Assembly (NCBI GenBank): GCA_027484165.1
Contig: JAIXWH010000011.1
Span: forward strand, 1 to 43,110
Direction of reading: 5' to 3'
DNA length: 43,110 nt
DNA from: Chitinophagaceae bacterium
GTDB lineage: Bacteria > Bacteroidota > Bacteroidia > Chitinophagales > Chitinophagaceae
Part shown: in pieces, positions 1 through 43,110 of the stretch
How the letters are laid out: the number at the start of each line of letters is the position of its first letter
Position numbering within the stretch: the stretch's first letter is position 1
Translations under genes and position numbers: made by a program
Notes under the pieces: generated by a model
Told to the model about the DNA's origin: nothing
The model's database searches: none
Seen by the model: the letters and a program-made list of their open reading frames with translations, nothing else

Positions 1-26
1 TAGCCCACCATTTAAATGGTGGGCTA
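1..26 (-). terminator. Perfect palindromic hairpin, likely terminator of the dacB-like gene
   Basis: The first 26 bases form a perfect 13+13 inverted repeat with a GC-rich outer stem (TAGCCCACC pairing with GGTGGGCTA) and an AT-only centre. It lies 20 bp beyond the stop codon of the minus-strand carboxypeptidase gene, where a terminator is expected. The T-run that would follow on the minus strand lies outside the window, so the direction is inferred. It could be bidirectional and also serve an unseen convergent gene. Confidence 0.6.
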
Positions 27-46
27 GCAATATCATCTGTCAAATC

Positions 47-1402
47 TCAATTCTTCTCCCTCACCTCATGCAAATATTTCTCTATCGCTTTCCTAATTGC
101 TCTTGACGACCCCTGATAATTATTCAGCATCACAGAAAAAATCAACTGCTTATTTTTCTTTGTTGTCATAAAGCCACTTAAAGAAAAATTATTGCTCAAT
201 GAACCCGTCTTCGCATAAATAAAGGAGCTGTCGCTGATAAAATAGTTTTTCAAAGTTCCGGCACCTCCGGTAGGTAGGATGTATTTTAGTTTTTCAATTC
301 CAAAATCTTGTTGCATTTTATTGATGATGTATACAAAATCTTTCGGACTGAATAAATTGTACCTGCTCAAGCCACTACCATCAACCCATCTGGGTGTTTG
401 TGGAATATCTTTCAAATCTGATTTTAATAAAGTGTCTATGATTTGTTCCTCATTAAAAACACCCAACATTTTATTGCTTATCATCAATAAAGTCTGCTCC
501 GCATAAAAATTATCGCTCCGCCACATCATTAATCTAAAAACAGAATCACTTCGCTGAGAGTATTTAGGTGTAAACTCTTTTCTGTTGATTTTGTTTTTTT
601 GTTGAATGGTTGGTGAATGATATATGGAGTGCTGATATATCATCGCTCCGGTTTGTATCCCAAAAGTTTCAAAAGGTATTTCCTGCGTAAATGATTTTAG
701 TTTATTGTTCACCGTTACTATAAAATGATTTGTTCCGGGAATACGCTCAATTTCATTTTCTGTTAAAGACAAATCTGTTTTTTTTGTCAACAAAAAATTA
801 GGAACATCTGTATTCATTACCGCTAAATCATAAGCAAAGCTGTCTTTTAGCAGATTTGTTTTCTTTACCCATTCCAGCCTTAATACATTTCCACAAACCG
901 GCAATACACTTTTTTGTGGCATGTAGCTCTCTTGTACATCATCCCATGCCCAGCCTTTACCGTAAGGTGTTACATCCGATTGCGGTTCAATGATTACAAT
1001 AGGTAGTTTGCTGGCGTTTAAAAAATCATGTGCTGGCTGTAACGCAAAATCTTTATGTAAATAGGTTGGATCGCCTGTGGGCAAAACAAATAAAGTATCT
1101 CTTTCTATTTTATATTCAACTCCCGGAATGCTGTCTCCTAGGTATTTCAATCCGGCATAGAGTGTAAATAATTTAGTGGTGCTTGCAGGAATAAAATATT
1201 TTTCAGCGTTGTAGTTATAAATATATTTTCCTGTTGAAGGCTGATAAATACTGAGTCCTAAATGCCCCGAATTAATCAAGCTGTCCTTTAATAAATCGTT
1301 TTTTATTTCTTCTTTCAAAATATTTCTGGAGGAACGGCAAGAGGTGAGGAGAACAAAACCTCCAAAAAGACATTGTAGAAATATAATTTTAAGCTTTTGC
1401 AT
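47..1402 (-). CDS. dacB: D-alanyl-D-alanine carboxypeptidase/endopeptidase, PBP4 (DacB) family, lipoprotein
   Basis: Class C penicillin-binding protein that trims or cleaves D-Ala cross-links of peptidoglycan. All three active-site motifs are visible: STTK at residues 74-77 (Ser74 nucleophile, Lys77), SDN at 296-298, and KTG at 398-400 followed by the usual SLSNN; DGSGLSR at 341-347 is also typical of the family. The 451-residue length fits PBP4 (S13 peptidase). The N-terminus has a hydrophobic signal ending in the lipobox LTSC, with Cys22 as the predicted lipidated residue, so the enzyme is probably anchored in the outer membrane facing the periplasm. The start is an ATG at 1402. It lies 234 bp downstream of the arginase-like gene on the same strand and is followed by a strong hairpin, so it is probably transcribed alone. 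Family assignment is secure; the precise activity (endo- or carboxypeptidase) is not shown by sequence. Confidence 0.93.
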   Translation of the reverse strand: MQKLKIIFLQCLFGGFVLLTSCRSSRNILKEEIKNDLLKDSLINSGHLGLSIYQPSTGKYIYNYNAEKYFIPASTTKLFTLYAGLKYLGDSIPGVEYKIERDTLFVLPTGDPTYLHKDFALQPAHDFLNASKLPIVIIEPQSDVTPYGKGWAWDDVQESYMPQKSVLPVCGNVLRLEWVKKTNLLKDSFAYDLAVMNTDVPNFLLTKKTDLSLTENEIERIPGTNHFIVTVNNKLKSFTQEIPFETFGIQTGAMIYQHSIYHSPTIQQKNKINRKEFTPKYSQRSDSVFRLMMWRSDNFYAEQTLLMISNKMLGVFNEEQIIDTLLKSDLKDIPQTPRWVDGSGLSRYNLFSPKDFVYIINKMQQDFGIEKLKYILPTGGAGTLKNYFISDSSFIYAKTGSLSNNFSLSGFMTTKKNKQLIFSVMLNNYQGSSRAIRKAIEKYLHEVREKN

Positions 1403-1416
1403 AAGGGAATTTTTAT

Positions 1417-1612
1417 GTTCAAAAGGTTCAGTAGGTTTAAAATGTTTAAAAGTTCAAATTAACCATTGTACTATGAGTATTTTAATAAACAACAAACAAT
1501 AAACAACAAACAATAAACAACAAACAAAAAACAACAAACAAAAAAAATATCAAATCAACCTTTTGAACTGATTGAACCTCTGAAACCTTTGAAATATCTG
1601 AAACCTTTTTAC
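1417..1612. repeat. Composite low-complexity intergenic repeat
   Basis: This non-coding gap between two minus-strand genes holds a 14-bp tandem repeat, unit TAAACAACAAACAA, in four copies (1486-1499, 1500-1513, 1514-1527, and 1528-1541 with one change). It is bracketed by imperfect TTCAAAAGG/TTCAG-type decamer repeats. The left arm GTTCAAAAGGTT (1417-1428) recurs as its exact inverse AACCTTTTGAAC at 1557-1568, followed by more GAAACCTTTGAA-like units to 1612. From memory, similar TTCAAAGG-type repeats are common between genes in Bacteroidota. No function can be read from them. Confidence 0.7.
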
Positions 1613-1636
1613 CAATCAACCACTCAGCTGATACCC

Positions 1637-2767
1637 CTAACTCACTCTCTCCTGTGCCCTCAACCATCTCTCCGGCATTTCATTAGTGCTCGCTTTTAAA
1701 TAATCTTTGTACGAACAAGCAATGAATTTTTTATCAGGCATCTGCATCCACCAGCGATTGCTTTTTTTGCTTTGAAGGAAAATAGTATCAACATCATTAA
1801 AATAAGTATGATATTCATTGAATTTACTTACTTCGTTAATGTTTGCCTCTTGTTTTTTTCTGTAAACACCATCAATGAAATACCATATCATTTGTGCAAT
1901 CTGTTTGGCAGTCATTTCTTTATCATCAGTCGAGGATTGATAACCATAAATACCAAAGCTGCTCAGGTTTGAACTTAAGCCTGCATATTGCGATAACGTG
2001 CATGCCTGTTCGCCGTTTAGTCCATTTGGACTCTGAAGGTTTGATGGAGCAACACTGTTTTTGAGTGAAGAAATATCAAAACTAACCAGGTGTGAATTTC
2101 TGATTACAGGCTCCATTTCCTCAATGTCTTCTTTCACAACACCCACCCTGTAACAATCAAACCTTAATTTATCCATAGTTTCCAGCAATTGCGGATGAAC
2201 AAAGTAGCTTTGAAAACCAATATGATTGTAATGTCTAACCATATTAGGTTCAACAGTAAGCATGTCCAGTAAAAAACTGTCATTTTTGAAAACACTATCA
2301 CCTCTCAAATCTATTAACGCATCAATACAAGTAGCTTCGATGATTTGATTCATTGCCTTATAGGCATTGTATTGCGCTATTGTGATATCATGAGAACCCC
2401 CAAGAATAATCACTGTTTTGTTTTTTTCAAACAACTCTACCAATACAGCTTGGAGTGCAGCATAGCTATCTTTAAGTTCGGCTCCGGTCTTTATATTCCC
2501 CAGATCTACAATTTTAACATCCGAATGCCAGCAGAACAATTGATATAATTGCTTTCTGATTTTATCTGGCGCATCATGATTAATGTGCTCTAAACCTAAT
2601 CCTCTCGATTCGCCAATACCCACTAATACAATATCTGCATGTTCAATGTCAGGAATTTCGTTTTCATGAATGCTGATATGCTTTGCAAACTGACCTTCTG
2701 TAAAAACCTGGTCATTAATGGTTTGCTGCATATTAACAGGGGAGAGAAAATCAATAAGATCTTGCAT
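1637..2767 (-). CDS. Arginase-fold protein annotated in relatives as formimidoylglutamase; metal ligands degenerate
   Basis: Ureohydrolase-superfamily protein of about 376 residues. The conserved segments are recognisable: GGSHD (canonical GGDHS), DALID (canonical DAHxD) and SFDIS (canonical SFDxD), followed by the PNGL...AGLSS region that, from memory, is typical of the Bacteroidota family called formimidoylglutamase. Numbered from the ATG, His126, Asp149, Asp153 and Asp231 are kept, but the second-motif His is Leu151 and the second Asp of motif three is Ser233. Two of the six usual manganese ligands are therefore missing, and catalysis as HutG is doubtful. No histidine-degradation genes are nearby. 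I prefer the ATG at 2767 over an in-frame GTG at 2782, because a perfect -7 box (TAGGTTTG, 2782-2789) covers the GTG and would put the transcript start near 2776. It is divergent from the korA-like gene. A non-enzymatic or altered role is possible. Confidence 0.75.
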   Translation of the reverse strand: MQDLIDFLSPVNMQQTINDQVFTEGQFAKHISIHENEIPDIEHADIVLVGIGESRGLGLEHINHDAPDKIRKQLYQLFCWHSDVKIVDLGNIKTGAELKDSYAALQAVLVELFEKNKTVIILGGSHDITIAQYNAYKAMNQIIEATCIDALIDLRGDSVFKNDSFLLDMLTVEPNMVRHYNHIGFQSYFVHPQLLETMDKLRFDCYRVGVVKEDIEEMEPVIRNSHLVSFDISSLKNSVAPSNLQSPNGLNGEQACTLSQYAGLSSNLSSFGIYGYQSSTDDKEMTAKQIAQMIWYFIDGVYRKKQEANINEVSKFNEYHTYFNDVDTIFLQSKKSNRWWMQMPDKKFIACSYKDYLKASTNEMPERWLRAQERVS

Positions 2768-2781
2768 GAAATTAGTTTTCA

Positions 2782-2789
2782 CAAACCTA
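2782..2789 (-). promoter_or_regulatory. Bacteroidota -7 box TAGGTTTG for the arginase-fold gene
   Basis: On the minus strand this is an exact match to the Bacteroidota primary-sigma -7 consensus TAnnTTTG. It ends 14 nt before the ATG at 2767, predicting a leader of about 10 nt. No well-spaced -33 TTG was found, so the promoter call rests on the -7 box and position. Confidence 0.5.
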
Positions 2790-2856
2790 ACTCATTCAAC
2801 GGAATTCCTTATTAAGAATCGTTGATTTTTTATCTTTAAACTATAATTCAATTCAG

Positions 2857-2864
2857 TAACTTTG
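2857..2864 (+). promoter_or_regulatory. Bacteroidota -7 box TAACTTTG for the korA-like gene
   Basis: Exact match to TAnnTTTG on the plus strand, 32 nt before the ATG at 2897. The predicted transcript start is near 2870, with a leader of roughly 27 nt. It faces the -7 box of the divergent arginase-fold gene about 70 bp away. No good -33 element is visible. Confidence 0.5.
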
Positions 2865-2896
2865 CCATCAATTAATAAATATATAACCGACAAGGG

Positions 2897-4741
2897 ATGG
2901 CAGCTCAACAAGAAATTTTACAAGAGGTAGTAATAAAATTTGCTGGCGACAGTGGAGATGGTATGCAGTTGACTGGCAGCCAGTTTACTAATAACACTGC
3001 ACTTCTTGGATTAGACTTGGCTACATTTCCTGATTTCCCAGCTGAAATCCGCGCCCCAATAGGAACACTTCCAGGTGTTAGCGGATATCAATTAAGATTC
3101 AGCAGCGATAGAATTTATACTCCTGGAGACGAATGCGATGTATTAGTAGCGATGAATGCCGCTGCTTTGAAAGTGAATTTGAAAGCCTTGAAGAAAGGAG
3201 GGATCATTATCGCTAATATTGATGGATTTGATGCTAAAAATTTACGACTGGCAAACTACCAAGAAGGTGTAAACCCCATTGAGAATAATAGTTTAGAAGG
3301 TTATGAGGTCATCAAAATGGATGTTACTAAAATGACCAGAGAAGCGTTGAAAGATTTCACAATGGGAACCAAAGAAAAAGACAGGGCAAAAAATATGTTT
3401 GTTCTTGGATTTTTATATTGGATGTACAATAGAGATATGGATAATACCGTAACTTTTTTGAAAGATAAATTTTCAAAAAAAGCAGATATCCTTGAAAGCA
3501 ATATCAAAGTTCTTCAGGCAGGCTATAATTATGCAGATACCACCGAAACATTTACCAGTAGATTTTCTGTAGCCAAAGCTAAAATGGAACCTGGAGTTTA
3601 TCGTTCTATCATGGGTAATCAGGCTCTTGCTTATGGACTGATTGCTGCTTCTCAAAAAAGTGGACTGCCATTGTTCTTAGGAAGTTACCCAATCACACCT
3701 GCTTCAGACATTTTACACGAATTAAGTCGACATAAATCTTTTGGAATAAAAACTTTTCAGGCAGAAGATGAAATTGCTGCTATTACTGCGTCTATTGGTG
3801 CCAGTTACGGCGGAAATATTGGCGTAACTACAACATCTGGTCCGGGTATGGCATTGAAAGCTGAAGCGATGGGATTGGCTGTGATGCTAGAGCTTCCTTT
3901 AGTGATATGTGACATACAAAGAGGTGGACCAAGCACCGGGCTGCCAACCAAAACAGAACAAAGTGATTTGTTGCAGGCTTATTACGGAAGAAACGGAGAG
4001 TGTCCGATGCCGGTTATCGCTTCTGCTACTCCGAGCGACTGTTTTGACGTGGCTTTTGAAGCTGTAAGAATAGCAATACAACACATGACTCCTGTTATTT
4101 TATTGAGTGATGGATACATTGCAAATGGTGCAGAACCATGGAAGTTTCCTCAATCCAATAATATTCCTGAGATACAAACATCATTTAAAACATCACTTTC
4201 TGAAGGTGAAGAAAAGTTTCAACCTTACTCAAGGGATGAAAAATTAGCACGACCATGGGTAATTCCAGGCACACAAGGGTTTGAACACAGAATTGGCGGC
4301 TTGGAAAAACAAAATATTACTGGCAATATCAGTTACGATCCCGAGAATCATCAAACAATGGTTAATATTCGTCAGGAAAAAGTGGATCAAATTGCAAACC
4401 ATATTCCTCTTCAAAAAATTGACAGCGGCGCTGAGAAAGGAAAAGTTTTAGTGCTAGGATGGGGAAGCACTTATGGCGCAATAAAGAGCGCTTGTTTGGA
4501 GCTACAACAAAAAGGAATAGAGGTTTCGCATGCACATCTCCGTTACATCAGACCTTTCCCTAAAAACTTAGGAGACATCATCAATAACTTCGATAAAGTA
4601 TTGATACCAGAAATCAATAACGGTCAACTAATCAAAATTATTAGAGATCAATATTTAGTAGATGCAAAGGGCTACAATAAAGTAATGGGTGTTCCAATCA
4701 CTAAAGGTGAGTTGATAACTAAAATAAAAGAGTTATTGTAA
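2897..4741 (+). CDS. korA: 2-oxoacid:acceptor (2-oxoglutarate:ferredoxin) oxidoreductase, fused gamma/alpha subunit
   Basis: Large subunit of a ferredoxin-dependent 2-oxoacid oxidoreductase, which converts a 2-oxoacid (2-oxoglutarate is the usual substrate of this subtype) and CoA to acyl-CoA, CO2 and reduced ferredoxin. The 614-residue chain has an N-terminal gamma domain (about residues 1-200, opening with the GDSGDGMQLTG segment at 17-27), then the alpha pyrimidine-binding domain with the PITPASDIL motif and the GGPSTGLPTKTEQSDL segment, and a C-terminal transketolase-like domain. This is the usual gamma-alpha fusion size. The ATG at 2897 is preceded by a -7 box. The thiamine-diphosphate-binding beta subunit (korB), normally next door, is absent: the next gene is convergent and only 9 bp away. 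Either beta is encoded elsewhere or the partner is unusual. Substrate is inferred from the family. Confidence 0.88.
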   Translation: MAAQQEILQEVVIKFAGDSGDGMQLTGSQFTNNTALLGLDLATFPDFPAEIRAPIGTLPGVSGYQLRFSSDRIYTPGDECDVLVAMNAAALKVNLKALKKGGIIIANIDGFDAKNLRLANYQEGVNPIENNSLEGYEVIKMDVTKMTREALKDFTMGTKEKDRAKNMFVLGFLYWMYNRDMDNTVTFLKDKFSKKADILESNIKVLQAGYNYADTTETFTSRFSVAKAKMEPGVYRSIMGNQALAYGLIAASQKSGLPLFLGSYPITPASDILHELSRHKSFGIKTFQAEDEIAAITASIGASYGGNIGVTTTSGPGMALKAEAMGLAVMLELPLVICDIQRGGPSTGLPTKTEQSDLLQAYYGRNGECPMPVIASATPSDCFDVAFEAVRIAIQHMTPVILLSDGYIANGAEPWKFPQSNNIPEIQTSFKTSLSEGEEKFQPYSRDEKLARPWVIPGTQGFEHRIGGLEKQNITGNISYDPENHQTMVNIRQEKVDQIANHIPLQKIDSGAEKGKVLVLGWGSTYGAIKSACLELQQKGIEVSHAHLRYIRPFPKNLGDIINNFDKVLIPEINNGQLIKIIRDQYLVDAKGYNKVMGVPITKGELITKIKELL

Positions 4742-4750
4742 ATTAGTTTC

Positions 4751-5701
4751 TTAATCTCTAATTCTAGCTCTTCCTAAGGTTAGAGATATCTTGAAATTAA
4801 ATGAGAAATAACTATCATTTTGATCAGGACTTCCACGTTTAGAACCTGGGCCCATTTTATGATAATCATCATTAATCTCATATTGTCTGTCCGACAAAGC
4901 AACTGCATTTCTCAATTTCGTACCTGAAAAATAGTTTTCGTAAACTGTCGGATCGATATAGTTAGTGCTGCAATCATCAAGATAGTCAGTACTCAAAACT
5001 CTGTACACAAATTCTGCTCTCATGTTTATAAGTGGAGAAACTTCGTATTTCAAACCTAATCCCAAAGGATAATTCATTTGTCTTAACTTATAAATCGGTC
5101 TGTCGGGATATTCAGCAAATCCTTGACCTTCAGTACTCAATGGTTGTAAATCTACAAGGTTGTTACCCAATTTTGCTTTAGGATTAAAAGAAAAAGATCC
5201 AATACCTGCGAGTAAATATGGTGAAAATTTAGGTGGTTCATTTTCACTTTCTCCCCAATTAATAAAAATAAACAGTGGATGTATTTCTGCAAGGAGAGAC
5301 AATTCAGTAATCGAACTTTCAAAATTTAAATTTCTATGATACCTCGCAGATGCAGGATCGTTTGTATTTGCAAAAGATTTTAAAACTTGATCATTTGCAG
5401 AAACTTTTCCAAAAGTTGCCTCAAATCTTAATCCTACAGCTTGCCTGTAGTTTACTCCGAAGAATCCACCAAATGCTAACTGATTATATCCCATGTTGAG
5501 ATCCTTAGTGAATTTTTTACCAATCCCAGCTTTACCACCTAAATCAGTAAAACAATTCATGACACCAACAGAAGCACCAACTTCGTAAGTAATTGGAGCA
5601 TCATAGTAATTATCATTGTAAAAATAATATTGAGCATTAGCATTATTACTTGTTCCAAAACAAATGGAGACAATGGCGATTATTAAAAGATACCTTTTCA
5701 T
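4751..5701 (-). CDS. DUF6089-type outer-membrane beta-barrel protein
   Basis: A 316-residue protein with a cleavable-looking signal peptide (hydrophobic residues 4-16, ending near ANAQ at about 24). The body is rich in aromatic and glycine residues in alternating beta-strand patterns (for example SPYLLAGIGSFSF and YPLGLGLKYEVSPLINMRAEFVYR), and the C-terminal strand reads FSFNFKISLTLG. This is the appearance of DUF6089 and other small OmpA-like barrels common in Bacteroidota. It probably sits in the outer membrane; no substrate or activity can be inferred. The ATG at 5701 gives an intact signal peptide. It appears monocistronic: nth upstream on the same strand is 84 bp away, and the korA-like gene is convergent with a 9-bp gap. 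Confidence 0.7.
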   Translation of the reverse strand: MKRYLLIIAIVSICFGTSNNANAQYYFYNDNYYDAPITYEVGASVGVMNCFTDLGGKAGIGKKFTKDLNMGYNQLAFGGFFGVNYRQAVGLRFEATFGKVSANDQVLKSFANTNDPASARYHRNLNFESSITELSLLAEIHPLFIFINWGESENEPPKFSPYLLAGIGSFSFNPKAKLGNNLVDLQPLSTEGQGFAEYPDRPIYKLRQMNYPLGLGLKYEVSPLINMRAEFVYRVLSTDYLDDCSTNYIDPTVYENYFSGTKLRNAVALSDRQYEINDDYHKMGPGSKRGSPDQNDSYFSFNFKISLTLGRARIRD

Positions 5702-5785
5702 CTACTTTTATAATTATTTGCTGATTTTATTAATAATACAACACAAATTAAGCAAATTTTATTCAATAAATTTCATGACATAAGA

Positions 5786-6418
5786 TTATTTATTGTAAAA
5801 AGCGCAAGCTTCTTTGATACCACAATCTTCACATTTGGGATTTCGGGCAGTACAAATATATCTTCCATGTAATATTAACCAATGATGAGCTATATGTATC
5901 TGCTCTTTTGGGATGTGTTTTATGAGTTGTTTTTCTGTTGCTAATGGAGTTTTTGCTCCTTTTGTTAGCCCTATTCGGGCACTAACTCTAAAAACGTGAG
6001 TATCAACTGCCATATTGGGTTGGTTATCCAAAACCGATGTAATCACATTAGCTGTTTTTCGACCTACACCTGGCAATTTAACCAACTCTAATACTTTTAA
6101 AGGTATTTCGCCTCCATAAACTTCCTCTAGCATTTTTGCCATCCCAATTAAATGTTTTGCTTTATTATTTGGATAGGAAATACTCTTTATTAGATTAAAA
6201 ACATCATCAAATTCTGCTTTGGAAAGACTTTTAGAATTTGGAAATACTTTGAAAAGAGATGGAGTAACCATGTTTACCCGCTTATCAGTGCATTGAGCGG
6301 ATAATATCACAGCTACTAATAATTCAAAAGGGGTATGGTAAAGCAATTCTGTTTCAGCCTGAGGCATCTTTGAATTGAAAAAATCTAGAATAAAGCGATA
6401 ACGTTCTTTTTTGGTCAT
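5786..6418 (-). CDS. nth: Endonuclease III (DNA glycosylase/AP lyase)
   Basis: Base-excision repair enzyme that removes oxidised pyrimidines and nicks abasic sites. The helix-hairpin-helix LPGVGRKTANV (residues 115-125) contains catalytic Lys121; catalytic Asp139 lies in VDTHVFRV. The [4Fe-4S] cluster cysteines are in the classic spacing C-x6-C-x2-C-x5-C (Cys189, 196, 199, 205). Length 210 matches the family. The start MTKKERYRFIL aligns with the start of E. coli Nth, so the ATG at 6418 is probably right. The odd point is that the T-run of a terminator-like hairpin (6419-6446) ends exactly at this ATG, leaving no separate leader. Transcription from upstream would therefore be attenuated; a promoter for nth alone is not evident. 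Confidence 0.95.
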   Translation of the reverse strand: MTKKERYRFILDFFNSKMPQAETELLYHTPFELLVAVILSAQCTDKRVNMVTPSLFKVFPNSKSLSKAEFDDVFNLIKSISYPNNKAKHLIGMAKMLEEVYGGEIPLKVLELVKLPGVGRKTANVITSVLDNQPNMAVDTHVFRVSARIGLTKGAKTPLATEKQLIKHIPKEQIHIAHHWLILHGRYICTARNPKCEDCGIKEACAFYNK

Positions 6419-6446
6419 AAAAAAACCCGATTCAATTGGAATCGGG
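6419..6446 (-). terminator. Intrinsic terminator directly abutting the nth start codon
   Basis: On the minus strand an 8-bp perfect stem (CCCGATTC pairing with GAATCGGG) with a 5-nt loop is followed by seven T residues, and the nth ATG begins at the next base. It lies 23 bp after the stop of the small gene at 6470-6709, so it should end the eno operon. Because nth starts on the T-run, it may also act as an attenuator for nth. Confidence 0.8.
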
Positions 6447-6469
6447 AAATTAAATTAAAATAGGTGATT

Positions 6470-6709
6470 TTAAGCGGGTTCAGTTATTTGTTCAAGATTT
6501 TTTTTTGAGTATTCTAATATGGAATCAATAGTATTAGCACTGGGAGAAAGATTGATTTCATCTAATTGTTGTATCTCTGCTAATAATGTTCTGTATTCTT
6601 CTTGTAGTTTCCAGTCGTTTTCCAATGCTGTTTTTATTGTATTAGATAGTTCTGTTGAAGATTCTCCATATATGAATAGCAACAAATCCTCCGTTGTCAG
6701 AGCGTACAT
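6470..6709 (-). CDS. Small conserved-looking protein of unknown function
   Basis: A 79-residue acidic, helical protein. The N-terminal part (TTEDLLLFIYGESS, then a segment like ALENDWKLQEEYRTLLAEIQQLD) resembles in layout the N-terminal helical domain of anti-sigma factors (zf-HC2 type), but it has no cysteines and no membrane segment. It is the third gene of an apparent operon after eno and the septum-initiator gene (63 bp gap), and it is closed by the terminator before nth. The good start, coding-like composition and position in a housekeeping operon argue that it is real. The anti-sigma likeness is weak inference; function unknown. Confidence 0.6.
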   Translation of the reverse strand: MYALTTEDLLLFIYGESSTELSNTIKTALENDWKLQEEYRTLLAEIQQLDEINLSPSANTIDSILEYSKKNLEQITEPA

Positions 6710-6772
6710 AAGTGTGGGGTTTAAGTTCTAAAATTATCCAAATCCGAGCTTATAAACGAGAATTGAATATTT

Positions 6773-7090
6773 TTATTGTGTGTCTTTGTTATTTTGTTGA
6801 GGTTTTACTAAAAAAAGATCCTCATTATCTTTTTTCATCATGTATTTTTCTCTCGAATAACGTTCCACGGTTCCAGCATTCAACTTTAACAGCCTTAATT
6901 CAGCTCTTGTTTCAGCTATTTGTTTGATTAACCCTTGCTCACTCTTCTGTAATTCATTTAATTTATCTTTTCTGGCTATAATTGTTCCCCAATCCTTTGG
7001 GTCAAAAAATGCCATCCAAGTAACAAAACAAATTATCGAGACAAAATACTTATTTTTTATTATTGGATAAATACGAGCCAGCATTTTCAT
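6773..7090 (-). CDS. Septum formation initiator family protein (DivIC/FtsB-like)
   Basis: A 105-residue bitopic membrane protein: a short cytoplasmic N-terminus, one transmembrane helix at about residues 14-30 (NKYFVSIICFVTWMAFF), then a coiled coil (DKLNELQKSEQGLIKQIAET and RAELRLLKLNA) and a terminal YSREKYMMKKDNEDLF segment that is characteristic of DivIC/FtsB. In other bacteria these proteins link FtsL and FtsQ at the division site. It follows eno by 50 bp; the eno-divIC/ftsB neighbourhood is widespread in bacteria. The family is clear despite its short length; the exact partner set is inferred. Confidence 0.85.
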   Translation of the reverse strand: MKMLARIYPIIKNKYFVSIICFVTWMAFFDPKDWGTIIARKDKLNELQKSEQGLIKQIAETRAELRLLKLNAGTVERYSREKYMMKKDNEDLFLVKPQQNNKDTQ

Positions 7091-7139
7091 AATGGTATGT
7101 AATTTATGAATAAATTTATTCAGAATAATTCAAAAAAAA

Positions 7140-8483
<1,344 letters not shown>

Positions 8484-9392
8484 CTACGATTGGGTGAGTG
8501 TTTTAAAAACTTCTTCAAGATTATTTTTCTCGCTGTTTAATGAAATGATATTTAAATGATGACTGATACTGATTTCTAAAATCTTTTTTCTTAAAGCTTC
8601 AGGGTTCTTGCTCTCCAATAAAAAAGTAAAACCATCTTTATTTTGGAAAGCTGAAATTTCTTCAAGTGAATGAAATAAATCTTCTGATACTTTTTCCTTA
8701 AACTGAACACTAACAAGATGATTTTCAGTGGTTCCTTTTTTCAGATTGGAAAGCAAATCATCCGCAACTATTTTACCTTTATTAATAATAATCACTCTTT
8801 TGCATAAGGATTCAACTTCCTGCATAATGTGCGATGAAAAAAGTATCGTTTTCTTTTCTCCCAGCTTTTTGATGACCTCTCTGATCTCAATGATTTGATT
8901 GGGATCTAGTCCAGAGGTAGGTTCGTCGAGAATTAAAACCTCAGGATCATGTATGAGTGCTGCGGCTAACCCTACACGTTGCTTATATCCCTTACTGAGT
9001 TGTCCTATTTTCTTATGAACCTCTGATGTAAGTCCAACAAGACTTACAACTTCTTCTATTCTGATTTTTGAATTTGAAATCTGATGAACATTGGCAATGA
9101 AGGATAAATACTCCCTAACATACATTTCCAAATAAAGCGGATTAGATTCAGGTAGATAGCCGATTTTTTTTTGAGTAAGAATGTTGTTTGTTGTTACTGC
9201 AACTCCATTCACCTCAATGCTTCCATCGTCCTGACTTAAATATCCCGTTATCATTTTCATTGTTGTAGACTTTCCTGCTCCATTAGGACCAAGAAATCCA
9301 ACAATTTCATTATCATTAATTGTAAATGAGATATGGTTAACCGCTATTTGTTCTCCGTATTTTTTTGTAAGATTTGAAACAACTATCGACAC
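8484..9392 (-). CDS. gldA: ABC transporter ATPase, GldA type (gliding motility)
   Basis: A 302-residue ABC ATPase with Walker A GPNGAGKST, Q-loop region KKIGYLPESNPLY, signature LSKGYKQRVGLAAAL, Walker B VLILDEPTSGLDPNQ and switch His in FSSHIMQEVE. The C-terminal extension of about 90 residues and the overall sequence match GldA, the ATPase that works with GldF and GldG in Flavobacterium gliding. Neither gldF nor gldG is near, so the membrane partners must be elsewhere. The start is GTG at 9392 (M-SIVVSNLTKKYG); no ATG is available in the right place. It follows the RicT-like gene by 45 bp. A general ABC-2-type export ATPase is the alternative; the GldA assignment is good but not certain without the partners. 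Confidence 0.8.
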   Translation of the reverse strand: MSIVVSNLTKKYGEQIAVNHISFTINDNEIVGFLGPNGAGKSTTMKMITGYLSQDDGSIEVNGVAVTTNNILTQKKIGYLPESNPLYLEMYVREYLSFIANVHQISNSKIRIEEVVSLVGLTSEVHKKIGQLSKGYKQRVGLAAALIHDPEVLILDEPTSGLDPNQIIEIREVIKKLGEKKTILFSSHIMQEVESLCKRVIIINKGKIVADDLLSNLKKGTTENHLVSVQFKEKVSEDLFHSLEEISAFQNKDGFTFLLESKNPEALRKKILEISISHHLNIISLNSEKNNLEEVFKTLTQS

Positions 9393-9437
9393 TGCTGGTT
9401 ATTTATTCATTGATGTTATCCGATATTTTTTAACCAT

Positions 9438-10775
9438 TTATGGTTTGTTTTGTTGGCCGCCTTGCTGAGGCCTTCCATTATGAGGTCTGTTGCCACCTTG
9501 TTGTGGACCACGATTTCCACCCCCTTGCTGAGGCCTTTGTTGTTGTGGTCCTCTGTTTCCTCCGGCATTTTGTTGCGGTCTATCTTGATTAGGTTTATTC
9601 CCACCAACTTGTTGAGGTCTTTGTTGCTGAGGCCCTCTGCCTTGTTGATTACGTTCTTTATCTCTTCTTTTACGAGTTGTTTTTTCTAAACTTTTTAAAC
9701 TAATCTGTCCAACTAAATCTGCATATTCTGGCTCTACCTCTTTTGGTTTTCCTGTGATTACTTCTGCAGTTTCCAATTCTTCTGGTCTTATACCTTGCTT
9801 GTTCTGCGCTTTAATCTTTTTTACCGTATCTATAGTGAGTGGATATTGCTTATTACTATCAGGCAAAGTGTACCACATCAAATTTTTGAATATATCTTTC
9901 TTTACTAAAAAAGCCCTTCCTTTGGCTACTTCTAGAGAATCAGCATCGTTAGGGAAAAATTGTAAAGCATCCATATAAGTATCTAACTCATAATTTAAGC
10001 AGCACTTTAATCTTCCGCATTGTCCGCTTAATTTGGTTTGATTGATACTTAAATTTTGATATCGTGCTGCGTTTGTATTCACACTTTTGAAATCTGTTAA
10101 CCACGTACTACAACATAATTCTCTTCCACAACTCCCGATACCACCCACTTTCCCGGCTTCTTGTCTTGCTCCAATTTGACGCATTTCTACCTTTACTTTA
10201 AACTCGCCAGCGTACAATTTGATTAACTCTCTGAAATCAACACGGTCATCCGCAATATAGAAATAGGTGGCTTTTCTGCCATCCGCCTGAATTTCAACCT
10301 CAGCCATTTTCAAATCAAGTCTCAGATGACGTGCTATAGCTCTACTTCTAATCAGCATTTGAGCTTCGCGCGCTTTCGACTCCATCATTTTCTCGATGTC
10401 TTGTTCAGTTGCACGACGTAAGACTTTTTTTAAATCCGGACTTTTTTCGTCGATATTATTTTTCTTGAGTTGAAGGCGCACTAATTCACCAGTGAGATTA
10501 ACCATTCCAACGTCAAATCCTCCTACACCTTCAACTGCAATCATATCACCTTTTTGGTAGTAATGAACAGTAGTATTTTTGAAGTAATCTTTTCTGCTGC
10601 CATTGTTGAAAGAAACCTCAACAATTTTACAGTTGCTTTCAGGATCACTGAAGGGTAAGTTTGCCAGCCAATCATGAACATTCATGCGGTTACAGCCACC
10701 ACTTGAGCAATTACCATGACTCTGGCATCCACTTGGTGCTCCATCTTTACTTGTTCCACAGCTTCCACAACCCAT
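9438..10775 (-). CDS. RicT/YaaT-like PSP1-domain protein with Cys-rich head and Q/P/G-rich tail
   Basis: A 445-residue protein with the PSP1 C-terminal domain found in Bacillus RicT (YaaT). RicT acts with RicA and RicF in an Fe-S complex that affects RNase Y and phosphorelay function. Three parts are visible: a Cys/Gly-rich head with Cys3, 6, 17, 23 and 28; the PSP1 core, including the paired cysteine motifs CGRELCCSTW and CGRLKCCLNYEL; and, from about residue 375, a basic then Gln/Pro/Gly/Asn-rich tail with three near-repeats of RGPQQQRPQQGGGN. The tail looks disordered and RNA- or protein-binding. RicA and RicF genes are not here. It sits between holB (88 bp) and gldA (45 bp); the holB-PSP1 pairing also occurs in Firmicutes. 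Function in Bacteroidota is unknown. Confidence 0.85.
   Translation of the reverse strand: MGCGSCGTSKDGAPSGCQSHGNCSSGGCNRMNVHDWLANLPFSDPESNCKIVEVSFNNGSRKDYFKNTTVHYYQKGDMIAVEGVGGFDVGMVNLTGELVRLQLKKNNIDEKSPDLKKVLRRATEQDIEKMMESKAREAQMLIRSRAIARHLRLDLKMAEVEIQADGRKATYFYIADDRVDFRELIKLYAGEFKVKVEMRQIGARQEAGKVGGIGSCGRELCCSTWLTDFKSVNTNAARYQNLSINQTKLSGQCGRLKCCLNYELDTYMDALQFFPNDADSLEVAKGRAFLVKKDIFKNLMWYTLPDSNKQYPLTIDTVKKIKAQNKQGIRPEELETAEVITGKPKEVEPEYADLVGQISLKSLEKTTRKRRDKERNQQGRGPQQQRPQQVGGNKPNQDRPQQNAGGNRGPQQQRPQQGGGNRGPQQGGNRPHNGRPQQGGQQNKP
9441..9640 (-). repeat. Imperfect coding repeats in the RicT-like tail
   Basis: Within the 3' part of the RicT-like gene, DNA coding for units of the type RGPQQQRPQQGGGN is repeated about three times, with shorter GG(N)RP(Q) fragments around it. 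The plus strand shows this as recurrent CCTTGCTGAGGCC and TTGTTGTGG words. It is likely to vary in copy number between strains by slippage or recombination. Confidence 0.65.
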
Positions 10776-10863
10776 ATAATAAATGCGTTTAAAAATTAAA
10801 AATTACGGAGGGGAAACATATCAATAACACTCACAAGTCTTTAATTAAGTATATGTTTTTTCC

Positions 10864-12090
10864 TCAGGAAACCAAAATTACTGATTTGTTGCTAATAATG
10901 TGATATAACTTGATGGTTAGTGAAAGAAAAAGAATTTTCGGATTAGCATTTCGCTCAATAAAATAGCTAGCCAAATCAAGTTCATTAATAATGGCCTGTT
11001 GTTGTGAAATATCGCATAATCGATTAAATCTCCCGGCAAAATCATTGATAGAATGCTGATTTTCATTTTCATGTAAACTTGAATCCATAGCCAAATCTCC
11101 CATAGTTCTTAATCTGATGCCATGTTCCAATAGCTTATTGAAGTATTTCAAAAACTGCTTTTGCTTTTCTCTTCCGATTTTACTGATATCTTCTACCCAT
11201 TTTACCTGAGCAGCCGGACCGGTTTTCACAATTGTATTGAGCCAGTCTCTGAGGGTTACTTCCCAATTATCTCCTGCAAATTCTGTTTGTTGCAACGCCT
11301 CTCTATAGTTCTGTTCACACATGGCTGCAATTTGTTTGGCTAGCCCAACTTCAATAACTTTTTTTTGAATTAAAGCCTCAGCAATGTCTTTTTTATTGGG
11401 ATTAGGTATTTTGATTAACTGTGTCCTAGATAAAATAGTCGGCAATATGAATTGATCATTTTCTGCAACAAGAAGGAAAACGGTATTGGGAGGAGGTTCT
11501 TCAATTAGTTTTAGTAGTTTATTTCCTTCTTTTCCCAGCATTTCAGGCATCCACATAATCAAAAACTTATACTCAGCCTCAAAGCTCTTCAATATCATTT
11601 TTTTGGAGATTTCTTCACATTCCTTAACTGTTATGTTTCCTTGTTTGTTTTCTGCTTTAATATATTGCAGCCAATCATAGCTATTACCGTAAGGCTGATT
11701 AGCGATAAATTCTCTCCACTCCACAATAAATTCTGTAGAAATTGGAGCTTTTTTATCAGTCCTATTCACTACCGGATAAGAATAATGAACATCTGGATGA
11801 ATAAGTTTGGAATTTTTCTGACAAGACAAACATACTCCGCATGAGTCGTCTTCATTGTTTGTTTCATCATCTTCTGTGGTTTCACCAAATAAAGAAACAG
11901 CAGACGAGTTGGCGCTTCGGCCGTTCACTTTATCACAATTGATATACTGAGCAAAAGCTAAAGCAAGGGGCAATGCACCACTTCCTTCCTTACCCAAAAA
12001 CAACAAAGCATGACTCAGCCTGTTTTTTTTAAACATTCCAATCAACTGCTTCTTTGTTTCTTCTAGCCCTATTACGTCTTTGAATTGCAC
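10864..12090 (-). CDS. holB: DNA polymerase III, delta' subunit
   Basis: Clamp-loader subunit of the replicative polymerase. The N-terminal AAA+ domain has GKEGSGA at residues 33-39, in which the P-loop lysine is replaced by alanine, as expected for the non-ATPase delta' subunit. Four cysteines (52, 84, 87, 90; CGVCLSC) form the zinc module, with an acidic insertion of about 30 residues (TTEDDETNNEDD) between the first and the rest. Sensor-1-type region FLLVAENDQFILPTILSRTQ gives the SRC-like motif as SRT. The C-terminal helical collar follows. Length 408 is longer than E. coli HolB (334). The start is GTG at 12090 (M-QFKDVIGLE). A 310-bp gap separates it from comF upstream. Confidence 0.9.
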   Translation of the reverse strand: MQFKDVIGLEETKKQLIGMFKKNRLSHALLFLGKEGSGALPLALAFAQYINCDKVNGRSANSSAVSLFGETTEDDETNNEDDSCGVCLSCQKNSKLIHPDVHYSYPVVNRTDKKAPISTEFIVEWREFIANQPYGNSYDWLQYIKAENKQGNITVKECEEISKKMILKSFEAEYKFLIMWMPEMLGKEGNKLLKLIEEPPPNTVFLLVAENDQFILPTILSRTQLIKIPNPNKKDIAEALIQKKVIEVGLAKQIAAMCEQNYREALQQTEFAGDNWEVTLRDWLNTIVKTGPAAQVKWVEDISKIGREKQKQFLKYFNKLLEHGIRLRTMGDLAMDSSLHENENQHSINDFAGRFNRLCDISQQQAIINELDLASYFIERNANPKILFLSLTIKLYHIISNKSVILVS

Positions 12091-12400
12091 AATGCAAGTT
12101 AAAATAAAATAATCCTTAAGAAAACTGAATTTTTAAAAGAAAAGAAATTAAAAGGAAAATAGTGATTGTTGTGTCCAAAACTGCATCAATTACAGAAGAG
12201 GCAAATTGATGGGTTGTAGAGTGATAATAATTATTGTAAGTGTCCACACTTTCAAATGAAGGATCAATATTTCTGATATTGTCAATGAATTAAGCATCTC
12301 AATTATTGATATTTGATTTGATCCAGTTAAAAAAAGCAATATACAAAAAGCCATATTCTCATGATTCAAAAATAACTTTTTTTCTGAATGAGTTTGTGTT
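12091..12400. other. Gap of 310 bp between comF and holB, no confident gene
   Basis: AT-rich spacer. On the minus strand one frame is open for about 55 codons (about 12116-12285), ending 25 bp before the holB GTG. Its translation has a coding-like flavour, ending in a hydrophobic stretch (TTITIFLLISFLL), but it has no ATG/GTG/TTG start and is preceded by stops. It could be a decayed gene or chance. A longer ATG frame (12190-12414) overlaps the comF end and looks non-coding. The holB promoter presumably lies here. Confidence 0.5.
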
Positions 12401-13102
12401 TCAGACAATTGCATACGCCAAAGTAGCGATGCTTAAAATTGCTCCTGGTATTTGTAAAATAGTTTCACCACATGATTCTAAAGTAGCTCCTGTTGTTATA
12501 ACATCATCAATAAGCAGAACAGATTTGTTTTTAAACAGCTGTTCATTTTTTATCATAAAAGTATTCTTTACATTGTCCCATCTTTCTGTTCGATCTTTTT
12601 TGGTTTGAGTTGAAGTGAATTGTATTCTTTGAATTAGGTCTTTGGCAACTGGAATTTGCATGGCATCGGCAACACCCTGTGCAATGATATCTGCCTGATT
12701 ATATCCTCTTTTGATTTCTTTTTGTCTGAACATTGGAACCGGAACAATGAAATCAATTTCTTTAAACCGATTATTCATTAACAAACTTTGCCCCATAAGC
12801 TGGCCTAAATAAACACCTACTTCTTTATTTCCATTATATTTCAGTTGGTGAATTAGACTTTGGATCAATTGTCCTTTGGAAAAATAAAATTCGCTATGTG
12901 CTGCTTTTAAATTTAATCTGCCGTAAAAAATTCTGTCGATACTGTTTTCCGACAAAGATGAAAATTGCGTTCGAGGAAGATTCTCGAAACAGTAATTGCA
13001 GATCATTTTATCAAAGGGAAGAACGTCATCTCCACAGGATATACATTGATGGGGGTAGAATAGATGCAATGCATCTTTCAAAAGTGAAGACATCTGAATC
13101 AT
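12401..13102 (-). CDS. comF: ComF family phosphoribosyltransferase-like protein
   Basis: A 233-residue ComF/GntX family protein linked to uptake and processing of transforming DNA in competent bacteria and related to phosphoribosyltransferases. The N-terminal zinc ribbon has Cys20, 23, 35 and 38 (CISC...CNYC). The type I PRTase PRPP-binding motif VLLIDDVITTGATLESC is intact near residue 200, and the GYNQADIIA segment is typical. It lies 17 bp after radA, so the two are probably co-transcribed; radA and comF are both natural-transformation genes in other bacteria. ATG at 13102, with a second ATG three codons later. Biochemical role unproven for the family as a whole. Confidence 0.88.
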   Translation of the reverse strand: MIQMSSLLKDALHLFYPHQCISCGDDVLPFDKMICNYCFENLPRTQFSSLSENSIDRIFYGRLNLKAAHSEFYFSKGQLIQSLIHQLKYNGNKEVGVYLGQLMGQSLLMNNRFKEIDFIVPVPMFRQKEIKRGYNQADIIAQGVADAMQIPVAKDLIQRIQFTSTQTKKDRTERWDNVKNTFMIKNEQLFKNKSVLLIDDVITTGATLESCGETILQIPGAILSIATLAYAIV

Positions 13103-13119
13103 AGGGTAGGGTATGTTTA

Positions 13120-14493
13120 TTAAAATAAAAGCTGGTACAATTCTTCTACTTTACCTAATGCAATCACTTCAATTTTTGATTTAAGCTTTCCAAGTGATTT
13201 GCTGTTGTATTTGCTGACAATTATTTTTTCGAAGCCTAATTTTTCTGCTTCGGCAATTCTTTGTTCGATTCTATTTACAGCCCTGATCTCTCCACTCAAA
13301 CCAACTTCTCCAGCAAAACAAATATATTGTGGTAATGGAACATCTTCATAGCTGCTTAATAATGCAGACACAATTGCCAAATCGATTGACGGGTCTTCAG
13401 CTTTTATACCCCCGGCAATATTTACAAATACGTCTTTAACACCAAAATGAAATCCTCCTCTTTTTTCAAGCACAGCTAAAAGCAATTGTAAGCGTCTTAA
13501 ATCAAAACCACTTACTGTTCTTTGCGGATTTCCATATACACTTTGAGTTACTAATGCCTGTGTTTCTATTAAAAGTGGTCTCATTCCCTCAATGGTTGCA
13601 GCAATGGCAACACCACTTAGTTGTTCTTCCTTATGGGTGATTAATATTTCACTGGGATTAGATACCGACCTCATTCCCTGGCTGGTCATTTCATAAATAC
13701 CCAGTTCAGCCGTTGAGCCAAATCTGTTTTTTAAAGTTCTGAGTATTCTGTAGGCATAATGTCGGTCGCCTTCAAATTGCAATACTGTGTCAACCATATG
13801 CTCCAGAATTTTTGGCCCAGCAATGTTCCCTTCTTTGGTGATGTGACCTATTAGAAAAACCGGAGTATTGGTTTCTTTCGCAAACTTTTGTAATTCAGCA
13901 GCACATTCTCTGATTTGACTGATACTACCGGGTGATGATTCAACAAATGGTGATTGTAAAGTTTGAATAGAATCAACAATTAACAATTGTGGTTTGAGCT
14001 TTTTTATTTCTTTGAAAATAGATTGGGTATCTGTTTCAGTTAGTAAATAAAAATGTTCATTTGCAATTCCTAATCTATCGGCACGCATTTTTATTTGTTG
14101 TTCACTTTCTTCTCCGCTTATATATAATGTGATACAATTTTTTAATAGTAACCCGTTTTGCAAAAACAAAGTTGATTTTCCAATACCAGGTTCACCTGCA
14201 ACTAAAACAATGCTGCCTAACACAATACCTCCTCCCAACACGCGATTCAATTCTGTATCAGCTGTAACAATTCTTTTTTCTTCAGCACTGCTTACATCAC
14301 TGATTGCAACTGTTTTTAATTTTGATACTCCATTATAATTTGACCATTCATCTTTTTCATTTTTATCATTTCCCTTCACAACAACTTCTTCTACAAAAGT
14401 ATTCCAGTTATTACATGATGGACATTTGCCTAACCACTTCGCACTTTCGTGACCACATTGCTGACAAAAAAAAGATGATTTCGTTTTACTCAT
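13120..14493 (-). CDS. radA: DNA repair protein RadA (Sms)
   Basis: RecA-like branch-migration helicase acting in recombination and transformation. In order: a zinc finger with Cys10, 13, 24 and 27; a RecA-type core with Walker A GEPGIGKST (near residue 94), Walker B LLIVDSIQTL and the RadA-specific KNRFG motif (LKNRFGSTAELG); and a C-terminal Lon-like domain (GIKAEDPSIDLAIVSALLSS, then ICFAGEVGLSGEIRAV). Length 457 is standard. It is the first gene of the radA-comF unit. Upstream on the minus strand TACATTTA (one mismatch from TAnnTTTG) sits four bases before the ATG, a weak promoter candidate. Confidence 0.96.
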   Translation of the reverse strand: MSKTKSSFFCQQCGHESAKWLGKCPSCNNWNTFVEEVVVKGNDKNEKDEWSNYNGVSKLKTVAISDVSSAEEKRIVTADTELNRVLGGGIVLGSIVLVAGEPGIGKSTLFLQNGLLLKNCITLYISGEESEQQIKMRADRLGIANEHFYLLTETDTQSIFKEIKKLKPQLLIVDSIQTLQSPFVESSPGSISQIRECAAELQKFAKETNTPVFLIGHITKEGNIAGPKILEHMVDTVLQFEGDRHYAYRILRTLKNRFGSTAELGIYEMTSQGMRSVSNPSEILITHKEEQLSGVAIAATIEGMRPLLIETQALVTQSVYGNPQRTVSGFDLRRLQLLLAVLEKRGGFHFGVKDVFVNIAGGIKAEDPSIDLAIVSALLSSYEDVPLPQYICFAGEVGLSGEIRAVNRIEQRIAEAEKLGFEKIIVSKYNSKSLGKLKSKIEVIALGKVEELYQLLF

Positions 14494-15093
14494 GAGGTAA
14501 ATGTAAATTCAAATTCGCTAAAGAAAAAAAAGTGAAAAATATTTTGAGATGATTTCATTAATTACAATCCTTTATTTTTTGGATTAATTAATTTTATGAA
14601 AATAAAAAGTTCATTTCAGTAAAAGTAAAAGGGTCAGCATTTCTGCCGACCCTTTGTACTTACTAACCCATTAAATTCTACTGCTAAATTACAAATTGCC
14701 TCCACAAAAAAAAATAAAATTTTAAAAATGTGAATAAATTAAAAAGGCATAGAATTTAATAAATAAAATATTAAAATATATGTAAACAATAGAAATACAG
14801 ATTTTTATAACATTTTTTTCTCATTATTTTTAAATAACAACGTTGAAATCAATTAATTAATTTAAGAAATAATTAAGTTTAAAATATAAATTACATTTAT
14901 TTGCAAATAAATATTTATTTTAGACAATAATTTCAAATATTCTTAAAATTTTAAAGCAATTTGTGAAAATTTGGAATTGATTTTAATTAAAAAGTCAAAT
15001 TTTTATCAAATTCTGGTTATAAATACCTTATTTATAATGCATAACAAAATATGATAATTTTATTTCCAATCACTTAAATTAAAAAATAAATAA
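14494..15093. other. 600-bp AT-rich intergenic region upstream of the winged-helix regulator
   Basis: There is no protein-coding gene here that I can support. The distinctive feature is one GC-containing hairpin (14628-14656) in otherwise very AT-rich DNA, treated separately as a possible minus-strand small RNA. The part from 14700 to 15093 is mostly A/T homopolymer runs and presumably holds the promoter and upstream region of the gene at 15094. Confidence 0.6.
14617..14678 (-). ncRNA. Candidate small RNA or terminator hairpin (third unit)
   Basis: The hairpin at 14628-14656 pairs AAAGGGTC with GACCCTTT, then an A.C mismatch and GCA with TGC around a TTTC loop. On the minus strand it is followed by TTTTACTTTT. 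A near-consensus -7 box on the minus strand (TAATTTAG, 14684-14691) would start a transcript near 14678, making a unit of about 60 nt with a single-stranded 5' part and a terminal hairpin. It is not next to the 3' end of any gene: radA starts at 14493 and the plus-strand gene at 15094. Direction and existence as an RNA are inferred. Confidence 0.35.
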
Positions 15094-15435
15094 ATGTTTG
15101 AGCCCCTCGACCAGATTTTTTTATCACAGCCAAGATTAGCAATCTTGAGTTTGTTAATGAAGAATTCCAGTGCAGAATTTAATGAAATAAAAGACGCAAC
15201 TCAAATTACAAGTGGTAATTTAAGTGCTCAACTATCAAAATTAAGAGAAGTAATGTATATTGATTTGACAAAACAATTCAAAGGAAATTACCCGCTTACT
15301 ATTTGTAAAATCACGCCGAAGGGTGTTCAGGCTTTTAACGATTTTATGAAAGCCATCAATAGTTATGATGAAAACAATATCAGTAAAGTAGAGTCTGAAG
15401 TATGGACTCCATCAGAGGATATTAATCTTCAATAA
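15094..15435 (+). CDS. Winged-helix transcriptional regulator (HTH_34/MarR-like)
   Basis: A 113-residue DNA-binding protein. Residues 8-90 form a winged helix: RLAILSLLMKN (helix 1), FNEIKDATQITSGNLSAQLSKLREVMYI (helix-turn-helix with the recognition helix at SGNLSAQLSKL) and a wing ending in ITPKGVQAFNDFM. The pattern matches the family of transcriptional regulators with a winged-helix DNA-binding domain (PF13601-like) common in Bacteroidota. There is no effector domain, and the target is unknown. It follows a 600-bp AT-rich region, so autoregulation is conceivable. The last 14 bp overlap the 3' end of convergent pdxA. Confidence 0.82.
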   Translation: MFEPLDQIFLSQPRLAILSLLMKNSSAEFNEIKDATQITSGNLSAQLSKLREVMYIDLTKQFKGNYPLTICKITPKGVQAFNDFMKAINSYDENNISKVESEVWTPSEDINLQ

Positions 15436-16516
15436 TTTTTTCATCTACCGCATTAGCAACTACATTCTTACTCAACTTTCTTAACGGGTTTACTCTTTGA
15501 GTATCGAATTCAATTCTGTTGTAAATGATATCAATGCAACTGAACAAAGCTTGTCTCATTGAGGTTTCATCCGCAATTCCTTTGCCTGCAATATCAAATG
15601 CGGTTCCATGGTCAGGAGAAGTTCTAACACCTTTGAGACCTGCAGTAAAGTTTACACCTTCACCAAGAGATAATGATTTAAATGGAATTAAGCCTTGATC
15701 ATGATATAGAGCTAACACAGCATCAAATTTTTCGTATTGTCCTCTTGCAAAAAATGCATCAGCGCTATATGGTCCAAAACAAAAAATATCTTTCTGTTTG
15801 GCTTCTTTGATTGCTGGTTTGATGATTTCAATCTCCTCTTTACCTATCAATCCTTCATCTCCTGCATGAGGATTCAAACCTAATACCGCAATCTTTGGTT
15901 TTGAAATGCAAAAATCTCTCTTTAAAGATTGGTTCATCAATTGAAGTTTACTGATAATTTTATCCTTTGAGATATGTTGTGCCACTTCTTTAACTGCAAC
16001 GTGCTCTGTAAGCAAACCGATTTTCATGTTTTCTGCAGTCATCAGCATTACAACATCATTTACACCAAAGAGATTTTTTAAATAAGGAGTGTGGCCAGTA
16101 TATTTAAAATCCGAAGTTTGAATATTTTTTTTATGAATTGGAGCAGTAACCAAACCATCAATTTTACCCGCTTTTAATGCTTCTGCAGCTACATTTAGGC
16201 TTATAACTGCATACTTTCCTCCGATATCGTTCATTTCTCCGGGAGTAATGGCAATATCTTCTTCCCAGCAGTTAAACAAATTGACTTGTTTATGATTGAT
16301 TTTCGAAGAATCTTTTACGCTTGTAAAATTCAAATTTACCTCTGGTAAAGATTTACGATAAAAATTAATGACTTTATTGTTGGCAAAAACTACAGGAGTA
16401 CAAAAATCAAGCACTTTATTATCACTTAATACTTTTATAATTAATTCAATGCCTATCCCATTGATATCGCCACAGCTAAATCCAATAATAGGTTTATTTA
16501 TAGTTGATACGCTCAT
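15422..16516 (-). CDS. pdxA: 4-hydroxythreonine-4-phosphate dehydrogenase
   Basis: NAD-dependent enzyme of the DXP-dependent pyridoxal 5'-phosphate pathway. Family marks are GFSCGDINGIGIEL at the N-terminus, VTAPIHKKNI, the GHTPYLKNLF segment, the LGLNPHAGDEGLIGKEE metal region, LALYHDQGLIPFK, and the C-terminal GVRTSPDHGTAFDIAGKG. Length 364 is normal for Bacteroidota (E. coli 329). ATG at 16516. It is divergent from rsmA; pdxA-rsmA linkage is also seen in enterobacteria, though co-directionally. The 3' ends of pdxA and the regulator overlap by 14 bp, so their transcripts would be mutually antisense there. Confidence 0.95.
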   Translation of the reverse strand: MSVSTINKPIIGFSCGDINGIGIELIIKVLSDNKVLDFCTPVVFANNKVINFYRKSLPEVNLNFTSVKDSSKINHKQVNLFNCWEEDIAITPGEMNDIGGKYAVISLNVAAEALKAGKIDGLVTAPIHKKNIQTSDFKYTGHTPYLKNLFGVNDVVMLMTAENMKIGLLTEHVAVKEVAQHISKDKIISKLQLMNQSLKRDFCISKPKIAVLGLNPHAGDEGLIGKEEIEIIKPAIKEAKQKDIFCFGPYSADAFFARGQYEKFDAVLALYHDQGLIPFKSLSLGEGVNFTAGLKGVRTSPDHGTAFDIAGKGIADETSMRQALFSCIDIIYNRIEFDTQRVNPLRKLSKNVVANAVDEKIIED

Positions 16517-16673
16517 TTTGAAACTTTGAGTTGCGAAAATACGATTTCTTTACCTATTTGGAGTAATCGCAATTTGCACAAGCAATCTTGAATATATAAT
16601 TGAAATCATGACTTTTTGTAGATGGTCAATTTCGGAAATGAGTTGCTCAAAATACTTATCAATCTTTACTTCA

Positions 16674-16681
16674 TACCTTTG
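16674..16681 (+). promoter_or_regulatory. -7 box TACCTTTG five bases before the rsmA start codon
   Basis: Exact TAnnTTTG on the plus strand, with only five bases between it and the ATG at 16687. Transcription would begin at or next to the A of the start codon, implying a leaderless rsmA mRNA. No good -33 element was found at the normal spacing. Confidence 0.55.
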
Positions 16682-16686
16682 TACCA

Positions 16687-17439
16687 ATGTACACACTAAA
16701 AAAATCACTGGGACAACATTTTTTAAAGGACGAACAGGTTATAGAAAAAATTATTGCATCACTGCATGATCATCCCTTTAAAAATTTATTGGAAGTTGGT
16801 CCTGGTGCAGGCGCGCTGACCAAGCACCTCATTAAATTGTCTGACATCAATTTTAAAGCAGTTGAGCTTGATGATGAAAAAGTGAGTTATTTAAAAAAAC
16901 AGTATGCTGTATTGAGTGATAAAATTATTGCAGCTAGTTTTTTGGATATAGCAATTCCTTTTGATGAAACTTTTACAGTAATTGGTAATTTTCCCTATAA
17001 TATCTCAACGCAAATCTTATTTAAGATTTTAGAATGGAAAGAGGCAGTTCCTGTTGTAATAGGAATGTTTCAAAAAGAAGTGGCAGAAAGAGCAGCATCA
17101 AAACCAGGCACAAAAGTATATGGTGTTTTAAGTGCTTTGGTTCAGGCTTATTATGATGTAGAGTATTTGTTTGATGTTGATCCCCATTGTTTTAATCCAC
17201 CACCAAAAGTAATGAGTGGGGTAATAAGATTAACAAGAAGAACCACTCCTTTAAATGTAAAATCAGAAAGGGCATATTGGGTATTGGTAAAAACCGCATT
17301 CAATCAACGAAGAAAGACACTTAGAAATGCATTGAAAGGCCAATTCTCTCCGGAAGAATTACAAGATGAAATCTTCAACAAAAGAGCTGAAACTTTGAGT
17401 ATTGAGGATTATGCCGCCCTTACTTTCAGAATGAAGTGA
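16687..17439 (+). CDS. rsmA: 16S rRNA (adenine1518/1519-N6)-dimethyltransferase
   Basis: KsgA/RsmA methylates two adjacent adenosines in helix 45 of 16S rRNA during late small-subunit assembly. The N-terminal KKSLGQHFLKD, the SAM-binding EVGPGAGALT (36-45), the acidic AVELDD, the catalytic NFPY (101-104) and the C-terminal NPPPKVMSGVIRL and AFNQRRKTLRNAL motifs are all present. Length 250 is standard. The start MYTLKKSLGQHF fits relatives. The -7 box five bases upstream suggests the mRNA has no leader. Confidence 0.96.
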   Translation: MYTLKKSLGQHFLKDEQVIEKIIASLHDHPFKNLLEVGPGAGALTKHLIKLSDINFKAVELDDEKVSYLKKQYAVLSDKIIAASFLDIAIPFDETFTVIGNFPYNISTQILFKILEWKEAVPVVIGMFQKEVAERAASKPGTKVYGVLSALVQAYYDVEYLFDVDPHCFNPPPKVMSGVIRLTRRTTPLNVKSERAYWVLVKTAFNQRRKTLRNALKGQFSPEELQDEIFNKRAETLSIEDYAALTFRMK

Positions 17440-17478
17440 CAAATCCCCTTTATCAGAGTTTTTGCAGAATTTTAGTTG

Positions 17479-17486
17479 TAATTTTG
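17479..17486 (+). promoter_or_regulatory. -7 box TAATTTTG upstream of icmF
   Basis: Exact TAnnTTTG match 101 nt before the ATG at 17588, in the 148-bp gap after rsmA. A TTTG lies at 17461-17464, but the 14-bp spacing is shorter than usual for a -33 element. Predicted leader about 95 nt. Confidence 0.4.
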
Positions 17487-17587
17487 CTTCGTCAAAAAAT
17501 CATACTCTGTTTTTGTTGTTATTGTTTAATAATATCTAAAAATTGAAAATTCTGTTTTTGAACGAATTTCAATAAATCGCAACTGTT

Positions 17588-20500
17588 ATGAGCTTGAATA
17601 CTCTCCCCAAAGTTAGAATAGTAACTGCAGCTTCTTTATTTGATGGTCATGATGCAGCGATTAATATCATGCGCAGAATTCTACAAAGCAAAGGTGCTGA
17701 AATTATCCATCTTGGACATAACCGAAGTGTTGCCGAAATAGTGGAATGTGCAATAGAAGAAGATGTTCAAGGTATTGCCATTACAAGCTACCAAGGAGGG
17801 CATGTGGAGTTTTTTAAATACATGAAAGATTTACTTGATGAAAATGGATGCGGACATATCAAAATCTTTGGTGGAGGAGGTGGTACCATCTTGCCTGAAG
17901 AAATAGCTGAATTACATAAGTATGGCATCACCAGAATTTACTCTCCCGATGATGGAAGAATAATGGGGTTGGAGGGTATGATTGAGGATGTGATTAATCA
18001 ATGCAATTTTCATTTAGAGGGCAACGGAAATTATAATACTCCAATGACTTTAGGCGAAGTCTTTGATATCCGAGAGGTAGCTCGTCAAATCACTTTGGCA
18101 GAAAATAGCTTGCTTTCAGAAAAAATAATTGTACAAAATAAAAATACTCCTGTACTTGGTATAACAGGAACAGGTGGTGCAGGAAAATCTTCTGTTACTG
18201 ATGAAATAGTAAGAAGGTTTTTGAATTATTACAACGACAAAACGATTGCTGTAATTTCTGTTGATCCATCAAAGAAAAAAACAGGAGGAGCTCTTTTAGG
18301 TGATCGTATCAGGATGAATGCAATTTCATCTCCTCGTGCATATATGCGTAGTTTGGCAACTCGTGAAAGTGATAAAGCACTTAGCAAATATGTTCAAGAC
18401 GCCATTGATATTTGTAAAAATGCAGGATATGATTTCATTATTTTAGAAAGTGCCGGAGTTGGTCAGAGTGACGCTTCAATACTCGATTATTGCAACGTCA
18501 GTATGTATGTGATGACTCCTGAATATGGCGCGCCTTCTCAATTGGAGAAGATAAACATGCTTGATTATGCGGATGTAATCTGTGTTAATAAATTTGATAA
18601 GGCCGGCGCTTTGGATGCGCTTCATGATGTAAAAAAGCAATACAAAAGAAATCATGGATTATGGAACGCAAAGGATGAAGAGTTGCCGATAGTGGGCACT
18701 ATAGCTGCTCAGTTCAACGACCCTGGAGTAAACATGTTGTTTGATCAGTTGATGAATAAAGTATCAGAAAAAGCTGGTGTTTCTTTTGAGATTTCAAATT
18801 CATCTAAAAACAAAACAGCTCATCAGGCAACGATTATTCCTCCCGGAAGAGTAAGATATTTATCTGAGATTTCAGAAGGTATTAAAGCTTATGATCATGA
18901 AGTACAATCTCAATCTGATTTGGCTACTCAATGGTACCAGTTGAAGGGAGTGCTTATTTCATTAAAAAATTCTTCTTCAGAAACAAAGCAAGAGCTTGAA
19001 AAAGCGATTCATGAAATTGAACAAAAGTTAAGTCATGAAAACAAATTGCATATTCAGAATTGGTCGTCTATTGTTGAGCGTTATAATAAAGAGTTTTATG
19101 AGTTTCAGGTTAGAGATAAAGTAATCAAACAGCCTTTAACTTATAAAAGCTTGTCTGGCTCTGTCATTTCAAAAGTGTATTTACCAAAGTACAAAGATTG
19201 GGGCGATATTTTAAAATGGCAATTGCAGGAAAATGTTCCCGGAGAATTTCCATACACCGCAGGTGTGTTTCCCCTTAAAAGAGAGGGAGAGGATCCAACT
19301 AGAATGTTTGCCGGTGAAGGTGGACCCGAGCGTACTAACAAAAGATTTCATTATGTGAGTTTAGGACAGCCTGCAAAGAGGTTAAGCACAGCGTTTGACA
19401 GTGTGACACTTTATGGTGAAGACCCTGCATTAAGGCCTGATATTTATGGAAAAATTGGAAATAGTGGAGTTAGCATTGCAACTGTTGACGATGCAAAAAA
19501 ATTATATAGCGGTTTTGATTTGTGCGATCCTAAGACCTCAGTGAGTATGACCATCAATGGTCCGGCTCCTATCATTCTTGCATTCTTTATGAATGCTGCT
19601 ATCGATCAGCAATGTGAAAAGTACATACTTGAAAATAATTTACGTGAAGAAGTAAATAAAATTATTGAATCGAAATTTAATTTAAATGAATTACCAAAAT
19701 ATATCGGTATTGATGGTAATCCGATTCAGCCTCTTAAAGGTATACTAGAAGGAAATCTTCCGGAAGGAAATGATGGCCTGGGATTAAGATTATTAGGATT
19801 AAGTGGACAAGATGTTTTGTCCGCCGAAGTTTATCAAGTAATTAAATCAAACGCACTTGCCTCTGTTAGAGGAACTGTGCAGGCAGATATTTTAAAAGAG
19901 GATCAGGCGCAAAACACATGTATCTTTTCAACAGAGTTTGCATTAAAATTGATGGGTGATGTGCAAGAATATTTTATTAAGAACAGCGTTGATAATTTTT
20001 ATAGTGTAAGTATAAGCGGTTATCATATTGCAGAAGCAGGTGCTAATCCAATAACTCAACTGGCATTTACTTTAGCAAATGGATTTACTTATGTTGAATA
20101 TTATTTGAGCAGAGGAATGCATATTGATGATTTCGCTCCTAATTTATCTTTTTTCTTCAGCAACGGAATGGACCCAGAATACAGTGTAATTGGAAGAGTG
20201 GCGAGAAGAATATGGGCTAAAGCAATTAAAAATAAATACAAAGGTAATTCCAGAAGTCAAAAATTAAAGTACCATATTCAAACAAGTGGCAGAAGTTTGC
20301 ATGCCCAGGAAATTGACTTTAATGATATTAGAACAACATTACAGGCTTTATATGCCATTTATGACAATTGCAATTCACTACATACTAACGCTTACGATGA
20401 AGCGATAACAACACCAACTGAAGAAAGTGTAAGAAGGGCAATGGCAATCCAATTAATCATCAACAGAGAATTGGGTACAGCAAAAAATGAAAATCCCAAC

Positions 20501-20968
20501 CAGGGTTCATTTTTAATTGAAGAAATGACTGATCTAGTTGAAGAAGCTGTTATGACTGAGTTTAACAGAATTACAGAAAGGGGGGGAGTATTGGGTGCAA
20601 TGGAAAGAATGTACCAGCGTAATAAAATACAGGAAGAGAGTCTTTATTATGAAACACTAAAGCACACTGGAGAATATCCAATAGTTGGAGTTAATACTTT
20701 TTTAAGTAAAAAAGGGTCACCAACTATTTTGCCATCAGAAGTGATTCGTTCTACTAAAGAAGAAAAAGATGCTCAGATTAATGCAATTGAATCTTTTAAG
20801 AATAAAAATGTACATATCAGTGGAGCTATGCTCGAACGATTACAAAATGTAGCCATATCAAATGGTAATTTGTTTGAAGAATTGATGGAGACAGTTAAAT
20901 ATTGCACTCTTGGTCAGATCACTAATGCGCTTTATAAAGTTGGAGGCCAGTACAGAAGAAACATGTAG
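17588..20968 (+). CDS. icmF: Fused isobutyryl-CoA mutase (IcmF): B12 domain, G-protein chaperone and mutase in one chain
   Basis: Adenosylcobalamin-dependent acyl-CoA mutase of the IcmF type, interconverting isobutyryl-CoA and n-butyryl-CoA (some members also isovaleryl/pivalyl-CoA). Domain order in 1126 residues: the cobalamin-binding domain at 1-140 with DGHDAA (19-24, His21 the cobalt ligand) and the nucleotide-tail region IFGGGGGTI; a MeaB-like GTPase at about 185-420 with P-loop GTGGAGKSS (194-202), [19 protein letters not shown] and NKFD (334-337); a linker; then the TIM-barrel mutase domain at about 550-1126 ([65 protein letters not shown]). This order separates it from methylmalonyl-CoA mutase, which ends in its B12 domain. 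Substrate range cannot be settled by eye. It appears monocistronic. Confidence 0.93.
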
Positions 20969-21073
20969 ATTATTACATTTAAAAAGGTGATTATTAATAA
21001 GCACGCTTAATGCAATAATAGACACGTATATCAATATAAATCTACATTTTTATTATTAGTAGATTAATTTAAT

Positions 21074-21081
21074 TAGTATTG
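21074..21081 (+). promoter_or_regulatory. -7-like box TAGTATTG before small-RNA copy 1
   Basis: One mismatch from TAnnTTTG. It ends four bases before the conserved GG that opens the 61-bp element. The copy at 27236 has TATCTTCG at the identical distance, while the surrounding bases differ. Confidence 0.45.
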
Positions 21082-21085
21082 CATT

Positions 21086-21146
21086 GGTTTTTCATAGGAT
21101 ATTGGATTTTAAATCGGGGCTAGATTTTCATCTTGGCCCTTTTTTT
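21086..21146 (+). ncRNA. Candidate small RNA, copy 1 of a duplicated 61-nt element
   Basis: Begins GGTTTTTCATAGG and ends in a hairpin plus T-run. The first 28 nt (21086-21113) are identical to 27236-27263. The hairpin pairs GGGC (21117-21120) with GCCC (21136-21139), extended by U.G, A-U and GAT/ATC around a TTTC loop, followed by seven T residues. The arms differ from copy 2 (GGGAC/GTCCC there), yet both fold. Similarity stops upstream of GG except for a -7-like box. It lies in the convergent gap after icmF and may also terminate that gene. I do not recognise a known RNA family. Confidence 0.6.
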
Positions 21147-21167
21147 ATTTTAAATTCAACTTATAGT

Positions 21168-22679
21168 TTATTTGTAGAATTTGTTTAATACTGGCATTTT
21201 AGACAATTCATTCGCTTCATATTTACCTACTATTCTGGCGAAAATAATCAGAAAGATAAAACCACTGCTGATAGAAAACCACAATTGATTTTTAATGAGT
21301 TGAGTTAATCCCAAATGAATAAAATAAAATAACACTGCTGTTACAATATATACTGTCAGCTTTTTTACTGCATATGGAACAGGATAATATTTTTGCCCTA
21401 GCTTATAACTACTTATCATCATAAAAAAGTAACAGGAAAATGTAGCTATTGCAGCACCATAATAATGCAGTTTCGGAATCAATAAAATATTCAAAGCAAT
21501 AGTTATCAATGCACCTACAATAGTAATAATTGCACCATACGAGTTTTTGTCCGTCAATTTATACCAGATGCTGAGGTTGTAATAAATACCCAAAAAGATA
21601 TTACCTAATGCTAAAATAGGAATCGCGCCAAAGCCTTCTACCCAATGTTTATTTGAAAAGGTTAAGAAGAACCATCTGAAAACATCCAAAAATAATCCTA
21701 TAAACAAAAACATGAAACAGCATACAATTACAAAAAATTTCATTACTCTGGCATAAGTTAACTGCGCATTCTCGTTCTTGCTATGATTAAAGAAAAAGGG
21801 TTCAGCAGCCATTCTAAAAGCTTGTATCATTATCGTTGTGAGTAATGCCAATCTGAAAATATTCGCAAATATTCCTGCTTCATGATTGGCTTGTTGAATA
21901 GGGAGGTCAACAACATGTCTGTAGATTAATCGGCTTAAAACATCATTAATCATTCCGCCTAAACCTACAATAATTAAAGGTGCACTGTATCTGATTACTT
22001 CTTTCCAAAGCTCTAAACTGAATTTAAGTCTGATTTGTCTGATAACTTTATGAAGAATGATAAGTGTTACTATATTTTCAATGATATTGCCTACTAAATA
22101 ATAGCCAATTCCGAAATTCGGGTAATAAAAGATGTTTAAAAAAGAGGATGGATTATTCTTTACAATATTAGGAACTATTCCCAAAAAGAAGACTACCACT
22201 GCTATATTCGTGAAAATTGCCGCAACTCTTGCAAAAGCATACATTTTAGGTCTGTTCTCTTGTCGAAGCTTCGCAAATGGAAGTGTGTTTAAGTTGTCGA
22301 TTGCCAAAATGCCAATCATCCACAATACATATTCCGGATGTTCTTCCAGATGAGCAACAGCGGTAATGCTATCACGGAATAACCATAATACAATGCTGAA
22401 AAGTATTGTTGAAATAAATAAGGATAGTGATAAAGTGCTGTATAGTTTCTCTTTGTCGTGAGTTTGGGAAAATCGAAAATAAGAGGTTTCCAACCCATAT
22501 GCATACAAGGCATTTAAAAAAGGAATCATTGCATATACCTGAACCAAATCAGCAGTTTCTTCAGGCATTTCAATAAAAAAAGGTAATGCCATATTCATGA
22601 GATAGCCTAGAAAACGGTATGCGATTGTTGGAACTCCATACCACAAGGTTTGACCTGCTAATTTTTTGATGCCACTCAA
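21168..22679 (-). CDS. Polysaccharide/oligosaccharide flippase (MATE-like, Wzx/MOP superfamily)
   Basis: A 503-residue integral membrane protein with about 12-14 hydrophobic helices, opening with the SGIKKLAGQTLWYG start common to Bacteroidota lipopolysaccharide-biosynthesis flippases and continuing through helices such as TILFSIVLWLF, FFVIVCCFMFLFIGLFLDVF and IYYNLSIWYKLTDK. The family moves lipid-linked sugar units across the inner membrane. No glycosyltransferases lie next to it, so its substrate is unknown. The start appears to be TTG at 22679: no ATG/GTG fits before the conserved SGIKK start. It is convergent with icmF, with small-RNA copy 1 between. Confidence 0.85.
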   Translation of the reverse strand: MSGIKKLAGQTLWYGVPTIAYRFLGYLMNMALPFFIEMPEETADLVQVYAMIPFLNALYAYGLETSYFRFSQTHDKEKLYSTLSLSLFISTILFSIVLWLFRDSITAVAHLEEHPEYVLWMIGILAIDNLNTLPFAKLRQENRPKMYAFARVAAIFTNIAVVVFFLGIVPNIVKNNPSSFLNIFYYPNFGIGYYLVGNIIENIVTLIILHKVIRQIRLKFSLELWKEVIRYSAPLIIVGLGGMINDVLSRLIYRHVVDLPIQQANHEAGIFANIFRLALLTTIMIQAFRMAAEPFFFNHSKNENAQLTYARVMKFFVIVCCFMFLFIGLFLDVFRWFFLTFSNKHWVEGFGAIPILALGNIFLGIYYNLSIWYKLTDKNSYGAIITIVGALITIALNILLIPKLHYYGAAIATFSCYFFMMISSYKLGQKYYPVPYAVKKLTVYIVTAVLFYFIHLGLTQLIKNQLWFSISSGFIFLIIFARIVGKYEANELSKMPVLNKFYK

Positions 22680-22735
22680 TATCTTTTATTTTGGGTGTAA
22701 ATTAAATATAAAAACATAAACGCAAACGGTTAGTT

Positions 22736-23140
22736 TCATCCCAGATTTATTTTTATCTTTTTTCTGTTTTCTTTTTTTGCAGCATCATTTTTTTTCGATT
22801 CCATTCTTTTTTCTTTTGAAGCTTTAGTGGGTTTTGTTGCTTTTCTTTTTTTAGGAACAATTAGTGCTTTGTTGATTGCGTTATTTATTTTTTTTACAAC
22901 CTCATCTTTATTTGCTAGCTGAGTCCTGAATTCTTGACATTTCATCATCAATAATCCTTCAGCATTAATCTTGCGTTGTAATTTCAGAGTAATGAGTTGC
23001 TTTTGGTCATTTGTAAAGAATGAAGACTTTTCGATATTCCAATAGCCCTCCACCATCGTTTCAACCTTATTTATATGTTGACCTCCCTTGCCTCCACTTC
23101 TGTCAGTTTTAAATTTAATTTCTGGTTTTACATCAATCAT
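22736..23140 (-). CDS. arfB: Alternative ribosome-rescue factor ArfB (peptidyl-tRNA hydrolase, RF-1 domain)
   Basis: Small codon-independent release factor that frees stalled ribosomes. The GGQ motif lies in SGGKGGQHINKVET (Gln at about residue 21 from the ATG) and a lysine-rich C-terminal tail (KKRKATKPTKASKEKRMESKK and beyond) fits the ArfB tail that enters the empty mRNA channel. I use the ATG at 23140 (MIDVKPEIKFK, 134 residues) rather than the in-frame GTG at 23146, because a perfect -7 box (TAAATTTG) occupies 23146-23153 and would start the transcript at or near this ATG. It is divergent from the GGGP-synthase gene. Confidence 0.9.
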   Translation of the reverse strand: MIDVKPEIKFKTDRSGGKGGQHINKVETMVEGYWNIEKSSFFTNDQKQLITLKLQRKINAEGLLMMKCQEFRTQLANKDEVVKKINNAINKALIVPKKRKATKPTKASKEKRMESKKNDAAKKENRKKIKINLG

Positions 23141-23145
23141 ACACA

Positions 23146-23153
23146 CAAATTTA
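23146..23153 (-). promoter_or_regulatory. -7 box TAAATTTG five bases before the arfB start codon
   Basis: Exact TAnnTTTG on the minus strand, separated from the ATG at 23140 by TGTGT. The geometry is identical to that of rsmA and predicts a leaderless arfB transcript. Confidence 0.55.
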
Positions 23154-23253
23154 CCATTTTATACGCGTGGTTTCCCTGATTTCAATAATCTGATATTATT
23201 ATTTCGGTTTAATAGAAAAAAAGTAGATTTTTGTATGAAATAATTAATCCAAT

Positions 23254-24012
23254 ATGCAAGTGGGTATTTATCAAAAAATGGTTGAAGATAAAAAACAGCA
23301 CAAGAAATCTTTTGCTGTGCTTATCGATCCAGATAAGGTAAATGAAAAAAATCTTGATGAACTTGCACAGTTAGCCATCGACGCACAAGTAGATTATTTT
23401 TTTCTTGGCGGAAGTTTAGTTATTTCAAATAACCTTGATGAATGTGTGTTGTCGTTGAAAGCAAAATGCAATATTCCTGTTGTTTTGTTTCCCGGAAGCC
23501 CATCTCAAATATCCAAACATGCAGACGCATTGTTGTATTTGTCATTAATAAGTGGCCGTAATCCTGAATTGCTTATCGGTCAACATGTAATTTCTGCAGC
23601 AGCGGTAAAACTAAGCAGATTGGAAACCCTATCAACAGGGTACATGGTAATAGATGGAGGGGCGCCAACTACAGTTTCATACATAAGTAATGCAAACCCT
23701 TTGCCATCAGATAAAAGTGAAATTGCTATGTGTACTGCTATGGCAGGCGAAATGCTGGGAATGAAATTGATTTACATGGATGCTGGAAGCGGGGCAAAGA
23801 ATCCTATAACAGAATCAATGATTCAAAAAGTATCTTCTTGTATTGAAGTGCCTTTAATTATTGGAGGAGGTATTACTACTGCCGAAAAAGCTTATTTAAA
23901 TTGCAAAGCAGGAGCAGATTTGATTGTTGTTGGTAACGCAATTGAAAAAGACCCTGTTTTGATAAAAGAAATCTCATCAGCAATACATTATCAGTTGGTT
24001 GATTCTAACTAA
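23254..24012 (+). CDS. Geranylgeranylglyceryl/heptaprenylglyceryl phosphate synthase family protein
   Basis: A (beta/alpha)8 prenyltransferase that joins a polyprenyl diphosphate to sn-glycerol-1-phosphate, the first ether-lipid step in archaea. Recognisable segments are FAVLIDPDKVNEKN near the start, YFFLGGSLVISNN, VVLFPGSPSQIS, YLSLISGRNPELLIGQHV, GYMVIDGGAPTTV, YMDAGSGAKNPI and the phosphate-binding PLIIGGGITTAEKA and GADLIVVGNAIEKD. Length 252 fits group II GGGP synthases, which include bacterial members; from memory a Chitinophaga enzyme has been characterised. What lipid it serves in Bacteroidota is unclear. ATG at 23254. No other ether-lipid gene is in the window. ruvB follows after 88 bp. 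Confidence 0.88.
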   Translation: MQVGIYQKMVEDKKQHKKSFAVLIDPDKVNEKNLDELAQLAIDAQVDYFFLGGSLVISNNLDECVLSLKAKCNIPVVLFPGSPSQISKHADALLYLSLISGRNPELLIGQHVISAAAVKLSRLETLSTGYMVIDGGAPTTVSYISNANPLPSDKSEIAMCTAMAGEMLGMKLIYMDAGSGAKNPITESMIQKVSSCIEVPLIIGGGITTAEKAYLNCKAGADLIVVGNAIEKDPVLIKEISSAIHYQLVDSN

Positions 24013-24033
24013 TTGTTCAGAATTAATAAACAC

Positions 24034-24060
24034 AAAGCATTAGAAGCTTTTTTGTTTTAT
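24034..24060 (+). terminator. Weak terminator after the GGGP-synthase gene
   Basis: AAAGC (24034-24038) pairs with GCTTT (24046-24050) around a 7-nt loop and runs into TTTTTTGTTTT. The stem is short, so termination is probably partial and ruvB could be reached by read-through. Confidence 0.35.
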
Positions 24061-24100
24061 TATCCTATTATATACTAGATTTACAACTGATTCAAAATTA

Positions 24101-25138
24101 ATGTCGAACCCCAAACCAAATACTAGCAGAGATTTTTTATCGTCACCAGATAAAGAGTTTGAAAATAATATCCGTCCTGGTTATATCAAAGAGTTTAGCG
24201 GGCAAGGTCAAATCATCGACAACATTTCTGTTTTTATCAAAGCATCGAAATTAAGAGGGGAAGCATTGGATCATATTTTGTTTCATGGACCTCCTGGGTT
24301 GGGAAAAACTACTCTTTCCAGAATTGTAGCAAACGAGATGGGTGTTAATATCAAAGAAACTTCTGGTCCTGTAATTGAAAAGCCAGGTGATTTAGCGGGG
24401 TTGTTGACCAATCTGGAACCGAACGATGTTCTATTTATCGATGAAATTCACCGATTAAGCACAGTGGTTGAAGAGTATTTATATGCAGCTATGGAGGATT
24501 TCAGGATTGATATCATGATTGATAGTGGGCCCAATGCAAGAAGTGTTCAACTTACTTTAAATCCTTTTACACTAATAGGAGCTACAACCAGAAGCGGATT
24601 ACTTACGGCACCACTTTTATCAAGGTTTGGTATTAAATCACGTCTGGAATATTATGATGCAGAAACGCTAAAAAATATATTACTCAGAAGCTCAAGCATT
24701 TTAAAAACTAAAATTACTAGCGATGCTGCTGGGGAGATTGCAAGAAGAAGCAGAGGCACTCCTAGAATTGCAAATGGATTATTAAGAAGAGTAAGAGATT
24801 TTGCACAAGTGATTGGTAACGGAGTAATTGATATGGATATTACCAAACATTCATTAAAGGCATTAAATGTTGATCAGCATGGTTTGGATGAAATGGACAA
24901 CAGAATATTAAGCACTATCATAGAGAAATTCAAAGGTGGTCCAGTAGGAATTACCACTATTGCTACCGCGGTTGGAGAGGAGCCCGGAACTTTAGAAGAA
25001 GTTTATGAGCCTTTTTTAATTCAGGAAGGGTTTATCATGAGAACACCACGAGGTAGAGAGGCTACAGAAAAAGCATACAAGCACTTAGGAAAAGTGCCGC
25101 ACAAAGGCGGCACTCAACATGGTTTATTTGGAAATTAA
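24101..25138 (+). CDS. ruvB: Holliday junction branch-migration ATPase RuvB
   Basis: AAA+ motor of the RuvAB complex that drives branch migration at Holliday junctions. Walker [10 protein letters not shown], Walker [11 protein letters not shown], sensor-1 [18 protein letters not shown] and sensor-2 [16 protein letters not shown] are intact, as is the C-terminal winged helix ([27 protein letters not shown]; shown in parts, residues near 290-318). Length 345 is typical. ATG at 24101. ruvA and ruvC are not adjacent. A 7-bp GC-rich perfect stem (25094-25113) lies in the last codons. Confidence 0.97.
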
Positions 25139-25145
25139 TTTAATA

Positions 25146-25844
25146 TTATTCTGTTACAACAAGTCGGAATCCATTTCCATGAATATTCACTATTTCCAAT
25201 TTCTCATCATCTTTTAAATACTTGCGCAACTTGGCAATATAAACATCCATACTTCTTCCATTGAAGTAAGTATCACTGCCCCAGATTTTCTTTAATGCAA
25301 CTTCTCTGGGTAGGAGGTCGTTTTTAAATTCAGCCAACATTTTCAACAGTTCGCTTTCTTTTGGAGAAAGCACACTTGTATTTCCATCAGCTGATAATTG
25401 ACGAAGTTTTGGATTGAAATGGTATTTTCCCAAGTCATACTCCGCATTTGCTTCCTCTTTATGTGTTTCTTCGTTTCTTTTGATGATTGCTTTTATTTTG
25501 TGAAGCAGAACTTCACTGTCAAATGGCTTTGTGATGTAATCATCAGCACCTAATTTGTAACCTTGAATGATATCTTCTTTCATGGTTTTAGCGCTTAAAA
25601 AGAAAAGAGGTACATCTGGGTTTATGTCGCGTATTTCCTCAGCAACTTTAAAGCCATCCATGTTTGGCATCATGATGTCAAGCAAACAAATGTCGTATTT
25701 TTCTCTTTGAAAAGCCGCAAGACCAAGACGTCCATCTCTTTCGAGAGTAACATCATAATCATTTAATTCAAGATAATTTTTCAAAACCATGCCAAGATTA
25801 GTATCATCCTCGCAAAGTAAAATTTTGGTCTTATTTGTTTCCAT
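25146..25844 (-). CDS. OmpR-family response regulator (RprY-like), orphan
   Basis: A 232-residue two-component regulator. The receiver domain (residues 1-125) has the acidic pair in LLCEDD, phospho-acceptor Asp56 in LLDIMMP and the conserved Lys in DYITKPFDSE. The C-terminal OmpR/PhoB winged helix covers about 140-230 (LSPKESELLKMLAEF, then RSMDVYIAKLRKYLK, GNGFRLV). The sequence is close in style to RprY of Bacteroides, a stress-response regulator. No histidine kinase gene is next to it, so the partner is elsewhere. It is convergent with ruvB with only 7 bp between stops. ATG at 25844. Confidence 0.9.
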   Translation of the reverse strand: METNKTKILLCEDDTNLGMVLKNYLELNDYDVTLERDGRLGLAAFQREKYDICLLDIMMPNMDGFKVAEEIRDINPDVPLFFLSAKTMKEDIIQGYKLGADDYITKPFDSEVLLHKIKAIIKRNEETHKEEANAEYDLGKYHFNPKLRQLSADGNTSVLSPKESELLKMLAEFKNDLLPREVALKKIWGSDTYFNGRSMDVYIAKLRKYLKDDEKLEIVNIHGNGFRLVVTE

Positions 25845-26014
25845 AAAAATGATTTTAGTTACTCCAAATTATTAAAATGAAATTTTAAAGTGACTTTATT
25901 CATTCTAATATTTTGTTAAAGCTACTTGTTTTTGATAATTTAAAACACAAAATTAAAATTCGATGAGCCGTTTAAAGGCAATACTTAACATCAATTAAGA
26001 TGATTTACATCAGC

Positions 26015-26953
26015 TTAATTTTTAGCATATCGTTTATCTGTTAATGTTTTCAAAAAAGCTACTAAATCTTTTTTTTGTTGATTAGTTAATCCTAAAGGTT
26101 TCGACAAAGAGGGGTCTAAGTTTTTTGTGTCAGGAACTACTTTTTGTACATCATTGTAGTAATCAACTACTTCTTCAAGTGTTTTAAAAATACCGTTATG
26201 CATGTAAGGGCTAGTAATTCCAATATTTCTGAGCCCGGGAGTTTTAAATTTACCAAGATCATCTTTATCTCTTGTTATGAGAAATCTTCCACTATCATTA
26301 AAATTGTTGCCATTAAATAAGCCAATGTTTTTAAAATCATCATTTGTAAAATCAATTTGAAAATGGCACTCAAAACATTTGGCTTTATTGCTCAAAAAAA
26401 CTTGTCTTCCTCTTTCTTCAGAAGCAGACAATCTTGTTTTATTATTAGCCCAGTCATCAAATTTACTGTCTGAGGTTTCCAATGTACTTTCAAAGGCGGC
26501 GATTGCTGCAGCAAGATTCATTTGATTTGGATCGGAATTAAAAACCAGTTGAAATTGTTTTTTATAAAATGAAGATTGGTTCAATCTATATATAGCCTCT
26601 TTTATAGGCAATCCCATTTCATCAGGATTTTGAATGGGCATTAATGATTGTTCTTCCAATGAAGAAGATCTGCCATCCCAAAAATAATAGGGCCTATTTT
26701 TCATATTTAGTACTGAAGGAGTGTTTCTCTTGGTTAATTTGCCTCTTACTCCCACACTGAAAGGAAGTGTATCAGCAAATCCTAAATTAGGGTTATGACA
26801 AGAAGAACAACTAACTGAGGAGTCTTTAGAAAGAATTTTTTCATTAAAAAGTAATTTTCCTAATGAAGCTTTACTATATAGGTGTTCTGTGTTTGAAAAC
26901 CCCCAAATCGTAATTGCAATAATTAACAGTATTGTTACAAAAGCAAATTTCAT
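26015..26953 (-). CDS. Di-haem cytochrome c peroxidase (CcpA/MauG family)
   Basis: Periplasmic di-haem enzyme reducing hydrogen peroxide with electrons from small cytochromes. Two CxxCH haem sites are present: CSSCH at 49-53 and CFECH at 193-197. Family segments LGKLLFNEKILS, GVRGKLTKRNTPSVLNM, FWDGR, and KTPGLRNIGITSPYMHNG near the C-terminus (distal Met/His region) are clear. The N-terminus has one hydrophobic segment (residues 3-19), a signal peptide or membrane anchor. Length 312 is on the usual scale. A -7-like box TAACTTCG (26959-26966) sits five bases before the ATG at 26953, suggesting a leaderless message. MauG-like modifying activity is an alternative. Confidence 0.9.
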   Translation of the reverse strand: MKFAFVTILLIIAITIWGFSNTEHLYSKASLGKLLFNEKILSKDSSVSCSSCHNPNLGFADTLPFSVGVRGKLTKRNTPSVLNMKNRPYYFWDGRSSSLEEQSLMPIQNPDEMGLPIKEAIYRLNQSSFYKKQFQLVFNSDPNQMNLAAAIAAFESTLETSDSKFDDWANNKTRLSASEERGRQVFLSNKAKCFECHFQIDFTNDDFKNIGLFNGNNFNDSGRFLITRDKDDLGKFKTPGLRNIGITSPYMHNGIFKTLEEVVDYYNDVQKVVPDTKNLDPSLSKPLGLTNQQKKDLVAFLKTLTDKRYAKN

Positions 26954-27235
26954 TTACACGAAGTTAAACATCAGTATTTATAAATCAATTTATCCTGTTT
27001 TGCACTAAATATCTTGAGCACTTTAATTACAATTCCAATAATTGAATACATTTTCTTTTAAGGTTGCAATTTAAAATTCTAAAAAATTAGCAGCCTATAT
27101 ATCAAATAAAAATTCTATTCCACAAACCTTTGCATAAAATAAAAATAGTATCTGTCAGAATGATCAACAATACTTTACCTAAAATTAAAACGATTTTTAT
27201 TTTTTTTTGAAAAAAACCTATTCTATCTTCGTTTC
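26954..27235. other. AT-rich spacer upstream of the cytochrome c peroxidase and of small-RNA copy 2
   Basis: The recQ-peroxidase gap (26954-27319, 366 bp) holds the small-RNA candidate at its recQ end. The remaining 280 bp are AT-rich and I see no gene. The minus strand next to 26953 carries the TAACTTCG box for the peroxidase. Only trivial open frames occur, such as a 16-codon one at about 27160 on the plus strand. Confidence 0.55.
27224..27231 (+). promoter_or_regulatory. -7-like box TATCTTCG before small-RNA copy 2
   Basis: One mismatch from TAnnTTTG, ending four bases before the conserved GG at 27236, exactly as for copy 1. A TTG at 27207-27209 lies 14 bp upstream, closer than a standard -33 element. 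Confidence 0.45.
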
Positions 27236-27296
27236 GGTTTTTCATAGGATATTGGATTTTAAAGCGGGACTAGATTTTTATCTTGGTCCCTTTTTT
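27236..27296 (+). ncRNA. Candidate small RNA, copy 2 of the duplicated 61-nt element
   Basis: Same architecture as 21086-21146: an identical 28-nt 5' segment, then a hairpin pairing GGGAC (27266-27270) with GTCCC (27286-27290), extended by U.G, A-U and GAT/ATC around a TTTT loop, then six T residues. Here both flanking genes (recQ and the peroxidase) are on the minus strand. The T-run is on the plus strand, so the hairpin cannot be the terminator of either flanking gene. This is the main argument for an independent plus-strand transcript. Confidence 0.65.
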
Positions 27297-27319
27297 ATTT
27301 TTATTACCCTTGTGTATTT

Positions 27320-29224
27320 TTAATTTAGTTTCAAAACTCCATTCTCATTAATAGAAATCATGTTTTCTGATTCAAGATATTTTATTGCTAGATTGATATC
27401 TTCAATTTTAAATTCAGCTAAAAGATGTTGAAGTTCTGTTTTAGTTTTCGGTCCCTTTTTTAAAGCATCTTTTACTTTGGGAAGTAATTTTGGAACTTCA
27501 CTTTTAGATGATTTGTTTTTCTTTGAAAGGCAATTGTCGCATATACCACATTCGACAATTGATAGGTCATTGAAGTAATTACCAATTACTCTACTTCGGC
27601 AATCATTAATGTTTAGGCAATAGTTAATAATTGCATTGATTCTTTTTAAATGCTTTTCCTTTCTTTCTAATAATCCCTTCTCATTAAACTTAAAATCATC
27701 TTTGTACATCCTGTTTTGCAATAATAGGATTTGAGGTTTGTTGTTTTGAGGTTTATATTCAACCATTTCATGTTGATGTAATTGTTCTAATTGTTTTTTT
27801 ACTTGTGTAATGGGTGTTGAAATGAATTTTGCCAAAGCCGTTTCGTAAATAGAAACAGGAAAGTCAAATATGCCGGGGTAACTTCTCAATAAACCTTTTA
27901 TAATACCTTCAAATTGCGGCTCTCTGCTTTCAAATTCAAAAATCTGCTCTTTGGTTGATGTAAAAACAAGAGTAGCTGTTTTGTTGGAGGATTCGGTATA
28001 GCTTAATATTTCTTCCTGAGCTAAGGCTTGCAGTCCATAATTTGCCTGTAAAGTTTTCCATTTGAATCTTTCACAAAATTCAGCAAGATCAAAATTGAAA
28101 GTCTGATTTTCTCCGACTCCTGCAGGTACCTGAAAATAGTTCATGATGTCTTGATACAGTTTTTTTAAAACTTCAATACTTGGATATCTGAGTTGATTGA
28201 TTTCTTTTAATTCAAATTGTTCTTTCTGCTCTATTAGTAATATTGCAGCTGCAGTTTTTCCATCACGTCCGGCTCGCCCAGCTTCCTGATAATAATTCTC
28301 TAAACTTTCTGGTAAATTAAAATGAACCACCATTCTTACATCAGGTTTATCGATGCCCATTCCAAAAGCATTTGTACAAACCATGATTCTCTTTCTGTTT
28401 TTTATCCAATTCTCTTGTTTTGAATTTCTTTCATCATTGGTAAGTCCCGCATGATAAAAATCAGCATCGAGTTGATGTTGATTTAGTAAGATGGAAATTT
28501 CCTGTGTTTGTTTTCTGCTCTTACAATAAACAATGGAGGACCCTATTGCTTTTTTTAAAATATTTAATAGTTCGTTGTATTTTGATGGCGGTTGAATTAC
28601 ATTATACGAAAGATTAGGCCTTTCAAATGATTGCTGAAATATTTTAGCATTTTTTCTAAAGGATAATTTTTCGCAAATATCTTTTTGCACCTCAAGGGTT
28701 GCAGATGCAGTTAATGCTATTATTGGAACATCAGGTAGTTGATTTCTTAGGTTAGAGATATTAAGATATGAAGGCCTAAAATCATAACCCCACTGTGAAA
28801 TACAATGTGCTTCATCAATTGCAATCAGTGTAGGTTTTATCGCAGGCAAAAATTCTTCAAACAAATCTGTTTGCAATCGCTCTGGGGATACATAAAGAAA
28901 TTTGTAGTTGCCAAATGCTGCGTTTTGAAGTGTTTTTTTTACGTCAAAAAAAGACATTCCTGAATGGATGAGCAATGCATAGATTCCTTTATTGTTCAAG
29001 TTTTCAACCTGGTCTTTCATGAGTGCAATCAACGGACTCACTACTATGCATATGCCATCATTCATCAAAGCGGGAACCTGAAAACAAATTGATTTCCCGC
29101 CTCCAGTTGGTAGTAATGCAAGAACATCTTTCTTGTTCAATACCGCATCAATAATATTTTGCTGCAAAGGTCTGAAGCTGTCAAAGCCCCAATACTTTTT
29201 TAATATTTCTAAACTTTTGTTCAA
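27320..29224 (-). CDS. recQ: RecQ-family ATP-dependent DNA helicase
   Basis: 3'-5' DNA helicase of recombination and repair. Motifs in order: Walker A LLPTGGGKS (37-45), motif II DEAH (137-140, in IDEAHCISQWG), motif III LTASAT, SIVYCKSRKQT, motif V CTNAFGMGIDKPDVR, and motif VI QEAGRAGRDG. The RQC zinc-binding cysteines follow (CLNINDCRSRVIGNYF, CGICDNC). After a Lys/Ser linker, the last 60 residues look like a small winged helix rather than a clear HRDC domain, as in the shorter Bacteroidota RecQ forms. Length 634. It follows copA by 16 bp and is probably co-transcribed with it. Confidence 0.94.
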   Translation of the reverse strand: MNKSLEILKKYWGFDSFRPLQQNIIDAVLNKKDVLALLPTGGGKSICFQVPALMNDGICIVVSPLIALMKDQVENLNNKGIYALLIHSGMSFFDVKKTLQNAAFGNYKFLYVSPERLQTDLFEEFLPAIKPTLIAIDEAHCISQWGYDFRPSYLNISNLRNQLPDVPIIALTASATLEVQKDICEKLSFRKNAKIFQQSFERPNLSYNVIQPPSKYNELLNILKKAIGSSIVYCKSRKQTQEISILLNQHQLDADFYHAGLTNDERNSKQENWIKNRKRIMVCTNAFGMGIDKPDVRMVVHFNLPESLENYYQEAGRAGRDGKTAAAILLIEQKEQFELKEINQLRYPSIEVLKKLYQDIMNYFQVPAGVGENQTFNFDLAEFCERFKWKTLQANYGLQALAQEEILSYTESSNKTATLVFTSTKEQIFEFESREPQFEGIIKGLLRSYPGIFDFPVSIYETALAKFISTPITQVKKQLEQLHQHEMVEYKPQNNKPQILLLQNRMYKDDFKFNEKGLLERKEKHLKRINAIINYCLNINDCRSRVIGNYFNDLSIVECGICDNCLSKKNKSSKSEVPKLLPKVKDALKKGPKTKTELQHLLAEFKIEDINLAIKYLESENMISINENGVLKLN

Positions 29225-29240
29225 ATTAAATCCTTTGTGA

Positions 29241-31355
29241 CTAGATGACTTTTTTTATAAATAGATGAAGTGAAATCAATGCCAGAACAACATCGCTGAA
29301 ACCCATTGCTAAAGCTGAAAAAGTGGGTGTTAACATACCAATGGCTGCTATGGGAATGGCAACAATATTATATGAAAATGCCCAGAATAAATTTCTTTTA
29401 ATGGTTAGAAAGGTATGGCGACCTAATCCCAATCCTAAAGGTAAATATAACAATCCCTGATTCATCAATACAACATCACTTTGCTGGAGTGCCAATTGAG
29501 AAGCGTCACTCAATGAAATTCCAATCGTTGCTTTCGCTAAAGCGGGAGCATCATTAATTCCGTCACCTACCATTGCAGTTGGAGTTATTTTGTTAAGCTC
29601 TTCAATTTTATGCATTTTACTATTTGGAGATTGCTCAGCGTAATATTCATCAAGTTCTAATTCGAGAGCAACGGTTTCAGCCTTTGCTTTTAAATCGCCT
29701 GTTAACATTATCGTTTTTATTTGATTGGTTTTGCACCACTTTATAACTTCCTTTGCTTCTTTTCTAATTTCATCTTTTACATCAATCCAGCCAACACATT
29801 CCTTGTTTTTAATTAAATAAATATTGTGAGATGAAACTTCAATCTTATTTTCAAGAATATTGACAGATCCAATTATAAATTGATTCCCATCAACATCAGT
29901 CGCTTTTATTCCCAAACCTTTTATTTCTTCAACTTTATTCCATCTAATTGGATTTACAGCAGTCCATTCCTTAACTATTGATTTGGCGATGGGGTGGTTT
30001 GAATATTTTTCTAAAGAAACAACAATGGATTTAAATAAATTCTCATCAATTGTTGTGTGGTAATTACTGATGTTAAATTTACCTGTGGTTAATGTTCCTG
30101 TTTTATCAAAAACAATTTGTCTGATTTTTTTAAAAGATTCAAGTGTGGTTGCATTACGAAATAAAATCCCCTTTCGGGCAGCTCTTCCTAATCCAACAGA
30201 AATAGCAGCAGGTGTTGCAAGACCCATTGCACAGGGGCAAGAGATGACCAATACGGCAATGCCTCTCATGATGGATTGATCAATAGCAATATGAAAAATA
30301 AAATGATTTATTAAAAAAGTGATTGCAGATATTCCAATAATAACCGGAACAAAAACCACACTGATTTTATCAGCCAGTTGTTGCATAGGAGGTTTTTCAG
30401 CTTGTGCTGTTTGAACCATCTGTAAGATGCCTGACAAAACAGTTTCACTGCCTGTTGCAGTTACCTGAGCTTTCACTGTGCCACTTTCAATGACGCTCCC
30501 CCCAATTAGAATATCTTTTTTTATTTTCAAGAGCGGAAGACTTTCGCCTGTGATGATTGCTTCACTCACATTACATTCACCCCATAGAATTTTGCAATCC
30601 ATAGGAACTTGCTCGCCTGACTTAATAAGTATTAAATCGCCAACTTTTAATTGTGTGTTTTCAATGGGTAAAATAACTTCCTGATGTTGATCGTCAAAAG
30701 CAATCATATTTGCTGTTACCCTATGAGATTTTGTTAAAGAGTATAATGCAGCTTGGGTAGACTCCATGGTTTTCTCCTCAAGATAATTTCCGAAAAATAC
30801 AAGTGTTATGATTGATGCTGTTGTTTCAAAAAATAAATAATTGTGATTGTTGTAAACAAACATTCCCAATAAGCTATAAATGAAAGATACAACAGCTCCC
30901 AAACTGATCAATACATTCATGTTCGGTACACCACTAGTGATACTCTTTAATGCACTTTTTCCGAAAAAACGAATACCCGTAATAAAAACGGGAATGCATA
31001 AAAAAAGTTGAGTCCATTCATTGGTCAGCCAATGTATTTGAATCCATTGATGAAACATGTGGATCATCAATAAAGCCGTGAAAGGCAATGTAAAAAAGAA
31101 ACGTGATTTATTGTTTGATAAAAATTTATGCTTAATGGCGCCAGCAGGTTTATCTGAAACGACATGGTATCCCAATTTTTCAATTCCTGATTCAATTTTA
31201 TCTAAAGTAACCTCTTCGAAGTTTACAAAACTGACTTCTCCATTAATTGGGTTTACAGCAATTTCCTGCATTCCCACTTTCTCCAAATATTTATTAATGG
31301 TTAAGGCGCAATTGCTACAAGTCATTCCCTCCACCTTAAGGTTTGTTTTTTTCAT
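29241..31355 (-). CDS. copA: Copper-translocating P1B-type ATPase
   Basis: Inner-membrane Cu(I) export pump. One N-terminal heavy-metal domain with GMTCSNC (10-16); eight hydrophobic segments; actuator ITGES (268-272); transport-site CPC at 373-375 in SCPCAMGLATP; phosphorylation site DKTGTLT at Asp417; HP motif in SNHPIAKS; hinge MVGDGINDAPAL. Transmembrane helix 7 has N-x6-YN-x4-P (NLFWAFSYNIVAIP), the Cu(I) signature. Helix 8 reads MGFSD where M-x2-SS is usual, so one Ser is Asp. Length 704. A perfect -7 box (TATTTTTG, 31360-31367) lies only four bases before the ATG at 31355. recQ follows in the same unit. No copper chaperone or regulator is adjacent. Confidence 0.93.
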   Translation of the reverse strand: MKKTNLKVEGMTCSNCALTINKYLEKVGMQEIAVNPINGEVSFVNFEEVTLDKIESGIEKLGYHVVSDKPAGAIKHKFLSNNKSRFFFTLPFTALLMIHMFHQWIQIHWLTNEWTQLFLCIPVFITGIRFFGKSALKSITSGVPNMNVLISLGAVVSFIYSLLGMFVYNNHNYLFFETTASIITLVFFGNYLEEKTMESTQAALYSLTKSHRVTANMIAFDDQHQEVILPIENTQLKVGDLILIKSGEQVPMDCKILWGECNVSEAIITGESLPLLKIKKDILIGGSVIESGTVKAQVTATGSETVLSGILQMVQTAQAEKPPMQQLADKISVVFVPVIIGISAITFLINHFIFHIAIDQSIMRGIAVLVISCPCAMGLATPAAISVGLGRAARKGILFRNATTLESFKKIRQIVFDKTGTLTTGKFNISNYHTTIDENLFKSIVVSLEKYSNHPIAKSIVKEWTAVNPIRWNKVEEIKGLGIKATDVDGNQFIIGSVNILENKIEVSSHNIYLIKNKECVGWIDVKDEIRKEAKEVIKWCKTNQIKTIMLTGDLKAKAETVALELELDEYYAEQSPNSKMHKIEELNKITPTAMVGDGINDAPALAKATIGISLSDASQLALQQSDVVLMNQGLLYLPLGLGLGRHTFLTIKRNLFWAFSYNIVAIPIAAIGMLTPTFSALAMGFSDVVLALISLHLFIKKVI

Positions 31356-31359
31356 CTTG

Positions 31360-31367
31360 CAAAAATA
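31360..31367 (-). promoter_or_regulatory. -7 box TATTTTTG four bases before the copA start codon
   Basis: Exact TAnnTTTG on the minus strand with only CAAG between it and the ATG at 31355, predicting a leaderless copA-recQ message. The divergent tsaE gene begins 62 bp from the copA start. Confidence 0.5.
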
Positions 31368-31417
31368 TCTTAATAAAATAGCATCATCATTACTAAATAT
31401 GAAATTATCTTTATGAT

Positions 31418-31831
31418 ATGGATATTGTTTTTAAAATCGAGGAACTATCAAAAGTAACCCATGCCTTCTTAACTGAAATAGGTACAACCAAGTGTATTGC
31501 ATTTCATGGTGAAATCGGGGTTGGAAAGACTACTTTCATAAGTTCAGTTTGTAAACAATTGGGCGTTATCAGTAATGTGAGCAGTCCTACCTTTTCAATC
31601 ATTAATGAATATTCTACAATAGACAAGAATACTGTATATCATATTGATTTGTACCGATTAAAAAATGAATCAGAAGCAATTGCTACGGGAGTAGAGGATT
31701 GTATGCACTCTGGATCTTTTTGTTTTGTGGAGTGGCCGGAAAGGACGCCAGGAATTTTTCCCAAAGAAACAGTACATTGTTTTTTAAGCATAGTTGGACC
31801 TGACGAAAGAAAGCTGAAAATTATGTTGTAA
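31418..31831 (+). CDS. tsaE: tRNA threonylcarbamoyladenosine biosynthesis ATPase TsaE
   Basis: ATPase partner of the TsaB-TsaD complex that makes t6A at position 37 of ANN-decoding tRNAs. The P-loop GEIGVGKTTF, the switch-like SNVSSPTFSIINEY, VYHIDLYRLKNESE and FCFVEWPER motifs are all present in 137 residues, the usual size. ATG at 31418. It is divergent from copA and is followed after 44 bp by ald on the same strand; tsaE-ald adjacency is frequent in Bacteroidota in my recollection. Confidence 0.95.
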   Translation: MDIVFKIEELSKVTHAFLTEIGTTKCIAFHGEIGVGKTTFISSVCKQLGVISNVSSPTFSIINEYSTIDKNTVYHIDLYRLKNESEAIATGVEDCMHSGSFCFVEWPERTPGIFPKETVHCFLSIVGPDERKLKIML

Positions 31832-31875
31832 ATTGTATATTGACATTTTAAATAAAAGTCAAATTATTTCTAATT

Positions 31876-33090
31876 ATGGCAACAAATAAACCATTTATAT
31901 CATCTTCATTCTCTTACGAAACCTTGGAAGAAAAGTTGGATATCAAACCCAAGGGAGAATCACTTTATATAGGCATTCCAAAAGAAACCTCTTTCAATGA
32001 AAACAGAATTGCGCTGACACCCGAAGCGGTTGGGGTTTTGATTGCAAATGGACACGAAGTGGTGGTGGAATCCAATGCAGGAAAAGGATCTAATTACACC
32101 GATAATGATTATAGTGAAGTGGGCGCAAGAATTGTTTATGACAAAAAAGAGATTTTTAATTGTAATGTAATTGTAAAGAGTGCTCCTGTAAGTGAAGAGG
32201 ATTGTGAATTATTAAAGCCCAATACCAATATCATTTCTCCTATTCACATGGCCGTTATGAAAAAGAATATTTTGGAGAAGATGATGGAGAAAAAAGTTAC
32301 AGCAATAAGTTTTGAAAATCTTAAAGACGATAGTGGTCATAATCCTATCGTAAGAAGCATGAGTGAGATTGCAGGAAGTGCCGTGATGTTGATTGCCGGA
32401 CAGTATTTGAGTAATGCCAACAATGGTAAAGGGGTGTTAGTGGGAGGAATAAGTGGCATTCCACCTACAAAAGTAATCATCATCGGCGCTGGCATAGTGG
32501 GAGAGTACGCTGCTAGAACTGCTTTGGCTATGGGAGCAAGCGTGAAAATTTTTGATAACAGTATATATCGTTTAAAAAGACTTCAAAATAATATTGGTGT
32601 AAGATTATGGACATCAGTGATTGAACCAAGAATTTTGAGCAAGCAATTAAAAACATGCGATGTGACCATTGGGGCTTTGAGTGGTGCAGCTGGGCGTACA
32701 CCTGTAGTGGTAACAGAAGAAATGGTGAGTAATATGAGAGCAGGTTCTGTTATTGTGGATGTGAGTATCGATCATGGTGGATGTTTTGAAACGAGTATGG
32801 TTACCTCACATGAAAAACCTGTATTCAAAAAGTATGATGTGATTCATTATTGCGTTCCAAATATTCCGAGTGGTTTTGCCAGAACAGCTTCACAAGCGAT
32901 AAGTAATGTGTTGATGCCACTATTATTGGAAACAGGTGAAGATGGAGGAATGGAGAATATGGTTTGGCATAAAATCAATGTAAGAAGCGGAATTTATTTG
33001 TTCAAGGGAAGCCTTACCAATTTTTACCTGAGTGAAAGATTTGACTTGAAGTACACGGATTTGAATTTGCTGATAGCTAGCAGAAGGTAG
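31876..33090 (+). CDS. ald: Alanine dehydrogenase
   Basis: NAD-dependent oxidative deamination of L-alanine to pyruvate and ammonium. The AlaDH/PNT N-domain starts after a 30-residue extension with YIGIPKETSFNENRIALTPEAV; the NAD-binding domain carries KVIIIGAGIVGEYAARTALAMGA and the downstream HGG loop VSIDHGGCFETS; the C-terminal CVPNIPSGFARTAS segment is typical. Length 404 is longer than Bacillus Ald (about 370) because of the N-terminal extension seen in Bacteroidota. It ends one base before the stop codon of the convergent ABC ATPase gene. Confidence 0.92.
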   Translation: MATNKPFISSSFSYETLEEKLDIKPKGESLYIGIPKETSFNENRIALTPEAVGVLIANGHEVVVESNAGKGSNYTDNDYSEVGARIVYDKKEIFNCNVIVKSAPVSEEDCELLKPNTNIISPIHMAVMKKNILEKMMEKKVTAISFENLKDDSGHNPIVRSMSEIAGSAVMLIAGQYLSNANNGKGVLVGGISGIPPTKVIIIGAGIVGEYAARTALAMGASVKIFDNSIYRLKRLQNNIGVRLWTSVIEPRILSKQLKTCDVTIGALSGAAGRTPVVVTEEMVSNMRAGSVIVDVSIDHGGCFETSMVTSHEKPVFKKYDVIHYCVPNIPSGFARTASQAISNVLMPLLLETGEDGGMENMVWHKINVRSGIYLFKGSLTNFYLSERFDLKYTDLNLLIASRR

Positions 33091-33091
33091 T

Positions 33092-33703
33092 TTATTTATA
33101 ATCTTCAATGGAGATTCTTTCTTTGCAAAATTCATATTCATTGAGGTCGTTACTTGAAACGATAACCAATCTGTTTTGACTGTATTTTTCAATTAAGGAT
33201 TGATATAATTTAATTCCTGTTGTGTCAAGATTAGTGCAAGGTTCATCTAGAAGCAGAACTTCAGTTTTGCTGAAAAAAGCCTGAGCTAATTTTAATCTTT
33301 GCTTCATTCCACTGCTGTAATACCTGATTTGCTTATGTGTAGCATTTGTTAAGCCTACTTCTTCCAAAATGCTTTTTATTTCGGTTGATAAGGGTTTGAA
33401 ATGTTGATGAAAATTAAGGAACTCCAATGCGGTCATTTCTTCAATCAATTCAAGATAGGGTGTAGCAATGGAAATATGAAGATATGCTTTTTGAAAATCG
33501 ATTTTTTGCTGAAGTAAATTGTAATCAATGCTTCCCTCGCTGTGGGTAATTGCACCGGCTATTACTTGAAGTAATGTTGATTTTCCAGAACCATTTGAAC
33601 CTGTAATTGCGTATGAATTTTGGGAAGAAAAATTGTAATTGAAATGTCTGAAAATCCAATCAAGATTAAAGCGTTTACCCGTATTAGTTAAATTGATTTC
33701 CAT
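33092..33703 (-). CDS. ABC transporter ATP-binding protein at the end of the lipid A operon
   Basis: A short (about 203 residues) ABC ATPase: Walker A TGSNGSGKSTLLQ, signature YYSSGMKQRLKLAQAF, Walker B VLLLDEPCTNLD, then VSSNDLNE where the switch His is replaced by Asn. The start is probably the ATG at 33703 (MEINLTNTGKRFN), which begins exactly at the ABC fold; the upstream in-frame ATG at 33736 would add 11 lysine-rich residues. It follows lpxA by 51 bp and is the last gene of the lpx unit. No permease lies beside it, so the transported substrate is unknown. The missing switch His would be expected to weaken ATP hydrolysis. Confidence 0.82.
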   Translation of the reverse strand: MEINLTNTGKRFNLDWIFRHFNYNFSSQNSYAITGSNGSGKSTLLQVIAGAITHSEGSIDYNLLQQKIDFQKAYLHISIATPYLELIEEMTALEFLNFHQHFKPLSTEIKSILEEVGLTNATHKQIRYYSSGMKQRLKLAQAFFSKTEVLLLDEPCTNLDTTGIKLYQSLIEKYSQNRLVIVSSNDLNEYEFCKERISIEDYK

Positions 33704-33754
33704 TTTTTTGATGGACTTTTCTTTGATTGAATACACTTTCGAAAGTATGAAATA

Positions 33755-34552
33755 TTATTCTTCGTCGCTGTTTCCTTTACTAAAACGCTTGATGATTCCT
33801 CTTCCGCTTTCCCTGATGAAGGTTACGATCTCATCTCTTTCATCAGTAGCAGCTAACTCTTCTTCAATAAAGTTTAGGGCTTGAGTAGTGTTTAGATTTT
33901 TATTATAAATAATTCTGTAGATATCCAATATGTGATTGATTCTCTCTAAAGTAAAGCCCCTTCTTTTCAATCCAACAGAATTTACACCAGCGTAGCTTAA
34001 TGGAGTACGTCCTGCTTTGATGTAAGGAGGAACATCTTTACTTACAAGAGATCCACCCGCTACGAATGCGTGCTGACCGATTTGAACGAATTGATGCACA
34101 GCTGTCATGCCAGCTAAAATGGTATGGTCTCCAATAGAAACGTGTCCTGCAATCTGGCAGTTGTTGCTCATGATGCAATTATTTCCAATGATACAATCAT
34201 GAGCAATATGACTATAGGCCATGATTAAACAATTGTCTCCAACTTTAGTGGTCCATTTATCCTTGCTTCCTCTGTTTATAGTAACAAACTCTCTGATTGT
34301 AGTGTTATTACCAATAATGACAGTTGTATTTTCTCCTTCATACTTCAAATCCTGAGGAATTCCAGCGATTACTGCGCCTGGAAAAATTCTGCAATTGCTA
34401 CCAATTCTTGCACCTTCCATAATGGTAACATTACTGCCGATCCAAGTGCCACTTCCAATCTCTACATTTTGGTGAATCACACTGAACGGATCAATTTTTA
34501 CATTTGTAGCCAATTTAGCATTCGGATGTATATAGGTGTGTGGATGAATCAT
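33755..34552 (-). CDS. lpxA: Acyl-ACP:UDP-N-acetylglucosamine O-acyltransferase
   Basis: First enzyme of lipid A synthesis, transferring a 3-hydroxyacyl chain to UDP-GlcNAc. Left-handed beta-helix hexapeptide repeats run from residue 3 to about 185 (VKIDPFSVI, VEIGSGTWIG, ARIGSNCRIFPGAVI...). The catalytic His is His118 in SHIAHDC, equivalent to E. coli His125. A helical C-terminal tail follows (LERINHILDIYRIIYN). Length 265 is standard. ATG at 34552, 10 bp after lpxC/fabZ. Confidence 0.95.
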   Translation of the reverse strand: MIHPHTYIHPNAKLATNVKIDPFSVIHQNVEIGSGTWIGSNVTIMEGARIGSNCRIFPGAVIAGIPQDLKYEGENTTVIIGNNTTIREFVTINRGSKDKWTTKVGDNCLIMAYSHIAHDCIIGNNCIMSNNCQIAGHVSIGDHTILAGMTAVHQFVQIGQHAFVAGGSLVSKDVPPYIKAGRTPLSYAGVNSVGLKRRGFTLERINHILDIYRIIYNKNLNTTQALNFIEEELAATDERDEIVTFIRESGRGIIKRFSKGNSDEE

Positions 34553-34562
34553 TTTGTGTTTT

Positions 34563-35975
34563 TTATTGGTTGTTTCTTTTTACTAATTGAGCTGTAAATT
34601 CTCCTTCTGTGCAAAGTTTATTAGCAACATAAACAGATCCTCTCATTACACATATTCCTCTTCTGATAGGTTCAATCAATTCCATTTTTAAAATCATCGT
34701 GTCACCAGGAACTACTTTTTGTTTAAACTTACAATTATCAATTTTTAAAAAGTAAGTATCGTAATTACCTTCTGGCATAGAGTTGATACAAAGAATACCT
34801 CCGGTTTGAGCCAGCGCCTCTATTTGCAAAACGCCCGGCATTACTGGGTTTCCAGGAAAGTGCCCCTGAAAGAAAAATTCGTTGAACGTAACATTCTTTA
34901 TTCCAATAATTGAATTTTGATTGAGCTCAATAATCTTATCTACCAACAAAAATGGGTAACGGTGAGGCAATGTTTTTTCTATCTGTTCTAAAGAATAAAC
35001 AGGAGGTTGTGTTGGATTATATACGGGTATGTCTTTGGTGTGCTTATTCTTTTTTATGTATTGTTTTATCATTTTTGCAAACTCTACATTACTGCTATGA
35101 CCAGGTCTGTTTGCTATGACATGTGATTTAATAGGGTATCCAATTAATGCTAAATCACCAACAACATCTAGTAATTTGTGTCTGGCTGGTTCATTTGGAA
35201 AACGAAGTTCAAGATTATTTAAATATCCTTCTGTTTTCACCTCAACTTTTGTCCTGCCAAATGCTTTTGCCAAACGATTCATTTCTTCATCAGTAACGGG
35301 TTTATCAACCACAACAATTGCATTATTGATATCGCCTCCCTTTACTAAATTATTATCAAGCAACATTTCCAATTCATGAAGAAAGCAAAATGTTCTGCAA
35401 GGAGCAATTTCCTTTTTGAATTCACTCATATTTTTTAAACTCGCATGCTGAGTTCCTAATACTGTACTGTTGAAATCAATCAAAGTGGTGATTTCATAAT
35501 TAGTGGCTGGGAGAGCAGTCATCTCCACTCTCTTTTTCTCATCATAAAATGAAATATTGGTATCTATGGTGTACCATGCTTTTGTTGCATCTTGTTCTAC
35601 TACGCCCGCGTTCTCAATAATTTCTATAAAAGGACTGCTGCTACCATCAATAATGGGAATTTCTGGTCCGTTAACTTCAATCAAACAATTATCAACACCC
35701 ATGCCTACCAATGCGGCTAATATATGTTCAACCGTACTCACTTTCACCTCGCCCTGTTCCAGAGTTGTACCTCTAGATGTATCTGTAACCAAGTCGCAGT
35801 CTGCTTTGATAGGAGATGTTCCCACAAGATCTACTCTCTGAAAGTGAAATCCATAACCTGGGTTTGCGGGCTTTAGAGTCATATAAACATTAATGCCTGT
35901 ATGTAAACCTGTTCCAGAAATACTTACCGATGTCCCAAGGGTGTGCTGTTTATCAGGGTTGAAGTTTTTATCCAT
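34563..35975 (-). CDS. lpxC/fabZ: Bifunctional UDP-3-O-acyl-GlcNAc deacetylase / 3-hydroxyacyl-ACP dehydratase (LpxC-FabZ fusion)
   Basis: One chain combining the zinc deacetylase of lipid A synthesis (about residues 8-315) with a hot-dog-fold dehydratase (about 328-470). From the ATG at 35975, LpxC zinc ligands are His84 (STVEHILAAL), His266 and Asp270 (ARHKLLDVVGD), and the general-acid His is His293 (PGHSSN). FabZ has LPHRYPFLLVDKI, His372 in QGHFPGNPVMPG and Glu386 in QIEALAQTGG. The fusion is characteristic of Bacteroidota. The longer frame to 35999 needs a TTG start, so the ATG giving 470 residues is preferred. It precedes lpxA by 10 bp and follows the DUF5686 gene by 72 bp. Confidence 0.95.
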   Translation of the reverse strand: MDKNFNPDKQHTLGTSVSISGTGLHTGINVYMTLKPANPGYGFHFQRVDLVGTSPIKADCDLVTDTSRGTTLEQGEVKVSTVEHILAALVGMGVDNCLIEVNGPEIPIIDGSSSPFIEIIENAGVVEQDATKAWYTIDTNISFYDEKKRVEMTALPATNYEITTLIDFNSTVLGTQHASLKNMSEFKKEIAPCRTFCFLHELEMLLDNNLVKGGDINNAIVVVDKPVTDEEMNRLAKAFGRTKVEVKTEGYLNNLELRFPNEPARHKLLDVVGDLALIGYPIKSHVIANRPGHSSNVEFAKMIKQYIKKNKHTKDIPVYNPTQPPVYSLEQIEKTLPHRYPFLLVDKIIELNQNSIIGIKNVTFNEFFFQGHFPGNPVMPGVLQIEALAQTGGILCINSMPEGNYDTYFLKIDNCKFKQKVVPGDTMILKMELIEPIRRGICVMRGSVYVANKLCTEGEFTAQLVKRNNQ

Positions 35976-36047
35976 GTTTGTTTTGATAAATTCTTCCAAA
36001 GGTACCCTAAAAAATACAATTTTTGGACAGTTTTCCTGCTTAAATCC

Positions 36048-38561
36048 TTAAAACTGTAACTTAAAACTCCCAAAAATACCAAATTTGCTGGCAGAGGGAA
36101 TGAATGGAGAAGAAACGATGTCAGGGGTAATATTCCATACCGCATCAATTCTAAATACTTTAAAAATATTATCTATACCTGTTCCTATTTCAGAATAATA
36201 TCTATTATTAAGAGTTTTAAAAAACTTTCCTTCATTGTTTAATTGATTGTTTTCATCACTTAATGAACCCCAAACTGTTTTGATATTCCAGAATTGTCTC
36301 CACTTTAATTTTCTAGTGATTGGAATGAATCTGAAAATACCAGAGCCCATTCGATGTTCAAGATTTACACCTGCATATCGATCACTTAAATATTCAAATC
36401 TGTTCATTAAATTAAGTGAGCTGTTATTGTAATAATAGATGTCATTTCCAAGATGGTTTTCTAAAAATGCAAATGGTAGGGTGCCATTTATTAATCCACC
36501 ATAAATTTTTATATCTAAAGATCCGAGTGGATTTATTTTAATAACATCTCCAATAGAAGCGTTTAATTTAGTGTAGTTATTTTTTGCATTCAAAACTCCT
36601 GGAATACCTTTTGTAAGTGTGATTTCTGAAATGGGATAATCTGACCCCAAAGAATATCTGAAATAATCCCAATTAAGAAACTGTTCCAAATATGCAAATC
36701 TCAATTTTAATGAAACTTCGAAAGAACTAAAGTTTGCAGGTTCTCCTGTGTTATAAGTGATTTTATTTGGCAAGTATTTTAATGGTTCGAATGTTCTGTG
36801 AGTTACATATAGACCAGTTGAAAAGCCTTTTCCCCAATCCTTATTGATATCAAATGTTTTGTGATTTAACTTAATGAATTTTTGTTTTACATTAGGTTTT
36901 CTAATAGCTAGAGAAAATACGTTATCCTGACTTACCTGCCCAATTTCACTAATTCCATTATCAATATCTTCCGAAATAGTAGCATGTAAGATTAATCTGT
37001 TGGGTTCTCTATTTGCTATCCAGTAGGCTTCAGCTTTTCCTTTAAATTTTTTATCCAAAGTGCCATAAGCAACATATCCATGCAGATAAATATTTTTAAA
37101 TAGTTTCGTATTAGTACCCAAATCAAATCTAAAGCGGTATCCTTCCCAGTTATTATTACTTATCCAATTGAACCAGGGCCCAATTTCAAAGACGCCTAAA
37201 TTTCTATAACCCGTTCCGATGAACCTTAAAGTTCTTTGCAATTTTTGAAATTTGGGCATTTCAAGCAATTTGTCTACAGTAAGAAAAATTTGTTTTTCAT
37301 TATTTGATAAAGAATCATGCCGCAATAAATTCCATGTGGAGTCGCTCTGAATTTTTGCGTTGGAATTGGATTCAACCAATTCTTGAATATTTTGGCCTTT
37401 TAAAGTTGCTGAGATGGAATCATTGTTAATCACAATATTTTTATAGGTTGTGGTTTTTCTTCCAATCAGTGTCAAAGATTTCTTGCCAAAAGCATTGAAG
37501 TCAGCAAAAAATTTATCTCTTCCCAAAAAAAAAGTCGTGTCATTTATTTTTGAAAACTCCTGAACGATTCCTATTCTTGAAATAAAATTGATATTGGCAT
37601 CTTTATTTAAAAACAATGATATTTTGGTAACCACAAAACTACCAGCTCTAACCCAGGCCTCACCTTCAAAAACGTTTTCACCCGCTCTCTTTGGTTTAAA
37701 TATGAAATGAAAAGTTTTCTTATTGTCAATCATCTGAGTGTCTGCAACAGAAAAATTATAATAGAAGTCGGCATTGTCGTTGAAAGGGCTTATAAAGTCT
37801 TTTCCGAGAACTATCACATAGTTGTCGAAGATGTTGATATTTTGATTCATTACGCCCAAGAATTTTGAAAAGCTTTCGTTGTCGAGACCTTTCAAATTAT
37901 AGGCTTTAATTTTTTCGTAAGTTTTTTTTGGATTTTTTTGATAAGCAAAATCACTTACACTTTCAACAAGATAGGCAGGTAAAAAAGGAGCATCTTCCGA
38001 AGTGCTGTCAATATTGTCAAAGACAAAGCCAAAAGGCTTTAAGAGGAAATTTTTCTTTGCTTTTTGAACATTTAAATTTTTAATGTCTATTTCAATCTTA
38101 TTGTATGCCTCATAGCCATAGTTCTGTTTTTTTGACCTATCGAAATACTTTTTTTTACTCATTATTTTTTTCCAAAGAAAAAGCCCTTTATTAATCTTAA
38201 GCTTCACCACTACTTCGTCGTTTTTACTACTTCTTTCAAGATTGATAAACAAGGGCTCTGATATCCTAAAGGAATCAAGAGGTATATATACATTTTTATA
38301 GCCAATATAACTGATGACTAAAGTGTCATTTTGTGTATTTTCAAAATTGAATTTAAAGCTGCCAGAACTATCAGTTATTTTGCCCGCACCTCCTTTTTTC
38401 AAATAAACAGATGCAAAACCGATGGGCTCTTTTGTTAATGCATCCTGAATATTTCCAGAAAGCATTCTTTCCTGACAAAATGAATTTTCCGAATAGAATC
38501 CAAGCCCAATTAGAAGGAGCAGATTGATAATAAGAGGTTTGATTGTAACGCAGATTCTCAA
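36048..38561 (-). CDS. DUF5686-family outer-membrane protein with carboxypeptidase-regulatory-like domain
   Basis: An 837-residue protein. A signal peptide (hydrophobic residues 7-22, then SFCQ) is followed by a CarboxypepD_reg-like beta-sandwich (about 33-115: LSGNIQDALTKEPIGFASVYLKKGG in relatives' style, ending in VISYIGYKN), a central DUF5686 region and a C-terminal barrel-like half with alternating aromatic strands. The chain ends in FGSFKLQF, a terminal Phe typical of outer-membrane barrels. The first base after the lpxD stop region allows only a TTG start at 38561: the codon before it is a stop, and no ATG occurs until residue 33, which would remove the signal peptide. It is 9 bp downstream of lpxD and upstream of lpxC/fabZ, inside the lipid A operon. 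Function unknown; an outer-membrane assembly role is speculation. Confidence 0.8.
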   Translation of the reverse strand: MRICVTIKPLIINLLLLIGLGFYSENSFCQERMLSGNIQDALTKEPIGFASVYLKKGGAGKITDSSGSFKFNFENTQNDTLVISYIGYKNVYIPLDSFRISEPLFINLERSSKNDEVVVKLKINKGLFLWKKIMSKKKYFDRSKKQNYGYEAYNKIEIDIKNLNVQKAKKNFLLKPFGFVFDNIDSTSEDAPFLPAYLVESVSDFAYQKNPKKTYEKIKAYNLKGLDNESFSKFLGVMNQNINIFDNYVIVLGKDFISPFNDNADFYYNFSVADTQMIDNKKTFHFIFKPKRAGENVFEGEAWVRAGSFVVTKISLFLNKDANINFISRIGIVQEFSKINDTTFFLGRDKFFADFNAFGKKSLTLIGRKTTTYKNIVINNDSISATLKGQNIQELVESNSNAKIQSDSTWNLLRHDSLSNNEKQIFLTVDKLLEMPKFQKLQRTLRFIGTGYRNLGVFEIGPWFNWISNNNWEGYRFRFDLGTNTKLFKNIYLHGYVAYGTLDKKFKGKAEAYWIANREPNRLILHATISEDIDNGISEIGQVSQDNVFSLAIRKPNVKQKFIKLNHKTFDINKDWGKGFSTGLYVTHRTFEPLKYLPNKITYNTGEPANFSSFEVSLKLRFAYLEQFLNWDYFRYSLGSDYPISEITLTKGIPGVLNAKNNYTKLNASIGDVIKINPLGSLDIKIYGGLINGTLPFAFLENHLGNDIYYYNNSSLNLMNRFEYLSDRYAGVNLEHRMGSGIFRFIPITRKLKWRQFWNIKTVWGSLSDENNQLNNEGKFFKTLNNRYYSEIGTGIDNIFKVFRIDAVWNITPDIVSSPFIPSASKFGIFGSFKLQF

Positions 38562-38570
38562 TTATAAAAG

Positions 38571-39617
38571 TTATTTATTCTTTTCCAATAAATTTTTCAC
38601 TGCATTCTCCAGTTCAGCAATTTTTTTCTCTAAATCAGGCAATCTTCTAAGAGCAGCCTGATTTCTTAATGAAGAAGTGAAATCAGTTGCAGGTATACCA
38701 TTGAAGGACATATTTGGTTTTGTTATAGATTTACTTATGCCGCTCTTTCCATTGATTTTTGATCCATCAGCAATGGTGATATGTCCAACGATTCCTGTTT
38801 GTCCGCCAATCATTACTTTTTTTCCAATTTTAGTGCTCCCACTGATTCCGGTTTGAGCGGCCACAACACTGTCTTCACCAATCTGAACATTATGCGCCAC
38901 TTGTACCAGATTGTCAATTTTAACCCCTTTTCTGATCACTGTACTTCCTATGGTTGCTCTATCGATGGTAACATTCGCGCCAATCTCAACTCCATTTTCA
39001 ATAACTACATTTCCAATTTGTGGCACTTTCCTGTAGCTGCCATCAGGTAATGGAGCAAATCCAAAACCATCGCTACCGATTATAGTCCCTGCATGTATGA
39101 TAACGTTGTCGCCTACCTGACAATCAAAGTAAATTTTTACTCCGGCATGTATTGTGGTATTTTTTCCAATCACTACATTGTTACCAATGAAAACCCCTGG
39201 GTAAATTTTAACTCCATCTGCAATGGTTACATTTTCACTGATATAAGCAAATGCACCAACAAAAACATCCTTACCGATTTTGCTTGAGCTATGAATATGA
39301 ACAGGTTCTTGAATTCCAATAGGTTGTTGTGATTTGAACTCCTGGTATTTTTCCAATAATGTTGCAAATGCAGAATATGCGTTCGGAACTCTTATTAAAG
39401 TAGAATGAACAGCTTGCTTTAGCTCAAGAGAATCATTAACAATTACAATAGAGGCCTTGGTTTTATAGAGATACTCTTCATATTTGGGGTTAGCCAAAAA
39501 AGCAATTTCACCTTCCTTGGCTTCTTCAATCTTTCCAAAGGAACCCACTGTAACATTTTCAGGACCTTCAATTTGTCCGCTCAATAATAAGGCAATTTGG
39601 CTAGCTGTGAATTGCAT
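38571..39617 (-). CDS. lpxD: UDP-3-O-(3-hydroxyacyl)glucosamine N-acyltransferase
   Basis: Third enzyme of lipid A synthesis. An N-terminal uridine-binding domain (about 1-100: FTASQIALLLSGQIEGP, GEIAFLANPKYEEYLY) precedes a long hexapeptide beta-helix (about 105-310: SKIGKDVFVGAFAYI, TIADGVKIYPGVFIG, HAGTIIGSDGFGFAP). The catalytic His is His242 in VQVAHNVQIG. The C-terminal coiled coil (RRLPDLEKKIAELENAVKNL) is as expected. Length 348. ATG at 39617, 36 bp after the HD hydrolase gene. Confidence 0.95.
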   Translation of the reverse strand: MQFTASQIALLLSGQIEGPENVTVGSFGKIEEAKEGEIAFLANPKYEEYLYKTKASIVIVNDSLELKQAVHSTLIRVPNAYSAFATLLEKYQEFKSQQPIGIQEPVHIHSSSKIGKDVFVGAFAYISENVTIADGVKIYPGVFIGNNVVIGKNTTIHAGVKIYFDCQVGDNVIIHAGTIIGSDGFGFAPLPDGSYRKVPQIGNVVIENGVEIGANVTIDRATIGSTVIRKGVKIDNLVQVAHNVQIGEDSVVAAQTGISGSTKIGKKVMIGGQTGIVGHITIADGSKINGKSGISKSITKPNMSFNGIPATDFTSSLRNQAALRRLPDLEKKIAELENAVKNLLEKNK

Positions 39618-39653
39618 TTTTTTTGAAGTTTCGTTTTAAATAGTTTGGTCCAA

Positions 39654-40835
39654 TTATTTTGGAAAACAAATATAATATTTTTTAACTAGGCCTTTTAGGT
39701 TATCATTTATTAAGGCATTGTCTACTTCGGTAATGTCTTTAATTGACCCATCCTTAAATAGGATCTTGATTTTTTCATTTTCAAAATTATAAGTACTGCT
39801 GGAAGCTTCACCTGCAAAAACAAGCCAATTCACATCTTCTTCAGACAGTTGATATTTTGCTATAACATCCGATACAATCTCTTGTCTGTACTTTTCATCA
39901 ACTGGAGTAGATAAATATTTTATTTTGAGCAACTTTCTGTTAATAATGCCATTGCATAAAATCGACAATACTTTGTCTTCATGGTTACACCATTGCTTAA
40001 TGGCCATCATCACATCATAATCATCAATTTTGCAAAATTCACTTAAACAGGTAGTGTTGGATTTGAGATGCATGAAGTTATAAAGTGTTTCATGGCAATG
40101 AGCATTGATGTGTTTAGCCCTTTTGATGATTCTTTTAAGCATTTGCTCAGCACATAAAACTGTTTTATGCAGATAAACCTGCCAGTACATTAATCTGCGC
40201 GCTACTAAAAATTTTTCTATGGAGTAGATTCCTTTTTCTTCAACCATTAATTCGCCGTTGTAAACAGTGAGCATTTTAATAATTCGGTCATAACCAATCA
40301 CGCCTTCACTAACTCCTGTAAAAAAACTGTCTCTGGTTAAATAGTCCATTCTGTCCACATCAATTTGTCCGCTGATGAGCTGGTGTAAAAACTTTTTGGG
40401 ATGATTATTCGTGAAAATATCTATCGCCATTTGAAGTTTTCCGTTGAACTGTTTGTTCAATTCTTTCATCATGAGCAATGAAAACTCTTCGTGATGAACG
40501 CCTTCTGCAATAACATGCTCCAGTGCGTGAGAGTAGGGGCCATGACCGATGTCGTGTAAAAGGATTGCGATTTTTGCCGCCTGTTGTTCTTCTTCAGTGA
40601 TTTCAATTCCTTTATTGACGAGTTCAAGCAGCGCCGAGCGCATTAAATGATAAGCACCTAATGAGTGGTGAAGTCTTGAATGAACGGCTCCTGGATATAC
40701 CAATTGAGCGAGTGCCATCTGACTGATTCTCCTCAATCGCTGATAATAAGGATGCGCAATGATTTCGGCGATCAGTTGATCATCAATTGTTATAAAACCA
40801 TAAACCGGATCATTTATTATTTTATGAAATCTCAT
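39654..40835 (-). CDS. HD-superfamily phosphohydrolase (dNTPase/SAMHD1-like)
   Basis: A 393-residue HD-domain protein. Metal-binding residues are visible in HSRLHHSLG (His56 region), the doublet His94-Asp95 in LLHDIGHGPYSH, and the downstream Asp in VDRMDYLTRDSFFTG. This is the layout of dGTPase/SAMHD1-like phosphohydrolases, but substrate cannot be read from sequence. It is the first gene of the apparent lpx operon (lpxD 36 bp downstream), an arrangement that recurs in Bacteroidota to my knowledge. ATG at 40835, with a -7 box about 50 bp upstream, divergent from porX. Confidence 0.85.
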   Translation of the reverse strand: MRFHKIINDPVYGFITIDDQLIAEIIAHPYYQRLRRISQMALAQLVYPGAVHSRLHHSLGAYHLMRSALLELVNKGIEITEEEQQAAKIAILLHDIGHGPYSHALEHVIAEGVHHEEFSLLMMKELNKQFNGKLQMAIDIFTNNHPKKFLHQLISGQIDVDRMDYLTRDSFFTGVSEGVIGYDRIIKMLTVYNGELMVEEKGIYSIEKFLVARRLMYWQVYLHKTVLCAEQMLKRIIKRAKHINAHCHETLYNFMHLKSNTTCLSEFCKIDDYDVMMAIKQWCNHEDKVLSILCNGIINRKLLKIKYLSTPVDEKYRQEIVSDVIAKYQLSEEDVNWLVFAGEASSSTYNFENEKIKILFKDGSIKDITEVDNALINDNLKGLVKKYYICFPK

Positions 40836-40884
40836 TAATTAATTTAATTTGGGAATGTTCTGTTAAATGAAATGTTATTACAAA

Positions 40885-40892
40885 CAAATCTA
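40885..40892 (-). promoter_or_regulatory. -7 box TAGATTTG for the HD-lpx operon
   Basis: Exact TAnnTTTG on the minus strand, 49 bp upstream of the ATG at 40835. It stands back to back with the porX box, 21 bp away. Confidence 0.45.
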
Positions 40893-40913
40893 CATAGCAT
40901 TCAATTAAAAATT

Positions 40914-40921
40914 TATATTTG
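40914..40921 (+). promoter_or_regulatory. -7 box TATATTTG for porX
   Basis: Exact TAnnTTTG on the plus strand, 74 nt before the ATG at 40996, giving a predicted leader of about 68 nt. Together with the minus-strand box at 40885-40892 it marks a compact divergent promoter region. Confidence 0.5.
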
Positions 40922-40995
40922 TAAGGTTCGCAAATTAACCTCATTTTTATTCAAAATCACCGATTTTAAGGATAAATCAATTAAATATCAATAAA

Positions 40996-42552
40996 ATGAA
41001 CGAAGTGAAAATATTATGGGTTGATGATGAAATTGAAAGTTTGAAATCACAGATTTTATTTCTCGAAAACAAGGGATATCAGGTGCATACCATTACCAAT
41101 GGATCTGATGCCATTGAGTATGTTAAATCCAATATTGTTGACGTGGTATTGTTGGATGAGAGTATGCCTGGAATCTCGGGTTTACAGGCTTTGCAGCAAA
41201 TCAAAGAGATAAAAAATAATATTCCTGTTGTTTTAATCACAAAAAATGAGGCTGAAAATATTATGGATGAAGCCATTGGTAGCCAGATCAGCGACTATTT
41301 GATTAAGCCGGTAAATCCAAATCAGGTTTTACTGAGTTTAAAAAAGATAATTGACAACAAAAGACTCGTTGCAGAAAAAACAACGGTTTCCTACCAACAA
41401 GAATTCAGAAGTTTACTATCAGCGTTGAGTGGAAATCCTGACTATCAGGAATGGATGGAAATTTATAAAAAAATGGTTTATTGGGAGTTGGAGATTCAAA
41501 AAAGCGACAGTCCGGAAATGCAGGAAGTTTTTCATACCCAGAAACAAGAAGCAAATACAGAATTTTTTAAGTTTATATCTAAAAATTATGCTTCGTGGGT
41601 TTCGCCCAAAAGTGCCGATGGGCCTATCATGAGCCATAATCTTTTACAATTTAAAGTATTGCCACATTTAGAAAAATCAGTGCCACTTTTTTTTGTGCTG
41701 ATTGATAATTTAAGATTTGATCAATGGAAAACCATCCAGCCCATCTTCGCAAACAGTTTCAGAATAAACGAAGAAGAAACATTTTATGCTATTTTACCAA
41801 CTGCGACACAATACGCCCGAAATGCAATTTTTGCTGGCTTATTGCCAATTGATATTGAAAAACAGTTTCCTGTTCAATGGAAAAATGATGATGAAGAAGG
41901 TGGAAAAAACTTGCATGAAGAAGATTTTCTGAAAGGAAATTTGAAGCGATTAGGTAAAGGGGATATCAAATACTCCTATACCAAAATTACCAATAATCTA
42001 GATGGTCAAAAATTGGTTGATAATATGCACAATTTGATGCAAAATGATTTGAATGTGATTGTCTACAATTTTGTGGATATGCTCAGTCATGCACGAACTG
42101 AAATGGAAGTACTGAAAGAGCTTGCAGGAGACGAGACCAGTTATCGAAGCCTTACAGCCAGCTGGTTTGAACATAGTCCTTTACATCAGGCACTGAAAAA
42201 GATAGCGGATAAAAAAATAAATTTAATTGTTGCAACAGACCATGGAAGTACGAGGGTAAAGTCACCAGCAAAAGTGATTGGAGATAAACAAACTACTGCA
42301 AATTTGAGATACAAACATGGCAGAAATTTGAATTATGAGGCCAAAGAAGTATTGGCTTTTCGCGACCCAAGAGAAGCAGGGTTGCCAGTTCCTAACGTAA
42401 ACTCATCATATATTTTTGCAAAAGGTGATTATTTTTTATGTTATCCCAATAATTACAATCATTTTGTAAATTACTACAAGAATACTTTTCAACATGGGGG
42501 AGTAAGCCTGGAGGAAATGATTGTACCCGTGATAAAAATGACATCAAAGTAG
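40996..42552 (+). CDS. porX: PorX: response regulator with PglZ phosphatase-like effector domain
   Basis: Regulator of the type IX secretion system in Bacteroidota, known to act with the kinase PorY and sigma factor SigP. The receiver domain covers residues 1-125 with WVDDE (8-12), phospho-acceptor Asp54 in LLDESMPG and Lys in DYLIKPVNP. A helical linker follows, then an alkaline-phosphatase-superfamily PglZ domain (about 200-518) with metal-site segments LIDNLRFDQW, LPTATQYARNAIF, YNFVDMLSHARTE, ATDHGSTR and the final HGGVSLEEMIVPVI. Length 518 equals known PorX. ATG at 40996. Neither porY nor structural T9SS genes are present in the window. It is divergent from the HD-lpx operon. Confidence 0.95.
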   Translation: MNEVKILWVDDEIESLKSQILFLENKGYQVHTITNGSDAIEYVKSNIVDVVLLDESMPGISGLQALQQIKEIKNNIPVVLITKNEAENIMDEAIGSQISDYLIKPVNPNQVLLSLKKIIDNKRLVAEKTTVSYQQEFRSLLSALSGNPDYQEWMEIYKKMVYWELEIQKSDSPEMQEVFHTQKQEANTEFFKFISKNYASWVSPKSADGPIMSHNLLQFKVLPHLEKSVPLFFVLIDNLRFDQWKTIQPIFANSFRINEEETFYAILPTATQYARNAIFAGLLPIDIEKQFPVQWKNDDEEGGKNLHEEDFLKGNLKRLGKGDIKYSYTKITNNLDGQKLVDNMHNLMQNDLNVIVYNFVDMLSHARTEMEVLKELAGDETSYRSLTASWFEHSPLHQALKKIADKKINLIVATDHGSTRVKSPAKVIGDKQTTANLRYKHGRNLNYEAKEVLAFRDPREAGLPVPNVNSSYIFAKGDYFLCYPNNYNHFVNYYKNTFQHGGVSLEEMIVPVIKMTSK

Positions 42553-42673
42553 ATATTGATTTAATTCCTTAATCAGTGCACATATTTATCAACATCAAGT
42601 TGAAAAGTTATTTTCAATATCAAATTGATTTTTAGGAAGTTGCATCAATATCAGTAGTATTAAAAATCGACTT

Positions 42674-42943
42674 ATGAAATTCACGCAAAACACATTGGAT
42701 AAAATAGAGAAAGTTATAGAGGAAAGTGGTTACATCATCCGTTACGAGAGGGGAACATTTCAAAGTGGATATTGTATTCTTCAGGCAAAAAAGGTAGTTG
42801 TACTCAATAAATTTTTACAAACAGAAGGCAGAATTAATACCTTAATTGATTTATTGCCACTATTAAAAGTAAATATTGACGACCTTACCCACGAAAGTCA
42901 GAAATTGTATGAAGAGTTAATGCTTGTGGAAACAGGTAAGTAA
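42674..42943 (+). CDS. Conserved small protein of unknown function downstream of porX
   Basis: An 89-residue protein, basic at the N-terminus and acidic at the C-terminus, predicted mixed alpha/beta (helix FTQNTLDKIEKVIEESGY, strands IIRYERG and GYCILQAKKVVVLNKF, helix INTLIDLLPLLK). I recall very similar short proteins across Bacteroidota with the IRYEKG...SGYC...KKVIVLNKF core, without assigned function. No membrane segment, signal or cofactor motif. ATG at 42674, 121 bp after porX and 15 bp before the polysaccharide deacetylase gene, with which it is likely co-transcribed. Confidence 0.8.
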   Translation: MKFTQNTLDKIEKVIEESGYIIRYERGTFQSGYCILQAKKVVVLNKFLQTEGRINTLIDLLPLLKVNIDDLTHESQKLYEELMLVETGK

Positions 42944-42958
42944 ATTCAATCTTTCTCA

Positions 42959-43110
42959 ATGCCAAATAATCACGGCTCCTTTATAATATCACTTGATTTT
43001 GAATTGATGTGGGGTGTTAGGGATGTTGCTACTAAAGCATCATACGGTAAAAATATTCTGGGTGTTCATCAGGTGATTCCCAGATTATTACAATGCTTTA
43101 AAAAGTATGA
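42959..43110 (+). CDS. Polysaccharide deacetylase-like protein, 5' end only (truncated by window edge)
   Basis: An ATG at 42959 opens a frame that runs uninterrupted off the end of the window (50 complete codons). The visible start, MPNNHGSFIISLDFELMWGV, contains SLDFELMWG, the first metal-binding Asp motif of carbohydrate esterase 4/NodB-type polysaccharide deacetylases as found in Bacteroidota. It starts 15 bp after the small unknown gene. The catalytic domain beyond residue 50 is not visible, so the call rests on this opening motif. Confidence 0.65.
   Translation, partial: MPNNHGSFIISLDFELMWGVRDVATKASYGKNILGVHQVIPRLLQCFKKY

Follow-up and report, generated by a model that had tools for sequence, protein, structure and literature searches.

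The window, i.e., the whole stretch of 43,110 nucleotides analysed here, contains two copies of an element that appears to belong to a multicopy family of small RNAs of the Chitinophagaceae and that, judging by sequence, is related to FopS, the start-codon-blocking sRNA of Bacteroides. FopS (Rfam RF04319, BTncRNA_FopS) is described as a set of paralogous Bacteroides sRNAs that pair with mRNAs and block their start codons, and that are bound in their 5' part by the RRM protein RbpB, which modulates them (PMC11697453). We consider it probable that the Chitinophagaceae elements are free-standing sRNA genes of about 60 nt whose 5' seed blocks translation initiation by antisense pairing. Transcripts would begin at a GG just past a promoter of Bacteroidota type and run to an intrinsic terminator hairpin. 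The functional seed would be the 5' part, GGUUUUUCAUAGGAUAUUGGAU, which by analogy with FopS would pair around the mRNA start codon and impede the binding of ribosomes. Several paralogues could provide dosage and their differing promoters differing input signals, and the sRNA may be bound and modulated by an RNA-binding protein of the RRM type, as FopS is by RbpB.

Gene anatomy and neighbourhood

Both copies lie on the plus strand, at 21086-21146 and 27236-27296, and are identical over their 5' 28 nt, as the preliminary description had it. Shuffling the window 100 times by dinucleotides never produced this 28-mer, even with up to three mismatches. Each copy opens with an invariant 22-nt core that we propose as the seed (plus strand, 21086-21107 and 27236-27257), recognised by sequence conservation; among recQ-locus copies, to which the second belongs, the core is identical in 39 of 39. 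Covariation and folding delimit the terminator hairpin with its T-run, at 21116-21146 in copy 1 (hairpin to 21139 or 21140) and at 27266-27296 in copy 2 (hairpin to 27290), both on the plus strand. The -7-like boxes were likewise found where they had been placed, four bases upstream of GG: TAGTATTG at 21074-21081 for copy 1, and TATCTTCG at 27224-27231 for copy 2, again on the plus strand, the former fitting TAnnTTTG less well than the latter. They occupy positions -12 to -5, where a box is conserved with the consensus TATYTTYG over 124 copies from the source genus. In single-sequence folds the 5' part is only weakly paired, though neither window copy leaves it entirely free: in both, the minimum-energy fold pairs the seed in part.

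The stems of the two copies differ, and the proposal that both pair as a compensated hairpin is borne out by covariation across the genus. In an alignment of 90 of the 124 copies, all distinct sequences, pairing was found in 91.7% of cells, vs 34-60% with the partner slid by 1-3 columns. Double-change cells numbered 51 against a shuffle mean of 9.7, with 0 of 500 shuffles as high, and six pairs carried a double change, a number reached by 21 of 500 shuffles; covariation was judged by these counts. A single-stranded 5' stretch followed by an intrinsic terminator, here a covarying hairpin with T-run, is also the layout of FopS.

Such an element might be a mere conserved terminator or 5' leader of its neighbour genes, and a same-strand gene does precede 80 of the 124 genus copies. 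In 38 copies, however, the upstream gene lies on the opposite strand (six unknown, as called by a crude ORF picker), so that the elements are not merely 3'-end terminators of co-directional genes. Moreover, 103 of the 124 copies face a convergent downstream gene, a promoter box stands directly upstream of the element, and at the uvrC and queA loci it is the single-stranded 5' core that is conserved rather than the stem. These data disfavour this reading, and we regard it as highly improbable. Copy 2 itself sits, as first described, between two minus-strand ORFs, which match a di-haem cytochrome c peroxidase (26015-26953) and a RecQ-type helicase (27320-29224). Copy 1 is flanked by a plus-strand methylmalonyl-CoA mutase-type ORF and a minus-strand ORF with a sub-threshold polysaccharide-biosynthesis match.

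Spread, paralogues and promoter classes

The preliminary description spoke of a duplicated element. For the 28-mer this is accurate, with only two sites in the genome at up to three mismatches; for the family it falls short, as a covariance model gives eight matches instead of two. By inspection, six of these are of type A, namely the two in the window, one on contig C156 and three in tandem on C98, and one on C131 represents a second subfamily, while the match on C62 is weak (24.9 bits) and doubtful. Type C gave no match in the source genome at E <= 0.001. With eight model matches, six of them judged type A, the element is multicopy, as FopS is. Beyond the source genome, 34 of the 36 genomes from this genus carry the 28-mer (up to three mismatches), one three-mismatch copy (G035:C65) being left out of the copy set, and the covariance model found the family in 118 of 147 Chitinophagaceae genomes, whose membership was taken from record titles. 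The suggestion of a multicopy small RNA of about 60 nt, widespread in the family, thus holds computationally.

Outside the Chitinophagaceae, matches to model R1 were weak, except in G036 (E 2.9e-8) and G047 (8.4e-6 and 3.1e-5). By eye, these three loci (L255-L257) have no clear promoter, and L255 is maybe antisense to a gene start. A loose phylum-wide pattern matched 67 of 296 genomes and was unspecific, and the exact 28-mer had no match among IMG/VR viral contigs.

At three loci, recQ, uvrC and queA, the 22-nt core is 99-100% identical and the flanks are at chance-like identity; by these conserved positions the family can readily be recognised and tested in cultured strains. We collected 250 type A copies, of which 235 remained once duplicates and those truncated by a contig end were removed. 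TAnnTTN occurs at -15 to -4 in 158 of the 235 (shuffle mean 24, maximum 34). Housekeeping-type promoters were found for 39 of 39 copies at the recQ locus and 46 of 48 at uvrC, and ECF-sigma-like promoters for 12 of 15 at queA, two of which also fit the housekeeping pattern. Promoters of the sigma-ABfr type, as in FopS, thus occur in the family, the queA locus being the exception, and the paralogues seem to be divided between housekeeping-type and ECF-sigma-like promoters, apparently with more than one kind of promoter in use. A stricter ECF-like pattern had no site upstream of 424 ORFs of the source genome.

Start-region pairing and candidate targets

The seed complements start-codon regions that read AUG AAA AA(C). 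On 400 genes without Ns, and relative to shuffled seeds, predicted pairing was specific to the start region for type A (z -2.1; 3/60), type B (z -2.6; 1/60), type C (z -2.5; 1/60) and FopS (z -4.5; 0/60). Over 846 genes of the source genome, 60 pairings reached -14 kcal/mol or below, compared with a shuffle mean of 25.8, and 0 of 100 sets was as high. UUUUUCAU opposite AUGAAAA accounts for much of the pairing at start regions. In shuffles that kept GGUUUUUCAU constant, 14 of 100 sets equalled the mean energy and 1 of 100 the number of pairings at -14 kcal/mol or below. Start codons were assigned mechanically throughout, scans of the source genome covered about 1.12 of its 2.5 Mb, and an ORF was excluded if an sRNA copy overlapped its start window. 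A match inside recQ (window 27323-29065) was discounted as a probable wrong start. A search of 34 genomes for a long mRNA complement, with the 20-nt reverse complement at up to three mismatches, returned mainly exact matches that, as far as checked, are or look like sRNA copies.

Twenty-two nucleotides of such identity at three loci are more than an ordinary seed needs, and this stretch could instead serve mainly to bind a protein, such as one of the RRM type, the RNA acting as a decoy or sponge that titrates the protein instead of pairing with mRNAs. The source genome encodes two RRM_1 proteins, of 110 and 128 aa, and RbpB is described as binding FopS in the same 5' part (PMC11697453). However, the seeds of A, B, C and FopS diverge beyond UUUUCAUAG and yet all show start-region-specific pairing in silico, and the related FopS is reported to pair with mRNAs (PMC11697453). 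We think the sponge unlikely and favour antisense pairing at start codons.

Among would-be targets, susC found no support as a favoured partner of type A: in silico, 30 susC-family starts, three of them from matches below the family cut-off, paired no better than 623 genes (p 0.37; 0.51 with alternative starts). For type C the same comparison gave p 0.02, and 0.25 with alternative starts. Signal-peptide genes were not enriched, at 18% of the top 50 targets vs 25% overall. Type IX secretion system (T9SS) genes did not differ as a class in median pairing (25 of 846 genes, p 0.15). Three of them stand in the top 10 (hypergeometric p 0.0024), but at least three also reach the top 20 with 6 of 100 RNAs shuffled by dinucleotides and with 13 of 100 that were fixed in part. 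We regard T9SS genes as candidate targets only.

One may speculate, against the odds in our view, that a FopS-type ancestor became an envelope circuit of the Chitinophagaceae, in which the queA-locus copy is driven by an ECF sigma factor and the RNA limits translation of T9SS machinery and cargo. One ancestral copy, that at queA, would then have come under a sigma factor like the CGT-box sigma of Flavobacterium psychrophilum, whose regulon includes type IX secretion genes. Targets could be gldK and gldN in relatives, and a PorP/SprF gene and T9SS-sorted proteins in the source genome. In enterobacteria, RybB and MicA are sigma-E-dependent sRNAs acting on envelope proteins, and such a circuit, if true, would give the Bacteroidota an equivalent of the sigma-E/RybB loop.

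Comparison with FopS and other known sRNAs

No named Rfam family could be given for the element at the outset. This stands insofar as the window has no match at gathering score, but a probable relative is found in RF04319. The sole result of an Rfam E-value search over 6.4 kb was a chance match to tmRNA, which we rejected. Against the full RF04319 model, copy 2 reaches 13.7 bits, in the right place and strand, vs a gathering threshold of 56 bits; because of this difference we view the family as a new branch instead of a filed member of RF04319. Genuine FopS loci score 77-78 bits, and none of 195 Chitinophagaceae genomes passed the cut-off.

Aligned with the FopS seed R1/R1', type A is identical at 20 of 23 columns, with a gap of 2 nt, and 3 of 20,000 shuffles were as good; the figure is 1 of 20,000 for type C and 273 of 20,000 for type B, a weak alignment. 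Type A and FopS could both be sRNAs and nevertheless not be homologous, UUUUUCAUAG having arisen independently as the complement of the common start AUGAAAA. Indeed, UUUUUCAU complements a very common start region, the type B alignment and the RF04319 score are weak, and several sub-threshold RF04319 matches in other families (L353, L355, L358, L360) look, in our reading, like plain antisense to gene starts. However, the likeness extends beyond the start-codon complement (TATT.GATTT), and promoter, seed and terminator follow in the same order. Furthermore, subfamily C, which occurs in the same genus, bridges both; it has the 3' extension of R1' that is missing from A, and 4 of its 22 copies lie next to type A in a tandem arrangement. 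Models R1 and R2 also each match 8 of 8 fetched Bacteroides FopS-type loci at the FopS position, though these loci had been picked by FopS pattern or model. Independent origin hence seems to us somewhat unlikely, and we prefer common descent.

The core sequence, as text, was not found in an open-licence library of papers. There, multicopy sRNAs in Bacteroidota led only to the FopS paper (PMC11697453); among the matches listed, FopS, RbpB and sRNA gave nothing on Chitinophagaceae, and Chitinophaga with sRNA nothing relevant. The probable relation of this sRNA family to FopS, as a new branch, thus appears to be new. FopS is reported to be highly conserved within Bacteroidaceae (PMC11697453). A related family occurs in another bacterial family, in roughly four of every five Chitinophagaceae genomes sampled, many from environmental bacteria, which suggests that regulation by start-codon-blocking multicopy sRNAs is older and more general in the Bacteroidota. 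Chitinophagaceae are mostly soil and water bacteria, and the hosts of FopS are gut Bacteroides.

Of the known systems, RybB and MicA resemble the family only in how they work, as short seed-bearing sRNAs under an ECF-type sigma factor, which here would apply to the queA-locus copies; they belong to another phylum, and the comparison is one of function. GibS of Bacteroides thetaiotaomicron, likened here by description only, has the R1 seed in common with FopS and differs by having one more seed and an additional promoter motif (PMC11697453). FopS is closest: it is multicopy, its 5' stretch GUUUUUCAUAG...UAUU.GAUUU precedes an intrinsic terminator, most copies have a -7-box promoter, and complementarity to start-codon regions and RRM_1 proteins in the genome are found on both sides. 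In contrast to FopS, the Chitinophagaceae seed has a two-nucleotide insertion and other changes, the element is without the AAGGUUAAC extension and scores under the Rfam threshold, and susC is not favoured in silico for type A. Finally, the Chitinophagaceae paralogues are sorted by promoter class, housekeeping-type or ECF-like, and by seed subfamily A, B or C, whereas strong sub-diversification was, according to the discussion of the FopS paper, not seen within FopS (PMC11697453).

A multicopy element of the Chitinophagaceae

The two elements of the preliminary description are present on the forward strand, at 21086-21146 (copy 1) and 27236-27296 (copy 2). Their 28 5' nucleotides are identical, and their stems differ in sequence but are paired in both copies; the shared 28-mer would not be expected by chance, being found in none of 100 dinucleotide-shuffled versions of the window. 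The proposed multicopy nature and spread in relatives were borne out. Allowing up to three mismatches, the 28-mer occurs in 34 of 36 genomes of the genus, that of the window included, up to eight times per genome. With the same tolerance it is absent from all 23 genomes that represent the order's other families. Flanks were fetched for every copy but one. The fetched genus loci hold 124 copies within four mismatches of the 22-nt 5' core, the proposed seed, and at every core position 121 or more of them agree on one base, an invariance that selection by core similarity overstates. As an exact 22-mer, the core is found in at least 118 stretches of GTDB genomes; the 80 matches listed belong to Chitinophagaceae, Chitinophagia, Chitinophagales, Sphingobacteriales or unplaced Bacteroidetes/Bacteroidota records, and include named genera such as Niastella, Chitinophaga, Ferruginibacter, Flavihumibacter, Puia, Terrimonas and Cnuella.

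R1, a covariance model built from genus copies, matched 118 of 147 family genomes and 79 of 100 genera at E ≤ 0.01, and by our own count from the listing its best E was 1e-5 or less in 108 of the 147. Within an order-wide sample of 149 genomes, R1 matches outside the family were weak, two genomes excepted. A good match of 40.6 bits in another family of the order (genome G036; locus L255, 1501-1557) reads GGTTTTTCATATGATATAATTTTTAAAAG and then a terminator; it has no clear promoter and is possibly antisense to a gene start. The window's own genome also carries three tandem copies with 134-bp spacing (contig C98:52674-53001; L241, 1501-1828), their core having a 2-nt insertion (CATATAGG), with an RRM_1 gene some 10 kb further along that contig.

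Gene anatomy, promoter classes and seed subfamilies

Upstream of the GG, from which positions are counted, TATYTTYG is kept at -12 to -5, in agreement with the -7-like box noticed earlier; PMC9723704 places the TAnnTTTG -7 box of Flavobacterium psychrophilum at the same position, -12 to -5. The hairpin comprises 10 pairs. Its cells pair in 91.7% of cases, compared with 34-60% when the partner is slid, and double changes affect six pairs (six reached by 21 of 500 shuffles) and 51 cells (9.7 on average in shuffles, with none of 500 reaching 51); the hairpin covaries. Of 90 distinct sequences, 43 have UUCU and 29 have UUUU as their apical loop, and in 89 a U-A pair closes it. Copies recur beside unrelated housekeeping genes, namely recQ (named by Pfam), uvrC (by our own sequence reading) with gldN upstream, and queA (the latter two by NCBIfam). 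At these loci, core identity in ungapped pairs is 99.2-100% (recQ n = 39, uvrC n = 48, queA n = 15), and the flanks have diverged to 27-30% identity at +71 to +120 and 36-46% at -60 to -14. The conservation therefore reflects selection acting on the element itself, not a recent origin by copying. Judged from these sequence data, we are dealing with a real, family-wide multicopy family of putative sRNA genes.

For 235 distinct copies of type A, the window-copy type, promoter motifs fall into two groups: TAnnTTN at -15 to -4 in 158 (shuffle mean 24, maximum 34) and CAAY-N14-18-CGTY in 21 (mean 0.7, maximum 5), with both in 2. TAnnTTN stands without the second motif in 39/39 recQ and 46/48 uvrC copies; 12 of 15 queA copies have CAAY-N14-18-CGTY, two of them together with TAnnTTN. 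PMC9723704 takes a CGT -10 box as an ECF sigma mark in F. psychrophilum, with a regulon of type IX secretion (T9SS) genes including gldN. We infer that the queA copies may respond to a homologous sigma factor.

Other seeds define further subfamilies. Subfamily C, TTTTCATAGGATAAGGTTTAATGGTTAATGG, is distinct and well conserved, with a covarying terminator; it made up 19 of 30 loci viewed from a family search with RF04319, the Rfam model of the Bacteroides start-codon-blocking sRNA family FopS, and one of these loci (L354) is in the genus of the window. At E ≤ 0.001, C was present in 82 of the 195 genomes of the family, and among 296 phylum genomes only two matches lay outside the family, both in one genome at E ~9e-4. 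Of the 22 distinct C copies for which flanks were available, 4 are preceded on the same strand by type A copies, at a distance of 215-389 bp. By eye, many C copies show GCAACC some 16-17 bases before CATCTTATAT (upstream of 1501 in L361, L376, L383, L387 and L393), possibly another ECF-like promoter. Subfamily B, AGTTTTCATAGGGTACGGATTAAAAAC, has its own terminator hairpin and occurs in the window's genome (contig C131; L242, 1501-1559) and at L249-L253. A possible fourth variant, GGTTTTTCATAGGATATGGTTAA plus terminator, was seen at L259 (1501-1565) and near 1501 of L389 and L390.

Pairing potential and candidate targets

As described in PMC11697453, the FopS seed pairs with the start-codon region of susC mRNA and blocks translation, and the RRM protein RbpB binds FopS RNAs and counteracts the block. 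In complement, the type A seed reads ATCCAATATCCT-ATG-AAA-AAC-C. With other sites in the same 400 genes as the reference, start-region pairing beat shuffled seeds for A (z -2.1; 3/60), B (z -2.6; 1/60), C (z -2.5; 1/60) and FopS (z -4.5; 0/60). Part of this excess is UUUUUCAU against AUGAAAA alone. Across 846 genes of the own genome (about 1.12 of 2.5 Mb), 60 pairings reached -14 kcal/mol or lower, a number that none of 100 shuffled sets matched (mean 25.8). When GGUUUUUCAU was kept and the rest shuffled, the mean was 36.3 (1/100 as high), and the counts at -16 and -18 were reached by 16 and 5 of 100 sets.

Among 43 orthologue groups of the fetched loci, a set biased to genes near sRNA copies, gldN being one, gldK was lowest in mean energy (-15.5, n = 12; as low in 1/60 dinucleotide and 10/60 part-fixed shuffles), and gldN, gldK and gldL took z-score ranks 1-3. 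In the own genome, two gene pairs have best or near-best seed complements at their starts (L425, 10276-12372, contig C9; L437, 11751-17753, contig C98). Among their members are a PorP/SprF gene, the gene before it, which encodes a PKD-repeat protein of the T9SS type B sorted kind, and a gene whose product has a weak T9SS type A sorting domain. T9SS genes as a class were not clearly enriched among predicted pairings in the own genome, and susC-family genes were not favoured by type A pairing in silico; T9SS genes are therefore no more than candidate targets.

Relation to FopS

RF04319 aligns to copy 2 over the full length of the model, with the expected position and orientation, but its score of 13.7 bits is below the 56-bit cut-off; Bacteroides-type FopS loci score 77-78 bits. 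None of 195 family genomes exceeded the cut-off, and 33 had matches at E ≤ 0.05. In the reverse direction, R1 and the second model R2, both derived only from family members, each found 8 of 8 fetched Bacteroides FopS-type loci (four above and four below the Rfam cut-off) at the FopS position in 24 kb searched, with E values of 8.9e-5 to 0.12 and 1.9e-4 to 0.77, respectively. Sub-threshold RF04319 matches in other families (near 1501 of L353, L355, L358 and L360) resemble antisense matches to gene starts of form ATGAAAAAC; the model thus seems partly to recognise the start-codon complement.

Against the 70% FopS consensus, GTGTTTTTCATAGTATTAGATTTAAGGTTAACAAA (PMC11697453), type A aligns as GTTTTTCATAG--TATT.GATTT; 20 of the 23 columns are identical, a match equalled by 3 of 20,000 shuffles. 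C also resembles FopS (1 of 20,000) and has TTTTCATAGGATA in common with A (23 of 20,000); B resembles A closely (7 of 20,000) and FopS weakly (273 of 20,000). By sequence, the family is a putative new branch of the FopS kind. Its layout is the same as that of FopS and its seed is probably related; it differs in scoring below Rfam membership, in being divided into subfamilies by seed and in having promoters of two or more classes.
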